Origin: Microbacterium sp.
Lineage (GTDB): Bacteria > Actinomycetota > Actinomycetes > Actinomycetales > Microbacteriaceae
DNA length: 64,000 nt
Direction of reading: 5' to 3'
NCBI GenBank assembly: GCA_017744855.1
Contig: JAGIAK010000001.1
Span: forward strand, 35,182 to 99,181
The notes under the pieces are model-generated. The model was not told the origin of the DNA and searched no databases. It saw only the letters and a program-made list of their open reading frames with translations. The stretch's first letter is position 1, and the number at the start of each line of letters is the position of its first letter. The position numbers and the translations under genes were made by a program. Of the stretch, positions 1 to 64,000 are shown piece by piece.

Positions 1-1415
1 CCGCCGCGCTGCTCGACCGCATCCAGGCGCCGGAGGGCGCGGGACGAGAGATCCCGGATGCCGCGACCCGCGAGATCATCGGGCGGGCACCCGTGCACTC
101 CGTCGCCGACCTCGACGACGCCATCGCCCGCGCCCGTGCGGCGCAGCCCGCGTGGGAGGCGCTCGGTCATGAGAGGCGCAGCGAGCTGCTGCTGGCCGCG
201 GCCGACGCGATCGACGCGAACGCCGAGGCCCTGGCGTACCTGCTCTCGCGTGAGCAGGGCAAGCCGTTGAACGGACCCAACGCGCGCTTCGAGCTCGGCG
301 CCTGCTCCGCCTGGCTGCGCACCAACGCCACCACCGTGCTCGAGCCGCAGGTGCTCGTCGACGATGAGACCCTGCACGCCGAGCTGGTCTACAAGGCCGC
401 GGGAGTCGTCGGCGCGATCGGACCGTGGAACTGGCCGCTGATGATCACGATCTGGCAGATCGGCCCGTCTCTGCGCATGGGCAACACGGTCGTCGCCAAG
501 CCCAGCGAGTACACGCCGCTGAGCGTGCTCGCGATGCTGTCGGTCATGAACGAGGTGCTCCCCGACGACGTGCTCATCGGCATCTCGGGCGACCGCGAGG
601 TCGGCGCCCGCATCGCCTCCCACCCCGACATCGACAAGATCATGTTCACCGGCTCGACCGCCACCGGACGCCGCATCATCGAGAGCTCCGCAGGCAACCT
701 GGCCCGCCTCACCCTCGAACTGGGCGGAAACGACGCCGGAATCGTGCTGCCTGGCACCGACGTCGCCGCCGTCGCCGAGGACCTCTTCTGGGGAGCGTTC
801 ATCAACACCGGCCAGACGTGCGCCGCTATGAAGCGCCTGTACGTGCACGACTCCGTGTACGACGACGTCGTGAACGCGCTCGGCGAGATCGCGGCATCCG
901 TGCCGATCGGCAACGGGCTCGACGAGAACAACGTGCTCGGCCCGCTGCAGAACAAGCAGCAGTTCGACATCGTGTCGCGTCTGGTCGACGAGGCGAAGGC
1001 GTCCGGCGCCCGCGTCGTCACCGGCGGCGAGGCCGCACCGGAGCTGGGCGAGCTCTTCTACCGGCCTACCATCGTCGCCGACATCTCGAACGACGCTTCC
1101 CTCGTGCAGGAGGAGCAGTTCGGACCGGCACTGCCGATCATCCGCTACTCCGACGTCGACGAGGCCTTCGCCTGGGCGAACGCGGTCGACGTGGGCCTCG
1201 GCGCCTCGGTGTGGGCGAGCGACCCGGAGGCCGCGCGCGACGCCGCGACCCGGATGCAGTCGGGCACCGTGTGGATCAACTCGCACGGCGGACTGCACCC
1301 GATGGTGCCGTTCGGCGGGGTGAAGAGCTCCGGCTACGGACTGGAGTTCGGCGTCGAGGGACTCAAGTCCGTCGCCGTCACCCAGGTCGTGTCCGGCCCC
1401 GGTCGGAAGGGCTGA
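1..1415 (+). CDS. NAD(P)-dependent aldehyde dehydrogenase family protein, 5'-truncated by the window edge
   Basis: Frame stays open to the window start (AALLDRIQAPEGAGREIPD...). ALDH motifs GPWNWPL, FTGSTATGRRI, LELGGNDAGIV, NTGQTCAA. Confidence 0.9.
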   Translation, partial: AALLDRIQAPEGAGREIPDAATREIIGRAPVHSVADLDDAIARARAAQPAWEALGHERRSELLLAAADAIDANAEALAYLLSREQGKPLNGPNARFELGACSAWLRTNATTVLEPQVLVDDETLHAELVYKAAGVVGAIGPWNWPLMITIWQIGPSLRMGNTVVAKPSEYTPLSVLAMLSVMNEVLPDDVLIGISGDREVGARIASHPDIDKIMFTGSTATGRRIIESSAGNLARLTLELGGNDAGIVLPGTDVAAVAEDLFWGAFINTGQTCAAMKRLYVHDSVYDDVVNALGEIAASVPIGNGLDENNVLGPLQNKQQFDIVSRLVDEAKASGARVVTGGEAAPELGELFYRPTIVADISNDASLVQEEQFGPALPIIRYSDVDEAFAWANAVDVGLGASVWASDPEAARDAATRMQSGTVWINSHGGLHPMVPFGGVKSSGYGLEFGVEGLKSVAVTQVVSGPGRKG

Positions 1416-1417
1416 AC

Positions 1418-2938
1418 GTGTCGGAGGATTTGAGCGCCTTGGAAGACCGGGAGCGCCACGGCGACGCCGGCGTGCGCTCGGTCATCGTCGTCGGGGCTGG
1501 CACGTCGGGAGCGATCGTCGCACGACGGCTGGTCGACGCCGGTGTCGCCGTGACGCTCGTCGAGGCCGGCGGATACGACACGAACCCCGCGATCCATGAC
1601 CCGTCCCGCGCCGGCGAGCTCTGGCACGCCGCGGAGGACTGGGACTTCTTCACCGTGCCGCAGCAGCATGCGGCCGGCCGGCGCCTGCATCTCCCTCGGG
1701 GCAGGGTCACCGGCGGCTCGCACGCGCTGAACGCCATGATCTGGGTGCGCGGCGCGGCATCCGACTACGACGGCTGGGAGCGTTCCGGCGCGACCGGCTG
1801 GGGATGGTCGGAGGTCGAGCCGGTCTACGACGCGATCGAGAACGACCTGCTGCCGGTGACCGACGACTACCCCCTGTCGCCGATCCAGGCATCGATCATC
1901 GACGCCGCCGTGCAGGAGGGGCTGCCGCGCAACGAGAACTACAACGGCGGCACGCTCGACGGCGTCTCGCAGGAGCAGGTGACGATGCGCGACGGACGCC
2001 GGGTGAACACCTGGATGGCGTACGCGCAGCCCGTCGCCGAGAAGCTCACGATCATCACCGGACGCGAGGTCCACTCGGTGATCGTGGAAGACGGCCGGGC
2101 GCTGGGGGTCCGGCTCGGGGAGGGTCCGGATGCTGAGGAGGTGCGTGCCGACGAGGTGATTCTCTCGGCGGGCGCCATCGGCTCGCCGGTCATCCTGCTG
2201 CGGTCCGGGATCGGACCCGCACAGGACCTGGCCGCGCTCGGGATCCCGGTCGTGCAGGATTCGCCAGGCGTCGGCAGGAACCTGCACGACCACCTCCTCT
2301 CCCCGGTCATCTTCACCACGCGGGAGCGCCGCATCGGACCGCCGCAGCCGGGCGTCTCCGTCACGCAGACGCACCTGTTCTGGCGCAGCAGCCCCGACCT
2401 CGCCGAGCCCGACACGCAGCCGATCCACTTCTCGGTGCCGATGTGGGGCGAACTGGAGCCGCGCGGCGACGACGGCTTCACGCTCATGGCAGGACTCGTC
2501 GCCCCGCACAGCCGCGGCTCGCTGACGCTGTCCGGGCCAGGGCTGGCCGACGCACCGCTGATCGACCTCGCAGCGCTCTCCGACGATCGCGACCTGGCGT
2601 CGCTCGCGGCATCCGTCCGCCAGTGCCGCCGCATCGGCGCACAGCCCGCGCTCGCCGAGGAGTGGGGCGCCGTCGAGGCGTATCCCGGCGCGGAGGTCGC
2701 GGACGCCGACGTCGAGGACTGGGTGCGCCGCACCGCGATCACCTACCACCACCAGGTCGGTACCTGCCGCATGGGCGAGGACGCGGATGCTGTGGTCGAC
2801 CCGCAGCTGCGCGTGCGCGGCGTGGCCGGGCTGCGCGTGATCGACGCCTCCGTGATGCCGACGGTTCCCACCGGCAACACGAACGCCCCCGCCGCGATGA
2901 TCGCCGAGCGCGGGGCGCGGTTCCTGCTGGAGGGATGA
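1418..2938 (+). CDS. GMC family (choline dehydrogenase-like) FAD-dependent oxidoreductase
   Basis: GTG start; VIVVGAGTSGAIVARRL dinucleotide fold, GSHALNAMIWVRG, HHQVGTCRMG, PTGNTNAPAAMIAERGA. Confidence 0.9.
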   Translation: MSEDLSALEDRERHGDAGVRSVIVVGAGTSGAIVARRLVDAGVAVTLVEAGGYDTNPAIHDPSRAGELWHAAEDWDFFTVPQQHAAGRRLHLPRGRVTGGSHALNAMIWVRGAASDYDGWERSGATGWGWSEVEPVYDAIENDLLPVTDDYPLSPIQASIIDAAVQEGLPRNENYNGGTLDGVSQEQVTMRDGRRVNTWMAYAQPVAEKLTIITGREVHSVIVEDGRALGVRLGEGPDAEEVRADEVILSAGAIGSPVILLRSGIGPAQDLAALGIPVVQDSPGVGRNLHDHLLSPVIFTTRERRIGPPQPGVSVTQTHLFWRSSPDLAEPDTQPIHFSVPMWGELEPRGDDGFTLMAGLVAPHSRGSLTLSGPGLADAPLIDLAALSDDRDLASLAASVRQCRRIGAQPALAEEWGAVEAYPGAEVADADVEDWVRRTAITYHHQVGTCRMGEDADAVVDPQLRVRGVAGLRVIDASVMPTVPTGNTNAPAAMIAERGARFLLEG

Positions 2939-2977
2939 CTCTCGCCCTCGGCGGTGGTCAGGAGTTCACACGATTCG

Positions 2978-3008
2978 AAGGAGCGGATGCTGCATCCGCT
3001 CCTTCGTT
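2978..3008. terminator. Strong hairpin between convergent genes
   Basis: CGAAGGAGCGGATGC/GCATCCGCTCCTTCG 15-bp arms with almost no loop, just downstream of the GMC gene. Confidence 0.6.
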
Positions 3009-3067
3009 GCGTGAGAAATCCTGCGGTGCGTGTGCGGCGAGCGGGCCAGTTGTGGGGGACAGCAAAG

Positions 3068-3093
3068 TGCCCCCGGATGGTGATCCGGGGGCA
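3068..3093. terminator. Second hairpin, terminator-like, between convergent genes
   Basis: TGCCCCCGGAT-ggtg-ATCCGGGGGCA, 11-bp perfect arms. Confidence 0.55.
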
Positions 3094-3117
3094 TTGCCAG
3101 GCGATGACGACACCGGC

Positions 3118-4824
3118 TCAGGCCGAGTACACCTCGCGGCCGGCGAACCACGTCGACAGCACCCGGGCGTCGATGATCTGCTCGGCGGGACCGGAGACGG
3201 CGTCGCGGTCGAGCACCACGAAGTCCGCGGACTTGCCGACGGCGAGGGAGCCCGTGTGCGCGCCCAGCCCCATCGCGGTGGCGGCGTTGATCGTGAAGAC
3301 CTCGAGCGCCTCCTCGGCGGTGATCGCCTGCTCCGGCCACAGCGTGCCGGGAGCGCGCCCGAGCGGATCGGCGCGCGTCACGAGACCCTGCAGGCCCTCC
3401 AACGTGTTCGGGGACTCGCACACCGGCCAGTCGGACCCGCCGGCGACGAGGGCGCCGACGTCGAGCAGCGCACGATTGGGCTGCGAGTGCTCCGCCCGCT
3501 CGCCGAGCACCTCGGCCAGCGCCTGCGGGATCACCCCGGGGAACCAGATGAACGGAGAGATGTCGGCCGACACGTCCAGTGCGGCCAGGCGGGGGATGTC
3601 GGCATCCGCGAGGAACTGCCCGTGCGCGATCTGGATCGGCGTCGTGAAGCCCTCGGCACGGATCCTCTCCGCGACGTCGAGCACGAGCCGGGCCGAGCCG
3701 TCGCCCGTGCAGTGCACCTTGGCGCCGAGTCCGCGCTCTGCGACACCGCGCAGCCAGCCGTGCAGCTCGTCGAAGGTCATCGTCGTCTCGCCGTGGAAGT
3801 GCGCGCCGTGCACGGCATCCGCGACGTAGGGCTCGAGGAAGGATGCTGTGCGGGCGGGCGGGACCCCGTCGAGGAAGATCTTCACGAAGTCCGGGCGGTG
3901 GTGCGGGGTGCGGAACTCCTCGCCGCGGTCGATCAGTGACCGGCCGATCGGATCGAACCCGAAGATCTCGTCATTGACCAAGAGCGAGGAGACGACCCAG
4001 GCGTTCAGGTCGCCCGCGTCGTCGAGCGCGGCCAGCGCAGCGAGGATGTCGGTGGAGACCCCCGCATCCTGGAACGTCGTGATGCCGAACGAGTTCAACA
4101 GCTCGACCCCGCGCCGCGACGCCGCGACGTGCTGCTCCGGCGTGAGCCCGCCGCTGCGATCGTACGCCTCCTGCACGGGGATGCCCGCAGCCTCCAGCAG
4201 CACGCCCGTCGGGGTGCCGTCGTCGGGGTCGAGCACCGTGACGCCGCCGGCGGGGATGCTGTCGGCGGTGATGCCGGCGAGCTCCAGCGCGCGGCTGTTC
4301 GCCCAGCGGTTGTGCCGGGAGTCCTCGACGATCACCACGGGCCGCCCGCCGGCGGCTTCGTCGAGCCGCCGCCTCGTCGCAGTGTTCGCGAGCGAGGGCA
4401 GCAGCGTGGTCGCCACGACACCGCCGATGATCCACGCGTCGTCCGGCAGCGTCGCCGCCTTCTCGCGCACCCGGTCGAGGATCTCGTCGAGCCCGAGCGA
4501 CGGCGGCAGCGACAGCTCGAACAGCTCGGTGCGGCCGGCGAGGGCGTGATGGTTGTGCACGTCGACGAAGCCGGGGTACACCGCGGCTCCGCCGACGTCG
4601 AGCATCCGAGTCGCCGGACCCCGATGTGCGGACACCGCAGACAGCGATCCGACCGCGGCGATACGACCGTCGCGCACGGCGAAGGCCTCGACCACGGGCC
4701 GGGCGCGATCCGCGGTGCGGATCACCGCCCCGGTCACGATGAGGTCGGCGGCCAGAGACGTGGCCAGAGCCGGGGCGAAGTCGTCCTCCCGGCGACGCGC
4801 GACGTCGTCTGCGGCATCCGTCAT
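3118..4824 (-). CDS. Amidohydrolase family protein (YtcJ-like metal-dependent hydrolase)
   Basis: 568 aa; YPGFVDVHNHHALAG HxH metal motif, imidazolonepropionase-like ends, C-terminal GKSADFVVLDRD. Confidence 0.85.
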   Translation of the reverse strand: MTDAADDVARRREDDFAPALATSLAADLIVTGAVIRTADRARPVVEAFAVRDGRIAAVGSLSAVSAHRGPATRMLDVGGAAVYPGFVDVHNHHALAGRTELFELSLPPSLGLDEILDRVREKAATLPDDAWIIGGVVATTLLPSLANTATRRRLDEAAGGRPVVIVEDSRHNRWANSRALELAGITADSIPAGGVTVLDPDDGTPTGVLLEAAGIPVQEAYDRSGGLTPEQHVAASRRGVELLNSFGITTFQDAGVSTDILAALAALDDAGDLNAWVVSSLLVNDEIFGFDPIGRSLIDRGEEFRTPHHRPDFVKIFLDGVPPARTASFLEPYVADAVHGAHFHGETTMTFDELHGWLRGVAERGLGAKVHCTGDGSARLVLDVAERIRAEGFTTPIQIAHGQFLADADIPRLAALDVSADISPFIWFPGVIPQALAEVLGERAEHSQPNRALLDVGALVAGGSDWPVCESPNTLEGLQGLVTRADPLGRAPGTLWPEQAITAEEALEVFTINAATAMGLGAHTGSLAVGKSADFVVLDRDAVSGPAEQIIDARVLSTWFAGREVYSA

Positions 4825-4827
4825 GAT

Positions 4828-5664
4828 CTAGATCCTCCCGAACTCGGCGGGCTCGAGACCCTCGGAATGGCGGGTCGTGGAGATGAGACGGCCATGCGCG
4901 CCGAACGTGAAGTGCGTGGGGATCTCTCCGGTCTCGTCGAGGCCGAACAGCACACCGTGCGAGCGGATGGCGTTCACGTCGCGGTGGTCGGCGATCGTCA
5001 CCGAGGCGCACGGGATCACCTTCTCCCGCCACGCGAAGATGTAGATGCCGGGGCGCACCTCCCACACGCTGTTCTCGTCGGTGTCGGCGAGGCCGCGCTC
5101 GGGGCCGGCCAGGCACTGCCACGAGTACCAGCGCTCGGAGAGGTACACGTGCTCGTAGGCGTGCTCGGTGCTGTACACCCACTCCACGCGGCGGCCGATG
5201 AGGCTCGTGGTCGGTGCGGCCTCCGCTCCGGTGACCTCCGCGCCCTCGATGACGCTCGGGGCGAAGACATGCTGCACGCGGGTCTTGCCCTTCTCCGGCG
5301 CGGGCAGGATCACCGAGATCACGGCGAGGGCGCGGCCGTGGCGCAGATCGAGCACCAGCGACACCGCCTCGTTCGGCAGGTAGTTGTGGTGGAACTGCAC
5401 GTAGAACAGGTCTTCGTCGACCTCGACGGCCTCGTAGTCGTCGGTGTCGGATGCCGCCTCGGTGCTGTCGTCGGCACCGGGCTGGTAGTCCCAGGTGACC
5501 GTGGTGTCGGCGAAGCGGTGCGTGATGCGGGTGCCTCGGCCGTCGACGACGGTGATCTCCCGGCCGCTGAGAGCGGTGGTGTGCGGCGCCTTGTTGGCGT
5601 CGAAGCCGGGGGCCAGGCCCTCCAGGGGCAGCCAGGTCGACGTGTCGGCGGGGTTCATGGTCAT
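4828..5664 (-). CDS. MoaF-family protein (paralogue 1)
   Basis: 279 aa from MTMNPADTSTWLPLEGL; shares the YEHVYxSxxxYxWQCLxGxxRGxxDxDxxxVW block with 15128..15916. Confidence 0.7.
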   Translation of the reverse strand: MTMNPADTSTWLPLEGLAPGFDANKAPHTTALSGREITVVDGRGTRITHRFADTTVTWDYQPGADDSTEAASDTDDYEAVEVDEDLFYVQFHHNYLPNEAVSLVLDLRHGRALAVISVILPAPEKGKTRVQHVFAPSVIEGAEVTGAEAAPTTSLIGRRVEWVYSTEHAYEHVYLSERWYSWQCLAGPERGLADTDENSVWEVRPGIYIFAWREKVIPCASVTIADHRDVNAIRSHGVLFGLDETGEIPTHFTFGAHGRLISTTRHSEGLEPAEFGRI

Positions 5665-5699
5665 GGTGTCTCCTATCGGAAGATGGTCGAGGGGAGCGG

Positions 5700-7148
5700 T
5701 CAGCGGGTGCTGAACTGCTCGAGGTCGCTGGACAGGCCGTCGTACACGGCGGGCTTGGCGCGCTTCAGATAGACGCCGTACACGATGCCGCCGATCACGG
5801 CCAGCACGAGCAGCAGCGGCATCAGGCGGATGGCGAGCTCCTGAGATCCGGCGACGATGTCGAAGTTCACCACGGCGAGGATCGAGATCGACGCGATGCC
5901 GAGGAAGCCGATGCCGGGGGCGATGAACGTGCTCCACCAGCGCTGGTCCTTGCGCCGACGGAAGTACACGACGATCGAGATCGCGGCGAGCCCCTGCAGG
6001 ATGAGCACGCTGAGCGTGCCGAAGCCGAGCATCGCCGGGACGAGGGTGACGATCGGGTCGGCGCCGGCGATCGCGAAGATCACCGCGACGATCGCCGCGA
6101 ACGACGCCTGCACGATGCCTGCGAGCTGCGGCGCCCCGTTGGTGCGGGTGCGGGCGAGCGCGTTGGGCAGGATGCGGGCGCGGCCCAGCGAGTACAGGTA
6201 GCGGGTCGCGGAGTTGTGGAACGCGAGCATCGCGGCGAAGAGGCTCACCAGCAGCAGGATCATCATGACCGTGGTGAGCGGGCCGCCGAGGTAGGTCTGC
6301 GCCAGCGTGAAGATGAGGTCGCCGGTGGGGAGGTGGTCGACGGCGGTGGCCTGCGCCTGGGCGACGCCCGTCGCGCTGACGACGGCCCACGTGGTGACGC
6401 CGAGGATGATGCCGATCGCGATGATCGCGGTGTAGGTCGCGCGCGGGATGGTGCGCAGCGGCTGCTTCGCCTCCTCGCTGAACAGCGCCGTCGCCTCGAA
6501 GCCGAGGAATCCGGTGGCGGCGAGCAGCAGGCCGATGGGCAGCGAGCCCGAGAACACCCACTCCGGGCTGAAGGCGGCCACGTCGTACCCGGTCTGCACG
6601 AGCACGGAGATGTCGAACACGACGAGCATGAGCGTCTCCAGCACCAGGCAGACGCCGAGCACCTTCGAGCTGAAGTCGACGCCCACCCTGGCGAGCACGA
6701 AGCAGACGACGATCGAGGCGAGGCCCCAGACCAGCCAGTGCACGTCGAGCCCGGTGAGGTCGCGGATGATCGTCTGCATGAAGAATCCGCTGGTTCCGAT
6801 CGTGCCGACCACGAAGAAGTTGTAGCCGAGGGTGGCGATGAGACCGGCGATCAGACCGCCGGTGCGGCCGAGGCCCTTCACGACGAAAGCGTAGAAGCCG
6901 CCGGCGTTCACCAGCTGCTTCGACATCTGCGCGTAGCCGACGGCGAAGAGGAGCAGGATCGCCGCGACCAGGAAGAACGACATCGGGGTGCCGCCGCCGT
7001 TGCCCAGAGCGATCGCCAGCGACGCGACGACGACGATGCCCGTCAGCGGCGCCACGGCGGCGAGGACGAGGAAGACGATCCCGGCGACGCCGAGGGCGCC
7101 GGGTCGGAGTGCGGTGTGCTCCTGAGGAGTGGTCATCGGATCGGCCAC
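5700..7148 (-). CDS. APC-superfamily amino acid/amine permease
   Basis: Multiple TM segments; GIVFLVLAAVAPLTGIVVVASLAIALGNG, GGFYAFVVKGLGR. Start could also be ATG at 7136. Confidence 0.85.
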   Translation of the reverse strand: MADPMTTPQEHTALRPGALGVAGIVFLVLAAVAPLTGIVVVASLAIALGNGGGTPMSFFLVAAILLLFAVGYAQMSKQLVNAGGFYAFVVKGLGRTGGLIAGLIATLGYNFFVVGTIGTSGFFMQTIIRDLTGLDVHWLVWGLASIVVCFVLARVGVDFSSKVLGVCLVLETLMLVVFDISVLVQTGYDVAAFSPEWVFSGSLPIGLLLAATGFLGFEATALFSEEAKQPLRTIPRATYTAIIAIGIILGVTTWAVVSATGVAQAQATAVDHLPTGDLIFTLAQTYLGGPLTTVMMILLLVSLFAAMLAFHNSATRYLYSLGRARILPNALARTRTNGAPQLAGIVQASFAAIVAVIFAIAGADPIVTLVPAMLGFGTLSVLILQGLAAISIVVYFRRRKDQRWWSTFIAPGIGFLGIASISILAVVNFDIVAGSQELAIRLMPLLLVLAVIGGIVYGVYLKRAKPAVYDGLSSDLEQFSTR

Positions 7149-7172
7149 GTCGGGCTCCTTTGCTCGGTGACG

Positions 7173-7188
7173 GCCGTGCGCGCACGGC
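7173..7188. promoter_or_regulatory. 16-bp perfect palindrome upstream of the APC permease
   Basis: GCCGTGCGCGCACGGC; ACGGCCGTGCGC recurs at 7286-7297 in the same divergent intergenic region. Confidence 0.4.
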
Positions 7189-7394
7189 ATCGACGACGAG
7201 GGGAATCGTCGATAGAGCGAGTCTGCTCGCCTCCGGCTGCGTGCGCTTGACGCTGAGCGAAGGACGATGGTGCCAGCGTGCACACACGGCCGTGCGCCGT
7301 TCAGAGCGCGGATGCCGGAGAGCAGGATGACCGTGACGACACCGCCGTCCTCATCCGCGCCGCCGGCGCGCCGGCGCCCGTCACGGAGGAACGC

Positions 7395-8147
7395 ATGGAC
7401 CTGCAGCTGCGCGGAACGACCGCCCTCGTCACGGGCGCGGGAAGCGGGATCGGCCGTGCTGTCGCGCTCGCGCTCGCCGCGGAGGGCGTGCGGCTCGCAC
7501 TGCTCGACCGTGACGAGGCGGGGTTGCGCGAGACCGCGGAGCTCGTGAACGGCGAGGAGGAACGCCAGGACGCGCTGATGCTCGTGGCCGACGTCACCGA
7601 TGAGGCGCAGGTCGCGGCTGCGGTGGGTGCCGTCGACCGGTTGGACGCGGTGGTCTGCTGCGCGGGCATCTCCGGCCCCGTCGGCTCGGGCATCGAGGAC
7701 GTCACCCTCGCCCAGTGGAACGCGGTGCTCGCCGTGAACGTCACGGGTCCCTTCCTCGTGCTCAAGCACGCCCTTCCCGCGCTGCGGGCGGCGGGCGCGG
7801 CATCCGTCGTGCTGATCTCCAGCGACTCCGCCGTCGTGGCCTCGCCCGGCATGGTGCCGTACTGCACGTCCAAGGCGGCGCTCGTGCAGTTCGCGAGGGC
7901 GCTGTCAGTCGACCTCGCAGGCACCGGCATCCGCGTCAACACCGTCGCACCGTCGGTCGTCGACACCCCGATGAGCAGGGGTGACCTCGGCGACTCCGCG
8001 TTCGACGCCCCCGGGTTCCCCGTGCAGTCGGGCGACGAGGTCGCCGCGCACGTCGCCTACCTCGCCTCGCCGCGCTCGCGCGCCGTCAACGGCACGACGG
8101 TCCTCAGCGACTTCGGCTACAGCGCCCGCTCCGGCTTCCCCGCCTGA
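7395..8147 (+). CDS. SDR family oxidoreductase
   Basis: TGAGSGIGRA, NVTGPF, YCTSK; start chosen at MDLQLRGTTALVTGAG. Confidence 0.88.
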   Translation: MDLQLRGTTALVTGAGSGIGRAVALALAAEGVRLALLDRDEAGLRETAELVNGEEERQDALMLVADVTDEAQVAAAVGAVDRLDAVVCCAGISGPVGSGIEDVTLAQWNAVLAVNVTGPFLVLKHALPALRAAGAASVVLISSDSAVVASPGMVPYCTSKAALVQFARALSVDLAGTGIRVNTVAPSVVDTPMSRGDLGDSAFDAPGFPVQSGDEVAAHVAYLASPRSRAVNGTTVLSDFGYSARSGFPA

Positions 8148-8206
8148 GCCCCCCACACTCACCCCAGAGAACCGCGCGCACGCGCCAGACACACACAGGA
8201 GCAGAC

Positions 8207-9022
8207 ATGGGACTCGTAGTCGGATCGACGGTCTCCGGACGCGTCGTCGTCATCACCGGGGGCGGCACGGGCATCGGTGCGGCGATCGCCGAGCGGTACG
8301 CCGCCGAGGGCGCGCACGTGGTGGTGGTCGGACGCAGGGCCGAGCCGCTGCAGGCGGTGGAGAAGGCCGTCGGGGCGCACCCGATCGTCGCGGACGCCGC
8401 GGACACCGAGTCGGCGAAAGCCGCCGTGGCGGAGGTGCTCGCGACGTTCGGGCGCATCGACGTGCTCGTCGCCAACGCCGGCGGCCACGGGTTCTCGCCG
8501 GTCGCCGAGACCGATGACGCCAGCTGGGAGGCCGCGATCCGCGCCAACCTCACCACGGCGTTCACGATGGCGCGCGAGGCGCTGCCTGCGCTGATCGAGG
8601 CGAAGGGGCAGATCGTCATCGTCTCGTCGCTCGCCGGACTGTTCGCGGGGCCCTCTGTGGCCGGGTACACGGTCGGCAAGCACGCGCTCATCGGCCTCAC
8701 CCGCACCCTCGCCCGCGACTACGGGCGTCACGGCGTGCGCGTCAACGCCGTGTGCCCCGGCTGGGTGCAGACGCCGATGGCGGACGAGGAGATGGACGAG
8801 TTCGCCTCGCACGCCGGCCTCGGCTCGCGCGAGGAGGCCTACGCCACGGTCACGGCCGACGTGCCGCTGCGCCGTCCGGCACGGCCCGCCGAGATCGCCT
8901 CGGTCGTGCGATTCCTGGGCTCTGGCGAGTCGTCGTACATCACCGGCGCGGTCATCGTCGCCGACGGCGGCTCGCACGTGGTCGACGTGCCCACCATCGC
9001 CTTCGACCACGCGGGGATGTAG
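8207..9022 (+). CDS. SDR family oxidoreductase
   Basis: ITGGGTGIGAA, VANAGG, YTVGK. Confidence 0.88.
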   Translation: MGLVVGSTVSGRVVVITGGGTGIGAAIAERYAAEGAHVVVVGRRAEPLQAVEKAVGAHPIVADAADTESAKAAVAEVLATFGRIDVLVANAGGHGFSPVAETDDASWEAAIRANLTTAFTMAREALPALIEAKGQIVIVSSLAGLFAGPSVAGYTVGKHALIGLTRTLARDYGRHGVRVNAVCPGWVQTPMADEEMDEFASHAGLGSREEAYATVTADVPLRRPARPAEIASVVRFLGSGESSYITGAVIVADGGSHVVDVPTIAFDHAGM

Positions 9023-9025
9023 AGT

Positions 9026-9676
9026 TCAGTCGACGCGCAGCTCGAAGCCATCGTCGACGGGGACCACCGATACGTGCGTCAGATCGGCGACGTGGAACTC
9101 GGGGGAGTGCTTCACGGCGTGCGCGCCCACTCCGACCACGCGCATGCCGGCGGCGTGCGCGGCCTGGATGCCGGCTTCTGAGTCCTCGAACACGACGCAG
9201 TCGGCGGGGTGGACGCCGAGCAGCTGTGCGCCGAGCAGGAACCCCTCGGGGTCGGGCTTGGAGCGCGTGACGTTCTCGGCGGTGACCGTGAGCGCCGGCA
9301 CGGTGAGTGCCGCTTCACCCATCCGGGCGTTCATGAGGGTGACGTCGGCCGAGGTCACGATCGCGTGCGGGAAGGGCGCCAGATCGGCGAGCAGCCGGTC
9401 GGCGCCGTCGATCGCCACGACGCCGTCGACGTCGCTCGCCTCGTTCGCGAGCATGGCCTGGTTCTCGGCGAGGTTGATGGCGTGGTCGCGCTCCGGCAGC
9501 ATGATCGCCATGCTCTGGTGCCCTTGGCGCCCGTGGATCACGCTGAGCACGTGCTCGCGGTCCAGCCCGTGCGGCTTCGCCCACTCGAGCCACAGCCGTT
9601 CCACCACGGCGGTCGAGTCGACGAGCGTCCCGTCCATGTCGAGGAGGACGGCGCGGGCGGGGACGATCTCGGTCAT
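9026..9676 (-). CDS. HAD-family hydrolase/phosphatase (HAD-IA)
   Basis: LLDMDGTLVDS motif I, KPDPEGFLLG, VFEDSEAGIQAAHAAGM. Confidence 0.9.
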   Translation of the reverse strand: MTEIVPARAVLLDMDGTLVDSTAVVERLWLEWAKPHGLDREHVLSVIHGRQGHQSMAIMLPERDHAINLAENQAMLANEASDVDGVVAIDGADRLLADLAPFPHAIVTSADVTLMNARMGEAALTVPALTVTAENVTRSKPDPEGFLLGAQLLGVHPADCVVFEDSEAGIQAAHAAGMRVVGVGAHAVKHSPEFHVADLTHVSVVPVDDGFELRVD

Positions 9677-9731
9677 GCTCCCAGGCTAGTGCGAGATCAG
9701 CGGGCCTTCTCCGGCACAGACGCACGGCTCT

Positions 9732-9778
9732 GGCACGGATGCACGACAGACGTGGTCATCCCGTCGTGCATCCGTGCC
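9732..9778. terminator. 16-bp perfect inverted repeat between livF and the HAD gene
   Basis: GGCACGGATGCACGAC ... GTCGTGCATCCGTGCC with a 15-nt loop. Confidence 0.5.
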
Positions 9779-9825
9779 GGGGTCGTGCACCTGTGTCGCA
9801 TCCCGGGAGCATGACCGCGGGCGGG

Positions 9826-10518
9826 TCAGCCGCCGAGGTACGCGCGGTGCAGCAGATCGGCGTCTGCCTGCAGAGCCTCGGCGGTGCCCTGGAACGACAC
9901 CTGCCCTCCCGCGACGACCACGGCCTCGCGGGCGAGGCCGAGTGCGAGCTGCGTGAACTGCTCCACGAGCAGCACGCCGACGCCCGACTCCGCGATCGAC
10001 TGCACGATGGGCATCAGCCGCATGAACACGACGGGTGCGAGGCCGAGTGACATCTCGTCGATGAGCAGGATGCGGGGCTTCGCCGCGAACGCACGGGCCA
10101 GCACCACCATCTGCTGCTCGCCGCCCGACAACAGGGCGGTCGGTGAGTCGATGCGCTTCTCGAGCTCGGGGAACTGCACCAGTGCGGCATCCAGTTCCCC
10201 CGGGGTGCGCGCGGTGAGCGCGATGTTCTCGCGCACGGTGAGCGAGGGGAACACAGCGCGCCCCTGCTCGATGTGCACGATGCCGCGGCGAGCCCTGGCG
10301 ACGCGCGAGAGCTTGTCGATCGGCACACCGTCGAGCGTGATCGAGCCCGCCGAGTGCGGGGTCACGCCCGAGATGGACTCGATCAGGCTGGTCTTGCCCG
10401 CACCGTTCGGCCCGACGAGCGCCAGCACCTCTCCGCCGGCGACGGTCAGGGACACGTCGGAGATGACGGGACCGGCACCGCGGCTGACGGTCACGCCGTC
10501 GAGGACGAGTTCGCTCAC
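9826..10518 (-). CDS. ABC transporter ATP-binding protein, branched-chain amino acid type (LivF-like)
   Basis: GPNGAGKTS Walker A, LSGGEQQMV signature, LLIDEMSLGLAP Walker B. Confidence 0.88.
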   Translation of the reverse strand: MSELVLDGVTVSRGAGPVISDVSLTVAGGEVLALVGPNGAGKTSLIESISGVTPHSAGSITLDGVPIDKLSRVARARRGIVHIEQGRAVFPSLTVRENIALTARTPGELDAALVQFPELEKRIDSPTALLSGGEQQMVVLARAFAAKPRILLIDEMSLGLAPVVFMRLMPIVQSIAESGVGVLLVEQFTQLALGLAREAVVVAGGQVSFQGTAEALQADADLLHRAYLGG

Positions 10519-12305
10519 TTCAGCAGCTCCGTCTCTCCCATGTACGCCTTCACGACGTCGGGGTTCGCGAGGACCTCGGCCTGCGGCCCGCTCGCCAGCA
10601 CCCGGCCGAAGTCGAGCACGGTGAGGGTGGGGCAGACCGAGCGCACGAGGTCGAGGTCGTGCTCGATGATGATCAGCGCCACACCGTAGCGCGTGGGGAG
10701 CTCCCGCAGGCGAGCGGCCAGCGCCAGGTGCTCGTCGTGCGAGAGGCCGGCGGCCGGCTCGTCGAGGATGAGCAGGCGGGGACGGGAGACCACGTTGGCC
10801 GCCACCTCCACGAGTCGGCGGGTGCCGACATCGACGCTCGACAACCGTGCTCTGGCGGGCGGGCAGCCGAAGAACTCCAGCACCTCGTCGATGTCGGATG
10901 CCGCGAGCCGGCGCCGCGCGACGAACCGCACGTACGCGCCGACGGTGAGCGCGGGCGGCACCCTGTCCTGCTGGAAGGTGCGGCGCAGCCCGAGCCGCGC
11001 GCGGCGCGTGGGGGAGAGACCGGCGAGGTCGCGGTCTCCGAGCAGCACGCGTCCGCCGTGCTTGGGCAGGAAGCCGCTGATCGCGTCGACGAAGGTCGAC
11101 TTGCCCGCGCCGTTCGGCCCGATGAGACCCATGATCGACGCGGCGGGCACCTGGAACGACACGTCGTCCAGCGCCTTCAGCGCGCCGAACTGCACCGTGA
11201 GGCCCTCGACCGTGAGCACGGGCGCCCCGTCGAGCGCGGCCTCGTCGACGGTCGCCGTGGTCGTGGTGGTGATCGCAGCGGCGTCGGCCCCGGCATCCGG
11301 TGGCAGCGCGGAGAGCGTCGCGTTCGCGGTCTTGCGGTCGGTGCGCTTCCAGATGAGGTCGCGCACGGTCTGGCCGAGGTTCGTGCCGCTGGTCAGCGCC
11401 TGCACGCCCAGGATGCCGAAGACGACGAAGCCCCAGTTCTGGTCGACCTCCCAGCGCTTGAGCAGCTCGGGCACGAGCACCCAGAGGATGCCGCCGAGGA
11501 TCGCCATGTCGATGAGGTGCGCGCCCGACATGATCGCGAGCACGTAGAGCGCGAGCGACTGCAGCGGGGTGAAGCTCGCAGCGAGGGGGAGCTGCACCTG
11601 CCCGGCGAGCAACCCGCCCGCGATGCCGCCGAGCGCCGCCGACACCGCGAAGGCGCTGAGCTTGGCCGACTGCACGCTCTGCCCGGAGGCGGCGGTGCCG
11701 CGCTCGGAGAACGCCACGGCCTTCCACGACGATCCCCAGCGCCCGCGCTGCAGGAAGAACACCGCGAGCGCGCACACGGCGAGCACGATGACCGCGAGGA
11801 AGAAGAACTGCCGGTCGTTGGAGAACAGCTCGGGGCGTTCCACCGCTATACCGTCGGCGGAGCCGGGGAACTGGATCTGCACGAGCGTGACGTCGGCCGC
11901 CGCGGCGAAGCCGAGGGTGACGACGGCGAGGTTGACGCCGCGCAGGCGAAGGGCGGGGAGTCCGACGAGGATGCCGGCGAGCCCCGCGGCGATGCCGCCG
12001 GCGAGCAGCCACACCACGAACCCGCCAGGGGCGTGGATCACGCTCAGCAGCGACACGATCCACGCGCCGATCGCGGCGAACGTGAGCTGGCACAGGGCGA
12101 TCATGCCCGCGGAGCCCGTGACGATGCCGAGGCCGAGGATCGCGATCGACGCGATGATCGCGCTGATGGCGAGGAAGACGAAGTAGCCGTTGAGGCCGAC
12201 GCTCAGCAGGTAGCCGACGCCGATCGCGGCTGCGGCCACGACGAAGGGCCAGGAGAGGCGGTAGCCGCGGCTCTCGGTGAAACGTGTGCGGTCAGCGTGC
12301 GGCAT
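10515..12305 (-). CDS. Fused LivM-like permease and LivG-like ATP-binding protein
   Basis: 596 aa: N-terminal TM domain, C-terminal ATPase (GPNGAGKSTFVDAISG, LLILDEPAAGLS). 4-bp overlap with livF. Confidence 0.85.
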   Translation of the reverse strand: MPHADRTRFTESRGYRLSWPFVVAAAAIGVGYLLSVGLNGYFVFLAISAIIASIAILGLGIVTGSAGMIALCQLTFAAIGAWIVSLLSVIHAPGGFVVWLLAGGIAAGLAGILVGLPALRLRGVNLAVVTLGFAAAADVTLVQIQFPGSADGIAVERPELFSNDRQFFFLAVIVLAVCALAVFFLQRGRWGSSWKAVAFSERGTAASGQSVQSAKLSAFAVSAALGGIAGGLLAGQVQLPLAASFTPLQSLALYVLAIMSGAHLIDMAILGGILWVLVPELLKRWEVDQNWGFVVFGILGVQALTSGTNLGQTVRDLIWKRTDRKTANATLSALPPDAGADAAAITTTTTATVDEAALDGAPVLTVEGLTVQFGALKALDDVSFQVPAASIMGLIGPNGAGKSTFVDAISGFLPKHGGRVLLGDRDLAGLSPTRRARLGLRRTFQQDRVPPALTVGAYVRFVARRRLAASDIDEVLEFFGCPPARARLSSVDVGTRRLVEVAANVVSRPRLLILDEPAAGLSHDEHLALAARLRELPTRYGVALIIIEHDLDLVRSVCPTLTVLDFGRVLASGPQAEVLANPDVVKAYMGETELLK

Positions 12306-13152
12306 CCCACACCTCCTTGCGCTGCGTCCAGAGCAGCAGAACGACGATGAACAGGAACGGCAGGAAGTTGCGCACCAGCGCGACCTCGTCGATCTGGGCG
12401 ACGAGGCCGCCGAGCACGCCCAGCACGACGCCGCCGATGACGGCGAGATCGAGTCGGCGGAAACCGCCCAGCAGCGCGGCCGCAGCGGCGGGGACGATGA
12501 GCATCGAGAGGCTGGTCGCGTCGTTCGACTGCGATGGCGCGACGATGATGATCGCGATCGCGCTGATGACGCCGGTGACGAACCACACCGCGATCGACAG
12601 CGGGCGCGAGCGGATGCCGAGGAGTTCGGCGGTGGTCGGTCGCTCCGACAGGGCCCGCAGCTGCGTGCCGACCCTGGTGCGGCGCAGGATGACGCGCACG
12701 GCGACCGCTGTGATGATCGCCATCACCACCGTCGCGACGGTGACCTGGCTGATCACCACGCCGCCGAGCGAGAAGGCGGGGCCGGCGATGATCGGAGTGA
12801 ACGGCTGCGGCTTGTTGCCGAACAGGATGAACGACAGCGAGATCAGCAGGAGCAGCGGGCCGACGGTCATCGCCGAGCGGGTCGTGGTCGACGCCTCGGA
12901 GAGCCAGGTCGCGGCGATCCAGCCGATCGCGGCGGCGAGGAGGCCGGCGATGAGGATGCCGAGCACGGAGCCCAGCCAGATCGGCAGGCCGAGGTGGCGT
13001 ACGAACCAGACGGCGGTGAACGCGCCGAACATCCCGGTCGCGGCCTGGGCGAAGTTGACGACCCGCACGAGGCGGCTCATCAGGGTCAGGCACACGCCGA
13101 GGACGGCGTAGAGGCCGCCGGCGGCGAGACCGGCGATGGCGCCTTGCAGCAT
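12292..13152 (-). CDS. ABC transporter permease, LivH-like
   Basis: GLAAGGLYAVLGVCLTLMSRLVRVVNFAQA typical LivH N-terminus. Confidence 0.85.
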   Translation of the reverse strand: MLQGAIAGLAAGGLYAVLGVCLTLMSRLVRVVNFAQAATGMFGAFTAVWFVRHLGLPIWLGSVLGILIAGLLAAAIGWIAATWLSEASTTTRSAMTVGPLLLLISLSFILFGNKPQPFTPIIAGPAFSLGGVVISQVTVATVVMAIITAVAVRVILRRTRVGTQLRALSERPTTAELLGIRSRPLSIAVWFVTGVISAIAIIIVAPSQSNDATSLSMLIVPAAAAALLGGFRRLDLAVIGGVVLGVLGGLVAQIDEVALVRNFLPFLFIVVLLLWTQRKEVWDAAR

Positions 13153-13194
13153 GAGGCGTCCTTTCTGATCTGAGGGGGTGATTCCGGGCTCCCG

Positions 13195-13475
13195 GTCGTC
13201 GAGCGAGTGGACCCGCGTCCCGGTCCCACGGTCGTTGAGCGAGCGAAGCGAGACGAAACGCGACGAGCGAGTCCGCCGCCTGGTCGTTGAGCGAGCGAAG
13301 CGAGACGAAACGCCGTGTTCCTGCGTCGAACGCCGGATGAGGCGTTTCGTCTCGGTCGCTTCGCTCCCTCGCTCAACGACCCGGGAGTCGCTCCGTTCCC
13401 TCGCTCAACGACCCGGGTGGAGCTTCGCTCCCTCGCTCAACGACCGGGAGGAGCTCTGGTCGGTCGCTCAACGAC
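13195..13475. repeat. Cluster of inverted/direct GTCGTTGAGCGAGCGAAGCGAGACGAAACG elements (REPIN-like)
   Basis: Forward copies 13231-13260 and 13283-13312; inverted copies 13343-13380, 13391-13412, about 13421-13444 and 13461-13475; degenerate copy at 13195. Confidence 0.8.
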
Positions 13476-13487
13476 CGGGAGGGGCGG

Positions 13488-14654
13488 TCACTTGCCGATG
13501 CGCAGCCAGTCGTCGGCGACCTTCTCCCAGGCGTTGGTGCCCGACTTGAGGATGATCGGCCAGCCTGCGGTGTTCTGCGTGCCGAAGGCATACGGCGTGC
13601 CGACCATCGGGTTCTCGATCGGCTTCATGCCCTGAAGCGCCGCGGTGACGGTCTCCCGGTTGATGTCGCCCTTCATGCCCTTGAGCACCTCGATGAAGTA
13701 CTTGGCCGCGAGGTAGCCGCCCTGGCTGAACGAGGTGAGCGGGATGTCGTTCTTGGTCATCAGCTCACGCCAGTCCTTGTTGATCTCGTTGTCGTCCGTG
13801 AACGGGTAGAACTCCGCGGGGACGTAGATGCCGGCGCCGGCGTTGTCGATCGCCTTGGCGAAGTTCTCGCTGTAGACGCTGGTCAGGTACAGCCAGGTGA
13901 CGTCATCCCAGCCCTGCGCGTTGGCGGCCTTGACCTGGCCGATCGCGTCGGGCTCGACGGGGTTGATCGCGAGCGCCTTGCAGCCCTGCTCACGCGCCTT
14001 CACGATGTACGGCGTGTAGTCGGATGCACCGTAGGGCACGGTGTCGTCGACATACTTCGGCTTCTTGCCGGTGATCTCGGTCCACTTGTCGATCGCGGCC
14101 TGGTAGGTCGGACGGGTGGAGCCGGCGATCTCGAGCAGCACGCAGATGTCGTCGAGGCCGAGCACCTCCGAGCCGTACTGCAGGGTCAGCGTCATGTCGT
14201 TGAACGGGCCGACGTTGGCCGGTGAGATGTTCTTGCTGTCGAAGCATCCGGTGTCGACGCCGATGCCGGGGATGGAGAGGATCTTCTCCTGCTCGTAGTA
14301 CTTCGCGTTGATCTCGCACTCGATCAGGCTCGCCGAGCCGACCAGCGCGACGGCCTCGTCGCTGCCGACCAGCTCACGGGCGGACGCCGTGGCGGTCGCA
14401 GGGTCGCCCTTGTCGTCGAGGGTCTTGTACTCGATCTTGCGGCCGTTCAGTCCGCCCTCGTCGTTGAACTGCTTGAAGACGGCGGCCGCGGCCTGCGAGG
14501 CCTCGGGGAACGTCGCCGGACCGCTGATGGTGTTGACGGAGCCGACGACGATGGGGGCGTCACCGCCTCCGCCGTCTCCTCCGCCGGCGCAGCCGGACAG
14601 GATGAGGGCGGTCACGGCGATGAGCGCCGCGGCGCCGGATGCTCGCTTGTTCAT
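13488..14654 (-). CDS. ABC transporter substrate-binding protein, branched-chain amino acid/amide type
   Basis: Lipobox LILSGCAGG, then IVVGSVNTISGPATFPEASQAAAAVFKQFNDEGGLNGR. Confidence 0.88.
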   Translation of the reverse strand: MNKRASGAAALIAVTALILSGCAGGGDGGGGDAPIVVGSVNTISGPATFPEASQAAAAVFKQFNDEGGLNGRKIEYKTLDDKGDPATATASARELVGSDEAVALVGSASLIECEINAKYYEQEKILSIPGIGVDTGCFDSKNISPANVGPFNDMTLTLQYGSEVLGLDDICVLLEIAGSTRPTYQAAIDKWTEITGKKPKYVDDTVPYGASDYTPYIVKAREQGCKALAINPVEPDAIGQVKAANAQGWDDVTWLYLTSVYSENFAKAIDNAGAGIYVPAEFYPFTDDNEINKDWRELMTKNDIPLTSFSQGGYLAAKYFIEVLKGMKGDINRETVTAALQGMKPIENPMVGTPYAFGTQNTAGWPIILKSGTNAWEKVADDWLRIGK

Positions 14655-14673
14655 GAGTGCTTCCTTGCCTCTC

Positions 14674-14720
14674 GTGGTCGGGTGGTGCGTGGTGGTGCTG
14701 CGATGGTGATCGGGTGGTGC
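14674..14720. promoter_or_regulatory. Two direct repeats upstream of the liv substrate-binding protein
   Basis: GTGGTCGGGTGGTGC (14674-14688) and GTGATCGGGTGGTGC (14706-14720), 32 bp apart. Confidence 0.35.
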
Positions 14721-14724
14721 GGGT

Positions 14725-15114
14725 TCAGTCGCGCAGGGCGCGGTCGACGAGCTCGGTGTCGGTGAACTGCTCGAAGGCGGTGACCCTGCCCCCGGTCAGC
14801 CGCCACACGTGGGCGACGCGGGCGGCGAAGAATCGACCCGTCTGCTTGTGGGTGCCGGAGTAGGTGCCGATGCCGACGACCACGTCTCCGCCGTCGACGA
14901 CCTCGTCGATCGCGACGGTGTAGTCGTCCCAGTCCTCCTGGATGCGCTGGAAGACGTTCGCGGCGACGGCGGCAGGGCCGATGTAGGTGCCGGCGTACGG
15001 GAACCCCGCCGCCTCTGTCCACTGCACGTCGTCGGCCAGGGGCGCCAGCATCCCATCGAGGTCGCCGCGGTCGCTGGCGGCGTAGTGGTCGCGGATGACG
15101 TCTGCGTTGCTCAT
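14725..15114 (-). CDS. SnoaL/NTF2-like fold protein
   Basis: 130 aa; HYAASDRGDLDGMLAPLADDVQWTEAAGFPYAGTYIGPAAVAANVF. Confidence 0.75.
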   Translation of the reverse strand: MSNADVIRDHYAASDRGDLDGMLAPLADDVQWTEAAGFPYAGTYIGPAAVAANVFQRIQEDWDDYTVAIDEVVDGGDVVVGIGTYSGTHKQTGRFFAARVAHVWRLTGGRVTAFEQFTDTELVDRALRD

Positions 15115-15127
15115 GTGCGGTCCTCGA

Positions 15128-15916
15128 TCAGACGGGCTGGGCGTCGGGGTACGACACCGAGCCGAGCGGGTAGATGTGTCCACCGGCACGCGAGTGCTCG
15201 GCCTGTCCGTCGCCGTCGAGCCCCAGGAAGATGCCCGTGGTCATCAGCTGGTAGCCGAGGTCGTGCAGCCAGACGCTGGCGACGGCGATGCGGAACTCGC
15301 GGAAGCAGAACAGGTAGAGACCGTCGGCGAACTTCCACACCGTGGAGAGGTCCATGTCGCCGTGGCCGCGCTGCACGCCTTCCAGGCACTGCCACGCGTA
15401 GCGCTGGCTGGAGACGTAGACGTGCTCGTAGAGGTGGTGCGGGCTGTAGCGGTAGACGTTCCGCTTGCCGATGAGGTCGCGGCTCGGACCAGGCACCTCT
15501 CCTGTGGCCTCGCCGCCGTCGGTCGTGGCTGCCCAGAACTCCTGACCGACCTGCGGGGTGCCCTCGACCGCCTCGGCGGCGATCCGGGAGCGGATCACGG
15601 TGGCGCGGTGCGTGGTGGTCGAGTAGACGACGGTGATCGCCTCGCGCTCGCGGCTCTCCAGGGGGATGTTCACGAACACGACGTCGTCGCGCACGGCGAC
15701 GGCATCGTAGGGGTCGGCGCCCTCGGCTCCGAGGCCCGTCCAGGTCACCGCCACGGCGTCGAAGGTCAGGGACAGTGTGGAGCCGTCGTCGAGGGTGAGC
15801 ACGAGGGCGGTGCCGGCGAGAGAGGTGTTCGGCAGACGGAAGGTGTCGATGCCGGCGGCGAACTCGTCGTATGTGCGCCACTCGTCGAGCGCGGGATCGG
15901 TGGTGATGTCGGTCAT
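15128..15916 (-). CDS. MoaF-family protein (paralogue 2)
   Basis: 263 aa from MTDITTDPALDEWRTYDEFAAGIDTF; LYEHVYVSSQRYAWQCLEGVQRGHGDMDLSTVW. Confidence 0.7.
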   Translation of the reverse strand: MTDITTDPALDEWRTYDEFAAGIDTFRLPNTSLAGTALVLTLDDGSTLSLTFDAVAVTWTGLGAEGADPYDAVAVRDDVVFVNIPLESREREAITVVYSTTTHRATVIRSRIAAEAVEGTPQVGQEFWAATTDGGEATGEVPGPSRDLIGKRNVYRYSPHHLYEHVYVSSQRYAWQCLEGVQRGHGDMDLSTVWKFADGLYLFCFREFRIAVASVWLHDLGYQLMTTGIFLGLDGDGQAEHSRAGGHIYPLGSVSYPDAQPV

Positions 15917-16159
15917 GGGTGTCCTGACGTCGCACGCGGCGGAGCGTCCTCGCTCCGGGCACCGCAGCTTCGCGGTGCGCATGCCTCATGCTCGATCCGG
16001 GCTCGGCATCCGCTCAAGGCGCGCGCGACCATCGCGCGCCGAGAGTCAACCGGCGTGCCCTGACGGGCAAGGACGGGGCAGGTCTCGGTTCGCGCCGGTG
16101 GGCGTCAGCGGGTGCCGCGTGCTCTCCGGGGAGGGCGTCGCGGGGTGGGAGAGCGCTCG

Positions 16160-17110
16160 TCAGTGCGCGGCGCGGTACTCGCTGGGGGAGACGCCGAAGG
16201 CGGCCTTGAACGCGCGGCTGAAGTGCGCGGCGTCGACGAAGCCCCACCGGGCGGCGATGGCCGCCACCGGGCGGTCGGCGAGCATCGGGTCGAGCAGATC
16301 GCGTCGGCACTGCTCTAGGCGGCGCGTGCGGATCCACGTCGATACGGTCACGCCCTGCTCCTGGAACAGACCGTGCAGGTGGCGGGTGGAGATGAAGTGC
16401 GCGGAGGCGATGGACGCCGGCCCGAGATCGGTCGAGGCGAGGTTGCGGTCGATGTACGAGCGGATGCGCTGCACGAGCGCGCGGTGCGGATCGGCCGACA
16501 CCTCGTCGAGCCCCAGTTCGCGCGTGAACACGGTGGAGACCAGATCGAGCGCGCTGTGCGCGAGGCGCGCCCCCGTCGTGCCGGCGAGCTGGTCGAGGTT
16601 GCCCGCGAGCTGGGTGAGGTAGGGCACGACCATGCCGCCCAGACCCTCTTGACCCGAGATGCGCACGGCCGTCAGCTGGCCGACCATGTCGGGCGGCAGG
16701 CTGATGAGATGCTTCGGGAACATCACGACCATGGTGCGGAAGTCCTCGTCGAAGACCAGGGAGTACGGGCGGTCGGTGTCGTAGACGGCGAGGTCGCCCG
16801 GACGCAGCACGGCCTCGCGGTCGTCCTGGATGAGCAGGCCGGTGCCGGCGAGCATGAGGCTGAGCTTGAAGTACGAGCGGTCGCTCCTGGCGATGAGCTC
16901 CGGCGTGCGCTCGACGACGTGCGAGGTGGCGCGGAGATCCGTGACGTGCACCTCGTCGACGGAGGCGCCCCGGATCATCCCCCGGAAGCGATCGGCCCCC
17001 TGGCTGGACACCTGGAGCGGCACGAAGGACTCCGAGACCGCGGCGCGGAACTCGCTGATGTTGCGCGCGACCAGGGTCGACACCGATTCGGCAGTGGCTG
17101 CACCGTTCAT
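16160..17110 (-). CDS. AraC family transcriptional regulator
   Basis: C-terminal AraC HTH (FISTRHLHGLFQEQGVTVSTWIRTRRLEQCRRDLLD ... AARWGFVDAAHFSRAFKAAFGVSPSEYRAA). Confidence 0.9.
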   Translation of the reverse strand: MNGAATAESVSTLVARNISEFRAAVSESFVPLQVSSQGADRFRGMIRGASVDEVHVTDLRATSHVVERTPELIARSDRSYFKLSLMLAGTGLLIQDDREAVLRPGDLAVYDTDRPYSLVFDEDFRTMVVMFPKHLISLPPDMVGQLTAVRISGQEGLGGMVVPYLTQLAGNLDQLAGTTGARLAHSALDLVSTVFTRELGLDEVSADPHRALVQRIRSYIDRNLASTDLGPASIASAHFISTRHLHGLFQEQGVTVSTWIRTRRLEQCRRDLLDPMLADRPVAAIAARWGFVDAAHFSRAFKAAFGVSPSEYRAAH

Positions 17111-17133
17111 GGATGATCACCTCGGGCTGGTGG

Positions 17134-17145
17134 AACGACGTCGTT
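17134..17145. promoter_or_regulatory. 12-bp perfect palindrome in the divergent AraC/membrane-protein promoter
   Basis: AACGACGTCGTT followed by GTATAC. Confidence 0.35.
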
Positions 17146-17213
17146 GTATACGATCCGTGGGCCGATGCTATCACCCGTCGTCGCCGCGCGTCACGGCTTC
17201 TAGGATGTGACGG

Positions 17214-18374
17214 GTGAGGACGAGCATGAGAGCGATCGGCGCACGGATCCTGCAGGTGCTGCGTCAGCTGCGCGGGCCGGACACCTCAGACGCCGTCTTC
17301 GAGGCCACGGCGCTCCTCGTCGGCGCCGGCTTCTTCGTCGTCGGTTTCGCGATCGCGTTCCCGGTGTTCTTCGGTCACGAGCTGGCGATCAGCGGCGCAG
17401 GCTCGATCGGCACCTTCGCCGCCTACGGGGGAGCGCTCACCGCCGTGCTCGCTTTCGTGCTCGGCCGGCTGCTCGTGCGCCCCCAGGAGGTGCGGCCGGA
17501 GCAGGTGCGCGACGGGTTCAGCGTGCCGGGCGACCGCCTGCGCTGGTACGACCTCGCCGCCATCGCCTTCGCGCACGCGGCGATCGCCTTCCTCGGCTGG
17601 ATCGGCATCGCCGAGCTGCTCGAGCGCAGCTTCATCGGCGCCCCGGTCTTCGCCTTCCCCGGCGCCATCCTCGTCAGCGTCGCCTTCGCACTGACCGCGT
17701 ACGTGAGCTTCCTCACCGCGGTGGCGCTCACGCCGATGGTCCTCTCGCTCGTGCTCGCGGTGTTCCTCGTCGTCGGAGCGTTCGCCGCCATGCTGGCATC
17801 CAGTGACCCGGACTGGTGGCGACTCAACCTCTCGGCCCTCGGCATGAGCACCAATCACGCGTCCGTCGCCTTCAACGTCACGCTCATCATCGCGGGCATC
17901 ATGATCACCACGATCTCCCGTTACGCCACCGCGGGCCTTCCCGTCGACGACGACAAGGCGCGACGCGGACGGTTCATCGTGCGCGGCGGGCTGATCCTCA
18001 TGGGCGTCTTCCTCGCCTGCGTCGGCATCTTCCCCGTCGACGAGTTCTTCCTGGTGCACAACACGGTCGCCACCGGCATGGCGGTCGTGTTCGCGGTGGT
18101 CGTCGTGGGGCTGCCGTGGTTCCTGCCGTCGATCCCTCGGGTGTTCGTGCTGTTCGGCTGGATCTACGTGCTCGTCATCGCGATGCTCGGCGCCTTCTTC
18201 GCGGTCGGGTACTACAACCTCACGGCCGTCGAGCTGATCGCCGCCGTGCTCATCTTCAGCTGGATCATCGTCTTCCTGCGCACGGCGGGCTCGGTCGTCC
18301 CCCATCCGGAGGCGGCCGCCGTCGACGCAGACCCCGCGGCATCCGTGAGAGCGGAGCGCGCGGGGTCTGCGTGA
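17214..18374 (+). CDS. Multi-TM membrane protein of unknown function
   Basis: 386 aa with long hydrophobic segments; start may be 17226 (ATG). Confidence 0.75.
   Translation: MRTSMRAIGARILQVLRQLRGPDTSDAVFEATALLVGAGFFVVGFAIAFPVFFGHELAISGAGSIGTFAAYGGALTAVLAFVLGRLLVRPQEVRPEQVRDGFSVPGDRLRWYDLAAIAFAHAAIAFLGWIGIAELLERSFIGAPVFAFPGAILVSVAFALTAYVSFLTAVALTPMVLSLVLAVFLVVGAFAAMLASSDPDWWRLNLSALGMSTNHASVAFNVTLIIAGIMITTISRYATAGLPVDDDKARRGRFIVRGGLILMGVFLACVGIFPVDEFFLVHNTVATGMAVVFAVVVVGLPWFLPSIPRVFVLFGWIYVLVIAMLGAFFAVGYYNLTAVELIAAVLIFSWIIVFLRTAGSVVPHPEAAAVDADPAASVRAERAGSA
18325..18372. terminator. Hairpin embedded in the 3' end of the membrane-protein gene
   Basis: ACGCAGACCCCGCG (18325-18338) / CGCGGGGTCTGCGT (18359-18372); the second arm reaches the TGA stop. 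Confidence 0.5.
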
Positions 18375-18380
18375 GTGCGG

Positions 18381-19781
18381 TCAGCAGCGCGGAGCGCGCA
18401 GCAGCGTGATACCGGCGACGAGGCCGACCGCGGCGATGGCCGCCGCACCCACGAACGCCGCGCTGTAGCCCTCGGCGTCTCCGGCGGCCGCGCTCACCGA
18501 TGCGCTGAGCGCCGACAGCGCGGCGAGCCCGACCGCCGAGCCGATCTGGTAGCTCGTGTTGACGAGACCGGATGCCACGCCGGCATCGGCGGGCGGTGCG
18601 CTGGCGATCGCAGTGCTCAGCGAGGGCACGAACGCCAGCGACATGCCGGCCGCGGCGACGAGCGATGCGGGCAGCACGTCCGCGGCGTACACGCCGTCGG
18701 CCGGTGCGAGGGCGAGCCAGGCGATGCCGACGCCGAGCAGCGCGAAGCCGCCAGTGACCATCGCCCTGGTGCCCCAGCGTGCGGCGAGGCGCGGGGCGAC
18801 CAGGGTCATGCCGAGCACGATCACCGCTGTCATCGGCACCAGCGCGGCGCCGGCGGCGAAGGCCGATGCCCCGAGGACCTTCTGCAGGTAGAGGTTGAGG
18901 AAGAACCACATCGGGATCCACGCGGCTCCGAGCAGCAGCTGCGCGATGTTCGCGCCGCCCAGCAGCGGCAGCCGCAGCATCCCCAGACGCAGCAGCGGCT
19001 CGGATGCCTTCGCCTGTCGGACGAGGAAGGCGACGAGCAGCAGGATGCCGACGACGAGCGCTCCCAGCGTCTCCAGACTCGTCCAGCCGGCCTCGGGGGC
19101 GCGGACGATGCCGAACACGGTCAGTGCGAGGCCCGCGGTGCCGGTCACGGCGCCGACGACGTCGACCCGCCCCGGTGCGCGGGTGCCGCGGGGGAAGGCG
19201 AGGGGTGTGAGGGCGAGGATCGCGACGGCGATCGGCACCGTGACGTAGAACACCCACGGCCAGCCGAGGTACTCGGTGAGGACGCCGCCGAGGAAGACGC
19301 CGGCCGTACCGCCGATGGGGGCTGCGGCGCCGTAGACCGCGAAGGCGCGAGGCAGCTGCGGGGTGCCGCCGAACAGCGTCATCAGCAGTGCGAGCGCCGC
19401 CGGGGCGATGAGTGCGGCTCCCGCCCCCTGCACCGCACGGGAGGCGATCTCGACCCACGGCGACGTCGCGAGCCCAGCGCCCACCGAGCCGAGCAGCAGC
19501 ACGATCCAGCCGGCGGTGAAGACGCGGCGGGCGCCGAACAGGTCGGCGAGACGCCCGCCGAGCAGCAGCAGGCCGCCGAAGGCGATCACGTAGGCGTTGA
19601 ACACCCAGGACAGGCCGTCGGCGGTGAAGCCGACGTCCCTGGCGATGTCGCTGAGGGCGACGCCGATGATCGACGTGTCCATGATGACGATGAACTGGGC
19701 GGCGGCGATGAGCGTCAAGCCCAGCCCTCGGTGCGGGGTGCGGGGGAGCGCTGCGGCTCCCGCGCTCGTGGTCGTGGACAC
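18381..19781 (-). CDS. MFS transporter, drug:H+ antiporter type
   Basis: 466 aa; FIVIMDTSIIGVALSDIARDVGF, LGGRLADLFGARRVF. Confidence 0.88.
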   Translation of the reverse strand: MSTTTSAGAAALPRTPHRGLGLTLIAAAQFIVIMDTSIIGVALSDIARDVGFTADGLSWVFNAYVIAFGGLLLLGGRLADLFGARRVFTAGWIVLLLGSVGAGLATSPWVEIASRAVQGAGAALIAPAALALLMTLFGGTPQLPRAFAVYGAAAPIGGTAGVFLGGVLTEYLGWPWVFYVTVPIAVAILALTPLAFPRGTRAPGRVDVVGAVTGTAGLALTVFGIVRAPEAGWTSLETLGALVVGILLLVAFLVRQAKASEPLLRLGMLRLPLLGGANIAQLLLGAAWIPMWFFLNLYLQKVLGASAFAAGAALVPMTAVIVLGMTLVAPRLAARWGTRAMVTGGFALLGVGIAWLALAPADGVYAADVLPASLVAAAGMSLAFVPSLSTAIASAPPADAGVASGLVNTSYQIGSAVGLAALSALSASVSAAAGDAEGYSAAFVGAAAIAAVGLVAGITLLRAPRC

Positions 19782-19838
19782 GGGGGATCCTTCCGATGGG
19801 GACGCCGTCGGTCGGCATCCGTTCGAAGGAGAGAAGTT

Positions 19839-19857
19839 AATACCCCCTGGGGGTATT
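19839..19857. promoter_or_regulatory. CsoR/RcnR-type palindromic operator candidate
   Basis: AATACCCCC-T-GGGGGTATT perfect dyad upstream of the MFS gene. Confidence 0.5.
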
Positions 19858-19881
19858 CCCGAATGTGTGTAAAAAGGCTGA

Positions 19882-19909
19882 TCCCGGGGTGCGCCGCGGC
19901 ACCCCGGGA
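19882..19909 (-). terminator. Terminator of the sugar ABC operon
   Basis: TCCCGGGGTGC/GCACCCCGGGA 11-bp arms; on the minus strand followed by atcagccTTTTTac. Confidence 0.6.
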
Positions 19910-19916
19910 GGGGCGT

Positions 19917-20831
19917 TCAGCCCTTCACGCCGCTCGCCGCGATACCCGCGACGAACACGCGCTGCGTGACCAGGAACACCAGCAGCGTCGGCAACGACGC
20001 GATGACGGCTCCCGCCAGCACGACGTTCTGGTACTCGAAGCTCATCGTGTACGACATGAGCCGGTTCAGCGTCAGCACCACCGGGTAGAGAGCCTCAGAA
20101 CGGAGGATCGACAGCGGCCAGATGAAGTTGTTCCAGGCGTAGACGAACATGAACACCGCGAGCGTCACGATCGCCGGCTTGAGCAGCGGCACGACGAACT
20201 GCCAGACGATGCGGAACTCTCCAGCGCCGTCCATGCGCGCCGCCTCGATCAGCTCGTCGGGGATGTCGCGTATGAACTGCCGCATCAGGAAGATCCCGAA
20301 CGCGTTGGCGAGCCACGGCAGCATGACCCCGAGATAGGTGTCCGAGAGCCCCATGCTGTTGACGAGGTAGTACAGCGGTACAAGGGTGACGATCGGCGGG
20401 AGGAACATCGTGGCGACGATCGCCCAGAACAGCAGGTCGCGCCCCTTGAAGGTGTGCTTCGCGAACACGTACCCGGCCAGGATGCTGGTGGCCAGCACGC
20501 TGATCGTCGACCCGCCGGCGATGATGACGCTGTTCATCATCGACTGCAGGAACGGCACGGCGGTGAGGGCCGTCGCGGCCTGGTCGAGCGTCGGGTTCGT
20601 CGGGAACCAGGTCGGCGGGATCTGCGAGAACTCCGCAGGTGACTTCAGCGCCGAGATCACCAGCCAGTACAGCGGGAACAGCGGCAGGAGGGCGACGACC
20701 GCGAGCAGCACGTACAGCACGGCCGTGGAGACGCGCCGTCGCAGCGGCATCCGTCGTGGCGGGATGGACGCCTGGGGCGTCCGAGTCGCCGACGGTGCGG
20801 GGGCCGCGGGGGTCGCGGTGGTGAGCGTCAT
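19917..20831 (-). CDS. Carbohydrate ABC transporter permease (MalG-like)
   Basis: LPLFPLYWLVISALKSPAEF, EAARMDGAGEFRIVWQFVVPLLKPAI EAA loop. Confidence 0.9.
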   Translation of the reverse strand: MTLTTATPAAPAPSATRTPQASIPPRRMPLRRRVSTAVLYVLLAVVALLPLFPLYWLVISALKSPAEFSQIPPTWFPTNPTLDQAATALTAVPFLQSMMNSVIIAGGSTISVLATSILAGYVFAKHTFKGRDLLFWAIVATMFLPPIVTLVPLYYLVNSMGLSDTYLGVMLPWLANAFGIFLMRQFIRDIPDELIEAARMDGAGEFRIVWQFVVPLLKPAIVTLAVFMFVYAWNNFIWPLSILRSEALYPVVLTLNRLMSYTMSFEYQNVVLAGAVIASLPTLLVFLVTQRVFVAGIAASGVKG

Positions 20832-21760
20832 CGCGTGCGTCCCTTCATGACGATTCCGAGGACCCCGCCCACGGCGATGATCATCAGGAAGAGCGAGACG
20901 GCGAGCGCCGAGGACTCCCCGGCCATGCCGTACTGGAACGCCGTGCGCTGGATCTCGAACGACACCATGTTCGTCGAGTTCGCCGGACCTCCCTGTGTCA
21001 GCAGGTAGATCGGGTCGAAGACCTGGATCGAGTTGATGAAGGTCATCAGGATCACGAACACGAGAGACGGCCGCAGCAGCGGGATCGTGATCGACCAGGT
21101 CTGGCGCACGATACCGGCGCCGTCGATGCGGGCGGCCTCGTAGAGGTCCTCTGAGATCTGCGTGAGTCCGGCGATGAGCAGGATGACGTAGTAGCCCAGC
21201 ATCTGCCACACGTTGAAGATCACCAGCGACACGAGCGCCCACTGCGGGTCGCTGAGCCATCCGGGCGGGTCGATGCCGAGCGCGGCGACCATCGTGCTGA
21301 GCGGACCGTAGCCCGGGGCGTAGATGTTGCTCCAGATGATCACGATCGCGATCGTCGGGATCACATAGGTCGCGAACAGGAGCACGCGCACGACGCCTTT
21401 GCCCTTGAGGCGGGGGAAGAACAACAGGAGGGCGATGAGCAGTGCGATCGGCACGGTGATCACTATCGACAACACCACGTACAGGGCCGTGTTGCCGAGT
21501 GCCTGCACCCGGGTGGCGTCGGCGAAGAGGCCGGAGTAATTGTCCAGGCCCACCCACGTCATGTCGGTGATCGGGGTGAACATCGACCAGCGGTGCAGGC
21601 TGATCCACACGGTCATCAGGGTCGGGATGAGGGTGAAGACGCCGATGATGATCAGGGCGGGGCTGAGAAACAGCGCCGACCAGCCTCTGGTCGAGGCGAT
21701 GCTTCGGCGCTTCGGGCCGCGGAGGGAGGGCGCCGCGGCTGCGCGTTCGAGGGTCGTCAA
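20828..21760 (-). CDS. Sugar ABC transporter permease (MalF-like)
   Basis: EAARIDGAGIVRQTWSITIPLLRPSL EAA loop; probable TTG start at 21760. Confidence 0.88.
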   Translation of the reverse strand: MTTLERAAAAPSLRGPKRRSIASTRGWSALFLSPALIIIGVFTLIPTLMTVWISLHRWSMFTPITDMTWVGLDNYSGLFADATRVQALGNTALYVVLSIVITVPIALLIALLLFFPRLKGKGVVRVLLFATYVIPTIAIVIIWSNIYAPGYGPLSTMVAALGIDPPGWLSDPQWALVSLVIFNVWQMLGYYVILLIAGLTQISEDLYEAARIDGAGIVRQTWSITIPLLRPSLVFVILMTFINSIQVFDPIYLLTQGGPANSTNMVSFEIQRTAFQYGMAGESSALAVSLFLMIIAVGGVLGIVMKGRTR

Positions 21761-21815
21761 GACAAGCCTTTCGAGAAGGTGGCGGGGAGACGCGTCGCGC
21801 CTCCCCGCCGGGGTG

Positions 21816-23132
21816 TCACTGAGCGGACTTGAGTGCGGCGTCGACGTCGCGTGCCGCGTTCTCCATCGCCGTCTTCGCGTCGACCTGACCGTTGATGAGC
21901 GCCTCGAGCTGGCGCTGCAGCGCGTCGGTCGCCGCGGGTCCGCCGAGCACGGTCGGGAACGGGGTCGCATCCTGGAGTGCCGTGACGTACGACGAGAGGA
22001 ACGGGGTCTCCAGCTGCGCCGCATGCGCCTCGAGGTCAGATGCCCGGGTGGGCAGGATGCCCATCGACAGCAGGATGTCCGCCATCGCGGACGACCCGCT
22101 CTCACCGGAGTCCGGACCGTTGAGGTAGCTGAGGAACTCCCAGGCCGCCTTCTGGCGGGCGACGGACGCCTTGCCGTTGACCATCGTCATCCACGAGTAC
22201 GAGATCGACGAGGACTTGTCTCCGCTCGGTCCCACGGGGATCGGCGCGGTGGCGACCTCGTCGAAGCCGTCGCCCATGCCGTCGCGCAGTGCGCTCTCCC
22301 ACCAGTTGGCCATGATGATCATGCCGGTCTGGCCGTTGACGAACGAGTCGAGGTAGGGGCCGGTGGTGTTCGCGTTGGCCGTCGACTTGCGCGGGTCGGT
22401 CGACTTATCGGCGATGAGCTTCGCGTACAGCTCCGCCGTCTCGATCGCCTCGGGGCTGGTCAGCTCCGACGCCGTGCCGTCCTCGTTCAGGAACGAGCCG
22501 CCGTTGGACGCGAGCAGCGAGAGGAACGGGTGCACGACACCCGAGTTCCAGCCCGTGATCACGCCGAGGCCCTGCTGGTCACCGGTCGTGAGTGCCTTCG
22601 CATCCTTCACCAGGGCGTCCCAGTCGGCCGGCGGTTCGGAGATGCCCGCGGCGTCGAACAGCGCCTTGTTGTAGTTGAGCTGGTAGAGATCGATCTCGTT
22701 CGGGATCCCGTAGACCTTGCCGCCGTTGCTCGCGGCCGCGGCGACGCCAGCCGGCCAGTTCGCCGTGACGTCGTCGGCCACGTCGGACGGGGCGGCGGCG
22801 GCGAGCCCGTCGCGGACGAGTTCGGGCAGCCACGCGTCGTAGATGCCGACGATCGCGGGGCCGTCGGCCGAGGCGCCCTGAGTGCGCAGCGTCGAGAGCA
22901 GGTTGCCGAACGGCACCGCCTGCACCTTGACGGTGATGTCGGGGTGGTCCGCCGTGAATGCCTTGCCTGCATCCTCCAGCATCTTGACCTGATCGGGGCC
23001 CCAGTGGGTGAGGAAGGTGAGCTCCTGGGCGCCACCGGCGTCGCCGGATCCGCCGGTCGAACCGGTGCAGCCGGCGAGGGACAGCGTCGTCGCGAGTCCC
23101 AGTGCGGTGACCGCGAGAAGTGATTTCTTCAT
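21816..23132 (-). CDS. Extracellular sugar-binding lipoprotein of ABC transporter
   Basis: Lipobox LSLAGCTGS; family 1 SBP pattern LTFLTHWGPDQVKMLEDAGKAFTADHPDITVKV. Confidence 0.9.
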   Translation of the reverse strand: MKKSLLAVTALGLATTLSLAGCTGSTGGSGDAGGAQELTFLTHWGPDQVKMLEDAGKAFTADHPDITVKVQAVPFGNLLSTLRTQGASADGPAIVGIYDAWLPELVRDGLAAAAPSDVADDVTANWPAGVAAAASNGGKVYGIPNEIDLYQLNYNKALFDAAGISEPPADWDALVKDAKALTTGDQQGLGVITGWNSGVVHPFLSLLASNGGSFLNEDGTASELTSPEAIETAELYAKLIADKSTDPRKSTANANTTGPYLDSFVNGQTGMIIMANWWESALRDGMGDGFDEVATAPIPVGPSGDKSSSISYSWMTMVNGKASVARQKAAWEFLSYLNGPDSGESGSSAMADILLSMGILPTRASDLEAHAAQLETPFLSSYVTALQDATPFPTVLGGPAATDALQRQLEALINGQVDAKTAMENAARDVDAALKSAQ

Positions 23133-23175
23133 GGTTCCTTCGTTTCTGTGGGTGTGTGTCGGGTAGGGGTGAGGC

Positions 23176-23868
23176 TCACGGGCCGGCGAGGGCGAACTTC
23201 TCGGTGCCTGCGCTCTTGAATGCGGCGGCGCGCTGCTCGCCGACCAGGCACCCCTTCACCTGCATGAGGGCGGAGTAGTAGTCGATGAAGCGGAAGCCGT
23301 ACGTCTCGCCGCGGGCGAAGGCGTGCTCCTGGATGCCGGTGCGCCACAGTTCGTAGGCGGCATCGGGGATGCCGAAGAACGTGTCGGCCTCGAAGCCCTC
23401 CATGTCCTCCCAGTTCTCCGCGTGCAGGATCGTCGGCACCGAGAAGCGTTCCGCGTCGATCTCCTCGATCGGGATGGAGGCCAGGAACGCGCCGCGCAGC
23501 GCGGCCTGGGCCGCGCGCTCGTGATCGCGGTGCATCGAGTGCAGCCAGTGCGTGATGAGGATGTCGGGCCTGGCCTCGCGGATCACCTCGGCGATCTGCT
23601 CGGCCACAGCCTCGTCGTCGGGGAGGAACCCGTCGGAGTAGTCGAGCGTGATCAGCTCGGCCCCGATCGTGTCGGCGAAGAAGCGGGCCTCGCGGAGCTT
23701 CTGCCCCCGGTACTCGCTCGGTGCGATCGTGGGGTGGCCGCGCTCGCCGTAGGTGCAGTCGACGATGATGGCGCGCCCGCCTTCGAGCACGACCTTGGCG
23801 AGGGTGGGGCCGGCGGTCAGCTCCATGTCGCCGATGTGTCCGCCGACGGCGATGACGGTCTTAGGCAT
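23176..23868 (-). CDS. PIG-L (LmbE-like) family protein, variant active site
   Basis: AVGGHIGDMELTAG in place of AHPDDxE; ITHWLHSMHRDHERAAQAAL second metal motif. Confidence 0.82.
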   Translation of the reverse strand: MPKTVIAVGGHIGDMELTAGPTLAKVVLEGGRAIIVDCTYGERGHPTIAPSEYRGQKLREARFFADTIGAELITLDYSDGFLPDDEAVAEQIAEVIREARPDILITHWLHSMHRDHERAAQAALRGAFLASIPIEEIDAERFSVPTILHAENWEDMEGFEADTFFGIPDAAYELWRTGIQEHAFARGETYGFRFIDYYSALMQVKGCLVGEQRAAAFKSAGTEKFALAGP

Positions 23869-24853
23869 TGCGGTGTGCTCCGATCTCTGCGCGAAGGATG
23901 TCGAAAGTGCGGGTCGCGGCGAATCCGGTCTTGGCGTAGAGGGCTGACGCCGTCGAGCCCTCATCGGCCCACAGGAACCACGCGCTGTGTGCGCCGAGAG
24001 CGGTCATCCGCTCCAGGGTGAGGTGCAGCAGCACCTTGCCGAGCCCGGTTCCACGGCTCTCCGGGAGCACGCCGAACGGGCCGAACCGCTCGATCACGGA
24101 CTCGTAGGTACCGTGCATCGCCCAGCCGAGCACCTCGCCTGCCGGGTTCTTGGCGATGAGGATGCGCTCAAGCGGCATGCCGCCGAGCACGCCCTCGCGG
24201 ATCGCACGCGCCCAATCGGAGTTGAACGATTCACCGGCGATGCGGATCAGGGGTACGAGGTCGTCGTCGCCAGGAGTGCCCAGGTGCCACCCCTCCGTGC
24301 GGAGCGTGTCGATGCGCTCACGCACCTCGGTCGGCATCTCGTATCCGATCAGGGAGCGGTCCATGGCGCTCGGATGCTCGATACGCGTGAAGCCGAGCGA
24401 AGCGAGCAGGGCGGATGCGGCGGGGTAACGGTCGGCGTCGAGACCGGGGAGCACGTAGTTGGGGGTGTACGCCGAGAAGATCACCTCGGTTGCGCCGTGC
24501 GAGCGGAGCCATTCCATCGCGGAGTTCAGCAGGGTGCGACCGAGGCCGCGACGGCGGTGCTCGGGGACCACGAAGAAGAACGGGATCCATCCGGTGCCGG
24601 GCTGCAGGTCGTCGCCGTCGTGCGCGATGCGTCGGCGCACGGCGTACGCGGCTCCGACGATCTCGCCGCCATCTTCGGCGACGAACAGCCCGTCGGCGTC
24701 GAAGTTGCGATCGAGCAGCACCAGATCACGCAGTCGTGCGGCGGTGATGCCGTCCTGTGGCGCGGATCGCGTCCAGGCGTCGGCGAGAGCGGCGCTCTCA
24801 CCTGGGTGGAATGTGCGCACCGTCGTGGTGCCGGCCTCGTGCTGCAACGTCAT
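23861..24853 (-). CDS. Tandem-domain GNAT acetyltransferase
   Basis: Two acetyl-CoA motifs, VPEHRRRGLGRTLL and LPESRGTGLGKVLL; alternative start 24898. Confidence 0.85.
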   Translation of the reverse strand: MTLQHEAGTTTVRTFHPGESAALADAWTRSAPQDGITAARLRDLVLLDRNFDADGLFVAEDGGEIVGAAYAVRRRIAHDGDDLQPGTGWIPFFFVVPEHRRRGLGRTLLNSAMEWLRSHGATEVIFSAYTPNYVLPGLDADRYPAASALLASLGFTRIEHPSAMDRSLIGYEMPTEVRERIDTLRTEGWHLGTPGDDDLVPLIRIAGESFNSDWARAIREGVLGGMPLERILIAKNPAGEVLGWAMHGTYESVIERFGPFGVLPESRGTGLGKVLLHLTLERMTALGAHSAWFLWADEGSTASALYAKTGFAATRTFDILRAEIGAHRNA

Positions 24854-24918
24854 CGTCCTCTCGCCGTCGGGTGACCCCAGTATGGCAAGAATGTTCATCG
24901 CTGTCGATAGGCGCGGAG

Positions 24919-24932
24919 ATGATTTACATCAT
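24919..24932. promoter_or_regulatory. Short dyad upstream of the GNAT/PIG-L/ABC operon
   Basis: ATGAT-ttac-ATCAT. Confidence 0.3.
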
Positions 24933-25020
24933 TGAGATGCAATCGTGTTGCGTGGCCGGACGCGCAGGGGTTCGGAGGCCCGAGGTCGCGGGTGCGGGCG
25001 CGGGGCGCCGGCCGGGTGTC

Positions 25021-25878
25021 TCAGTCGTGTAGTGCCCGCGTCGCCTCGCGCGTGCGCTGCAGCGCGTCGACCGTCTCGGCGAACCGTCGCTTGGCGACGC
25101 CGACGAAGAGGCAGTCGACCAGGGCCAGCTGGGCGATGCGGCTGACCATCGCCCCGGCGCGGAAGGTCGACTCCCTGACCTCGGTGAACAGGGCGTGGTC
25201 GGCGGCGTGGGCAAGAGGGGAGTCCTTGGCGGAGGTGACGGCGATCGTGGCGGCGCCGTTGGCTCGAGCCGCCTCGAGGAACCGTACGGTCTCGAACGTC
25301 GAGCCTGCGTGTGAGAATCCGATCGCCACGGTGGGTGCGGCGTGCAGCACGGCGGCGGCGATGGCCTCGTGCGGATCGGCAAGCGCGTGGGCGTTGCGTC
25401 CGACGCGGAGGAGCTTGTGTGCCAGGTCGACCGCGACGAACTGGCTCGCTCCGATGCCGAAGAGCAGGATGCGCTCTGCTCCGTCGATCGCGTCGATGGC
25501 TGCATCGAGCACGTCGAAGTCAAGCTGAGCGATGGTCTCCTCGATCGCCAGCAGCTCCAGCGCCGCGAGCTTGGACACCGCCTCGGGAAGGGTGTCCTCG
25601 TCGGAGATCTCCGAGCCGAAGGCGCCGCGGCCGGAGAACTGCGCGGCCTCCTTGCCCAACTCGGTCGCCAGGGCCATGCGCAGGGGTGCATACCCGCTGA
25701 AACCGATCGCCCGGCAGAATCGCACGACGGAGGCCACCGAGGTGCTGCATTCCTCGGCCAGCTCGTTGATCGTCTTGTCGACGACGACGGAGGGGTTCTC
25801 TCTGATCGCCGCGGCGATGCGGGCGAGTGACGGGGGCAGTGTCGAGGCGGATGCCTCGATCGTCGACTGGATGCTCAT
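25021..25878 (-). CDS. MurR/RpiR family transcriptional regulator
   Basis: N-terminal HTH_6 (ECSTSVASVVRFCRAIGFSGYAPLRMALA) and SIS domain (GIGASQFVAVDLAHKLLRVG, GFSHAGSTFETV). Confidence 0.9.
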   Translation of the reverse strand: MSIQSTIEASASTLPPSLARIAAAIRENPSVVVDKTINELAEECSTSVASVVRFCRAIGFSGYAPLRMALATELGKEAAQFSGRGAFGSEISDEDTLPEAVSKLAALELLAIEETIAQLDFDVLDAAIDAIDGAERILLFGIGASQFVAVDLAHKLLRVGRNAHALADPHEAIAAAVLHAAPTVAIGFSHAGSTFETVRFLEAARANGAATIAVTSAKDSPLAHAADHALFTEVRESTFRAGAMVSRIAQLALVDCLFVGVAKRRFAETVDALQRTREATRALHD

Positions 25879-25963
25879 CCCGCTCCTCCGTGGTGTAGGA
25901 CTCTCAGTATGTCGCGGTGATCGGCGCGGAGCGCGGATATCGGCGACGCCGCATCCCTTGATA

Positions 25964-26012
25964 GTAAATTCTTTTCATCAAATCTGGAAGTAATGTAGTC
26001 TCTTTTCGAGAA
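25964..26012. promoter_or_regulatory. Two direct-repeat operator candidates in the RpiR/kinase divergent promoter
   Basis: GTAaatTCTTTTCatcAA (25964-25981) and GTAgtcTCTTTTCgagAA (25995-26012), 31 bp apart. Confidence 0.45.
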
Positions 26013-26035
26013 CTGATGGCCTGACGAGGAGTGGG

Positions 26036-26926
26036 ATGAGCACCGAGCACACGATCGCCGCGGTCGATCTGGGCAAGACCAGATGCCGCGTCGCGACCGC
26101 CGACGCCGGTGTGCGTACGGGCGTCGGGGCTCCCGGCCTCGCTGCGCCGCACGGCGTGGAACGTGCGGTCGAGGCCATCCTCCCGCTGCTCGCCCTCGTC
26201 GGAGCCCCCACTCTCCTCGGTGTCGGCGCCGCGGGCGCTTGGGCGGCTCCGGATGCCGCGCAGGAGCTCGCCGACCGGCTCACCGCCGCGACCGGTGCAC
26301 GCACCGCCGTCGCCTCCGATGTCGTCACCGCGCACGCCGGAGCCCTCGCCGGTGCACCGGGAGTGCTGTTGATCGCGGGCACGGGCGCGGCGGCGCTGGG
26401 AGCGGATGCCGACGGCATCCGCCTCGTCGACGGCTGGGGTCCCGACATCGGCGATCTCGGCAGCGGCTCCTGGCTCGGCAGGGAAGCGGTGCGAGCCGTG
26501 CAGCGTGCCGCCGCGCGGCTCGGCCCCGCCACCGTGCTCTCGGACGTCGTCCGCGCACACATCGCCCCGACATCCGACCCCATCGCATGGACGGCGCAGC
26601 AGGAGCCCCTTGCGCGCGCGCTCGGCGCGTTCGCGCCCGCCGTGCTCGACGCCGCGGCGGAGGGCGACGAGGTCTCCCTCGGCATAGCGCGGGAGGCCGT
26701 CCGTCTGCTGACCGCCTCTGCCGTCGCGGCCTCCGCGACGACGACCGAGGTCGCGCTGCACGGCGGTCTCATCGATCACTCCTGGTTCCGCGCCGCCCTC
26801 GGCGCCGCCCTCGCCGACGCCGGACGCACCGTTGTGCCGTCGGCCGGCGACGCCCTCGACGGCGCCGTGCTCCTCGCTCGCCGCGCCGATCTCCTCCACG
26901 AAAGGTTCGTGCACCGTGCCGAATGA
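26036..26926 (+). CDS. BadF/BadG-type N-acetylhexosamine (GlcNAc/MurNAc) kinase
   Basis: AAVDLGKTRCRV, LIAGTGAAAL, GWGPDIGDLGSGSWLGREAV; immediately followed by murQ. Confidence 0.8.
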   Translation: MSTEHTIAAVDLGKTRCRVATADAGVRTGVGAPGLAAPHGVERAVEAILPLLALVGAPTLLGVGAAGAWAAPDAAQELADRLTAATGARTAVASDVVTAHAGALAGAPGVLLIAGTGAAALGADADGIRLVDGWGPDIGDLGSGSWLGREAVRAVQRAAARLGPATVLSDVVRAHIAPTSDPIAWTAQQEPLARALGAFAPAVLDAAAEGDEVSLGIAREAVRLLTASAVAASATTTEVALHGGLIDHSWFRAALGAALADAGRTVVPSAGDALDGAVLLARRADLLHERFVHRAE

Positions 26927-27851
26927 CGACATCCGCCTGACCGCCCTGCTCGACGAGCTCTCGCGCCTCGGCACCGAGGCGTCGACGACGGAGCGCGGCG
27001 ACCTCGACGTGCTCGACACCGCGGAGCTGGTGCGCAGCATGAACGCCGAGGACCGTCGGGTGCCAGAAGCCGTCGCCGAGCGCGCCGCCGAGATCGCGGC
27101 GGCCGTCGACGGCATCGTCGAGCGCTTCCGCCGCGGCGGGCGCCTCATCTACATCGGCGCGGGCACGGCCGGACGCATCGGCGTGCTCGACGCGAGCGAA
27201 TGCCCGCCCACCTTCGGCACCGACCCGTCGATGGTCGTCGGGCTCATCGCAGGCGGGGAGACCGCGATCCGCTCAGCCGTGGAGAACGCCGAAGACGACG
27301 ACCAGGCCGCGGCCGCCTCGCTGCGCGAGTTGGGGCTCTCCGACCGCGACACCGTCGTCGGCATCTCGGCATCGGGGCGCACGCCGTACGTGATCGGCGG
27401 ACTCGCCTTCGCCCGCGAGGTCGGAGCCCTCACCGTCGCGATCGCATCGAACGCGGACTCGGCCATCGGCGCCGTCGCGGAGATCGCGATCGAGGTCGTA
27501 ACCGGCCCCGAGTTCATCTCCGGATCGACGCGGCTCAAGTCGGGCACCGCGCAGAAGCTCGTGGTGAACATGCTCACGACGCTCTCGATGATCAAGCTCG
27601 GCAAGACCTACCGCGGCGTCATGGTCGACCTGCTCGCCACGAACGAGAAGCTGCATGCGCGCTCGATCCGCACCGTGTCGCAGCTCGCCGGCGTGGGTGT
27701 GGACGAGGCCTCCGAGGCGCTCGCCGCGGCGTCCGGTTCGGTCAAGCTCGCCCTGCTCATGCTCGCGACCGGCGCACCGGTCGAGGCTGCGTCGTCGGCG
27801 TTGGAGCGCGCAGACGGCATCCTCCGCGAGGCGATCTCGGCGCTGAGCTAG
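26916..27851 (+). CDS. murQ: N-acetylmuramic acid 6-phosphate etherase
   Basis: GRLIYIGAGTAGRIGVLDASECPPTFGTDP, GISASGRTPYVIGGL, GSTRLKSGTAQKLVVNMLTT; GTG start overlaps the kinase. Confidence 0.92.
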   Translation: MPNDDIRLTALLDELSRLGTEASTTERGDLDVLDTAELVRSMNAEDRRVPEAVAERAAEIAAAVDGIVERFRRGGRLIYIGAGTAGRIGVLDASECPPTFGTDPSMVVGLIAGGETAIRSAVENAEDDDQAAAASLRELGLSDRDTVVGISASGRTPYVIGGLAFAREVGALTVAIASNADSAIGAVAEIAIEVVTGPEFISGSTRLKSGTAQKLVVNMLTTLSMIKLGKTYRGVMVDLLATNEKLHARSIRTVSQLAGVGVDEASEALAAASGSVKLALLMLATGAPVEAASSALERADGILREAISALS

Positions 27852-27877
27852 AAGCGATCGCGTCGCGAACGATCGGC

Positions 27878-27913
27878 GGCATCCTCCGTGGGGCGATCGC
27901 CGGACTGAGCTGA
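27878..27913 (+). repeat. Diverged duplicate of the murQ 3' end
   Basis: 28/35 nt match to 27816-27850; would encode GILRGAIAGLS* versus GILREAISALS* of MurQ. Confidence 0.6.
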
Positions 27914-27935
27914 GATCTGCGCTGCGTCGGGCTGG

Positions 27936-29912
27936 TCAGTGCCCGCAGGTGCAGGCCGCGCCACCTCCGCAGCATCCGGCATCCGCCGAGGCGTGAGCCT
28001 GGGACGCCTCCGGCACGTCCATCGCGGGGTTCTGGTCGAGGAAGCCGTAGGGCTTGAGCCAGAAGCCCGCGTAGTCGACCGGCATGATGGGCCAGTCCTC
28101 TGGGCGGGGGAAGTGCGTGAGGCCGAAGGTGTGCCACAGCACGATGTCCTCGCCGTCGATCGACCGATCGCCCGCCGTGTACTCCGGCAGTCCCGCTCCG
28201 CCCTGGTGGGCGTTCGGGTAGCGTCCGGCCGGCCAGATCTGCCCCTTCTCGTGGCGCGTCGCCCACAGGTGCTTCGTGGCGAACGTCGCCCGGGCGGCCA
28301 CCGACGACGCCGGATCGGCCATCAGCAGCGCGGTGGGCTCGGGGATCAGGTGGTACGCGGTGGGGCGGCCGACGGCGTTCGTGCGCGACGCGCTCTGCAC
28401 CTCCCACACGCGGGCGACCGAGGTGTCGGCCTCGCGCTGCGCCTGCTTCTCGGTGGTGAGCGGCGTCTCCGACCAGGTGAACGCGTTGCCGAACGGGTTG
28501 TCCTGGCCCATCGGGATGCGCTGCGCGTCGACCTCGACGAGGCGGTTGTCCTCGCCGTCGATCGCGACGTCGAGCCGCGCGCTGAACAGGTGCTGGTGCA
28601 CGGGCGCGAACACGCCGGGGGCGAGCTCGGTGGCGTGCCTCTGCCGCACGCCCGGCTCTCCTGCACCCGCGAACACGATGCCGGTGGCCTTCGCGACGAC
28701 CTCGATAGAGCCGTCGAGGTAGAAGTGCCAGTAGAAGCCATAGTCGTAGTTGCCGATGGTCGAGAAGTACGAGACCACGAAGCGACGGGAGCGCCGCACG
28801 TCGGAGCGGCCCTCGAGGTTGGTGTGCTTCCAGAGGATGCCGTAGTCCTCCTCGTGCATGCAGATCACGTTCGGGATGCGCACCGGGTGGCCGTGATCGT
28901 CGGCGACGTAGCCGTCGAGGTAGCGGATGACGCCGAGGCAGTCGCAGCCGAGCTCGAGGTGGTTGGCGTTCTTGCCGAGCAGGTACTCGCCGGCGTCGAA
29001 GTAGCTGATCCAGAAGCGCCCTGGCGCGGTGTCGCCGTAGGGCACGACCATCTCGGGCACGCTCGCCCTGCTGAGCACGGAGCGCCCGCCGAACGAGACG
29101 TCGTGCAGCACGAGGCCCTCGCGCGCGTTGAAGCTCACCCGCATCGCCCAGTCCTCCCACTCCACGAGGGAGCCGCTCACGCCGAAGCTCGGCCCCTCAG
29201 GCTGGGTGATCTCGATGGGCTTGAGGGTGGTGCGCGCCTCGCCCTGCACCTCGGGGTAGTAGTTGCCGTGGCCGGCGGGTACGGGCACGTCGCCCACGTC
29301 CTCGACGCGGATGACGCTGTCCGCGGTGAGGTCGATGTGCACGATCAGCCCCTCGACGGGGTGCGCCCAGGGCGAGTCGTTCTCGTCGTACCGCAGGAAC
29401 GTCAGCGAGCGGATGACGCGGCGCCCGACCTCGTCGGCGCGGCCGGTGTAGCCGGGGGCGAGCGGGGAGCAGAACGCGAGGTCGATGTGGTCGGCGAGTC
29501 CACGGCGGGTCATCGCCGCACGCCACTCGGGGGAGGCCTTGGCGATGGCCTCTGCGCGCTCGTACTCCTCGAAGAGGTACTGCGGCTGTCCGTAGGGCGG
29601 GGCGTCGTTGGGCACGCGCTCCGCGCTCACGACCTCGCCGCGGGTGATCGACACGATCACCTCGGTGGCGACGCCCGTGGCCGTGTCGAGCAGGGTGGCG
29701 TCGATGCGGCGGTCGATGGGGGCGCCGGGCTTCCATGCCGCCAGCTCGTCCTTGGTCGGCTCGTCGGGGAGGAGCATCGGCACGCGCACGGTGTCGCCCA
29801 TCAGGCCGGCGGACTCGAGCACGGCGCGAGCGGCGGCGATCTCGGCGCCGGTGAGCGGGTCGAGCGGATGCGGCACGGCGATCTTCTCGATCGTGACGGC
29901 GGTGTGGGACAT
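27936..29912 (-). CDS. Copper-containing primary amine oxidase
   Basis: TIGNYDYGFYW (NYDY topaquinone motif), VHQHLFSARLD (HxH copper motif). Confidence 0.9.
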   Translation of the reverse strand: MSHTAVTIEKIAVPHPLDPLTGAEIAAARAVLESAGLMGDTVRVPMLLPDEPTKDELAAWKPGAPIDRRIDATLLDTATGVATEVIVSITRGEVVSAERVPNDAPPYGQPQYLFEEYERAEAIAKASPEWRAAMTRRGLADHIDLAFCSPLAPGYTGRADEVGRRVIRSLTFLRYDENDSPWAHPVEGLIVHIDLTADSVIRVEDVGDVPVPAGHGNYYPEVQGEARTTLKPIEITQPEGPSFGVSGSLVEWEDWAMRVSFNAREGLVLHDVSFGGRSVLSRASVPEMVVPYGDTAPGRFWISYFDAGEYLLGKNANHLELGCDCLGVIRYLDGYVADDHGHPVRIPNVICMHEEDYGILWKHTNLEGRSDVRRSRRFVVSYFSTIGNYDYGFYWHFYLDGSIEVVAKATGIVFAGAGEPGVRQRHATELAPGVFAPVHQHLFSARLDVAIDGEDNRLVEVDAQRIPMGQDNPFGNAFTWSETPLTTEKQAQREADTSVARVWEVQSASRTNAVGRPTAYHLIPEPTALLMADPASSVAARATFATKHLWATRHEKGQIWPAGRYPNAHQGGAGLPEYTAGDRSIDGEDIVLWHTFGLTHFPRPEDWPIMPVDYAGFWLKPYGFLDQNPAMDVPEASQAHASADAGCCGGGAACTCGH

Positions 29913-29925
29913 CGGTGTTCCTCAC

Positions 29926-29948
29926 TATTTCGAGCGAACGCTCAATAA
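29926..29948. promoter_or_regulatory. TetR-type operator candidate upstream of the amine oxidase
   Basis: TATTTCGAGCGAACGCTCAATAA; dyad GAGCG-aa-CGCTC; 17/23 match to 30741-30763. Confidence 0.55.
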
Positions 29949-30041
29949 ACGGGTTGCGACGATCGTACGACGAGAGCCGTCATCCGCACAAGCGCCGACG
30001 TCCGCACACCCCAGGCGCGTGCGGCAGTCAGGGGAACGGGG

Positions 30042-30644
30042 TTAGCGGCGCCAGGGGTCGAGGATGCTGTGCAGTACGGCGAGGTGGGCCGTGGCATCCT
30101 GGGGCTCGGTGACCTCGACCACCTGCTGGCCGTAGGTGATCGATCGGAGCAGGGCCATCACGGCATCCGTGGGGGTGCGGTCGCGCAGCTCGCCGTCGGC
30201 CACGGCCTCGTCGAGGGACTCGCGGATGCCGTCCTGCCAGGTCGCGAGCGTGGGCGTCGCTCCGTCGGGGGTGCTCGCGAGGGTGGCGAGTCGGCCCCAG
30301 AACCCGACGACGACGTGGGCCTCGGCGCGGGTCCGCGCATCGACGGGGAGCACCTCTCGCATCAGTGCGTCGAGTCGGCGGAGCCCGCGCAGGCCGGCGG
30401 TGGCCGCGGCGATGCGTTCGTCCGTGCGTCTCGTGACCTCGGCGGCCGCGGCGCGCACGACGTCGTCGAAGCCGTCGAAGTAGTGCCACAGGGAGCCGGT
30501 CGCCACGCCGAGCTCCTTCGCGACGGCGCGCGACGTCACGCTCTCGTGGCCGTCGCGCGCGGCGACGACGAGCAGCGCCTCGGCGATCTGCCGGCGGCGC
30601 TCATCGTGGTCGACGACGCGGGGCACGGCTCCATCCTCGCGCAT
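30042..30644 (-). CDS. TetR family transcriptional regulator
   Basis: RRQIAEALLVVAARDGHESVTSRAVAKELGVATGSLWHYFDGFDDVV; start uncertain (ATG 30644 or GTG 30626). Confidence 0.88.
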   Translation of the reverse strand: MREDGAVPRVVDHDERRRQIAEALLVVAARDGHESVTSRAVAKELGVATGSLWHYFDGFDDVVRAAAAEVTRRTDERIAAATAGLRGLRRLDALMREVLPVDARTRAEAHVVVGFWGRLATLASTPDGATPTLATWQDGIRESLDEAVADGELRDRTPTDAVMALLRSITYGQQVVEVTEPQDATAHLAVLHSILDPWRR

Positions 30645-30740
30645 CGGAGTCGGGTCTGGCGCATCGGGGGCGGGTCTGACGCATCGAAGATCGGTCTGGC
30701 GAATCGAGGACCGGTCTGACGCATCGGAGACCGGTCTGGC
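30641..30740. repeat. Five tandem 20-bp repeats
   Basis: gcatcggagtcgggtctggc / gcatcgggggcgggtctgac / gcatcgaagatcggtctggc / gaatcgaggaccggtctgac / gcatcggagaccggtctggc, with no spacers. Confidence 0.9.
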
Positions 30741-30763
30741 TATTTTGAGCGCTTGATCAATAT
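30741..30763. promoter_or_regulatory. TetR-type operator candidate in the tetR/membrane-protein divergent promoter
   Basis: TATTTTGAGCGCTTGATCAATAT; matches 29926-29948 at 17/23. Confidence 0.5.
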
Positions 30764-30772
30764 GATGCAGGT

Positions 30773-31300
30773 GTGGATCACATCCTCCCCGCAGCGCCGT
30801 GGCTGATGGCCGTGGCGGCCCTCGTCTCGGCCGCCGCGTGCGTCGCCGCGTGGCGGGCCGTGCCCTGGCAGGGGAGGCAGTCGGCGCTCGTGATGGCCGC
30901 GGCCATGCTCCTCGTCGCGGTGAACGACGGCGGTGCCGGTGTGCTCCTCGGCGCCGTGCTGCTGCTGTCGGCCATGCTCGGCACGGTCGGCGTCCGCGGC
31001 ACTCCGGCGGCGGCCACGTGCTGTCACCGCGCGCTCGTCTCCCTCGTGATGGCGGTGTGCGCGTTCCAGAGCGCGTCCAGCGGGGCGGCGTCGGATGCCA
31101 CGGCGGCGGGCCATGCCGGGCACGGCCTGACCGGGGTGCTGTCGGTGCTCGGCATCGCGGGCGTGATCGGCGTGGTGCTGTGGACGGTGGTCGCGGAGTG
31201 GTTCGTGCGGCCGGTGCACCATGGCCGCACGGCGCGCTTCCTCGCCGTCGAGTCGTGGGCGATGGCGGCGGGTGTCGTCGTGATGTGCCTGGGGTTCTGA
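30773..31300 (+). CDS. Small multi-TM membrane protein of unknown function
   Basis: 175 aa, several hydrophobic helices; divergent from tetR. Confidence 0.7.
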   Translation: MDHILPAAPWLMAVAALVSAAACVAAWRAVPWQGRQSALVMAAAMLLVAVNDGGAGVLLGAVLLLSAMLGTVGVRGTPAAATCCHRALVSLVMAVCAFQSASSGAASDATAAGHAGHGLTGVLSVLGIAGVIGVVLWTVVAEWFVRPVHHGRTARFLAVESWAMAAGVVVMCLGF

Positions 31301-31329
31301 GCGGCGGAGCACGGATGCGGTCTGGGCGC

Positions 31330-31428
31330 GCCTCGCGCTCGTGCGACCGGTCGGGACGCGGGGCCTCCCGCTCGTGCGGCCGGTCGGGCGGCGGAGCCTC
31401 CCGCTGGTGCGGCAGGACGGGACGCCGA
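31330..31428. repeat. Three tandem 33-bp repeats
   Basis: Units 31330-31362, 31363-31395 and 31396-31428; consensus gcctcccgctcgtgcggccggtcgggacgcggg. Confidence 0.8.
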
Positions 31429-31461
31429 ATCGCCGCACGCCGTGTGGGGTAGCGTGGCCGG

Positions 31462-32142
31462 ATGCCCCTCGCCCTGATCACCGGTGCCGCCCGCGCCGAC
31501 AGCATCGCCGCCGGCATCGTCCCCCGCCTCCGCGCGTCGGGCTGGACCGTCGTCACCAGCGACATCGCCGACTCCGAGATCCCCGCCGACGACCATGTCC
31601 CGGCCGACCTGTCGACCCATGAGGGGCCCGGCGCCCTGATCGCCGAGGTCGCACGCCGTCACGGCGTGATCGGCGCGCTGATCCTCAGCCACGCCCACGA
31701 CGTCGAGTCCGGCATCCTCGACACCACCGCCGAGAGCTTCGACCTGCACCTCGCGGTCAACGCCCGGGCGAGCCTGCTGCTCATCGCCGCCTTCGCCCGC
31801 CAGGCGCGGGACGGCGGTGCGATCGTCGCACTCACCAGCGATCACGTCACCGGCAACCTGCCCTACGGCTCGTCGAAGGGCGCGCTCGACCGGCTGGTCA
31901 TCTCCGCGGCGCGCGAGCTCGGTCCGCGCGGCATCTCCGCGAACGTGCTGAATCCCGGTCCGATCGACACGGGCTGGATGGACGACGACACCCGCACGGC
32001 CCTCACCGGCATGACGCCGCAGGGCCGTCTCGGACGGCCGGTCGACGTGGCAGCGCTTGTCGAGTTCCTCGTGTCTGATGAGGGGCGCTGGGTGTCGGGG
32101 CAGCTGCTCAAGAGCGACGGGGCGTTCTCGGCGCAGTACTGA
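31462..32142 (+). CDS. SDR family oxidoreductase
   Basis: ALITGAARADSIAAGI, YGSSKGALDRL, PGPIDTGWM. Confidence 0.82.
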   Translation: MPLALITGAARADSIAAGIVPRLRASGWTVVTSDIADSEIPADDHVPADLSTHEGPGALIAEVARRHGVIGALILSHAHDVESGILDTTAESFDLHLAVNARASLLLIAAFARQARDGGAIVALTSDHVTGNLPYGSSKGALDRLVISAARELGPRGISANVLNPGPIDTGWMDDDTRTALTGMTPQGRLGRPVDVAALVEFLVSDEGRWVSGQLLKSDGAFSAQY

Positions 32143-32168
32143 CCGGAACGCGCCGGCGCCGAGCGTCG

Positions 32169-33380
32169 TCAGCTGCGGGCGGCGGGGCGTACGACCAGCC
32201 ACGCGGCCAGCGCGGCGACGCTCGCGGCGATCGTCATGGTCAGGGCCATGGTCACCGCTGTCGTGCCGCCGATGCCCGCGGCCAGCGGCGCCAGCACCGG
32301 TCCGAACAGGAATGACGACATGCCCAGCAGGGCGGATGCCGTGCCTGCTCTCGCGCCGTGGTGGGCGAGGGCGAGCGTCTGCCCGTTGGGCCCTCCGATC
32401 CCCGCGCACAGCATGAAGCCGACGAGCGCGGCGATCACGCCCAGCACGCCGACGCCGGAGAGCGCGAGCGCGAGGAACGTCGAGGTCGCGACGAGGGTCG
32501 CCGTGATGCCGCCGAGATAGACGTGCAGCGGGCCGAGGCGGCGCACCACGAGTCGGCTGAGCTGTCCGCCGGCGATGTTCGCCAGCGCGCCGGCCGCGAA
32601 CGCCAGACTGAACGCCTGCGGAGCCAGGCCGAACTGCTCCTGAAACACGAACGACGACATCGACAGGTACGTGAAGAACGCCACGCCGCCGGCCGCCCCC
32701 GCGCACAGCACGGCCACGAACAGCCGGTCGCGCACGACGGCCCCTGTGTGTCCGGCGAGCACCCGCAGGCCGCCGCCGTGCCTGCGGTTGAGATCGAGGG
32801 TCTCCGGCACGGCGAGCAGCACGACGACGAGCAGGGCGACGCCGACGCCGCCGAGCACCCAGAAGATGCCGCGCCAGTCCATGATCCCGGCGAGCTGTCC
32901 TCCGACGACCGGGGCGATGATCGGCGCGGTTCCAGAGACGAGGAACAGCAGCGACAGCATCCGCGACAGCTCGACGCCCTCGAACTGGTCGCGCGCGATC
33001 GCCAGGCAGATGACGATGCCGGCGGATCCGGCGAGCCCCTGCAGGAACCGGGCGACGAGCAGCAGCTCGATGCTCGGCGCCAGCGCGCACAGCACTGAGA
33101 GCAGGGCGAACGCGGCGACGCCGACCATGAGCGGACGTCGGCGACCGAAGCGGTCACTGAGGGGGCCTGCGACGAGCTGCCCGAGTCCGAGGCCGATCAT
33201 GCAGGCCGACATCGTGGCCTGGCCGAGGGCCTCGGACGCGCCGAGGGATGCCGCGAGCTGCGGCAGCTGGGGGAGGTAGAGATCCATCGACAGCGGCCCG
33301 AAGGCCTCGAGCAGCCCGAGCACGAGCATGGCGTGCACGGTGCCCATGCGTGGTCGGGGAGCTGCGGCGGGAGTGCTCAT
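32169..33380 (-). CDS. MFS transporter, Bcr/CflA type
   Basis: GPLSMDLYLPQLPQLAASLG, GPLSDRFGRRRPLM. Confidence 0.88.
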   Translation of the reverse strand: MSTPAAAPRPRMGTVHAMLVLGLLEAFGPLSMDLYLPQLPQLAASLGASEALGQATMSACMIGLGLGQLVAGPLSDRFGRRRPLMVGVAAFALLSVLCALAPSIELLLVARFLQGLAGSAGIVICLAIARDQFEGVELSRMLSLLFLVSGTAPIIAPVVGGQLAGIMDWRGIFWVLGGVGVALLVVVLLAVPETLDLNRRHGGGLRVLAGHTGAVVRDRLFVAVLCAGAAGGVAFFTYLSMSSFVFQEQFGLAPQAFSLAFAAGALANIAGGQLSRLVVRRLGPLHVYLGGITATLVATSTFLALALSGVGVLGVIAALVGFMLCAGIGGPNGQTLALAHHGARAGTASALLGMSSFLFGPVLAPLAAGIGGTTAVTMALTMTIAASVAALAAWLVVRPAARS

Positions 33381-34360
33381 CCGTCGAGGGAGAGCACGCG
33401 GCGCAGCCAGCTCTCCCTGGCGTCGTTCGCCGCGCGGGAGACCTCGGCATCCGGGGAGAAGCCGGAGAAGCCGTGGTAGGCGCCGGCCCACACGTGCAGC
33501 TCGGCCTGACCGCCGGTCGCCCAGATCCGCAGGGCGTAGTCGACCGCCTCGTCGCGGAACGTCTCGGCGGCGCCGACCTCGATGAACGCGGGGGCGAGAT
33601 CGGACAGGTCGCGAGCCCGTGCGGGGGCCGTGTACGGCGAGAGGTCATCGCTGAAACGGTCGTCGCCGGCGATGGCCGTCCACGCGGTGTCGTTGTTGTG
33701 GCGGTCCCACGCGCCGATGCCGTCGTACTGCCGGCTCGACACGGTCTCGTTGCGGTCGTCGAGCATGGGGCAGCCGAGCAGCTGACCGGCGAGGCGCGGA
33801 CCCCCGCGGTCGCGGGACATCAGCGCCACGGCCGCCGACAGTCCACCGCCCGCGCTCATGCCGGAGGCGATGATGCGGTCGGGGTCGATGCCGAGCTCCT
33901 CGGCATGCGCTGCCATCCACTCCAGCGCGGCGTAGCAGTCTTCGGCCTGCGCTGGTCCGGGGTGCTCCGGGGCCAGCCGGTACTCCACGGCGACGCCGAC
34001 GACTCCGTGCCGCTCGGCGAGGTCGATGAGCTCGCCGGTGCCGAAGAACCGGGTGCCCAGCACCATGCCTCCGCCGTGGATCGACAGGACGGCGGGGGCC
34101 GGAGCGGATGCCGCGTGCCGCGGCCGCACGATCGTGATCTCCACGTCGGGGGCGCCCACCGGGCCGGGGATGACCCTGTCCTCCCAGATCACGTCGCGGC
34201 CCTCGACCTGCGCGGCCATCGGCGGGATGATCGTGGCGAAGTGCGCGCGGTTGGCGAGGATCGTGTCGGCGCGCAGCGGGATGATCTCAACGAGGTCGAG
34301 GAACGCCTCCAGCCCCTGGACGAGCTCCGGGTCGTACGGGACCGGGGCGGGGGCGCTCAC
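33377..34360 (-). CDS. Alpha/beta hydrolase fold esterase (hormone-sensitive-lipase type)
   Basis: SIHGGGMVLG, IIASGMSAGGGLSAA (GxSxG); ATGA overlap with the MFS gene. Confidence 0.88.
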   Translation of the reverse strand: MSAPAPVPYDPELVQGLEAFLDLVEIIPLRADTILANRAHFATIIPPMAAQVEGRDVIWEDRVIPGPVGAPDVEITIVRPRHAASAPAPAVLSIHGGGMVLGTRFFGTGELIDLAERHGVVGVAVEYRLAPEHPGPAQAEDCYAALEWMAAHAEELGIDPDRIIASGMSAGGGLSAAVALMSRDRGGPRLAGQLLGCPMLDDRNETVSSRQYDGIGAWDRHNNDTAWTAIAGDDRFSDDLSPYTAPARARDLSDLAPAFIEVGAAETFRDEAVDYALRIWATGGQAELHVWAGAYHGFSGFSPDAEVSRAANDARESWLRRVLSLDG

Positions 34361-35355
34361 GAGCGCACTCCCCAGACTCGGCGCAGCCACGAGGAGCGGG
34401 CGGCCAGCGCGGCTCGCGTGATCTCGGCATCCGGCATGTACATGTCGAAGCCGTGCGCCCCGCCGCCCCACACGTGCAGCTCGGCCTGGCCGCCGGTGGC
34501 CCAGATGCGCAGCGCGTATTCGGTGTCCTCGTCGCGGAAGGCCTCGGCCTCGCCGACCTCGATGTACGCTGGCGGGAGGCCGGCGAGATCCGTGGCGCGG
34601 CTGGGGGCGGCGTAGGCGGGAGCATCCGCGCTGAAGGCGAGCTCGTCGCCGAGCACGCACGACCAGGCGAGCAGGTTGGCCTCGCGCTGCCAGGTGCCGA
34701 TGCCGTCGTACTGCCGGCTCGCGACCGTGGTGTTGGTGTTGTCGATCATCGGGCACAGCAGCAGCTGGCCGGTCATCACCGGCCCCTGTCGATCGCGGGC
34801 CAGGAGCGCGACGGCCGCGGTGAGTCCGCCGCCCGCGCTGCCGCCGCCCACGACGATCCGCTCGGGGTCGATGCCCAGCGCGGCGGCGTTCGCGTGCGTC
34901 CAGACGAAAGCCGCGTAGCAGTCCTCCACCCCGGCGGGGTAGGGGTCCTCGGGGGCGAGTCGGTACTCGACGTTGATGGCGACGACCCGGTGCTCCTCGA
35001 CGATGTCGACGACCCGGGCGGTCTCCCACGAACGGTGGCCGACGATCATGCCGCCGCCGTGGATGTTGACGAATCCGGGCAGCGTCTCGCCCTCGCTGCC
35101 CCGTGGGCGGAAGATCGTGATCTCCACGTCGGGCGCGCCGGCGGGGCCGGGGATCACGCGGTCCTCCCAGTCGATCGCGCGGCCGGCGATGACGGTGTCG
35201 TTGTCGGGGAAGACGCTGTCTGTGCCCTCGCGCGGCAGCGTGTCACGCGTGAGCGGGGGCTGCGGGTTCGCGGCGAGGATGTCGAGCACGGCCTGCACCT
35301 CGGGGTCGAAGGGCACGGGCGTGACGGTGGGGCGGCCGGCGGCGGTGGCGGTCAT
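34357..35355 (-). CDS. Alpha/beta hydrolase fold esterase (tandem paralogue)
   Basis: NIHGGGMIVG, IVVGGGSAGGGLTAA. Confidence 0.88.
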   Translation of the reverse strand: MTATAAGRPTVTPVPFDPEVQAVLDILAANPQPPLTRDTLPREGTDSVFPDNDTVIAGRAIDWEDRVIPGPAGAPDVEITIFRPRGSEGETLPGFVNIHGGGMIVGHRSWETARVVDIVEEHRVVAINVEYRLAPEDPYPAGVEDCYAAFVWTHANAAALGIDPERIVVGGGSAGGGLTAAVALLARDRQGPVMTGQLLLCPMIDNTNTTVASRQYDGIGTWQREANLLAWSCVLGDELAFSADAPAYAAPSRATDLAGLPPAYIEVGEAEAFRDEDTEYALRIWATGGQAELHVWGGGAHGFDMYMPDAEITRAALAARSSWLRRVWGVRS

Positions 35356-35387
35356 GGGTGTGTTTCTCCAAGAAAGGGAAGAGGGAG

Positions 35388-35467
35388 GTTCAGGGGCCTT
35401 CGGGGGAGACGGTGCACGTCAGGGTGCGAGACGTGGCTAGTGACGTTCAGGGGCCTTCGGGGGAGAC
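35388..35467. repeat. Duplicated AKR 3' end
   Basis: GTTCAGGGGCCTTCGGGGGAGAC exact at 35388-35410 and 35445-35467; minus strand reads VSPEGP*. Confidence 0.85.
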
Positions 35468-36406
35468 GACGTCGCGGTCGGCCCAGAAGGGCTCGACGAG
35501 GCGCCGGATCTCGGCGACGCCGACACGGTCGACGAGATCCGCCGCGTCGAGGTTGGCGTGCAGCTGCGCCGCACTGGACGCGCCGAACAGCGTGGTCGCG
35601 AGTGCGGGATGCGTGAGCGTGAACGCGATGCCGAGTTGGGCGGGCGTCACGCCGAGCGACTCGGCCACCGCGGTGAAGGCGGGGACGTCGTCGATGATGC
35701 GCTGACGGATGTCACCGGGGTCGCGGCCGATCTGCCGGTCTCCGTTGATCTTGCCGGCCAGCACGCCGCCCTCCAGGCAGTCCGAGGCCTGCAGCGAGAG
35801 CCCCTGCTCCCACAGTCGGGCGAACGGGTCGCCGTCGGGGATCGAGCGTCGCGACACGCTGTACTTCAGCTGCGCGATCTGCGGGCCGGCGACGCCCTCG
35901 GCGTCGGCGATGTCGATGAGCCGCTGGATCGTCGAGGCCGACCAGTTGTTCACGCCCCAGGCGCGGATCAGGCCGGCGTCGGCGAGCGCCGCGAGGTCGA
36001 CGACGAGGTCGCGCAGGTCGAGGTCGTCGCGGCGCAGGTCGCCGAGGATCACGAGGTCGGCGTGCTCGACGCCGACACGCATCAGCGCGTTCTCCAACTG
36101 CGGGCGGAACCCGTCGGCGCCGAAACCCTCGAGCCACAGCTTCGACGACAGCAGCCACTCGTCGCGGCGCAGACCCGCCGCGCGCACCATTCCGGAGAAG
36201 ATGACGTCGGTGAACACCGGCGGCATGCCCGGAGCGGAATAGACGCCGACGTCGAAGAGGTTGACGCCGCGGTCCACCGCCTCTTGCAGCATCGCCACCG
36301 CGTCCTCGAACGGCATCCGGTCGTAGGTGTGCCAGGAGCCGAGGGAGAACAGCGAGGAGCGGATGCCGCTGCGGCCGATCTCGCGCAGGGGGAGCGGGGT
36401 GGTCAT
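35447..36406 (-). CDS. Aldo/keto reductase family protein (divergent active site)
   Basis: LREIGRSGIRSSLFSLGSW, NLFDVGVYS, LLSSKLWL, AWGVNNWSASTIQ; GD in place of the usual catalytic His. Confidence 0.85.
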   Translation of the reverse strand: MTTPLPLREIGRSGIRSSLFSLGSWHTYDRMPFEDAVAMLQEAVDRGVNLFDVGVYSAPGMPPVFTDVIFSGMVRAAGLRRDEWLLSSKLWLEGFGADGFRPQLENALMRVGVEHADLVILGDLRRDDLDLRDLVVDLAALADAGLIRAWGVNNWSASTIQRLIDIADAEGVAGPQIAQLKYSVSRRSIPDGDPFARLWEQGLSLQASDCLEGGVLAGKINGDRQIGRDPGDIRQRIIDDVPAFTAVAESLGVTPAQLGIAFTLTHPALATTLFGASSAAQLHANLDAADLVDRVGVAEIRRLVEPFWADRDVVSPEGP

Positions 36407-36414
36407 GTCGGTCC

Positions 36415-37515
36415 TCACAGTCTCGGATCGATGACGGCCTTGACCTCATCGAGATGGTGCATGTGCGCGATCTTGTCTGAGGCCTCGGCGAGGCCGACCG
36501 GGGCGCTGAACAGGTCGTCCCACGGGTAGCGGTCGGCGAACGCCTCGAAGAACCCGATCGCACGGGAGTAGTCGGAGATGTCGCCGTTGAGCGAGCCCAC
36601 CACCGTGAGCTCCTTACCCATGATCGTGCTGAGGGCGAAGCCGTCCCCGGCCGGCCCCGTGGAGCCGACGATCACGACGGTGCCGCGCTGCGCGGCCATG
36701 CCCACGGCATCCGGACCAACGCTGGGCGCCCCGGCGAAGTCGAAGACATGATCGGCGCCGCGGCCGTCCGTGAGCTCCAGGACCTGTTCGACCACGGGGC
36801 CGTCGCGGAAGTCGACCACGGCGTCCGCACCGAAGCGCGCGGCCAGCTCCAGGCGCGACGCGGGGGCGCCGACCGTGATGACCTTCCCGGCTCCGGCGAT
36901 CTTCGCGACAGCGGTGGCGAAGATGCCCAGGGCGCCCGATCCCTGCACCACGACCGTGGAGCCGGGGCGGATGCGACCGGAGCGCTCGAAGGCGCGCAGC
37001 ACGGTCTTCGCCGCGCAGCCCGCCATCGACGCCCAGGTGTCCTTGACGGATGCCGGCACCAGCAGCTTCGCGGCGCCGGGCGTCACGTACGCGTACTCCG
37101 AGAGGCCGGCGGTCGCGAAGGGGTGCACGTCGGCGCGCTGCAGGAACCCGTAGCCGCGACGGGAACAGGCGACGGGCTCGCGGAGCACGACGCAGCCGTA
37201 GCACTCGCCGCAGGTCGACTCCGACCAGCCGATCCGATCGCCGGGGGAGAGGGGGCGGCCGAGCGCGTCCCTGGTATCGGGTCCGAGCGCGACGATCTCG
37301 CCGACCATCTCGTGGCCGAGCACCATGGGGAGCATGCCGGGGAAGGTCATCCTGCCCTCCCAGATCTCGATGTCGGTGCCGCACAGCGTGGTGCAGGCGA
37401 TGCGCACGAGTGCCGCGCCCGGTTCGATCTCGGCGGGCAGGGGGAGGTCCTGCAGGGTCAGCGGGGCGCCGTGCTCGGTGAGCACGGCGGCGCGGGTGGC
37501 GGTGGGGATGGTCAT
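36415..37515 (-). CDS. Zinc-dependent alcohol dehydrogenase-like (MDR) protein
   Basis: CTTLCGTDIEIWEG, GHEMVGEIV, SESTCGECYGCVV, VVQGSGALGIFA. Confidence 0.9.
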   Translation of the reverse strand: MTIPTATRAAVLTEHGAPLTLQDLPLPAEIEPGAALVRIACTTLCGTDIEIWEGRMTFPGMLPMVLGHEMVGEIVALGPDTRDALGRPLSPGDRIGWSESTCGECYGCVVLREPVACSRRGYGFLQRADVHPFATAGLSEYAYVTPGAAKLLVPASVKDTWASMAGCAAKTVLRAFERSGRIRPGSTVVVQGSGALGIFATAVAKIAGAGKVITVGAPASRLELAARFGADAVVDFRDGPVVEQVLELTDGRGADHVFDFAGAPSVGPDAVGMAAQRGTVVIVGSTGPAGDGFALSTIMGKELTVVGSLNGDISDYSRAIGFFEAFADRYPWDDLFSAPVGLAEASDKIAHMHHLDEVKAVIDPRL

Positions 37516-37526
37516 GAGTTCTCCGA

Positions 37527-37574
37527 TCAGACCAGGAGCTGATGGTCGGGCGAGGCGGTCAAGGTCGTCGTCAT
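37527..37574 (-). CDS. Putative 15-codon sORF: MTTTLTASPDHQLLV
   Basis: One of two tandem 62-bp-spaced copies between SDR and ADH genes; complete ATG-to-TGA. Confidence 0.3.
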   Translation of the reverse strand: MTTTLTASPDHQLLV

Positions 37575-37588
37575 GGTGGGTTCTCGGT

Positions 37589-37636
37589 TCAGGCCAGGAG
37601 CTGATGGTCGGCCGAGGTGGTCAAGGTCGTCGTCAT
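37589..37636 (-). CDS. Putative 15-codon sORF: MTTTLTTSADHQLLA
   Basis: Second copy; end of ORF-track entry 37589..37789; 12/15 residues identical to its neighbour. Confidence 0.3.
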   Translation of the reverse strand: MTTTLTTSADHQLLA

Positions 37637-37650
37637 GGCTCGTGCTCGGC

Positions 37651-38400
37651 TCAGACCAGGAGTTGTCCGCCGTCGACGGCGACGGAGACCCCGGTGATGT
37701 GGCTGGCGGCGTCGCTCGCGAGGAAGAGCACGAGCGGGGCGACCTGGTCGGTCTCGGCGATGGTGCCGAGGGGGATGCGCGACTCCCACGCGGCGCGGGC
37801 CTGCGGGTCGGACGCGAAGCCGGCGGTGAGCGGTGTGAGCACGGGGCCGGGGGCGACGGCGTTGACCCGGATGCCGGAGGGGGCGAGCTCGATCGCGGCG
37901 GTGCGGGTGAGCGCGTCGACGGCTGCCTTGGTCGCCTCGTAGTGGCCGAGGCCGGGGGTGGGTTGACGGGCGCCGATGGACGAGATGTTCACGATCGCCC
38001 CGCGCCCCTGAGCCGCGAGCAGTGCGCCGAACGTGCGGAGCATGAGGAACGTGCCGCGCACGTTCACGCGCAGCGCGGCGTCGACGACCTCGACGGGGAC
38101 CTCCTGGAGCGTGCCGCCGCCGGCGACGATGCCCGCGTTGTTGACGAGCACGTCGAGCCCGCCGGCCTCCCGCACGCGGTCGGCCGCCGCGGTGACCGAC
38201 GACTCGTCGCCGATGTCGAGGGTGAGCGCCGTGGCGCCGATCTCGGCCGCGACGGATGCCGCGGCATCCGCGTTCACGTCGCCGATGAACACCTCGGCGC
38301 CCTCGCTGCGGAACGCGGTCGCGATGGCGCGTCCGAGCCCGGAGGCGCCTCCGGTGACCAGGACTCTGCGGGGGATGGTTTCGGTCATGCTCGTCCTCAC
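37651..38400 (-). CDS. SDR family oxidoreductase
   Basis: VTGGASGLGRAIA, NNAGIV, ISSIGARQPTPGLGHYEATKAA, C-terminal VAVDGGQLLV. Confidence 0.9.
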   Translation of the reverse strand: MRTSMTETIPRRVLVTGGASGLGRAIATAFRSEGAEVFIGDVNADAAASVAAEIGATALTLDIGDESSVTAAADRVREAGGLDVLVNNAGIVAGGGTLQEVPVEVVDAALRVNVRGTFLMLRTFGALLAAQGRGAIVNISSIGARQPTPGLGHYEATKAAVDALTRTAAIELAPSGIRVNAVAPGPVLTPLTAGFASDPQARAAWESRIPLGTIAETDQVAPLVLFLASDAASHITGVSVAVDGGQLLV

Positions 38401-38432
38401 TGACGCTTCTCTGACGGGGTGTCTCCGTTATA

Positions 38433-38450
38433 TTCTACAAACATAGAAAA
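38433..38450. promoter_or_regulatory. Shared operator site 1 (SDR/AKR divergent promoter)
   Basis: TTCTACAAACATAGAAAA. Confidence 0.45.
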
Positions 38451-38487
38451 ACACAACCCCGAGTCCGGGGACACCGAAGGAGCTTCC

Positions 38488-39450
38488 ATGCCCACTCCGA
38501 CATATGTCCGCAGGTCCCTGCATCGCGGCGGCGCGCCCGTGCCGCCGCTCGCGCTCGGATCCTGGAACACCTGGGACCGGATGACGCGGGACGAGGCCGT
38601 CGCGGTGATCCGTCGCGCCGTCGAGCTCGACGCCGGCTTCTTCGACGTCGCGTACTACAACATGGGCCCGCACGCCGAGAACTCGAAGACCGACATCCTG
38701 TTCGGGCAGGCACTGCGGGAGAGCGGCGTCGAGCGTTCCGACATCGTGCTCTGCGGCAAGCTCTGGCTGTGGGACTGGCCGAACCAGGGGTTCCGCGCTC
38801 AGCTCGTCGAGTCGCTCGAGCGGGCGGGTCTCGACCGCTTCGACACGCTGGTCGTCGGCGACTACATGCACGCGCCGGACGTCGCGCGTCTCGTCGCCGA
38901 CGTAAACGAGTTGATCGCCGAGGGTCTCGTCGGGTCGTGGGGCATCAACAACTGGCGCATCGAGCACACGCGCGAGGCGCTCGCCGAGGCGACGGCGCAG
39001 GGCGCCTCGGGGCCGGTCTTCGCGCAGCTGAAGTACGGCATCGCCCGCCGAGCGATGGCCGAGGGCGACGCCTACGGGCCCCTGTTCGCCGACGGTACGC
39101 TCACGCTGCAGGCCTCTGACGTGTTCGAGGGCGGCATCCTCGCCACCGGCCGCACGCCTCAGCGCAAGATCGGCGCCGACGTCGGCGGCATCCGCGAGCA
39201 GATCGCCGCCGTGTACCCCGAGGTCGCCCGTGTCGCGGCGGAGTTCGGCGTCACACCAGCCGCGCTCGGCATCGCGTTCTGCCTGGCGAACCCCGCGACG
39301 GCGAACGTGCTCTTCGGCGCCTCACGGCTCGAACAGCTGGAGCAGAACCACGCGGCGCTCGCCCTCGCGCGCGACCACGGGGCCGAGGTGCGCGATGCCC
39401 TCGCCGACTGCTGGGTCGACCGGGAGGTGCGCGCAGACGGCGCGTGGTGA
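38488..39450 (+). CDS. Aldo/keto reductase family protein (paralogue of 35447..36406)
   Basis: LALGSWNTWDRM, GFFDVAYYN, VLCGKLWLWD, SWGINNWRIEHTREAL; RBS gaaggag. Confidence 0.85.
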   Translation: MPTPTYVRRSLHRGGAPVPPLALGSWNTWDRMTRDEAVAVIRRAVELDAGFFDVAYYNMGPHAENSKTDILFGQALRESGVERSDIVLCGKLWLWDWPNQGFRAQLVESLERAGLDRFDTLVVGDYMHAPDVARLVADVNELIAEGLVGSWGINNWRIEHTREALAEATAQGASGPVFAQLKYGIARRAMAEGDAYGPLFADGTLTLQASDVFEGGILATGRTPQRKIGADVGGIREQIAAVYPEVARVAAEFGVTPAALGIAFCLANPATANVLFGASRLEQLEQNHAALALARDHGAEVRDALADCWVDREVRADGAW

Positions 39451-39457
39451 GAGGGGG

Positions 39458-39838
39458 CTACGCTTCGCGCGTGCGAGCGAGGTCGATCGCGCGTTCGAAC
39501 GTGGCGGTGAGCACCGCCAGTCTGTCGACGCGGTAGTCCTCATCGGGATCCAGCTCGTCGATGTACTCGTCCCACACGCGGAGGTAGCGGTCACGCCAGG
39601 CGGCGACCGTGCTGCTGTCGGGGAAGGTCGCGCCCACTCGTCCGACCGAGCTGATGTCCGTGAGGAGCTCCAGCCAGGCGGGCACCATGCTCCCGCCCCA
39701 CTCGTCCGGCTCCAGCGCGGTGTCGTCGTCCTCGTCAGCGAACTGCTCCGCGATCTTCGCGATGAGATCGTCAGTGATCTCGCTCAGCCCGTCGGCGACG
39801 GTGTCGTCTTCGAAGTTCCCCGGTCCCCACGTGCCCAT
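39458..39838 (-). CDS. DUF4259-like protein
   Basis: MGTWGPGNFEDDTVADGLSEITDDLIAKI is the typical opening of this family. Confidence 0.75.
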   Translation of the reverse strand: MGTWGPGNFEDDTVADGLSEITDDLIAKIAEQFADEDDDTALEPDEWGGSMVPAWLELLTDISSVGRVGATFPDSSTVAAWRDRYLRVWDEYIDELDPDEDYRVDRLAVLTATFERAIDLARTREA

Positions 39839-39900
39839 GGCGCCCCTCCTGGTGTCGTCGATGTCGCTCTCAGTGAATCACGGATCGACCGGTCGAACCG

Positions 39901-40224
39901 TCAGTGCGCTCCCCCGAACTCGATGAGGGCGACGCCGACGGCGATCAGCGCGACGCCCGCGGCCATCATCAGCGAGAAGTGGTCCTTGAAGATCACCCGG
40001 CCGAGGATCGCCGTCACCGCGACCCCGGCCGCCGCCCACACGCCGTAGGCGACGCCCACCGGCATCCCCATCGCGAGGATGGCGCCGAGCAGGCTGAACG
40101 CCGCGACGTAGCCGATGACGACCACGGGGATCCACCGCCGACGCCGCAGGCCCTCCGACGCCCGCAGGCTCAGGGTCGCCGTGACCTCGCTGGCGATGGC
40201 GAACGCGAGCAGCAGCCAGGTCAC
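39901..40224 (-). CDS. SMR family (EmrE/QacE-like) transporter subunit
   Basis: 108 aa; VTWLLLAFAIASEVTATLSLRASEG, GVAYGVWAAAGVA. Confidence 0.88.
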   Translation of the reverse strand: MTWLLLAFAIASEVTATLSLRASEGLRRRRWIPVVVIGYVAAFSLLGAILAMGMPVGVAYGVWAAAGVAVTAILGRVIFKDHFSLMMAAGVALIAVGVALIEFGGAH

Positions 40225-40601
40225 GAGGCGGCGCCTTCGTCGGGCGTCGCGGAGACGTCGCGAGGGTGTGAGCCGAGCTCCACGAGCAGCACGCCGGCCA
40301 CGATCACCCCGACGCCGACGATCTGCACGGGGGCGAGGGCCTCCCCGAACAGCACGGTTCCGAGCAGAGCGGTCAGGGTCACGCCGATGGCCGACCAGAT
40401 GCCGTAGGCGACGCCCACGGACATCCCGCGGTCGAGCACGACGGACAGCAGCCACAGGGAGCCGGCGTACCCGATGACGACGGGGATCAGCCAGAAGGGG
40501 TGGGCGAACCCCTCGGCCGCGCGGAGGGAGAGGGTGGCGCTCACCTCCAGGGCGATCGCGGCGAGCAGCGGCGGCCAGGCCGACGGGCGGTGCGGTGTCA
40601 T
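40221..40601 (-). CDS. SMR family transporter subunit (paired)
   Basis: AAIALEVSATLSLRAAEG, GVAYGIWSAIGVTLTA; overlaps the previous gene by 4 bp. Confidence 0.88.
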   Translation of the reverse strand: MTPHRPSAWPPLLAAIALEVSATLSLRAAEGFAHPFWLIPVVIGYAGSLWLLSVVLDRGMSVGVAYGIWSAIGVTLTALLGTVLFGEALAPVQIVGVGVIVAGVLLVELGSHPRDVSATPDEGAAS

Positions 40602-40754
40602 CGATGCGCCTTTCCGGGTCTGGTGGGGGAGAACGCGTCGGATGCTCGCAGGATTCCCTGTCCGGCCGGTGAACTCCTGCGCTCCTGGACAAGGCGGGAG
40701 CGCGCTGCGACATGCTGGTGTGACGGCATCCGGTCTCCACCTCTTGCGTTCTTT

Positions 40755-40772
40755 TTCCACGCATGTAGACTA
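40755..40772. promoter_or_regulatory. Shared operator site 2 (dipeptide-type ABC operon promoter)
   Basis: TTCCACGCATGTAGACTA. Confidence 0.5.
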
Positions 40773-40866
40773 AACAGCACGACACATCGAGGTGGCGTCG
40801 ATCCGGCTCTCCGGTCTGCGGCTCTTCGACCCTTCTTCACCACTCCTGCACCCGAGAGAAGGAACC

Positions 40867-42396
40867 ATGAAACGAATGCCCCTCGCGCTCGCCGCAGCCG
40901 TGGCCGCGACCCTCGCGCTCACCAGCTGCAGCGGCGGGACCGCCCCATCGCCCTCCGGAGACGGCAGTGCCGCCGGCCCCGACGCGCTGAACATCGGGAA
41001 CTTCCTCGATGTCACCTCCTGGGACCCGTCGCTCGCCGACATCGGCTTCGACGGCCCCTACCTCTCCGCCGTGTACGACGCCCTCGTCGCGCTCGATGCC
41101 GACGGAAAGCCCATCCCGTCGCTCGCCACCGACTGGAAGGTCTCCGACGACGACCTCACCATCGATCTCGACATCCGGACCGACGCGAAGTTCAGCGACG
41201 GCTCGGCCGTCGACGTGGATGCCGTCGTGAAGAGCCTCGACTACCTCAAGGCCGGCGCGCGCTCGGGGGAGGCCTACCTCAACGTCTCCTCGTTCGAGAA
41301 GGTCGACGACGACACCGTCGCCATCCACCTCACCCAGCGCGACGACACGATCCTGTACCTCATGGGCCTCGGCCGCAGCTACGTCATGTCGCCGGCATCG
41401 ATCGACGCCGGCACGCTCGGCAAGGAGCCCATCGGCTCCGGTCCCTACGTGCTCGACAGCGCCACCAGCGTGCCGGGCGCCGAGTACCACTTCACCAAGG
41501 TGAAGGACCACTGGGACGCCAAGACCTACCCGTTCGGCGAGCTGTCGATCTTCCCCATCATGGACGCGACAGCGCGGCACAACGCCATGCTCAGCGGCCA
41601 GATCGACGTGCAGTACGGCGACGTCGCGAACCTCGAGCAGGCCAAGCAGCAGAACTGGAACGTCGCGCAGCGGGTGTCCGGTTGGGCCGGCCTCGTGATC
41701 ACCGACCACACCGGCGCGAAGAACGAGGCGCTCGGCAAGCTCGAGGTGCGTCAGGCGCTGAACTACGCGTTCGACGGCGCGGCGATCCTCGCCGCGGTCG
41801 GCAGCGGAGCGGGCGTCGCGACGAACCAGGTGTTCCCCGACGGCGGCGACATCAACGACGCCTCCCTCAACGACACCTACAAGGTGAACATGGACAAGGC
41901 GAAGAAGCTGTTGGCGGATGCCGGGTACCCCGACGGGTTCTCCATCTCGATGCCGATGTCGCCGATCTTCGAGCAGTGGAAGCCGGCCGCCGAGCAGGCG
42001 CTCACCGAGCTCGGCGTGAAGGTCACCTGGGACAACATGCAGATGCCCGACTACCAGCTGAACGCGCCGAACTACCCGATGTTCATCTCGTTCCTCGCGA
42101 TGGACGGCAACGACGTCGCGACCGTGCAGCGCCAGGTCACCAGCGTCCAGTGGTTCAACCCGGCTCCCGACTACGCGAAGAACGACGTCATCGCGCCGCT
42201 CGTGGAGAAGGTGCAGACCGAACGCGGCGACGCGCAGTCCGCCGCGATCGAGGAGCTCAACAAGGCCCTCGTCGATCAGGCGTGGTGGTCGGTCTGGTAC
42301 CAGGCGAACAACACCTACTACTCGGCCCAGGGCATCACGCTCCAGCCGGTCGTGGGGATGATGTTCCCGACCCTGCGCTACATCACCAAGGGCTGA
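40867..42396 (+). CDS. ABC transporter substrate-binding protein, family 5 (peptide/opine/nickel)
   Basis: Lipobox ALTSCSGG; LATDWKVSDDDLTIDLDIRTDAKFSDGSAVDVDAVVKSLDY. Confidence 0.9.
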   Translation: MKRMPLALAAAVAATLALTSCSGGTAPSPSGDGSAAGPDALNIGNFLDVTSWDPSLADIGFDGPYLSAVYDALVALDADGKPIPSLATDWKVSDDDLTIDLDIRTDAKFSDGSAVDVDAVVKSLDYLKAGARSGEAYLNVSSFEKVDDDTVAIHLTQRDDTILYLMGLGRSYVMSPASIDAGTLGKEPIGSGPYVLDSATSVPGAEYHFTKVKDHWDAKTYPFGELSIFPIMDATARHNAMLSGQIDVQYGDVANLEQAKQQNWNVAQRVSGWAGLVITDHTGAKNEALGKLEVRQALNYAFDGAAILAAVGSGAGVATNQVFPDGGDINDASLNDTYKVNMDKAKKLLADAGYPDGFSISMPMSPIFEQWKPAAEQALTELGVKVTWDNMQMPDYQLNAPNYPMFISFLAMDGNDVATVQRQVTSVQWFNPAPDYAKNDVIAPLVEKVQTERGDAQSAAIEELNKALVDQAWWSVWYQANNTYYSAQGITLQPVVGMMFPTLRYITKG

Positions 42397-42472
42397 CGCC
42401 CGTCCGGGGCGGCTGCGGCACAGCGCGGCCGCCCCGGCATCCATCCCCCTCCGACCCTCCCGAGAGGTCACC

Positions 42473-43414
42473 ATGCTCCTGTTCACGGCGAAGCGGGTGC
42501 TGTCAGGCATCCTCCTGCTCGTCGCGGTCTCGATCGGCACGTTCTTCCTCGCGCACCTCGCGATCAGCGATCCGACCGCCGCCCTGCTCGGCACCACGGC
42601 CAGCCCCGCCCAGCAGGCGGCGCTCGCCGAGAAGATCGGCCTCGACCGCCCGCTGCTCGTGCAGTTCGGGGACTGGTTCTCGCACGCCGTGCTCCTCGAC
42701 TTCGGCACCTCCTGGCGCAACTTCCAGCCGGTCGGCGCGCAGCTCGCCATCAAGGTGCCGGTGACCCTGTCGGTCGTCACTCTCGCCACCCTCATCACCG
42801 CCGTCATCGGCGTCGCGTTCGGCATGATCACCGGCCTGCGCCCCGGCACCTGGTTCGACCGCATCATCAAGGGCGTCTCCGTGGTGCTGTTCGCCCTTCC
42901 CGGGTTCTGGGTGAGTCTCGTGCTCGTGATGTGGTTCGCCGTGCAGCTCAAGTGGTTCCCCGCCGTGGGCTACGTGCCGCCGACGCAGTCGGTGGACGGA
43001 TGGCTGCGGTCGATCACCCTCCCCGCCGTCTCCCTCGCCCTCGGCGGCATCGTCGCCGTGTCGGAGCAGCTGCGCAACGCGGTGATCGCCCAGACCAGGC
43101 AGGACTGGGTGCGCACCCTCCGCAGCCGCGGCCTCTCCGCCGCCCGCGTCAACCTGCACATCCTGCGCAACGCCTCGCCCGCCGCCCTCACCGTGATCGC
43201 CCTGATGTTCGTCGGCCTGCTGTCCGGCGCGATCGTCGTCGAGCAGATCTTCAGCCTCCCCGGCCTCGGCCAGCTCACCAACCAGTCCTCGCAGAACGGC
43301 GACATCCCGATGCTGCTCGGCATCACGGTCATCTCGATCGTCTTCGTCGTCGTCATCAACCTGCTGCTCGACCTCGTGCTCGGCTGGATCAACCCGAAGG
43401 TGCGCGTCGCATGA
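42473..43414 (+). CDS. ABC transporter permease, DppB-like
   Basis: LLFTAKRVLSGILLLVAVSIGTFFL, EQIFSLPGLGQL. Confidence 0.9.
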   Translation: MLLFTAKRVLSGILLLVAVSIGTFFLAHLAISDPTAALLGTTASPAQQAALAEKIGLDRPLLVQFGDWFSHAVLLDFGTSWRNFQPVGAQLAIKVPVTLSVVTLATLITAVIGVAFGMITGLRPGTWFDRIIKGVSVVLFALPGFWVSLVLVMWFAVQLKWFPAVGYVPPTQSVDGWLRSITLPAVSLALGGIVAVSEQLRNAVIAQTRQDWVRTLRSRGLSAARVNLHILRNASPAALTVIALMFVGLLSGAIVVEQIFSLPGLGQLTNQSSQNGDIPMLLGITVISIVFVVVINLLLDLVLGWINPKVRVA

Positions 43415-45216
43415 CCACCACAGACATCCGCGTCGCGTTCGACCGTGCGGCCCAGCGCCGTCGGTCGAGCCTGTTCCGCCGCTTCCTCCGCCACCCCGGC
43501 GGCTACATCCCGCTGGCGATCTTCCTGCTCATCGTGCTCGTGGGTGTCTTCGCGCCGTTGCTCGCGCCGATGGACCCGAACTTCGTCGACCTCGCTGCCG
43601 CCAAGGCCCCTCCCGGCCCCGAGCACCTCCTCGGCGCCGACTCGACGGGGCGCGACATCCTCAGCCGCCTCATCTACGGCACCCGCACCACCATCTGGGG
43701 CGCCCTCATCACGATCCTCACCTCGCTCGTGATCGGCGTGCCGTCCGGTGTGGCCGCCGGCTACTTCGGCGGCGTGTTCGACCGGGTGGCGACGTGGATC
43801 AGCGACGCGCTGCAGTCGATCCCCGGCATGATCATCCTCCTCGTGGTCGCTGCGGGCAGCCGCAACAACTTCGAGGTGCTGATGGCCACGGTCGGCGTGT
43901 TCATGGTGCCGGGCTACTTCCGCATCGCGCGGTCGCAGACCCTCGCGGTGCGCGGCGAGACGTACATCGACGCCGCGCGCGTGTCCGGTCTCTCCGACGG
44001 CCGCATCATCTTCCGGCATGTGATCAAGGCGGTCTATCCGCCGGTCATCATCCAGACCGCCCTCACCGCCGGCATCGCGATGGGCATGCAGGCGGGACTC
44101 CAGTTCCTCGGCATCGGCGACTCGAACGTGCCGAGCTGGGGCGCCATGATGCTCGAGGGCTTCCGGCTGATGCTCACCTACCCGCTCATGCTGCTGTGGC
44201 CGTCCACCGCCCTCGGCCTGACGATCGCCGTGCTCGCGATCATGGGCTCCACACTCGCCGAGCTCGTGCAGGTGCGCACGCCGCGGGTCGCGAAGCGGAA
44301 GGAGGATGCCGCCGCCGCTGCGACCGCTCCGGCGACAGGCACCGTGCGGCACGTCGCCGCCGAGTCCGCTCTGCGCGTCGAGAACCTGCGCGTGACGCAC
44401 GCCACGCCGACCGGGGAGACCGAGGTCGTGCACGGCGTCACCCTCGACGTGGCCCCCGGCGAGGTCGTCGGCATCGTCGGCGAGTCGGGCTCGGGCAAGT
44501 CGCAGACCGTCTTCTCGGTGCTCGATCTGCTGCCGTCGACCGGCCGTGCGGAGGCAGACGCGATCTGGGTCGGCGGCAAGGACGTGTCCCGCGCGACCCC
44601 GGCTCAGCGCCAGGCGCTGCTCGGCCGTGAGATCGGCTATGTGCCGCAGGAGCCGATGAGCAACCTCGACCCCTCGTACACGATCGGCCATCAGCTGATC
44701 GAGCCGCTGCGTCGCACCCACGGCCTCGGCCGGGCCGCGGCGAAGGAGCGGGCGCGCGAGATGCTGCTGCGGGTGGGGCTCACCGACCCCGACCGCGTGA
44801 TGCGCAGCTACCCGCACCAGGTGTCTGGCGGCATGGCGCAGCGCGTGCTCATCGCCGGCGCCATCGCAGGCAAGCCCTCGCTGCTCGTCGCCGACGAGCC
44901 GACGACGGCCCTCGACGTCACCGTGCAGGCAGAGGTGCTGGAGCTGCTCCGCGAGCTGCAGGCGGAGTACGGCATGGCGCTGCTGATCGTGACCCACAAC
45001 TTCGGCGTCGTCGCCGACATCTGCGACCGCGTGATCGTGATGCGCGGCGGTGACATCGTCGAGTCCGGCGTCGTCGACGAGCTCTTCGCGGCGCCGATGG
45101 AGGAGTACACGCGCGAGTTGATCGCGGCGTCCCTCGACGACGCCGACGGCCGCGCCGAGCTCGACCGGGCTGTGCTCGACCGGGCTGCGGCGGGCACTCA
45201 GGAGGTGAAGGCATGA
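43411..45216 (+). CDS. Fused DppC-like permease and DppD-like ATP-binding protein
   Basis: N-terminal LLGADSTGRDILSRLIYGTRTT permease; C-terminal GESGSGKSQTVFSVLDLLP ... [16 protein letters not shown] ATPase. Confidence 0.9.
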   Translation: MTTTDIRVAFDRAAQRRRSSLFRRFLRHPGGYIPLAIFLLIVLVGVFAPLLAPMDPNFVDLAAAKAPPGPEHLLGADSTGRDILSRLIYGTRTTIWGALITILTSLVIGVPSGVAAGYFGGVFDRVATWISDALQSIPGMIILLVVAAGSRNNFEVLMATVGVFMVPGYFRIARSQTLAVRGETYIDAARVSGLSDGRIIFRHVIKAVYPPVIIQTALTAGIAMGMQAGLQFLGIGDSNVPSWGAMMLEGFRLMLTYPLMLLWPSTALGLTIAVLAIMGSTLAELVQVRTPRVAKRKEDAAAAATAPATGTVRHVAAESALRVENLRVTHATPTGETEVVHGVTLDVAPGEVVGIVGESGSGKSQTVFSVLDLLPSTGRAEADAIWVGGKDVSRATPAQRQALLGREIGYVPQEPMSNLDPSYTIGHQLIEPLRRTHGLGRAAAKERAREMLLRVGLTDPDRVMRSYPHQVSGGMAQRVLIAGAIAGKPSLLVADEPTTALDVTVQAEVLELLRELQAEYGMALLIVTHNFGVVADICDRVIVMRGGDIVESGVVDELFAAPMEEYTRELIAASLDDADGRAELDRAVLDRAAAGTQEVKA

Positions 45217-46046
45217 GCGCTCTGCTCGAAGTGAACGACCTCGTGGTCGAGTACGGCCGCGGGAGGAACGCGTTCCGCGCCCTGCACGGCGTCTCCCTCG
45301 ACATCGCGCCGGGGGAGTGCCTCGGCCTCGTCGGCGAGTCGGGATCGGGCAAATCGACGCTCGGCAAGGCGATCCTCGGGCTGGCGCCGGTCACAGGCGG
45401 CAGCATCCGATTCGACGGCACGGACATCTCGCGCCTCGGAGGGCGTGCGCGGCGCGCCCTCGCCGACGACATCCAGGTCGTCTTCCAGGATCCGTACGGC
45501 TCGCTCAACCCCGCGATGACCATCGGCGACATCCTGGCCGAGCCGCTGCTCACCACCGGCATCGGATCGAAGGACGCCGAGGCCAAGGTGCGCGAGATGC
45601 TCGACCGCGTGCGGCTGCCGTCGACGGCGATGGAGCGGTATCCCAGCGAGTTCTCCGGCGGTCAGCGTCAGCGCATCGCCATCGCCCGCGCGCTCGTGCG
45701 CGGTCCGCGGCTCATCGTGTGCGACGAGCCGGTCAGCGCGCTCGACCTCACCACGCAGGCGACGATCCTCGACCTGTTCATCGAGCTGCAGCGCGACACC
45801 GGCGTGGCGTACCTGTTCGTGTCGCACGACCTCGGCGTTGTACGGCGGGTGTGCCACCGCGTCGCCGTGATGTACCGCGGCGAGCTGGTCGAGGTCGGCG
45901 ACGGAGAGCAGGTCACGCGCAGCCCCCAGCATCCGTACTCCGAGCGTCTGCGTCTCGCCTCTCCCGTGGCCGACCCGATCGCCCAGCGCGCGCGGCGCTC
46001 CCAGTGGCTGGCTCTGCGGGAGGCGCCCGATGCGGCTGTACGGTAG
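45213..46046 (+). CDS. ABC transporter ATP-binding protein, DppF-like
   Basis: GESGSGKSTLGKAILGL, SGGQRQRIAIARAL, CDEPVSALD. Confidence 0.9.
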   Translation: MSALLEVNDLVVEYGRGRNAFRALHGVSLDIAPGECLGLVGESGSGKSTLGKAILGLAPVTGGSIRFDGTDISRLGGRARRALADDIQVVFQDPYGSLNPAMTIGDILAEPLLTTGIGSKDAEAKVREMLDRVRLPSTAMERYPSEFSGGQRQRIAIARALVRGPRLIVCDEPVSALDLTTQATILDLFIELQRDTGVAYLFVSHDLGVVRRVCHRVAVMYRGELVEVGDGEQVTRSPQHPYSERLRLASPVADPIAQRARRSQWLALREAPDAAVR

Positions 46047-46123
46047 CAGCAGGACGGATCTCCGCAGCCGGCGTCGGCCGCTGTCGGGAGGGTCACCCAT
46101 TCAGCACCGGCCGGAAGGACTCC

Positions 46124-46711
46124 ATGCCGAAGATCATCGACCACGACCAGCGTCGGCGGGACATCGTCGAGGTGGCGAAGAGCATCATCCTCAAGGGCGG
46201 GTTCGAGGCGGCCACGATGCGCAGCATCGCCGCGGAGGCGGGGTTCGCGAACGGCGCGCTGAAGCACTACTTCCCGGGCAAGGAGAGCATCGTCGCGGCG
46301 ACGTTCGAGACGATCCTGCAGCAGATGGCCGAGGGCGTGGCGTCGGCCACGGCCGAGACCGCGACGGCCGAGGAGGCGTTGCGCGGATGGCTGGAGGCGA
46401 CCATCCCGCGCGATCCCGATCAGATCGCGGCCGGACGAGTGCTGCTCGCGCTGTGGGAGTACGCGATGTCGAACGAGTCGCTCGCCGAGCTGTACCGCAG
46501 CCATCTCTCGAACTGGCGGTCCTCGCTGGTCGAGCGCATGGAGGAGGCGCGCGACGAGGGGTCGATCCGCGACCAGGACTACGTCGCGGCGGCGAACGAG
46601 TACATCTCGGTCGCGGTCGGCGCGACGGTGATCAACCTCATGTTCCCGGACGGCGATCGCATCGCCGACTATCAGGGCTACATCGACCAGTTCCTGGCGC
46701 GTCTGCGCTAG
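46124..46711 (+). CDS. TetR family transcriptional regulator
   Basis: RRRDIVEVAKSIILKGGFEAATMRSIAAEAGFANGALKHYFPGKESIV. Confidence 0.9.
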   Translation: MPKIIDHDQRRRDIVEVAKSIILKGGFEAATMRSIAAEAGFANGALKHYFPGKESIVAATFETILQQMAEGVASATAETATAEEALRGWLEATIPRDPDQIAAGRVLLALWEYAMSNESLAELYRSHLSNWRSSLVERMEEARDEGSIRDQDYVAAANEYISVAVGATVINLMFPDGDRIADYQGYIDQFLARLR

Positions 46712-46760
46712 CACGGCGGCGATTCGTCGCTGCGCGTCCGATCCGAGAGGAGGGCGCGCG

Positions 46761-47459
46761 ATGACCGCTCGCCTGAACGTCCACCGCCGTGCCGGTCACG
46801 GCCGTCCCGTCGTGCTCGTGCACGGCCTCGCCTCCTCGGGGGCGCAGGACTGGCCGGATGCCGAGTGGTCGGGGGTCTTCGGCGACCGCCCGGTCGTCGT
46901 GGTCGACCTCCCGGCGCACGGCGCCAGCCCCGCGCTCGGCACGGCTCCGACCTCGGAGGTGCTCGACGCGCTCGCGGAGGCCGTCGGGCGCGACGAGGTC
47001 GACCTCGTCGGCTACTCGCTCGGCGCCCGTCTCGCATGGGATCTGGCGCGGCATCCGTCGGCCGCCGTGCGGCGGCTCGTGCTGGGCGGTCTGGCTGCCG
47101 GAGAGCCCTTCGTGCACGTCGATCTGGCCGCGGCCCGCGACGCGCTCGCCGGGGGAGCGGCGCCATCCGATCCGCTGACCGGCATGATCCTGCACATGGT
47201 GACGCTGCCGGGCAACCGCCCGGCCGAGCTGCTCGACCTCATCGAGGGGCTGGCCGCCGAGCCGTTCGACCCGGCGTCCGCGGCGCCGACGCAGCCGACG
47301 CTGCTGCTCGGCGGGGTCGACGACGGCATGGCCGCCGGCATCGGCGACCTCGCCGTTCTGCTGCCGGAGTCCCGCGTCGGGCGGGTGCCCGGCGATCACC
47401 TGGGCGCCCTGCACGCCCCCGAGTTCCGCGCGGCCGTCGCCGCGTTCCTGGCGGACTGA
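46761..47459 (+). CDS. Alpha/beta hydrolase
   Basis: VVLVHGLASSG, DLVGYSLGARLAWDLA (GxSxG). Confidence 0.85.
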   Translation: MTARLNVHRRAGHGRPVVLVHGLASSGAQDWPDAEWSGVFGDRPVVVVDLPAHGASPALGTAPTSEVLDALAEAVGRDEVDLVGYSLGARLAWDLARHPSAAVRRLVLGGLAAGEPFVHVDLAAARDALAGGAAPSDPLTGMILHMVTLPGNRPAELLDLIEGLAAEPFDPASAAPTQPTLLLGGVDDGMAAGIGDLAVLLPESRVGRVPGDHLGALHAPEFRAAVAAFLAD

Positions 47460-47500
47460 GCCGTGTGGATCGCCCGCTGGGGCTTTCCGCATCCTCAAGT

Positions 47501-47518
47501 TCCTACAGTTGTAGACAT
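47501..47518. promoter_or_regulatory. Shared operator site 3 (methyltransferase-like gene promoter)
   Basis: TCCTACAGTTGTAGACAT; core dyad CTACA-gt-TGTAG. Confidence 0.5.
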
Positions 47519-47568
47519 TCCTCTGCTCCCCGCGCACATCCGGCGCATCTTCACGAAAGGCATCATCC

Positions 47569-48555
47569 ATGACGAACACGACTCCCGACGCCGCCCGCAT
47601 CCTGGACATCGCGACGGGGTACATGGCCTCGAAGCAGCTGTTCGAGGCGAGCAGGATCGGCCTCTTCGCCGCGGTGGCGGACGGGGCTGACACGGTCGCC
47701 GCGATCGCCGAACGCTGCGGCGTGAGCGAGCGCATCGCCCGCATCCTCGCCGACGCCATGTCGGCCAAGGGGCTGCTCGGCCGGGCCGGCGGCCGCTACA
47801 CGGTCGCGCCGGATGCCGCCGCGTACCTCACCGGAGGTGACTCCGCGATCGACCTCGCGCCGTTCCTCACCTTCCTCGGCGAGATCAGCTACCCGCACTG
47901 GCTCCAGTTCGCGCACACGGTCGACACCACAGAGCCCGGCGACCTGCAGATGGACGACGCCCGCTGGGGCACCTTCATGGCAGGCGTGATGACGTACAAC
48001 CGTCTGCACGCGCAGGAGTTCGGCCGCCTCGTCGACCTGTCATCGGCGACGAAGGCCCTCGACTTCGGCGGGCTGTCGGCGGAGTTCGCGCTCGCCGTGA
48101 TGGCCGGCAACCCCGCACTGCACACGACGTTCGTGTACGCGCCGGGCTTCGAGGACGGCGTCGCCGAGGCCGTCGCGGCGGCGGGCGTCGCCGACCGCGC
48201 CACGGTCGAGACCGGAGACACGGCCACCGCGACCCCGCAGGGCGAGTTCGACGCCGTGTTCGCGAACCACGTCATCCACCGCTTCAGCGCCGAGGAGAAC
48301 GCGCAGATCTTCCGCAACCTCCGCGCGGCCGCGGTGCCGGGCGCGACCCTGACCGTGCTCGACTTCTTCCTCGACGACGACGACGAGCAGCGCGGCCTCG
48401 ACGCCCTGCACGCGGGGGAGTACCTCGTGATCGACGGCACCGTCGTGTACCCCGAGGCGCAGGTGCGCGGCTGGCTGACCGACGCCGGATGGGACGTGCG
48501 CGACAAGGTGGCGCTGCCGGGCAGCCCGCGCGTGCTCGTCGCGACGGCGGTGTGA
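47569..48555 (+). CDS. O-methyltransferase-like protein with degenerate SAM motif I
   Basis: N-terminal winged-helix dimerisation-like region (AAIAERCGVSERIARILADAMSAKGLLGRAGGRYTVAPDAAAYL); ALDFGGLSAEFALAV. Confidence 0.72.
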   Translation: MTNTTPDAARILDIATGYMASKQLFEASRIGLFAAVADGADTVAAIAERCGVSERIARILADAMSAKGLLGRAGGRYTVAPDAAAYLTGGDSAIDLAPFLTFLGEISYPHWLQFAHTVDTTEPGDLQMDDARWGTFMAGVMTYNRLHAQEFGRLVDLSSATKALDFGGLSAEFALAVMAGNPALHTTFVYAPGFEDGVAEAVAAAGVADRATVETGDTATATPQGEFDAVFANHVIHRFSAEENAQIFRNLRAAAVPGATLTVLDFFLDDDDEQRGLDALHAGEYLVIDGTVVYPEAQVRGWLTDAGWDVRDKVALPGSPRVLVATAV

Positions 48556-48615
48556 GAGCGTCCCGGGTCGCGCCAGCGGCCCGGGGTTCCGGACTGGTCC
48601 GAGGGGGATCAGGAG

Positions 48616-48645
48616 ACGGGCGGCACGCGAGAGCGTGCCGCCCGT
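48616..48645. terminator. Terminator between convergent genes
   Basis: ACGGGCGGCACGC-gaga-GCGTGCCGCCCGT, 13-bp arms with a tetraloop. Confidence 0.7.
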
Positions 48646-48697
48646 TGTTCGTCGTGTGTGTGGCGCGGATATGGCAGGGGCCGGGCCGAGCCGGAGC

Positions 48698-50020
48698 TCA
48701 GGCGCGGGCGAAGACGGTCCGGCCGCCGACGACGGTGCGCTCGACAGAGAGCGACGTGAAGCCGCGGCCGGGCTGCAGGGGGTCCTCGTCGAGCACCGTG
48801 AGGTCGGCGACCTTGCCGGGCTCGAGCGTGCCCTTCCAGTCCGAGGCGCCGTCCTGGGTGGCAGCATCCGCCGTCATGCCGCGCAGCAGCGCGGTGCGGG
48901 TCGCCGCGTCGTCGGCGCCGAGCAGGGAGAGCGAGGCGTCGAGGCCGAGGCGCCAGTCGGGCGTCGCGATCGGGGCGTCGCTGGTGATCGTGGTGAGCGC
49001 GCCGGATGCCAGCATCTCGCGGAGCGGCCAGGCCGAGGCGAGTCGTTCGGGGCCGAGCTGGGCGCCTGCCCACTCCTGGGTGTGCGCGGCGATCAGCGGC
49101 TGCACGGCGAAGCCGGCGCCGACCTCCCTCATCCTCGCGATCTGTGCGGGGGAGGCGAGGTCGCCGTGCACGACGTAGTGCGGCGCGCCCTGCGCGGGTG
49201 GCAGCGATTCCAGCACGCGCAGGAACTCCTCGATCGAGCGGTCGCCGGTGGCGTGAACCGCGATCTGCATGCCAGCGGTCGCCGCGAGCCCGATCATCGT
49301 TCGGAACGCCGTGAGCGGGTCGTCGCCACGGGTGAGCAGATGCCCGGTCGACCCGTCGGGGTAGGGCTCGCACACCCACGCGGTGGCCATCGGAGGGATG
49401 CCGTCGGCGAAGATCTTCACGCCGGGGATCGCGAGCCAGCGCGGATCGGTGGCGGGAGCGGGGGTGCGGATGCCGCGCTCGAAGTCGGCGAGCGTGCTCT
49501 CGCCGTCGATCGTGCCGAACAGGCGCAGCAGCGTCACGCGCGAGGTCTGCGCCCCCGCCCTGTGCAGCTCGACATAGGTGTCGAGCATGGCGGTGCCGAA
49601 GCATCCGGTCTCGCCGTCGTCTTCGCCTGGGCCGATGCCCGGTTCGGTGTAGCTGGTGATGCCGAGCTCCGCGAGCAGGCTCCAGGCGTGCAGCAGGGCC
49701 TCGCGGCGGTCGGATGCCGTGGTCACCAGTCGTCCGGATGGCTGGTGCTCTGGCGGGGTGTCGGAGAAGAAGAGGTGCGGCCAGCGCGCGCCCAGCCAGG
49801 CCGCGTGCAGATGGGCGTCGTTGATGCCGGGCACCGCGGTGCGGCCGTCGAGCTCGACGATCTCCGCCGCGCGCAGGGCCTCGGCGTCGTCTCCGGTCGC
49901 GACGATCCGGCCGTCGGACACGGCGACGGCGGACACGACCGTGCCTGCGTCGTCGAGGGTGTGGATGCGGCCACCGCGGATGATCAGATCGGCGTCGTCG
50001 CCGAGGCGTGTCGTGCTCAT
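48698..50020 (-). CDS. Amidohydrolase family protein
   Basis: VPGINDAHLHAAWLG HxH motif; C-terminal LEPGKVADLTVLDEDPLQ. Confidence 0.87.
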   Translation of the reverse strand: MSTTRLGDDADLIIRGGRIHTLDDAGTVVSAVAVSDGRIVATGDDAEALRAAEIVELDGRTAVPGINDAHLHAAWLGARWPHLFFSDTPPEHQPSGRLVTTASDRREALLHAWSLLAELGITSYTEPGIGPGEDDGETGCFGTAMLDTYVELHRAGAQTSRVTLLRLFGTIDGESTLADFERGIRTPAPATDPRWLAIPGVKIFADGIPPMATAWVCEPYPDGSTGHLLTRGDDPLTAFRTMIGLAATAGMQIAVHATGDRSIEEFLRVLESLPPAQGAPHYVVHGDLASPAQIARMREVGAGFAVQPLIAAHTQEWAGAQLGPERLASAWPLREMLASGALTTITSDAPIATPDWRLGLDASLSLLGADDAATRTALLRGMTADAATQDGASDWKGTLEPGKVADLTVLDEDPLQPGRGFTSLSVERTVVGGRTVFARA

Positions 50021-50022
50021 TA

Positions 50023-50040
50023 TTCCACCAGCGTAGACGA
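50023..50040. promoter_or_regulatory. Shared operator site 4 (amidohydrolase promoter)
   Basis: TTCCACCAGCGTAGACGA, abutting the amidohydrolase start. Confidence 0.4.
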
Positions 50041-50174
50041 AAAAGTTTCGCAGCGCGAGAGGATTCGCGAGGGCGTGTCCGCCGCGCGTACCCTGGTACC
50101 ACCCCCGAGCTCCACCCGGCACATCCTGCGCGCCGGTCACCCTTCGGCGCGCACCCACACATGCAAGGACGCAG

Positions 50175-51617
50175 ATGACTGACGCATACGGCGACGCCTG
50201 GACGGCGCGCGAAGAACTGGCCGAGCGGATGATCCCGCTCATCGGCTCCCTCAAGCGCGAGCGCGACGTCGTCACGTCGTTGCACGGGCACCGGCTGCTC
50301 GGCCTCTCCGCCACCGGAATCGTCGAGGTGCACGACCGCGTCGCGCGCCTCGGTCACGCCAGCCTCGACCTCGCCGACACCCTGGCCATGCTCGACGCCC
50401 TGCACACGCTCGCCCCGGGCGCCTCGTCGCTCGACGTCGCTCGTCTCGTCGAGGATCACGCGGCGAGCGGACGCACCCGCGAGGACTACCTCGCCGAGGT
50501 GCTCGCCCCCGCCGTCGGCGCGGTCGCCGCCGAGCCCACCGACGTCGTGCTGTACGGCTTCGGCCGCATCGGACGCCTGCTCGCCCGCATTCTGATCGCC
50601 CACACGGGCGGCGGCAGCGGACTGCGCCTGCGTGCCATCGTCGTGCGCCGCGGCGCGGAGAACGACCTCGTCAAGCGCGCATCGCTGCTGCTGCACGACT
50701 CGGTGCACGGCCGCTTCGCCGGCTCCGTGACGGTCGACGAGGAGAACGAGCAGATCGTCGCCAACGGCACCCGCATCCAGGTCATCTACTCCGACGACCC
50801 CGCCACGATCGATTACACGGCGCACGGCATCCACGACGCGATCGTGGTGGACAACACCGGGCGCTGGCGCGACGAGGCCGGCCTGTCCCAGCACCTGCGC
50901 TCCACGGGTGTCGCACGCGTGCTGCTCACGGCGCCTGGCAAGAGCCCGCTGAAGAACATCGTGCACGGCATCAACGACGCGACCATCGCCGACGACGACC
51001 GCATCCTCTCCGCCGCGTCCTGCACGACCAACGCGATCACGCCCGTGCTCGCCGCGATCGACGAGGCGTACGGCGTGGTCAAGGGGCACGTCGAGACGGT
51101 GCACTCGTTCACGAACGACCAGAACCTCATCGACAACTTCCACAAGGGCGACCGTCGTGGCCGTTCCGCCGTGCTGAACATGGTCATCACCGAGACGGGC
51201 GCGGCGAAGGCCGTGGCGAAGGCGCTCCCGCAGCTGGAGGGCAAGCTCACGGGCAGCTCGATCCGCGTGCCCACGCCCGACGTCTCGCTCGCCGTGCTGC
51301 ACCTCACCATCGAGCGCCCCGCGACGAAGGACCAGGTCAACGACTACCTGCGTCGGGTGTCGCTGCACTCTCGCCTGCGCCAGCAGATCGACTACGTCGA
51401 GTCGCCAGAGGTCGTCTCGACGGACTTCGTCGGCTCGCATCGCGCCGGTATCGTCGACGGCCTCGCCACGATCGCCGACGAGGACACCCTGATCCTCTAC
51501 GTCTGGTACGACAACGAGTTCGGGTACTCCTGCCAGGTCATCCGCGTGCTGGAGACGATGGCGGGCTCCCACCCCGTCGTGCTGCCGGCACGGAGGCTCG
51601 TGACGCTGGAGGGCTGA
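50175..51617 (+). CDS. gapB: Glyceraldehyde-3-phosphate dehydrogenase, long (480 aa) GapB-like form
   Basis: VVLYGFGRIGRLLARIL, SAASCTTNAITPV, YDNEFGYSCQVIRV; about 120-aa N-terminal extension. Confidence 0.85.
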   Translation: MTDAYGDAWTAREELAERMIPLIGSLKRERDVVTSLHGHRLLGLSATGIVEVHDRVARLGHASLDLADTLAMLDALHTLAPGASSLDVARLVEDHAASGRTREDYLAEVLAPAVGAVAAEPTDVVLYGFGRIGRLLARILIAHTGGGSGLRLRAIVVRRGAENDLVKRASLLLHDSVHGRFAGSVTVDEENEQIVANGTRIQVIYSDDPATIDYTAHGIHDAIVVDNTGRWRDEAGLSQHLRSTGVARVLLTAPGKSPLKNIVHGINDATIADDDRILSAASCTTNAITPVLAAIDEAYGVVKGHVETVHSFTNDQNLIDNFHKGDRRGRSAVLNMVITETGAAKAVAKALPQLEGKLTGSSIRVPTPDVSLAVLHLTIERPATKDQVNDYLRRVSLHSRLRQQIDYVESPEVVSTDFVGSHRAGIVDGLATIADEDTLILYVWYDNEFGYSCQVIRVLETMAGSHPVVLPARRLVTLEG

Positions 51618-51665
51618 GGCCGGCGCAGCGGGGCGGATGTCGGAGGCTCGCGGCAGGATGGGGTC

Positions 51666-52730
51666 ATGACGCCTCGTGCCCTGCTCTCCGAGCGGCTCCG
51701 CTCCCATCGGCTCACCGCGCCGGCGCGCACGGTGACGGATGCCGCCGCGCACATGCTCGCCGTGCAGAGTCAGGAGTTCCTGGCCGGGCGCTGGGCCCTT
51801 GGTCTCCGCGCGTCCGGGGCGCCCACGCTCGCAGCGGTCGACCGCGCCTTCGCGAAGGGGCAACTCGTGCGCACGTGGACCATGCGCGGCACGCTGCACA
51901 TCATCCCGGCGCAGGATCTGCGCTGGGTGCTGTCGGTCACGGCCGAGCGGCAGCGGCGGCAGGCGGCGGGCCGGCACCGCGAGCTCGGCATCGATGACGA
52001 GATGCTCGCAGCGGTCGAGCGGGCGTTCCGGGAGAGGCTCGCCGACGGCGGGCGCACCAGGGCGCAGCTGCTCGACGACATCGCCGCGATCGGCATCGAC
52101 CCCGCCGGCCAGCGCGGTGTGCACCTCATCGGGTCTCTGTGCGTGGCAGGGGTGCTCGTGCAGGGACCGGTGGTGGCGCGCGACGACGCCATCGCGCGTG
52201 AGCAGCTGTTCGTGCTGGCAGACGAGCACATTCCGCACACGCCGATGCCCGACGACCCGCTCGCCGAGATGTTCGTGCGGTACATCGACGGACACGGTCC
52301 AGCCGGAGCCGAGGACTTCGCCTGGTGGTCCGGTCTCACGCTCGGCAGCGCGCGGGAGGCCGTCGAGCGGTCACGGCACCGGGTCGACGAGGTCGCCGAA
52401 GGGCTGTTCGTGGCGGCGTCGCGCCCGAGGAGGGCGCGCGGCGCGTCCGACGACGCGGTGCGTGCGCTGCCCATGTTCGACGAGTACTACATCTCCTACG
52501 CCGATCGCACCCCGGTGGCCGACGCCGAGGCGATGACGCGCATCGGTCCTGGCAAGAACGGGATGGTGCGGGCCAGCCTGCTGGCGGCCGGGCGGATCGC
52601 CGGTGCGTGGACGCACTCCGCCGCGGTCGGGCGGCACCGCGAGGAGCCGATCGCCGAGCCGTTCGGTGAGGTCGACGCGGATGCCGTCGCTGCGGCGCTG
52701 CGGCGGTACAGCGCCTTCGTGAGCGGCTGA
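51666..52730 (+). CDS. Winged-helix DNA-binding domain (HTH_42/AlkZ-like) protein
   Basis: RTVTDAAAHMLAVQSQEFLAGRWALGLRA, RTWTMRGTLHIIPAQDLRWVL. Confidence 0.8.
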   Translation: MTPRALLSERLRSHRLTAPARTVTDAAAHMLAVQSQEFLAGRWALGLRASGAPTLAAVDRAFAKGQLVRTWTMRGTLHIIPAQDLRWVLSVTAERQRRQAAGRHRELGIDDEMLAAVERAFRERLADGGRTRAQLLDDIAAIGIDPAGQRGVHLIGSLCVAGVLVQGPVVARDDAIAREQLFVLADEHIPHTPMPDDPLAEMFVRYIDGHGPAGAEDFAWWSGLTLGSAREAVERSRHRVDEVAEGLFVAASRPRRARGASDDAVRALPMFDEYYISYADRTPVADAEAMTRIGPGKNGMVRASLLAAGRIAGAWTHSAAVGRHREEPIAEPFGEVDADAVAAALRRYSAFVSG

Positions 52731-52775
52731 GCGGCGGCGGTAGCGGTCGAAGGGCTGAGCGGCGGCGGTAGCGGT
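52725..52775. repeat. 28-bp-spaced tandem repeat overlapping a stop codon
   Basis: GGCTGAGCGGCGGCGGTAGCGGT exact at 52725-52747 and 52753-52775. Confidence 0.8.
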
Positions 52776-52831
52776 TCGCGAAGGGCAGCGCGGCCGAACG
52801 GGCGAGCGGCTGAGGCGCGCGAGTCCCTGCG

Positions 52832-54274
52832 CTACTCGCCGGCGTGCCGGGCGAGGAAGTTGTAGACCTCGTTGTCGTCGACGCCGGGGAACGCGCCGCG
52901 GGGGAGCGGCGAGAACATGTGCGTGTGCACCCGTGCGCTCGGCCAGGCCTTGCCCGTCCAGCGCTCGGCGATGTCGGCCGGTGGGCGCCGGCAGCACGAC
53001 TCGTCGGGGCACGTCGACACGGCGCGGTCGGCGGTCTCCCGTCCGCGCCACCAGCGCGCGTCGTCGAAGGGCACGCCCACCGTGACGGAGAACTCGCCCC
53101 CGCTCGACGAGCCGGTCTGCGTCGAGCACCAGAACGTGCCGGACGGGGTGTCGGTGTACTGGTGGTGCTCCGTGGTGCGGTTCTGCTGGGTGAAGGCGCT
53201 GCGCGCCTGGAACTTGCGGCATACGCGCTGGCCCTCGACGGCGCCCGTGACGTCCATGGGGAGGGGGAGGTCGTCGTTCTCGTAGACGCGCGTGATGGCA
53301 CCGGTCTCGTCGACGCGCAGGAAGTGCAGCGACATGCCCAGATGCTGGGTGACGAGGTTGGTCATGCGCATACCGGCCGCCTCGTGCGTCACGCCGAACG
53401 CGTCGCGGAAGTCCTCGACCGCGAGGTTGCGGTCCTTCTTCGCCTGCTGCAGGAAGGCCACGGAGGCGGACTCCGGCATCAGCGCGCAGGCGGCGAAGTA
53501 GTTGATCTCCAGCCGCTGCTGCAGGAAGTCGGCGTAGTCGGTCGGGGGAGTGTGGCCGAGCAGCCGGTGCGCCATCGCCTGCAGCGCCATCGACCGCAGG
53601 CCGTGCCCGCCGGGGATCGACGCGGGCGGCAGGTAGATGCGGCCGTTCTCCAGGTCGGTCACCGACCGGGTGGAGTGCGGCAGATCGCTGACGTAGATGA
53701 GCTCGAACCCGAGCTTCTCGGCCATGATGCTCACGGTGCGGTGGGTGAGCGCCCCCTGAACGTGACCGGCCGCGCGCAGCTGCTTCTCGGCGAGCTTCTC
53801 GATCTCGGGCAGGTAGTTGTGCTGCGCGCGCATGCGCAGTCGCAGCTCGGTGTTGGCGCGACGCGCCTCCTCCGGGGTGGCGATGGCTTCGCGCTCGCGC
53901 CGCTGCAGCTCGTTGTGAAGACCCAGGAGCGACTCGATGGTCTCGTCGCTCATGCCCTTCGTCACGCGCACGGGGGCGATGCCGAGCTGACGGAACACGG
54001 GGCTGGCCTGCGCGCGGTCGAGCTCGATCTCGAGGGCGGCGCGGCGGTTCGGCGGTTCGCCCGAGATGAGGTCGGTGACATCGGTGCCGGTGGCGTGGGC
54101 GATCGACTGCAACAGGGACAGCTTGGGCTCGCGCTTGCCGTTCTCGATGAGGCTGAGCTGCGAACCGGCCACTCCCACGAGGGCGCCGAGCTCGTCGAGG
54201 GTGAATCCGTTCGCGAGCCGGTGGTGACGGATGCGGTGGCCGAGGGTCGTGAGATGGATGCCGGAGGTCGCCAT
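52832..54274 (-). CDS. ramB: RamB/ScfR-type XRE transcriptional regulator (short-chain fatty acyl regulator family)
   Basis: XRE HTH ([36 protein letters not shown]), IrrE-like centre, C-terminal Cys-containing domain; divergent from pckA. Confidence 0.85.
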
Positions 54275-54385
54275 TCCTTGATCCTAGCGAAAGAACCGCG
54301 ATTCTTACCAGGCGAAATGGCCGAAAGTCGCTTCGAAGTGGGAAGAAGATGGATGCAACGGCCCCCACTTCAAAGGAGAGCAGTC

Positions 54386-56248
54386 ATGGCGATCGCCGAA
54401 GTCTTCACCCCTCGCACAGCATCCGTCTCGCCCGTGCGCACGTTCGGGACGGCACCGGCGTATGACACCCCCGCGATGGCGGAGCTGGCCGCGTGGGTCG
54501 ACGAGATCGCCGCGCTCACCCAGCCAGACCGCATCCACTGGGTCGACGGCTCGCGCGCCGAGAACGATTGGCTGCTGCGCGGCCTCGTCGACGAGGGCAA
54601 GATCATCAAGCTCAACCCCGAGTGGCGTCCCGGCTCGTACCTGGCCCGCTCGCACCCGAGCGACGTCGCCCGCACCGAGGGGCGCACCTTCATCTCCTCC
54701 GAGCGCGAGGAGGATGCCGGCCCCACGAACAACTGGGCCGCTCCCGCCGAGATGCGCGCGAAGATGACCGAGATCTTCGAGGGCTCCATGCGCGGACGCA
54801 CCATGTTCGTCGTGCCGTTCTCGATGGGCCCGGTCGGCGGCCCGCTGTCGCACATCGGCGTCCAGGTCACCGACAGCGCCTACGCCGTCGCCTCGATCGG
54901 CATCATGACCCGCGTCGGCGACGCCGTCACGCGTCAGATCGCCGACGGCGCGCCGTGGGTCAAGACGGTGCACTCCGTCGGCGCTCCTCTCGAGCCCGGC
55001 CAGGCGGACGTCGAGTGGCCGTGCAACGACGAGAAGTACATCGTGCACTTCCCCGACACGCTCGAGGTCTACTCCTTCGGTTCCGGGTACGGCGGCAACG
55101 CCATCCTGGCCAAGAAGTGCTTCGCACTGCGCATCGCCTCGGTGATCGCCCGTGACGAGGGCTGGCTCGCCGAGCACATGCTGCTCATCCGCGTGATCGA
55201 CCCCGAGGGCAACGCCTACCACGTCGCTGCGGCGTTCCCGTCGGCGTGCGGCAAGACGAACCTCGCGATGCTGCGTCCGACGATCCCCGGCTGGCGCGTC
55301 GAGACCCTCGGCGACGACATCGCCTGGATCCGCCCCGGCGAGGACGGCCGCATGTGGGCCATCAACCCCGAGGCCGGGTTCTTCGGCGTCGCGCCTGGCA
55401 CCGGCGAGTCCACCAACGTCACCGCGGTCGAGACCCTGTGGGGCAACACCATCTTCACCAACGTGGCGCTGCGCCCCGACGGCGACGTGTGGTGGGAGGG
55501 GCTGACCGACGAGGCGCCCGCGAACCTCATCGACTGGCAGGGCAACCCGTGGACGCCCGACTCCGGCCGCCCTGCGGCGCACCCGAACTCGCGCTTCACG
55601 GTGTCGGCGGCCCAGTGCCCGCAGATCTCCGATGACTGGGAGTCGGCCGTGCCGCTCGACGTCATCCTCTTCGGCGGTCGTCGCGCCACCAACGTGCCGC
55701 TCGTCGTCGAGGCGACCGACTGGACACACGGCGTCTTCCTCGGCTCGAACATCTCGTCGGAGCGCACGGCGGCGGCCGAGGGCACGGTGGGCGAGTTGCG
55801 CCGCGACCCGTTCGCGATGCTCCCGTTCTGCGGCTACAACATGGCCGACTACTTCGGGCACTGGCTGAAGGTGGGCCGCGGCCTGCGCTTCGACCGTGCG
55901 CCGCGCATCTTCCAGGTGAACTGGTTCCGCCGCGGAACGGACGGCCGCTTCCTGTGGCCAGGGTTCGGCGACAACTCGCGCGTGATCGACTGGGTCATCC
56001 GCCGCATCAGCGGCGAGGTGGGAGCGGTCGACAGCCCGATCGGCCGCCTGCCGCACATCGAGGACCTCAACCTCGACGGACTCGACGTCACGGATGCCGA
56101 CCTCGACGAGCTGTTCTCGGTCGACGCCGAGGCGTGGAAGACCGAGGCCGACCTCACCGAGGCGTTCTACGACACCTTCGGCGACAGGATCCCCGCTGCC
56201 CTGCGCACCGAGCTGGCTTCTCTGCGGTACCGCCTCGAGAACGCCTGA
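54386..56248 (+). CDS. pckA: Phosphoenolpyruvate carboxykinase (GTP)
   Basis: [57 protein letters not shown]. Confidence 0.97.
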
Positions 56249-56255
56249 TCAGACC

Positions 56256-56284
56256 GGGCGCCCGCATCGGGGGATCGGGCGCCC
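56256..56284. terminator. Terminator-like hairpin after pckA
   Basis: GGGCGCCCG ... CGGGCGCCC. Confidence 0.5.
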
Positions 56285-56313
56285 CCAGGTCCCGCTCCGG
56301 GACCGCATGAACC

Positions 56314-56376
56314 CGCGAAGGCGGGATGTCAGAGACGAACCCATGGCTGAGTGGTCTCCGGTATCCCGCCTTCGCG
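56314..56376. terminator. Long-loop inverted repeat between pckA and the ABC exporter
   Basis: CGCGAAGGCGGGA / TCCCGCCTTCGCG, 13-bp arms, 37-nt loop. Confidence 0.5.
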
Positions 56377-56425
56377 TCTGTTCCGGCTGAGTGAGGGCGC
56401 CGAGTACGAGCGCCGGTTGCGGCGC

Positions 56426-58309
56426 TCAGGTGAGCAGCTGGTGGCGGGCGAGGTCGCGGTACAGGGGAGTGGACTCGACGAGCTCGGCGTGCGTGCCCTG
56501 GCCGACGACCGCGCCGTCCTGCAGCACGACGATGAGGTCGCTGTCGACCACGGTCGACAGGCGGTGCGCGATCACGACGAGCGTGCGGTCGGCCGACACC
56601 GCGTCGATGGCGTCGCGCATCCGCTGCTCGTTGACGCCGTCGAGCGACGAGGTCGACTCGTCGAGCAGCAGGATCGGCGCCTCGGTGAGCAGGGCCCTGG
56701 CGATGGCGAGGCGCTGGCGCTCGCCGCCCGACAGCATCACGCCGTCCTCACCGACCGGCGCGGCGAGTCCGAGCGGGTCGCGCTCCAGCACGTCGCCGAG
56801 GTTCACGGCGCGCAGCACCCGCTCGCAGTCGGCGTCGGATGCCGCGGGCGCGGCGAGACGCAGGTTGTCGGCGAGTGTGCCGGCGAGGGTGGGGGCGTCC
56901 TGCTCGACGTAGCCGAAGTGCGCGCGCAGCTCGTCGCGCTGGTACGTGCGGGCGTCGTGGCCGTTCAGGCGGACGGAGCCGCCGGTGGGGTCGTAGAACC
57001 GCTCGACGAGCGAGAGGATCGTGCTCTTGCCGGCGCCGCTGGGGCCGACCAGGGCGACTCTCGCCCCGCGGGGAACGGCGAAGGACACGCCGCGCAGCAC
57101 CTCGCGCGCAGGCGCGGGGACGTCCTCGTCTGCGCGCTCCAGGTGGGCGTCGGCGAGCAGCGAGCGGGCTTCCTTCGCGGCCTTCTCCCGCGCGGCCACC
57201 ACGTTCTCGGGGTAGTGGAAGTGCACGTCGCGGAACTCCAGCGCCGGTGCAGCCGAGTCTTCGGGCTCCCGGGGGATCGCGGCCGCGGCGGCGTCGTCGC
57301 CCTGCGTCTCGGTGGGGAGGTCGAGCACCTCCTGGATGCGACCGAGGGCGCCGAGCGCCTGGTTCACCGAGGTGATCGCGCCGAAGGTCGACGCCAGCGG
57401 CATCACCATCATGAAGAGGAACATGATGAAGGTGACGAGGGAGGCGATCGTGATCGCGCCGGCCGCGACCCGGAAGCCGCCGACGCCGAGCACGACCAGC
57501 AGCGACAGCTGCAGCGCGATGCCGGCGACGGGGACGACGAGCGACGAGATCTTCGCGATCCGCACGCCGATGCCGTAAGCCTCCGACGCCAGCTCCGACA
57601 CGGCCTCGGTCTCGCGCTCGGTGGCTCCCGACGCGCGCACGGTGCGGATCGAGCCGACCGCGCGCTCCACGCCGGACGCGAGCTCGCCGACCTTGACCTG
57701 CTGCGCCGTCGACGCCGTGCGGATGCGTCCGCTGAGGGCGACGACCACCACCACCGACGCCCCGATCACCACGACGATGAGCAGCAGGAGCACCGGATCG
57801 ATCACCAGCATCGCGATGAGAGCACCCGCGAAGAGGATGACGTTGCCCACGGCATCCGCCAGCCCCTGCGTGAGCACCGCGTAGAGCAGGGTGGTGTCGG
57901 TGCCGACGCGGGAGACGAGATCGCCCGTGCGGCGGGCGTCGAACTCGCTCACCGGGAGGTGCAGGATGCGGGCGATGAGCTTGCGGCGGCTGGAGTAGAC
58001 GACGGCCGTGCCTGTGCGCTGAAGGAGGTAGTGCTGGTACCCGGAGATGATCGACGACACGATGACGAAGCCCACGAGCAGCCAGACCAGGATGCCGAGC
58101 CCCGCGCCCTTCTGCACGGAGTCGATGACCTGTCCGACGAGCAGGGGCTGCACGAGCGAGGTCGCGGCGCCGATCACGCTGAGCACGGCGACGACGATCA
58201 GCGTGCGCTTGTGCTCGAAGAGGAAGGGGAGGAGCTGGCGGAACGTGGCGCGCGGGCCTTCCTGCTGCGCGCCGCGTCCGCGCCGGCGTGGCGATGCCGT
58301 GCGTGACAT
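56426..58309 (-). CDS. ABC exporter half-transporter (TM domain plus ATPase)
   Basis: Six-TM region then GPSGAGKSTILSLVERFY, LSGGERQRLAIARALL, LLDESTSSLD. Confidence 0.92.
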   Translation of the reverse strand: MSRTASPRRRGRGAQQEGPRATFRQLLPFLFEHKRTLIVVAVLSVIGAATSLVQPLLVGQVIDSVQKGAGLGILVWLLVGFVIVSSIISGYQHYLLQRTGTAVVYSSRRKLIARILHLPVSEFDARRTGDLVSRVGTDTTLLYAVLTQGLADAVGNVILFAGALIAMLVIDPVLLLLIVVVIGASVVVVVALSGRIRTASTAQQVKVGELASGVERAVGSIRTVRASGATERETEAVSELASEAYGIGVRIAKISSLVVPVAGIALQLSLLVVLGVGGFRVAAGAITIASLVTFIMFLFMMVMPLASTFGAITSVNQALGALGRIQEVLDLPTETQGDDAAAAAIPREPEDSAAPALEFRDVHFHYPENVVAAREKAAKEARSLLADAHLERADEDVPAPAREVLRGVSFAVPRGARVALVGPSGAGKSTILSLVERFYDPTGGSVRLNGHDARTYQRDELRAHFGYVEQDAPTLAGTLADNLRLAAPAASDADCERVLRAVNLGDVLERDPLGLAAPVGEDGVMLSGGERQRLAIARALLTEAPILLLDESTSSLDGVNEQRMRDAIDAVSADRTLVVIAHRLSTVVDSDLIVVLQDGAVVGQGTHAELVESTPLYRDLARHQLLT

Positions 58310-58545
58310 GCGGGACCTCGTTCTGAGAAGGGGGGTGCTTCGACCGTACTTCGTGTCGCCGCGGATTCTGTGGATGTGCTGAATACCGCGGCCGAGCGTC
58401 ACGGATCCGTGGGCCGGTGCATCCCGTCCGCGGCGGCCGGCGCATCCGCCCGCGGAGGCGCCCGCGCGATCGATAGGATGAGGCATCCGGATGCCGCGTT
58501 GACCCGCACGCCCCGCGCCGGCCGCCCTTCGCCGATGGAGTCCCC

Positions 58546-59508
58546 GTGGCAACGATCGACCCCCGACGCCTGCTCGTCCTGCGCGCCTTCGTGCTCTCCG
58601 ACTCGGTCACGGCGACCGCCGCGGCGCTGCATCTCACACCGTCCGCCGTCTCGCAGCAGCTCGCCGCCCTCGAGCGCGAGGTCGGGCAGGCGCTCGTCGT
58701 GCGCACCGGGCGCAAACTCGCGCTCACCCCCGCCGGGCGCATCCTCGCCGAGCATGCGGAGGAGATCAACACGAGGCTGCGGATCGCCGAGGCCGAGCTC
58801 GCCGCGCACTCGGGCGGACTCCTCGGACAACTGCGCATCGGCGCTTTTCCCACGGCCATCAGCTGGGTGGTCGCGCCCGCGATCGTCGAGCTGCGCAGGC
58901 AGGCTCCCGGCGTCGACGTCACGGTGGTCGACGCGGAGGCGCACATGAGCCACCGCATGCTGATGCGCGGAGACATCGACGTCACGGTGAGCCTGGAGTA
59001 CGAATCCGACCCCGAGCGGGACTCCCCGGACGTCGTGAAGTTCCCCCTGTACATCGAACGCTTCAAGGCGGCGCTGCCGCACAGCCATCCGCTCGCGTCG
59101 TCGGCGGGGGTGGAGCTGACGCAGCTCGTCGAGGACGGGTGGATCATGCCCTCCCCGGGAAACCCGTCCCGCACGATGGTGCTGCAGGCGTGCGCGGAGC
59201 TCGGCTTCCACCCCACGATCGCGCACGTATCAGACGACTACCGTGCCGCCGTCTCGCTCGTCGCCGCGGAGGCCGGAGTGTGCCTGGTGCCCGAGTCCGC
59301 GCTGTCGGCGCGCGACGAGGAGTGGGTGACCGTGCTGCCGACGCAGGGGATCGCGCCGTTGCGCAAGGTCGTGATGACCACGCGCCGCGACAACCAGGGG
59401 CACCCGCTCATCCGCGCCGGGCTAGACGCGATGCGGACCGTGCTCGCCGAGCCGGACTCGGAGATCCACGGTCCGCTCGCGCGTTCCGACACCTTCAGCG
59501 TGGAGTGA
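58546..59508 (+). CDS. LysR family transcriptional regulator
   Basis: RRLLVLRAFVLSDSVTATAAALHLTPSAVSQQLAALEREVGQALVVRTGRKLALTPAG. Confidence 0.92.
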   Translation: MATIDPRRLLVLRAFVLSDSVTATAAALHLTPSAVSQQLAALEREVGQALVVRTGRKLALTPAGRILAEHAEEINTRLRIAEAELAAHSGGLLGQLRIGAFPTAISWVVAPAIVELRRQAPGVDVTVVDAEAHMSHRMLMRGDIDVTVSLEYESDPERDSPDVVKFPLYIERFKAALPHSHPLASSAGVELTQLVEDGWIMPSPGNPSRTMVLQACAELGFHPTIAHVSDDYRAAVSLVAAEAGVCLVPESALSARDEEWVTVLPTQGIAPLRKVVMTTRRDNQGHPLIRAGLDAMRTVLAEPDSEIHGPLARSDTFSVE

Positions 59509-60343
59509 CCCGACTCACGGACGGGGCGTTCTCACGGAGGAACGCGTCCACGTGCCGGTGGTACTCCACCGGCCGGTCGCGACGGACGCAGTGATGGGCG
59601 CCGTCGATCACGACGATGTCGAAGCCGGGGGCGACGGCGGTCAGGCGCTCGCGGGAGTGCTTGTCGACGATCACATCGCCGGTGCCCGTCACGAGCAGCG
59701 CGGGCACCCCGGTCGGGCCGACGGTGATCTGCCGCGCCGTCGGGGTCCAGATGCGACGCTTCTCGTGCACGCGCTGCTCCATGTAGGCGACGTCGACGGC
59801 CTTCATCGCCTCGGCCAGGGGGAGCAGCTCCTCCTCAGGCCAGTGCGGGTTCAACTCGCGCTGCATGTCGACGAGCTCCTCGACGGAGGCCGTGTCGGCG
59901 TAGTCGAACGGGTCCTTGGTGGTCTGCTCGACGCTCAGCCAGGGGTTGGGACCGGCCTCCGGCACCCACCACGGCGGGTCCTCCAGCACGACGCCGGCCA
60001 CGAGGTGCGGCGCGTCGGCGGCGACGAAGGCGCCGATGCGCGCTCCCATCGAATGACCGACGATCAGCGTCTTCCGTCCGGTCTCCTCCAGCACGTCCTC
60101 CAGGATGTCGATGGCATCCTGCACCATCACGTCCGTCGACGGCACACCCTCGTGCCGGGGGAGGCGGCCGGGGGATCGTCCGTGACCGCGGGCGTCCGGG
60201 GCGACGATGTGGAAGTCGTCCCCCCACCGTCGCACGGCATCCCCGTAGCAGGCACCGGACTCCACGGCGCCATGCAGGATCAGGATGACGGGAGCCTCCT
60301 CGGCATCCCGTCCGAACTCTCGGACGAACAGGTCAGTACCCAC
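59495..60343 (-). CDS. Alpha/beta hydrolase
   Basis: ILILHGAVESG, DARGHGRSPG, LIVGHSMGARIG; 3' end overlaps the convergent LysR gene by 14 bp. Confidence 0.88.
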   Translation of the reverse strand: MGTDLFVREFGRDAEEAPVILILHGAVESGACYGDAVRRWGDDFHIVAPDARGHGRSPGRLPRHEGVPSTDVMVQDAIDILEDVLEETGRKTLIVGHSMGARIGAFVAADAPHLVAGVVLEDPPWWVPEAGPNPWLSVEQTTKDPFDYADTASVEELVDMQRELNPHWPEEELLPLAEAMKAVDVAYMEQRVHEKRRIWTPTARQITVGPTGVPALLVTGTGDVIVDKHSRERLTAVAPGFDIVVIDGAHHCVRRDRPVEYHRHVDAFLRENAPSVSRVTPR

Positions 60344-61250
60344 GTGTCCTCTTTCTGTCTCGGGCCGTACCGGCTTCTGGCCGGACCACGGCGTCGTGGT
60401 CGTTCGGTGAGTCATGGTGACGATCGTCGCACGCGGCGCCGTCCCCGCGCATCGGCGGATCGTCGTCGGCGAGCTCGGCCTCGGGGGTCGCGGCCACGAG
60501 CGCCTGGGTGTACGGATGCCGGGGGGAGCGGAAGATCTCGTCCGAGCGCCCTGTCTCGACGATGGCGCCGCGGTTCATCACGGCGACCCGGTCGCTGTAG
60601 AGCTGGATCACCGCGAGGTCGTGGCTGACGTGCAGGAAGGAGATGCCGCGGTCGCGCTGCAGATCCGCGAGTAGGTTGAGGATCTGCGCCCTGACCGACA
60701 CGTCGAGGGCCGAGGTCGGCTCGTCGGCGATGATGAGGTCGGGTTCGAGGGCGAGGGCGCGAGCCACGGCGACACGCTGCAGCTGTCCGCCGGACGCCTC
60801 GTGCGGATACCGGTGGAGGTAGTCCTCGCCGAGTCCGACCGATTCGAGCAGGCCGATCAACCGGCCGGTCGACGCGGTCTCGCCGTGCGCGCGGAAGACG
60901 TTCTCGAGGGTCTGCCGCACGGTCTGCCGTGGGTTGAGCGAGCCGAGCGGATCCTGGAACACCATCGCGACGTTCCGCCGCAGGGTCCGCAGCCCTCTGC
61001 CGCGCAGGCGGGAGACGTCGTGCCCGTCGACGAGCACGGTGCCGGAGGTCGGGGCGACGAGTCCGTTCACCATCCGCGCCAGAGTCGACTTGCCCGATCC
61101 TGACTCGCCGACCAGCCCGAGCGCCTCGCCGCGTTCGATGTGCAGCGCGACGCCGTCCACGGCGAGCACGCTCCCGCGCGCACGACCGAGCACTCCGCCT
61201 GTACGGTATCTCTTCGTGACATCGGTCATCACGACGATGGGGTCGCTCAT
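60333..61250 (-). CDS. ABC transporter ATP-binding protein, DppF-like
   Basis: GESGSGKSTLARMVNGL, ASGGQLQRVAVARAL, IADEPTSALD. Confidence 0.9.
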   Translation of the reverse strand: MSDPIVVMTDVTKRYRTGGVLGRARGSVLAVDGVALHIERGEALGLVGESGSGKSTLARMVNGLVAPTSGTVLVDGHDVSRLRGRGLRTLRRNVAMVFQDPLGSLNPRQTVRQTLENVFRAHGETASTGRLIGLLESVGLGEDYLHRYPHEASGGQLQRVAVARALALEPDLIIADEPTSALDVSVRAQILNLLADLQRDRGISFLHVSHDLAVIQLYSDRVAVMNRGAIVETGRSDEIFRSPRHPYTQALVAATPEAELADDDPPMRGDGAACDDRHHDSPNDHDAVVRPEAGTARDRKRTRGY

Positions 61251-62260
61251 CGGCTCGCCTCCTGCCGCACGGGGAGACGATCGAGGTGGCAGGCGGCCCT
61301 GTGGTCGCCGTCGGCCCCTCGCATCGTCGGGAGCGGCCGCTCCACGAGGCAGCGCTCGCCCAGCTCCGCTGCGAACGCGCATCGCGGTGCGAACGCGCAT
61401 CCCGCTCCCGCGTCGCGCAGCGAGGTGGGAGCGCCGGGGATGGCGCGGAGACGGACGCGGTCACCTCCGGCATCCAGCCGCGGCGTCGCCGCACGCAGCC
61501 CCGCCGTGTACGGGTGCGCGGGGGCGTGGAAGATGTCGCGCAGGGTGCCGTACTCCGCCTCGCGCCCCGCGTACATCACGAGCACATCGTCCGCGGCCTT
61601 GGCGACGACGCCGAAGTCGTGACTGATCAGCATCATCGCCATGCCGTACTCCTCCTGGAGGCCGCGCAGCAGCGCGAGGATCTGCGCCTGCACCGTCACA
61701 TCGAGCGCCGTCGTCGGCTCGTCGGCGATCAGCAGGGCCGGCCGGTTGACGAGGGCGATGGCGATCACGGCCCGCTGGCGCATCCCACCGGAGAACTCGT
61801 GCGGATAGCGACCGGCGGCTCCGGCGGGGTCGGGGATGCCGACCCGCTCGAGCATCTCCACCGCGCGTGCGAGGGCCGCGCGGCGCGAGACCGAGCGGTC
61901 ATGCAGCCGTACGGCCTGCACGATCTGCGCGCCGATGCTCAGGTAGGGGCTGAGCGCCGAGAGGGAGTCCTGGAAGACCATCGCGACGTCGGCGCCACGC
62001 AGCCGCTGCAGCTCCCGCTCGTCGGCCGTGAGCACCTCGCGACCGGCGAGGCGGATGCTGCCGGTCGCGTGCGCCGCCGGGGGCAGCAGGCGCATGATCG
62101 AGCGTCCGGTGACCGTCTTGCCCGACCCCGACTCGCCGACGACCGCGAGGGTGCGCCCTGCGGCCAGGTCGAAGGAGAGGCCGCGCACGACGTCGACGTC
62201 CTGGCCGCCGAGGGTGAACGAGATCGAGAGGTCCTCGATGCGGAGCACGGGTTCAGGCAC
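61247..62260 (-). CDS. ABC transporter ATP-binding protein, DppD-like
   Basis: [34 protein letters not shown]-terminal [10 protein letters not shown] Cys motif. Confidence 0.9.
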
Positions 62261-63239
62261 GGCGGATCCTCGGGTCGAGCAGCGGCATCATCAGGTCGGC
62301 GAGCAGGTTGCCGATGATGATGAGGAAGGCGGAGAACAGCGTGACGCCGACGACGAGACTGAGGTCGGACTCGTTGACCCCCGCCAGCAGCAGGTCGCCC
62401 AGCCCGTGCAGGCTGAACACCTTCTCGGCGATCACGGAGCCGCCGAGGAGGGCGGCGACGTCGAGGGCGAACATCGCCACGATCGGGATCATCACGCCGC
62501 GCACGGCATGCGCGTTGGTACGTCGCGGTGACGCCCCGCGTGCGGTCATGGCGACGAGGTGGTCGGAGGACAGCTCGCCCAGCAGCTGGGTGCGGGTCAC
62601 TCGGATGTACCCGGCCGCCAGGATCGTGGAGAGCACCATCCACGGGCCGATGAGATGCCACGCCCACTCCGTCGGCGACTCGGAGATCGGCACGAAGCCC
62701 GAGTACGGCAGCGCGTTGAGCATGAATCCGAAGACCTGCACGACGAGCAGGCCGACGAGGAACGTCGGCACGGCGAGGCCGAACATCGCGAACCCGGTCG
62801 AGAACCGGTCGATGAGGCCGCCCTTGCGGATCGCGGAGGCGGCGCCAAGGCCGATGCCCACGACGAGGCAGAGCACCGCCGCCCCGAAGGTGAGCGACAG
62901 GGTCACGGGGAGGCGCTCGACGATCAGCGAGGTGACGTCGCTCTGGTTGGGGAACGAGTACCCGAAGCAGGGGGCCGCGCAGTGCACCTGCTGTGTCCCC
63001 GAGCCGTAGGTGCGGCCGACGAAGAGGCCCTTCACGAACTCGACGAACTGCCAGACGACGCCCTTGTCGGTCTGCATGTAGGCGCTGACCTTGGCGAGCG
63101 TGTCGGCGGGGCACGGCTTGCCGCACATGGCCCTCGCAGGGTCGCGCGAGGCTCCGAAGAACAGCGCGATGGTGACGAATGCGATCGCCAGCAGCATGAA
63201 CACCGCGGTGGCGAGACGACGGGCGATGTAGCCGATCAT
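62253..63239 (-). CDS. ABC transporter permease, DppB-like
   Basis: IGYIARRLATAVFMLLAIAFVTIALFF, EKVFSLHGLGDLLLAGV. Confidence 0.9.
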   Translation of the reverse strand: MIGYIARRLATAVFMLLAIAFVTIALFFGASRDPARAMCGKPCPADTLAKVSAYMQTDKGVVWQFVEFVKGLFVGRTYGSGTQQVHCAAPCFGYSFPNQSDVTSLIVERLPVTLSLTFGAAVLCLVVGIGLGAASAIRKGGLIDRFSTGFAMFGLAVPTFLVGLLVVQVFGFMLNALPYSGFVPISESPTEWAWHLIGPWMVLSTILAAGYIRVTRTQLLGELSSDHLVAMTARGASPRRTNAHAVRGVMIPIVAMFALDVAALLGGSVIAEKVFSLHGLGDLLLAGVNESDLSLVVGVTLFSAFLIIIGNLLADLMMPLLDPRIRRA

Positions 63240-64000
63240 GAGGCGTCCTCCGTACGGACGTCGAGGATGTCGCGGAGCGCGTCACCGGCGAGGGTGGCCC
63301 CGAACACGATGCAGAACACCACGGTGCCGGGGAAGACCATGTACCAGACGTCGGCGCCGCTGTAGATCCAGGGGAGGGAGTCCGAGAGGAGCTTGCCGAG
63401 ATCGGGCACGTCGCCGCGCAGCCCGACGCCGAGGAACGAGAGCCCGGCGACGAGGCTCACGTTCGCGGGCAGCGACATGGCGAAGAGCACGACGATGAGC
63501 CCGAACAGGTGCGGCAGCATCTCGCGGCGGATGATCTGCCACGGCGGAGCGCCCGTCGCGCGCGCGGCTTCGACGAACGTGCGCGCGTTGACGGCCGTGG
63601 CCTGCGCGCCGAGGATCCGTGCGGGCACCGTCCAGCCGAAGAAGGCGAGGACGAAGACGAGCACGAGCTCCCGCGGGATCTCCGGGGGCACGATGACCAT
63701 GATCGCGATCACGAACATGAGCCCGGGGAAGCCGAACATGAAGTCGATCACGCGTCCGGCGATCGCGTTCAGCCAGCCGCCGAAGTAGCCCATCGCCGTG
63801 CCGAGCACGGCGGCGAACAGGATCGAGATGACGCTCGCCACGATCGCGATGAACAGCGACGAGCGGATGCCGTAGACGATCTGCGCGAACAGGTCGATGC
63901 CGGTGACCGGCACGACGCCGAGCGCCCCCTCGACCGCCGCTCCGATCAGCGAGAAGGCCGTGGAGTCCCGCCCGGCCGATCGTCCGATGCAGGCACAGGA
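63236..64000 (-). CDS. ABC transporter permease, DppC-like, N-terminus beyond the window
   Basis: TGIDLFAQIVYGIRSSLFIAIVASV, EAARATGAPPWQIIRREMLPHL; the same frame stays open to 64000. Confidence 0.85.
   Translation of the reverse strand, partial: SCACIGRSAGRDSTAFSLIGAAVEGALGVVPVTGIDLFAQIVYGIRSSLFIAIVASVISILFAAVLGTAMGYFGGWLNAIAGRVIDFMFGFPGLMFVIAIMVIVPPEIPRELVLVFVLAFFGWTVPARILGAQATAVNARTFVEAARATGAPPWQIIRREMLPHLFGLIVVLFAMSLPANVSLVAGLSFLGVGLRGDVPDLGKLLSDSLPWIYSGADVWYMVFPGTVVFCIVFGATLAGDALRDILDVRTEDAS

Follow-up and report, generated by a model that had tools for sequence, protein, structure and literature searches.

What is the cluster of inverted repeats that separates a transport binding-protein gene from its permease genes in this Microbacterium, and how did it come to lie there? 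The cluster lies in a 335-nt gap in a minus-strand operon within the 64,000-nucleotide stretch of DNA that was analysed (the window). The upstream gene (13488..14654, minus strand) encodes a binding protein of the branched-chain amino acid/urea type, as indicated by weak UrtA/LivJ matches. Beyond the repeats, on the same strand, come a livH/urtB-type permease gene (12292..13152), a frame for a 596-aa protein (10515..12305) with a LivG-type ATPase as its C-terminal and a permease-like part as its N-terminal portion, apparently a permease/ATPase fusion, and a livF-type ATPase gene (9826..10518). This gene order agrees with an earlier reading of the DNA, made from the sequence only, which had placed the cluster inside the operon.

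Two complete short repeats lie in the gap on the plus strand (S1, 13230..13261, GGTCGTTGAGCGAGCGAAGCGAGACGAAACGC, and the identical S2, 13282..13313), together with one complete long repeat on the minus strand (L1, 13342..13381, GGTCGTTGAGCGAGGGAGCGAAGCGACCGAGACGAAACGC), which is the inverted partner of S2. L differs from S in its core, where GGAGCGAAGCGACC stands at the place of CGAAGC. Three truncated L copies follow, also on the minus strand, at 13382..13413, 13414..13445 (with a GGAGC-GAA-GCTCC hairpin of its own) and 13446..13476 (more diverged); they are 5' halves of 31-32 nt in tandem, lacking the CGAAACG foot, and were evidently produced by later local tandem duplication. The gap also has a degenerate fragment, consisting of the 5' head of a repeat (GGTCGTCGAGCGAG, 13194..13207, plus strand). 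The sequence-only reading had counted at least six copies, two forward and four inverted, and these counts hold, but the copies are not equal, as three of the four inverted ones are truncated. It had also paired 13283-13312 along all 30 nt with 13343-13380, leaving two 4-nt bulges, a pairing that follows directly from the sequences, with the bulges representing the longer L core. The exact 30-mer occurs twice on the plus strand (13231-13260 and 13283-13312) and in none of the shuffled windows. Allowing for up to 2 mismatches, the 14-nt head is found at 11 places in the window, where 2.1 would be expected, and 7 of the 11 lie inside 13195-13475. Rfam matches in the cluster (MIR8670, CrfA) scored far under their gathering thresholds and were taken as chance, and the one terminator-like site found (13279-13260, minus strand) is weak.

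Each repeat is an imperfect palindrome on its own purine-rich strand. Read 5' to 3' on that strand, S has the form CGTT-GA-G-C-GA-GC-GNA-GC-GA-G-W-C-GA-AACG, in which CGTT pairs with AACG and GC with GC, and in which all mismatches are tandem G.A in 5'-GA/5'-GA order, accompanied by one bulged A or T. The general unit may be written 5'-GGT-CGTT-GA-GC-[GA...GNA...GA]-G-W-C-GA-AACG-3', its elements being CGTT/AACG, tandem G.A, a G-C pair, the bulged A or T, a C-G pair, a variable stem and a GNA or GNNA loop. Describing the cluster as REPIN-like inverted repeats was correct as to the pairing between units and overlooked the hairpin that each unit can form by itself on one strand. Long forms carry symmetric module insertions, such as G-GA/GA-C, GG-GA/GA-CC and C-GA/GA-G (the last being a swapped pair); mirror symmetry is preserved among the length variants, and the stems covary. 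Across 66 distinct long forms, Watson-Crick, GU or GA combinations occupy 94.6% of mirror positions, compared with 53.5% when the inner sequence is shuffled. Moving the axis by half a position lowered the value to 26-29%, and moving it by one position to 61-63%, the latter figure reflecting GA repetition. Tandem GA appears in the sheared-compatible 5'-GA/5'-GA order 102 times in these forms and in the opposite order 0 times. Among 17 distinct 38-mers from a single genome (G089), 98.5% of cells were paired and 22 cells were altered on both sides, a level of covariation reached by 0 of 500 shuffles; slid controls gave 1 to 8. Of 244 copies, 229 have a GNA or GNNA loop, and the central residue of the GNA loops is A (85), C (82) or G (50), with T rare (6).

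In DNA, tandem 5'-GA-3' mismatches adopt a stable sheared pairing when a pyrimidine precedes them. GNA or GNNA loops on at least two G-C pairs characterize a class of ultrastable DNA mini-hairpins, among which GCGAAGC melts at 78 C (PMC4686876); a GTA loop is 6 C less stable than a GAA loop (PMC6479982). The d(GCGNAGC) mini-hairpins, which are synthetic oligonucleotides, have this loop and the same minimum of two G-C pairs beneath it (PMC4686876); in Microbacterium the motif caps a repeat that is scattered over the genome. Such a hairpin would be strand-specific, because the complementary strand would carry C.T mismatches. With Vienna DNA parameters a stable fold of the single unit was not predicted, and with Vienna RNA parameters the minimum for a long form was exactly the proposed fold (-8.8 kcal/mol). 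That a single unit would be stable as DNA is argued from the published GNA data and from general knowledge of sheared G.A pairs. The GNNA loops seen here (GCCA, and GCTA in a second repeat family described below) are not GNRA loops, and the repeats show no preference for either orientation with respect to transcription (24 same, 33 opposite; p = 0.29), as expected of an element that acts at the DNA level. We therefore favour DNA over RNA as the functional form; an RNA role is also possible.

The repeats extend well beyond this operon. The genome from which the window derives (3.14 Mb in 214 contigs, 79% complete) contains 56 copies at up to 3 mismatches, against 0 for the reversed control, so that uniqueness to the window locus is refuted; the broader pattern CGTTGAGC N4-34 CGAAAC marks 91 places. 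Copies were present in 55 of 79 sampled Microbacterium genomes, at 1 to ~297 per carrying genome. Among the matches listed, the exact S consensus occurs almost only in Microbacterium contigs. A single representative of each of 11 other families of the same order had between 0 and 2 occurrences of the pattern. The open-access literature, searched by repeat sequence and for REPs of actinobacteria, yielded no account of the element. These numbers bear on one rival account of the cluster, namely low-complexity, purine-rich tandem DNA that slippage and gene conversion would generate, without any mechanism of dispersal. The truncated 31-32 nt copies here and the tandem S arrays elsewhere are clearly local duplications, as that account would have it. 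It is nevertheless refuted as a complete explanation by the spread of copies over dozens of gaps that are not linked, by outer half-sites conserved around covarying inner stems and by reversed-pattern controls of 0, and we give it hardly any credence.

The location of the copies was analysed in one genome (G008) and in a set of GTDB loci, which were chosen as containing an S copy and are not a random sample. Genes were called by codon usage, with a gene finder that had been trained on stretches of G008 (coding fraction 0.884; starts uncurated, small shifts possible). By these calls, 155 of the 157 copies in G008 and 236 of the 253 at the GTDB loci are intergenic. Repeats are over-represented in gaps between convergent genes (p = 1.5e-5 in G008 and 4.7e-5 in the GTDB loci) and under-represented in those between divergent genes (p = 6e-4 and 3e-7), and the units lie mostly at gene 3' ends. 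S and L are oppositely oriented in 20 of 27 gaps in G008 and 37 of 47 in the GTDB loci (57 of 74 together); solo copies and tandem copies in the same orientation are common. Orthologous gaps are occupied in some species and empty in others; for instance, a repeat that follows the stop codon at one of two loci (L225/L240) is absent from the other. Neither target-site duplication nor excision was seen in such gaps, which are too diverged for exact borders.

Separately, a near-absolute replication-strand bias of S in G008 proved to be an artefact of forward matches being listed first. With all positions included, S orientation in that genome differs by side of dnaA (~2.51 Mb; 13:3 versus 7:15, p = 0.004), a moderate bias observed in one genome, with the switch closer to 2.2 Mb than to dnaA. 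On contig C1 of the same genome, the 1.47 Mb position divides the repeat clusters unevenly, with 7 on its lower side and 36 on its upper side (p = 2e-5).

A second family of repeats has a similar build. The pattern GGTTGAGC N2-32 CGAAACC occurs at 77, 52, 32, 10 and 10 places in five genomes of one other taxonomic family of the class (f38: G150, G240, G258, G374, G284). Two further families contributed one genome each (42 and 13 places), and reversed controls were near 0. Its inner stems change on both sides, as in GGTTGC-GCA-GCAACC, GGTCGC-GCA-GCGACC, GGGCGC-GCA-GCGCCC and GGGC-GA-G-GAA-C-GA-GCCC, and its loops are mostly GNA or GNNA. The outermost pair is G-C in this family and C-G in the Microbacterium repeats. 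Common descent of the two families seems likely.

Comparison with known systems places the Microbacterium repeats as a real REP-like variant that differs from known REPs in build. They are 20-50 nt imperfect palindromes, high in copy number and intergenic, as REPs are; S2 and L1 are two inverted units forming a hairpin, as in a REPIN, and two repeat types alternate inversely and in tandem, as in a BIME. The REP/BIME elements of E. coli (y, z1, z2) are 20-50 nt palindromes of two inversely oriented types with a mismatch or bulge in the stem (PMC8266576), and the likeness extends to their intergenic position, their inverse two-type mosaics and the conservation of that stem mismatch or bulge. In contrast to these, the Microbacterium repeat has no GTAG, its foot is GGT-CGTTGA...CGAAACG, its stem carries tandem GA and is closed by GNA or GNNA loops, and no TnpA_REP (Y1) was found. 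The copies inspected have GGT(C) as their 5' flank and no terminal GTAG tetranucleotide; they begin GGTCGTTGAG and end CGAAACG, without an unpaired CGTC tag at the end. CGTC-tagged REPs are likewise short palindromic repeats apparently lacking a dedicated transposase, described from Proteobacteria, Chlorobi, Bacteroidetes, Spirochaetes and Thermotogae and not reported from Actinobacteria (PMC3733652), but both tag and stem differ from those of the Microbacterium repeats. A MITE of a DDE transposon would share terminal inverted repeats with an autonomous element and be flanked by target-site duplications; what bears on this here are the DUF222 genes that repeats bracket in genome G014 (see below) and orthologous gaps in which no duplication could be made out.

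A classical REPIN system, in which a RAYT (Y1 tyrosine transposase) disperses inverted REP doublets, would account for high-copy, intergenic, inverted doublets with bulged hairpins and for the general resemblance to published REP/REPIN elements (PMC3116915, PMC8266576). Those of Pseudomonas fluorescens SBW25, which occur with RAYTs, are likewise extragenic inverted doublets that form clusters in tandem order (PMC3116915), whereas solo copies and same-orientation tandems are common in Microbacterium and no RAYT was found in the genomes tested. Profile searches for Y1_Tnp (PF01797), positive in five control genomes, gave no match in the 79% complete genome of the window or in 12 of 12 repeat-rich genomes. 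Given this result and the missing GTAG tag, the repeats are not a RAYT-REPIN system by the tests run, and we regard that explanation as very improbable. Of the mobile REPIN-like family put forward in the sequence-only reading, the dispersed, high-copy, intergenic character and the inverted pairing stand, and the RAYT-like transposase finds no support in these searches.

Another candidate for the mobilising enzyme is DUF222-HNH. The repeats could be ends or remnants of a mobile gene unit of this type (13E12-type) that also moves solo repeats. In genome G014, seven paralogous DUF222 units (L061-L067) of 1.7 kb each lie between inverted repeats, S(+) and S(-) being ~1.7 kb apart; one gene examined matched PF02720 at E = 2e-16, and an HNH-like motif was recognized by eye. 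For several pairs of units, homology begins and ends at the GGTC/GACC of the repeats, although some units are also alike for ~190 bp beyond one end, at higher identity than inside. In G008, all seven DUF222 5' ends are within 300 bp of a repeat cluster, a position for which 1.2% of the genome qualifies, and the clusters lie directly upstream of the genes (L084, L115, L121, L126, L130, L133, L136). However, six of these seven genes are paralogs of one another, with a 3' end that diverges before the gene is complete, so that they are not independent events, and there is no repeat at the 3' side of these six. Some orthologous gaps are common to repeat clusters and DUF222 genes; in the gap upstream of a gene judged by eye to resemble rpmB, two strains carry repeats and two others carry a DUF222 gene (L159, L081, L326, L088). 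A common insertion point of the DUF222 gene and the S copy (L159/L081) was considered and rejected, as alignment puts the two some distance apart in the same gap.

Elsewhere the association mostly fails. No repeats were found within 1.5 kb of the three DUF222 genes in the genome of the window, of 28 of the 30 best Microbacterium DUF222 loci or of 27 of 30 loci from other families, and the gene is present in 78 of 79 sampled Microbacterium genomes whether or not they carry repeats. Since repeats are absent near most DUF222 genes, we rejected DUF222 as a general partner: it is a candidate in two species, not a general explanation, and the rival as a whole appears unlikely. The REP13E12/DUF222-HNH elements of Mycobacterium tuberculosis resemble the arrangement in those two species, where multi-copy DUF222 genes are tied to repeats, but REP13E12 units carry a protein gene, whereas the window cluster encodes no DUF222-HNH gene or other protein and most Microbacterium DUF222 genes have no repeats. 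One DUF222 gene without nearby repeats is located at 33769-34656 of the contig, just left of the window, which starts at 35182.

We consider it probable, with some reserve, that the cluster represents a BIME-like array whose units belong to a non-autonomous, REP-like family, are palindromic on one strand and are moved in trans by a non-Y1 enzyme. The purine-rich strand would fold when single-stranded, and a nuclease or recombinase acting in trans might recognize the folded strand and copy units into new gaps. This mobiliser would not be a Y1/RAYT enzyme of the PF01797 family, and DUF222-HNH may fill the role in some species only. As a by-product, the inverted S2/L1 pair could place a strong hairpin in the mRNA at the junction of the binding-protein and permease messages, where it might shield the upstream message or lower the downstream one. 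An excess of binding protein through such an RNA hairpin, of the kind known for the REP at malE-malF, would be plausible. A rival view is that the cluster is a regulatory RNA kept to give more binding protein than permease. As operon-sense RNA the 335-nt gap folds at -192.4 kcal/mol, far beyond shuffled sequences (z = -7.0; 0 of 100), and the orthologous gap of Microbacterium sp. ASV49 (L153, ~4515-4588) likewise has two S copies in inverted orientation, separated by a very short spacer, which fits retention without proving function. Against this, orientation relative to transcription is unbiased genome-wide, and most sites lie between unrelated genes and vary among species; retention for regulation seems rather unlikely.

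Most of what is known of REP elements comes from Proteobacteria and from systems that have a RAYT transposase. In Actinobacteria, a structured family of REP-like repeats with ~300 copies in some genomes and no Y1 enzyme found raises the question of what spreads the repeats. The covarying stems with GNA loops and tandem G.A suggest that a natural genomic repeat uses the ultrastable d(GCGNAGC) mini-hairpin, to our knowledge so far known as a laboratory motif. DUF222-HNH genes, whose function is unknown, occur in several copies in many actinobacteria, and their association with these repeats would be a first hint about them. We tentatively suggest that several actinobacterial lineages may carry a REP-like class built on strand-specific single-stranded DNA hairpins with sheared G.A pairs and GNA loops, spread by a non-Y1 mover, possibly DUF222-HNH.
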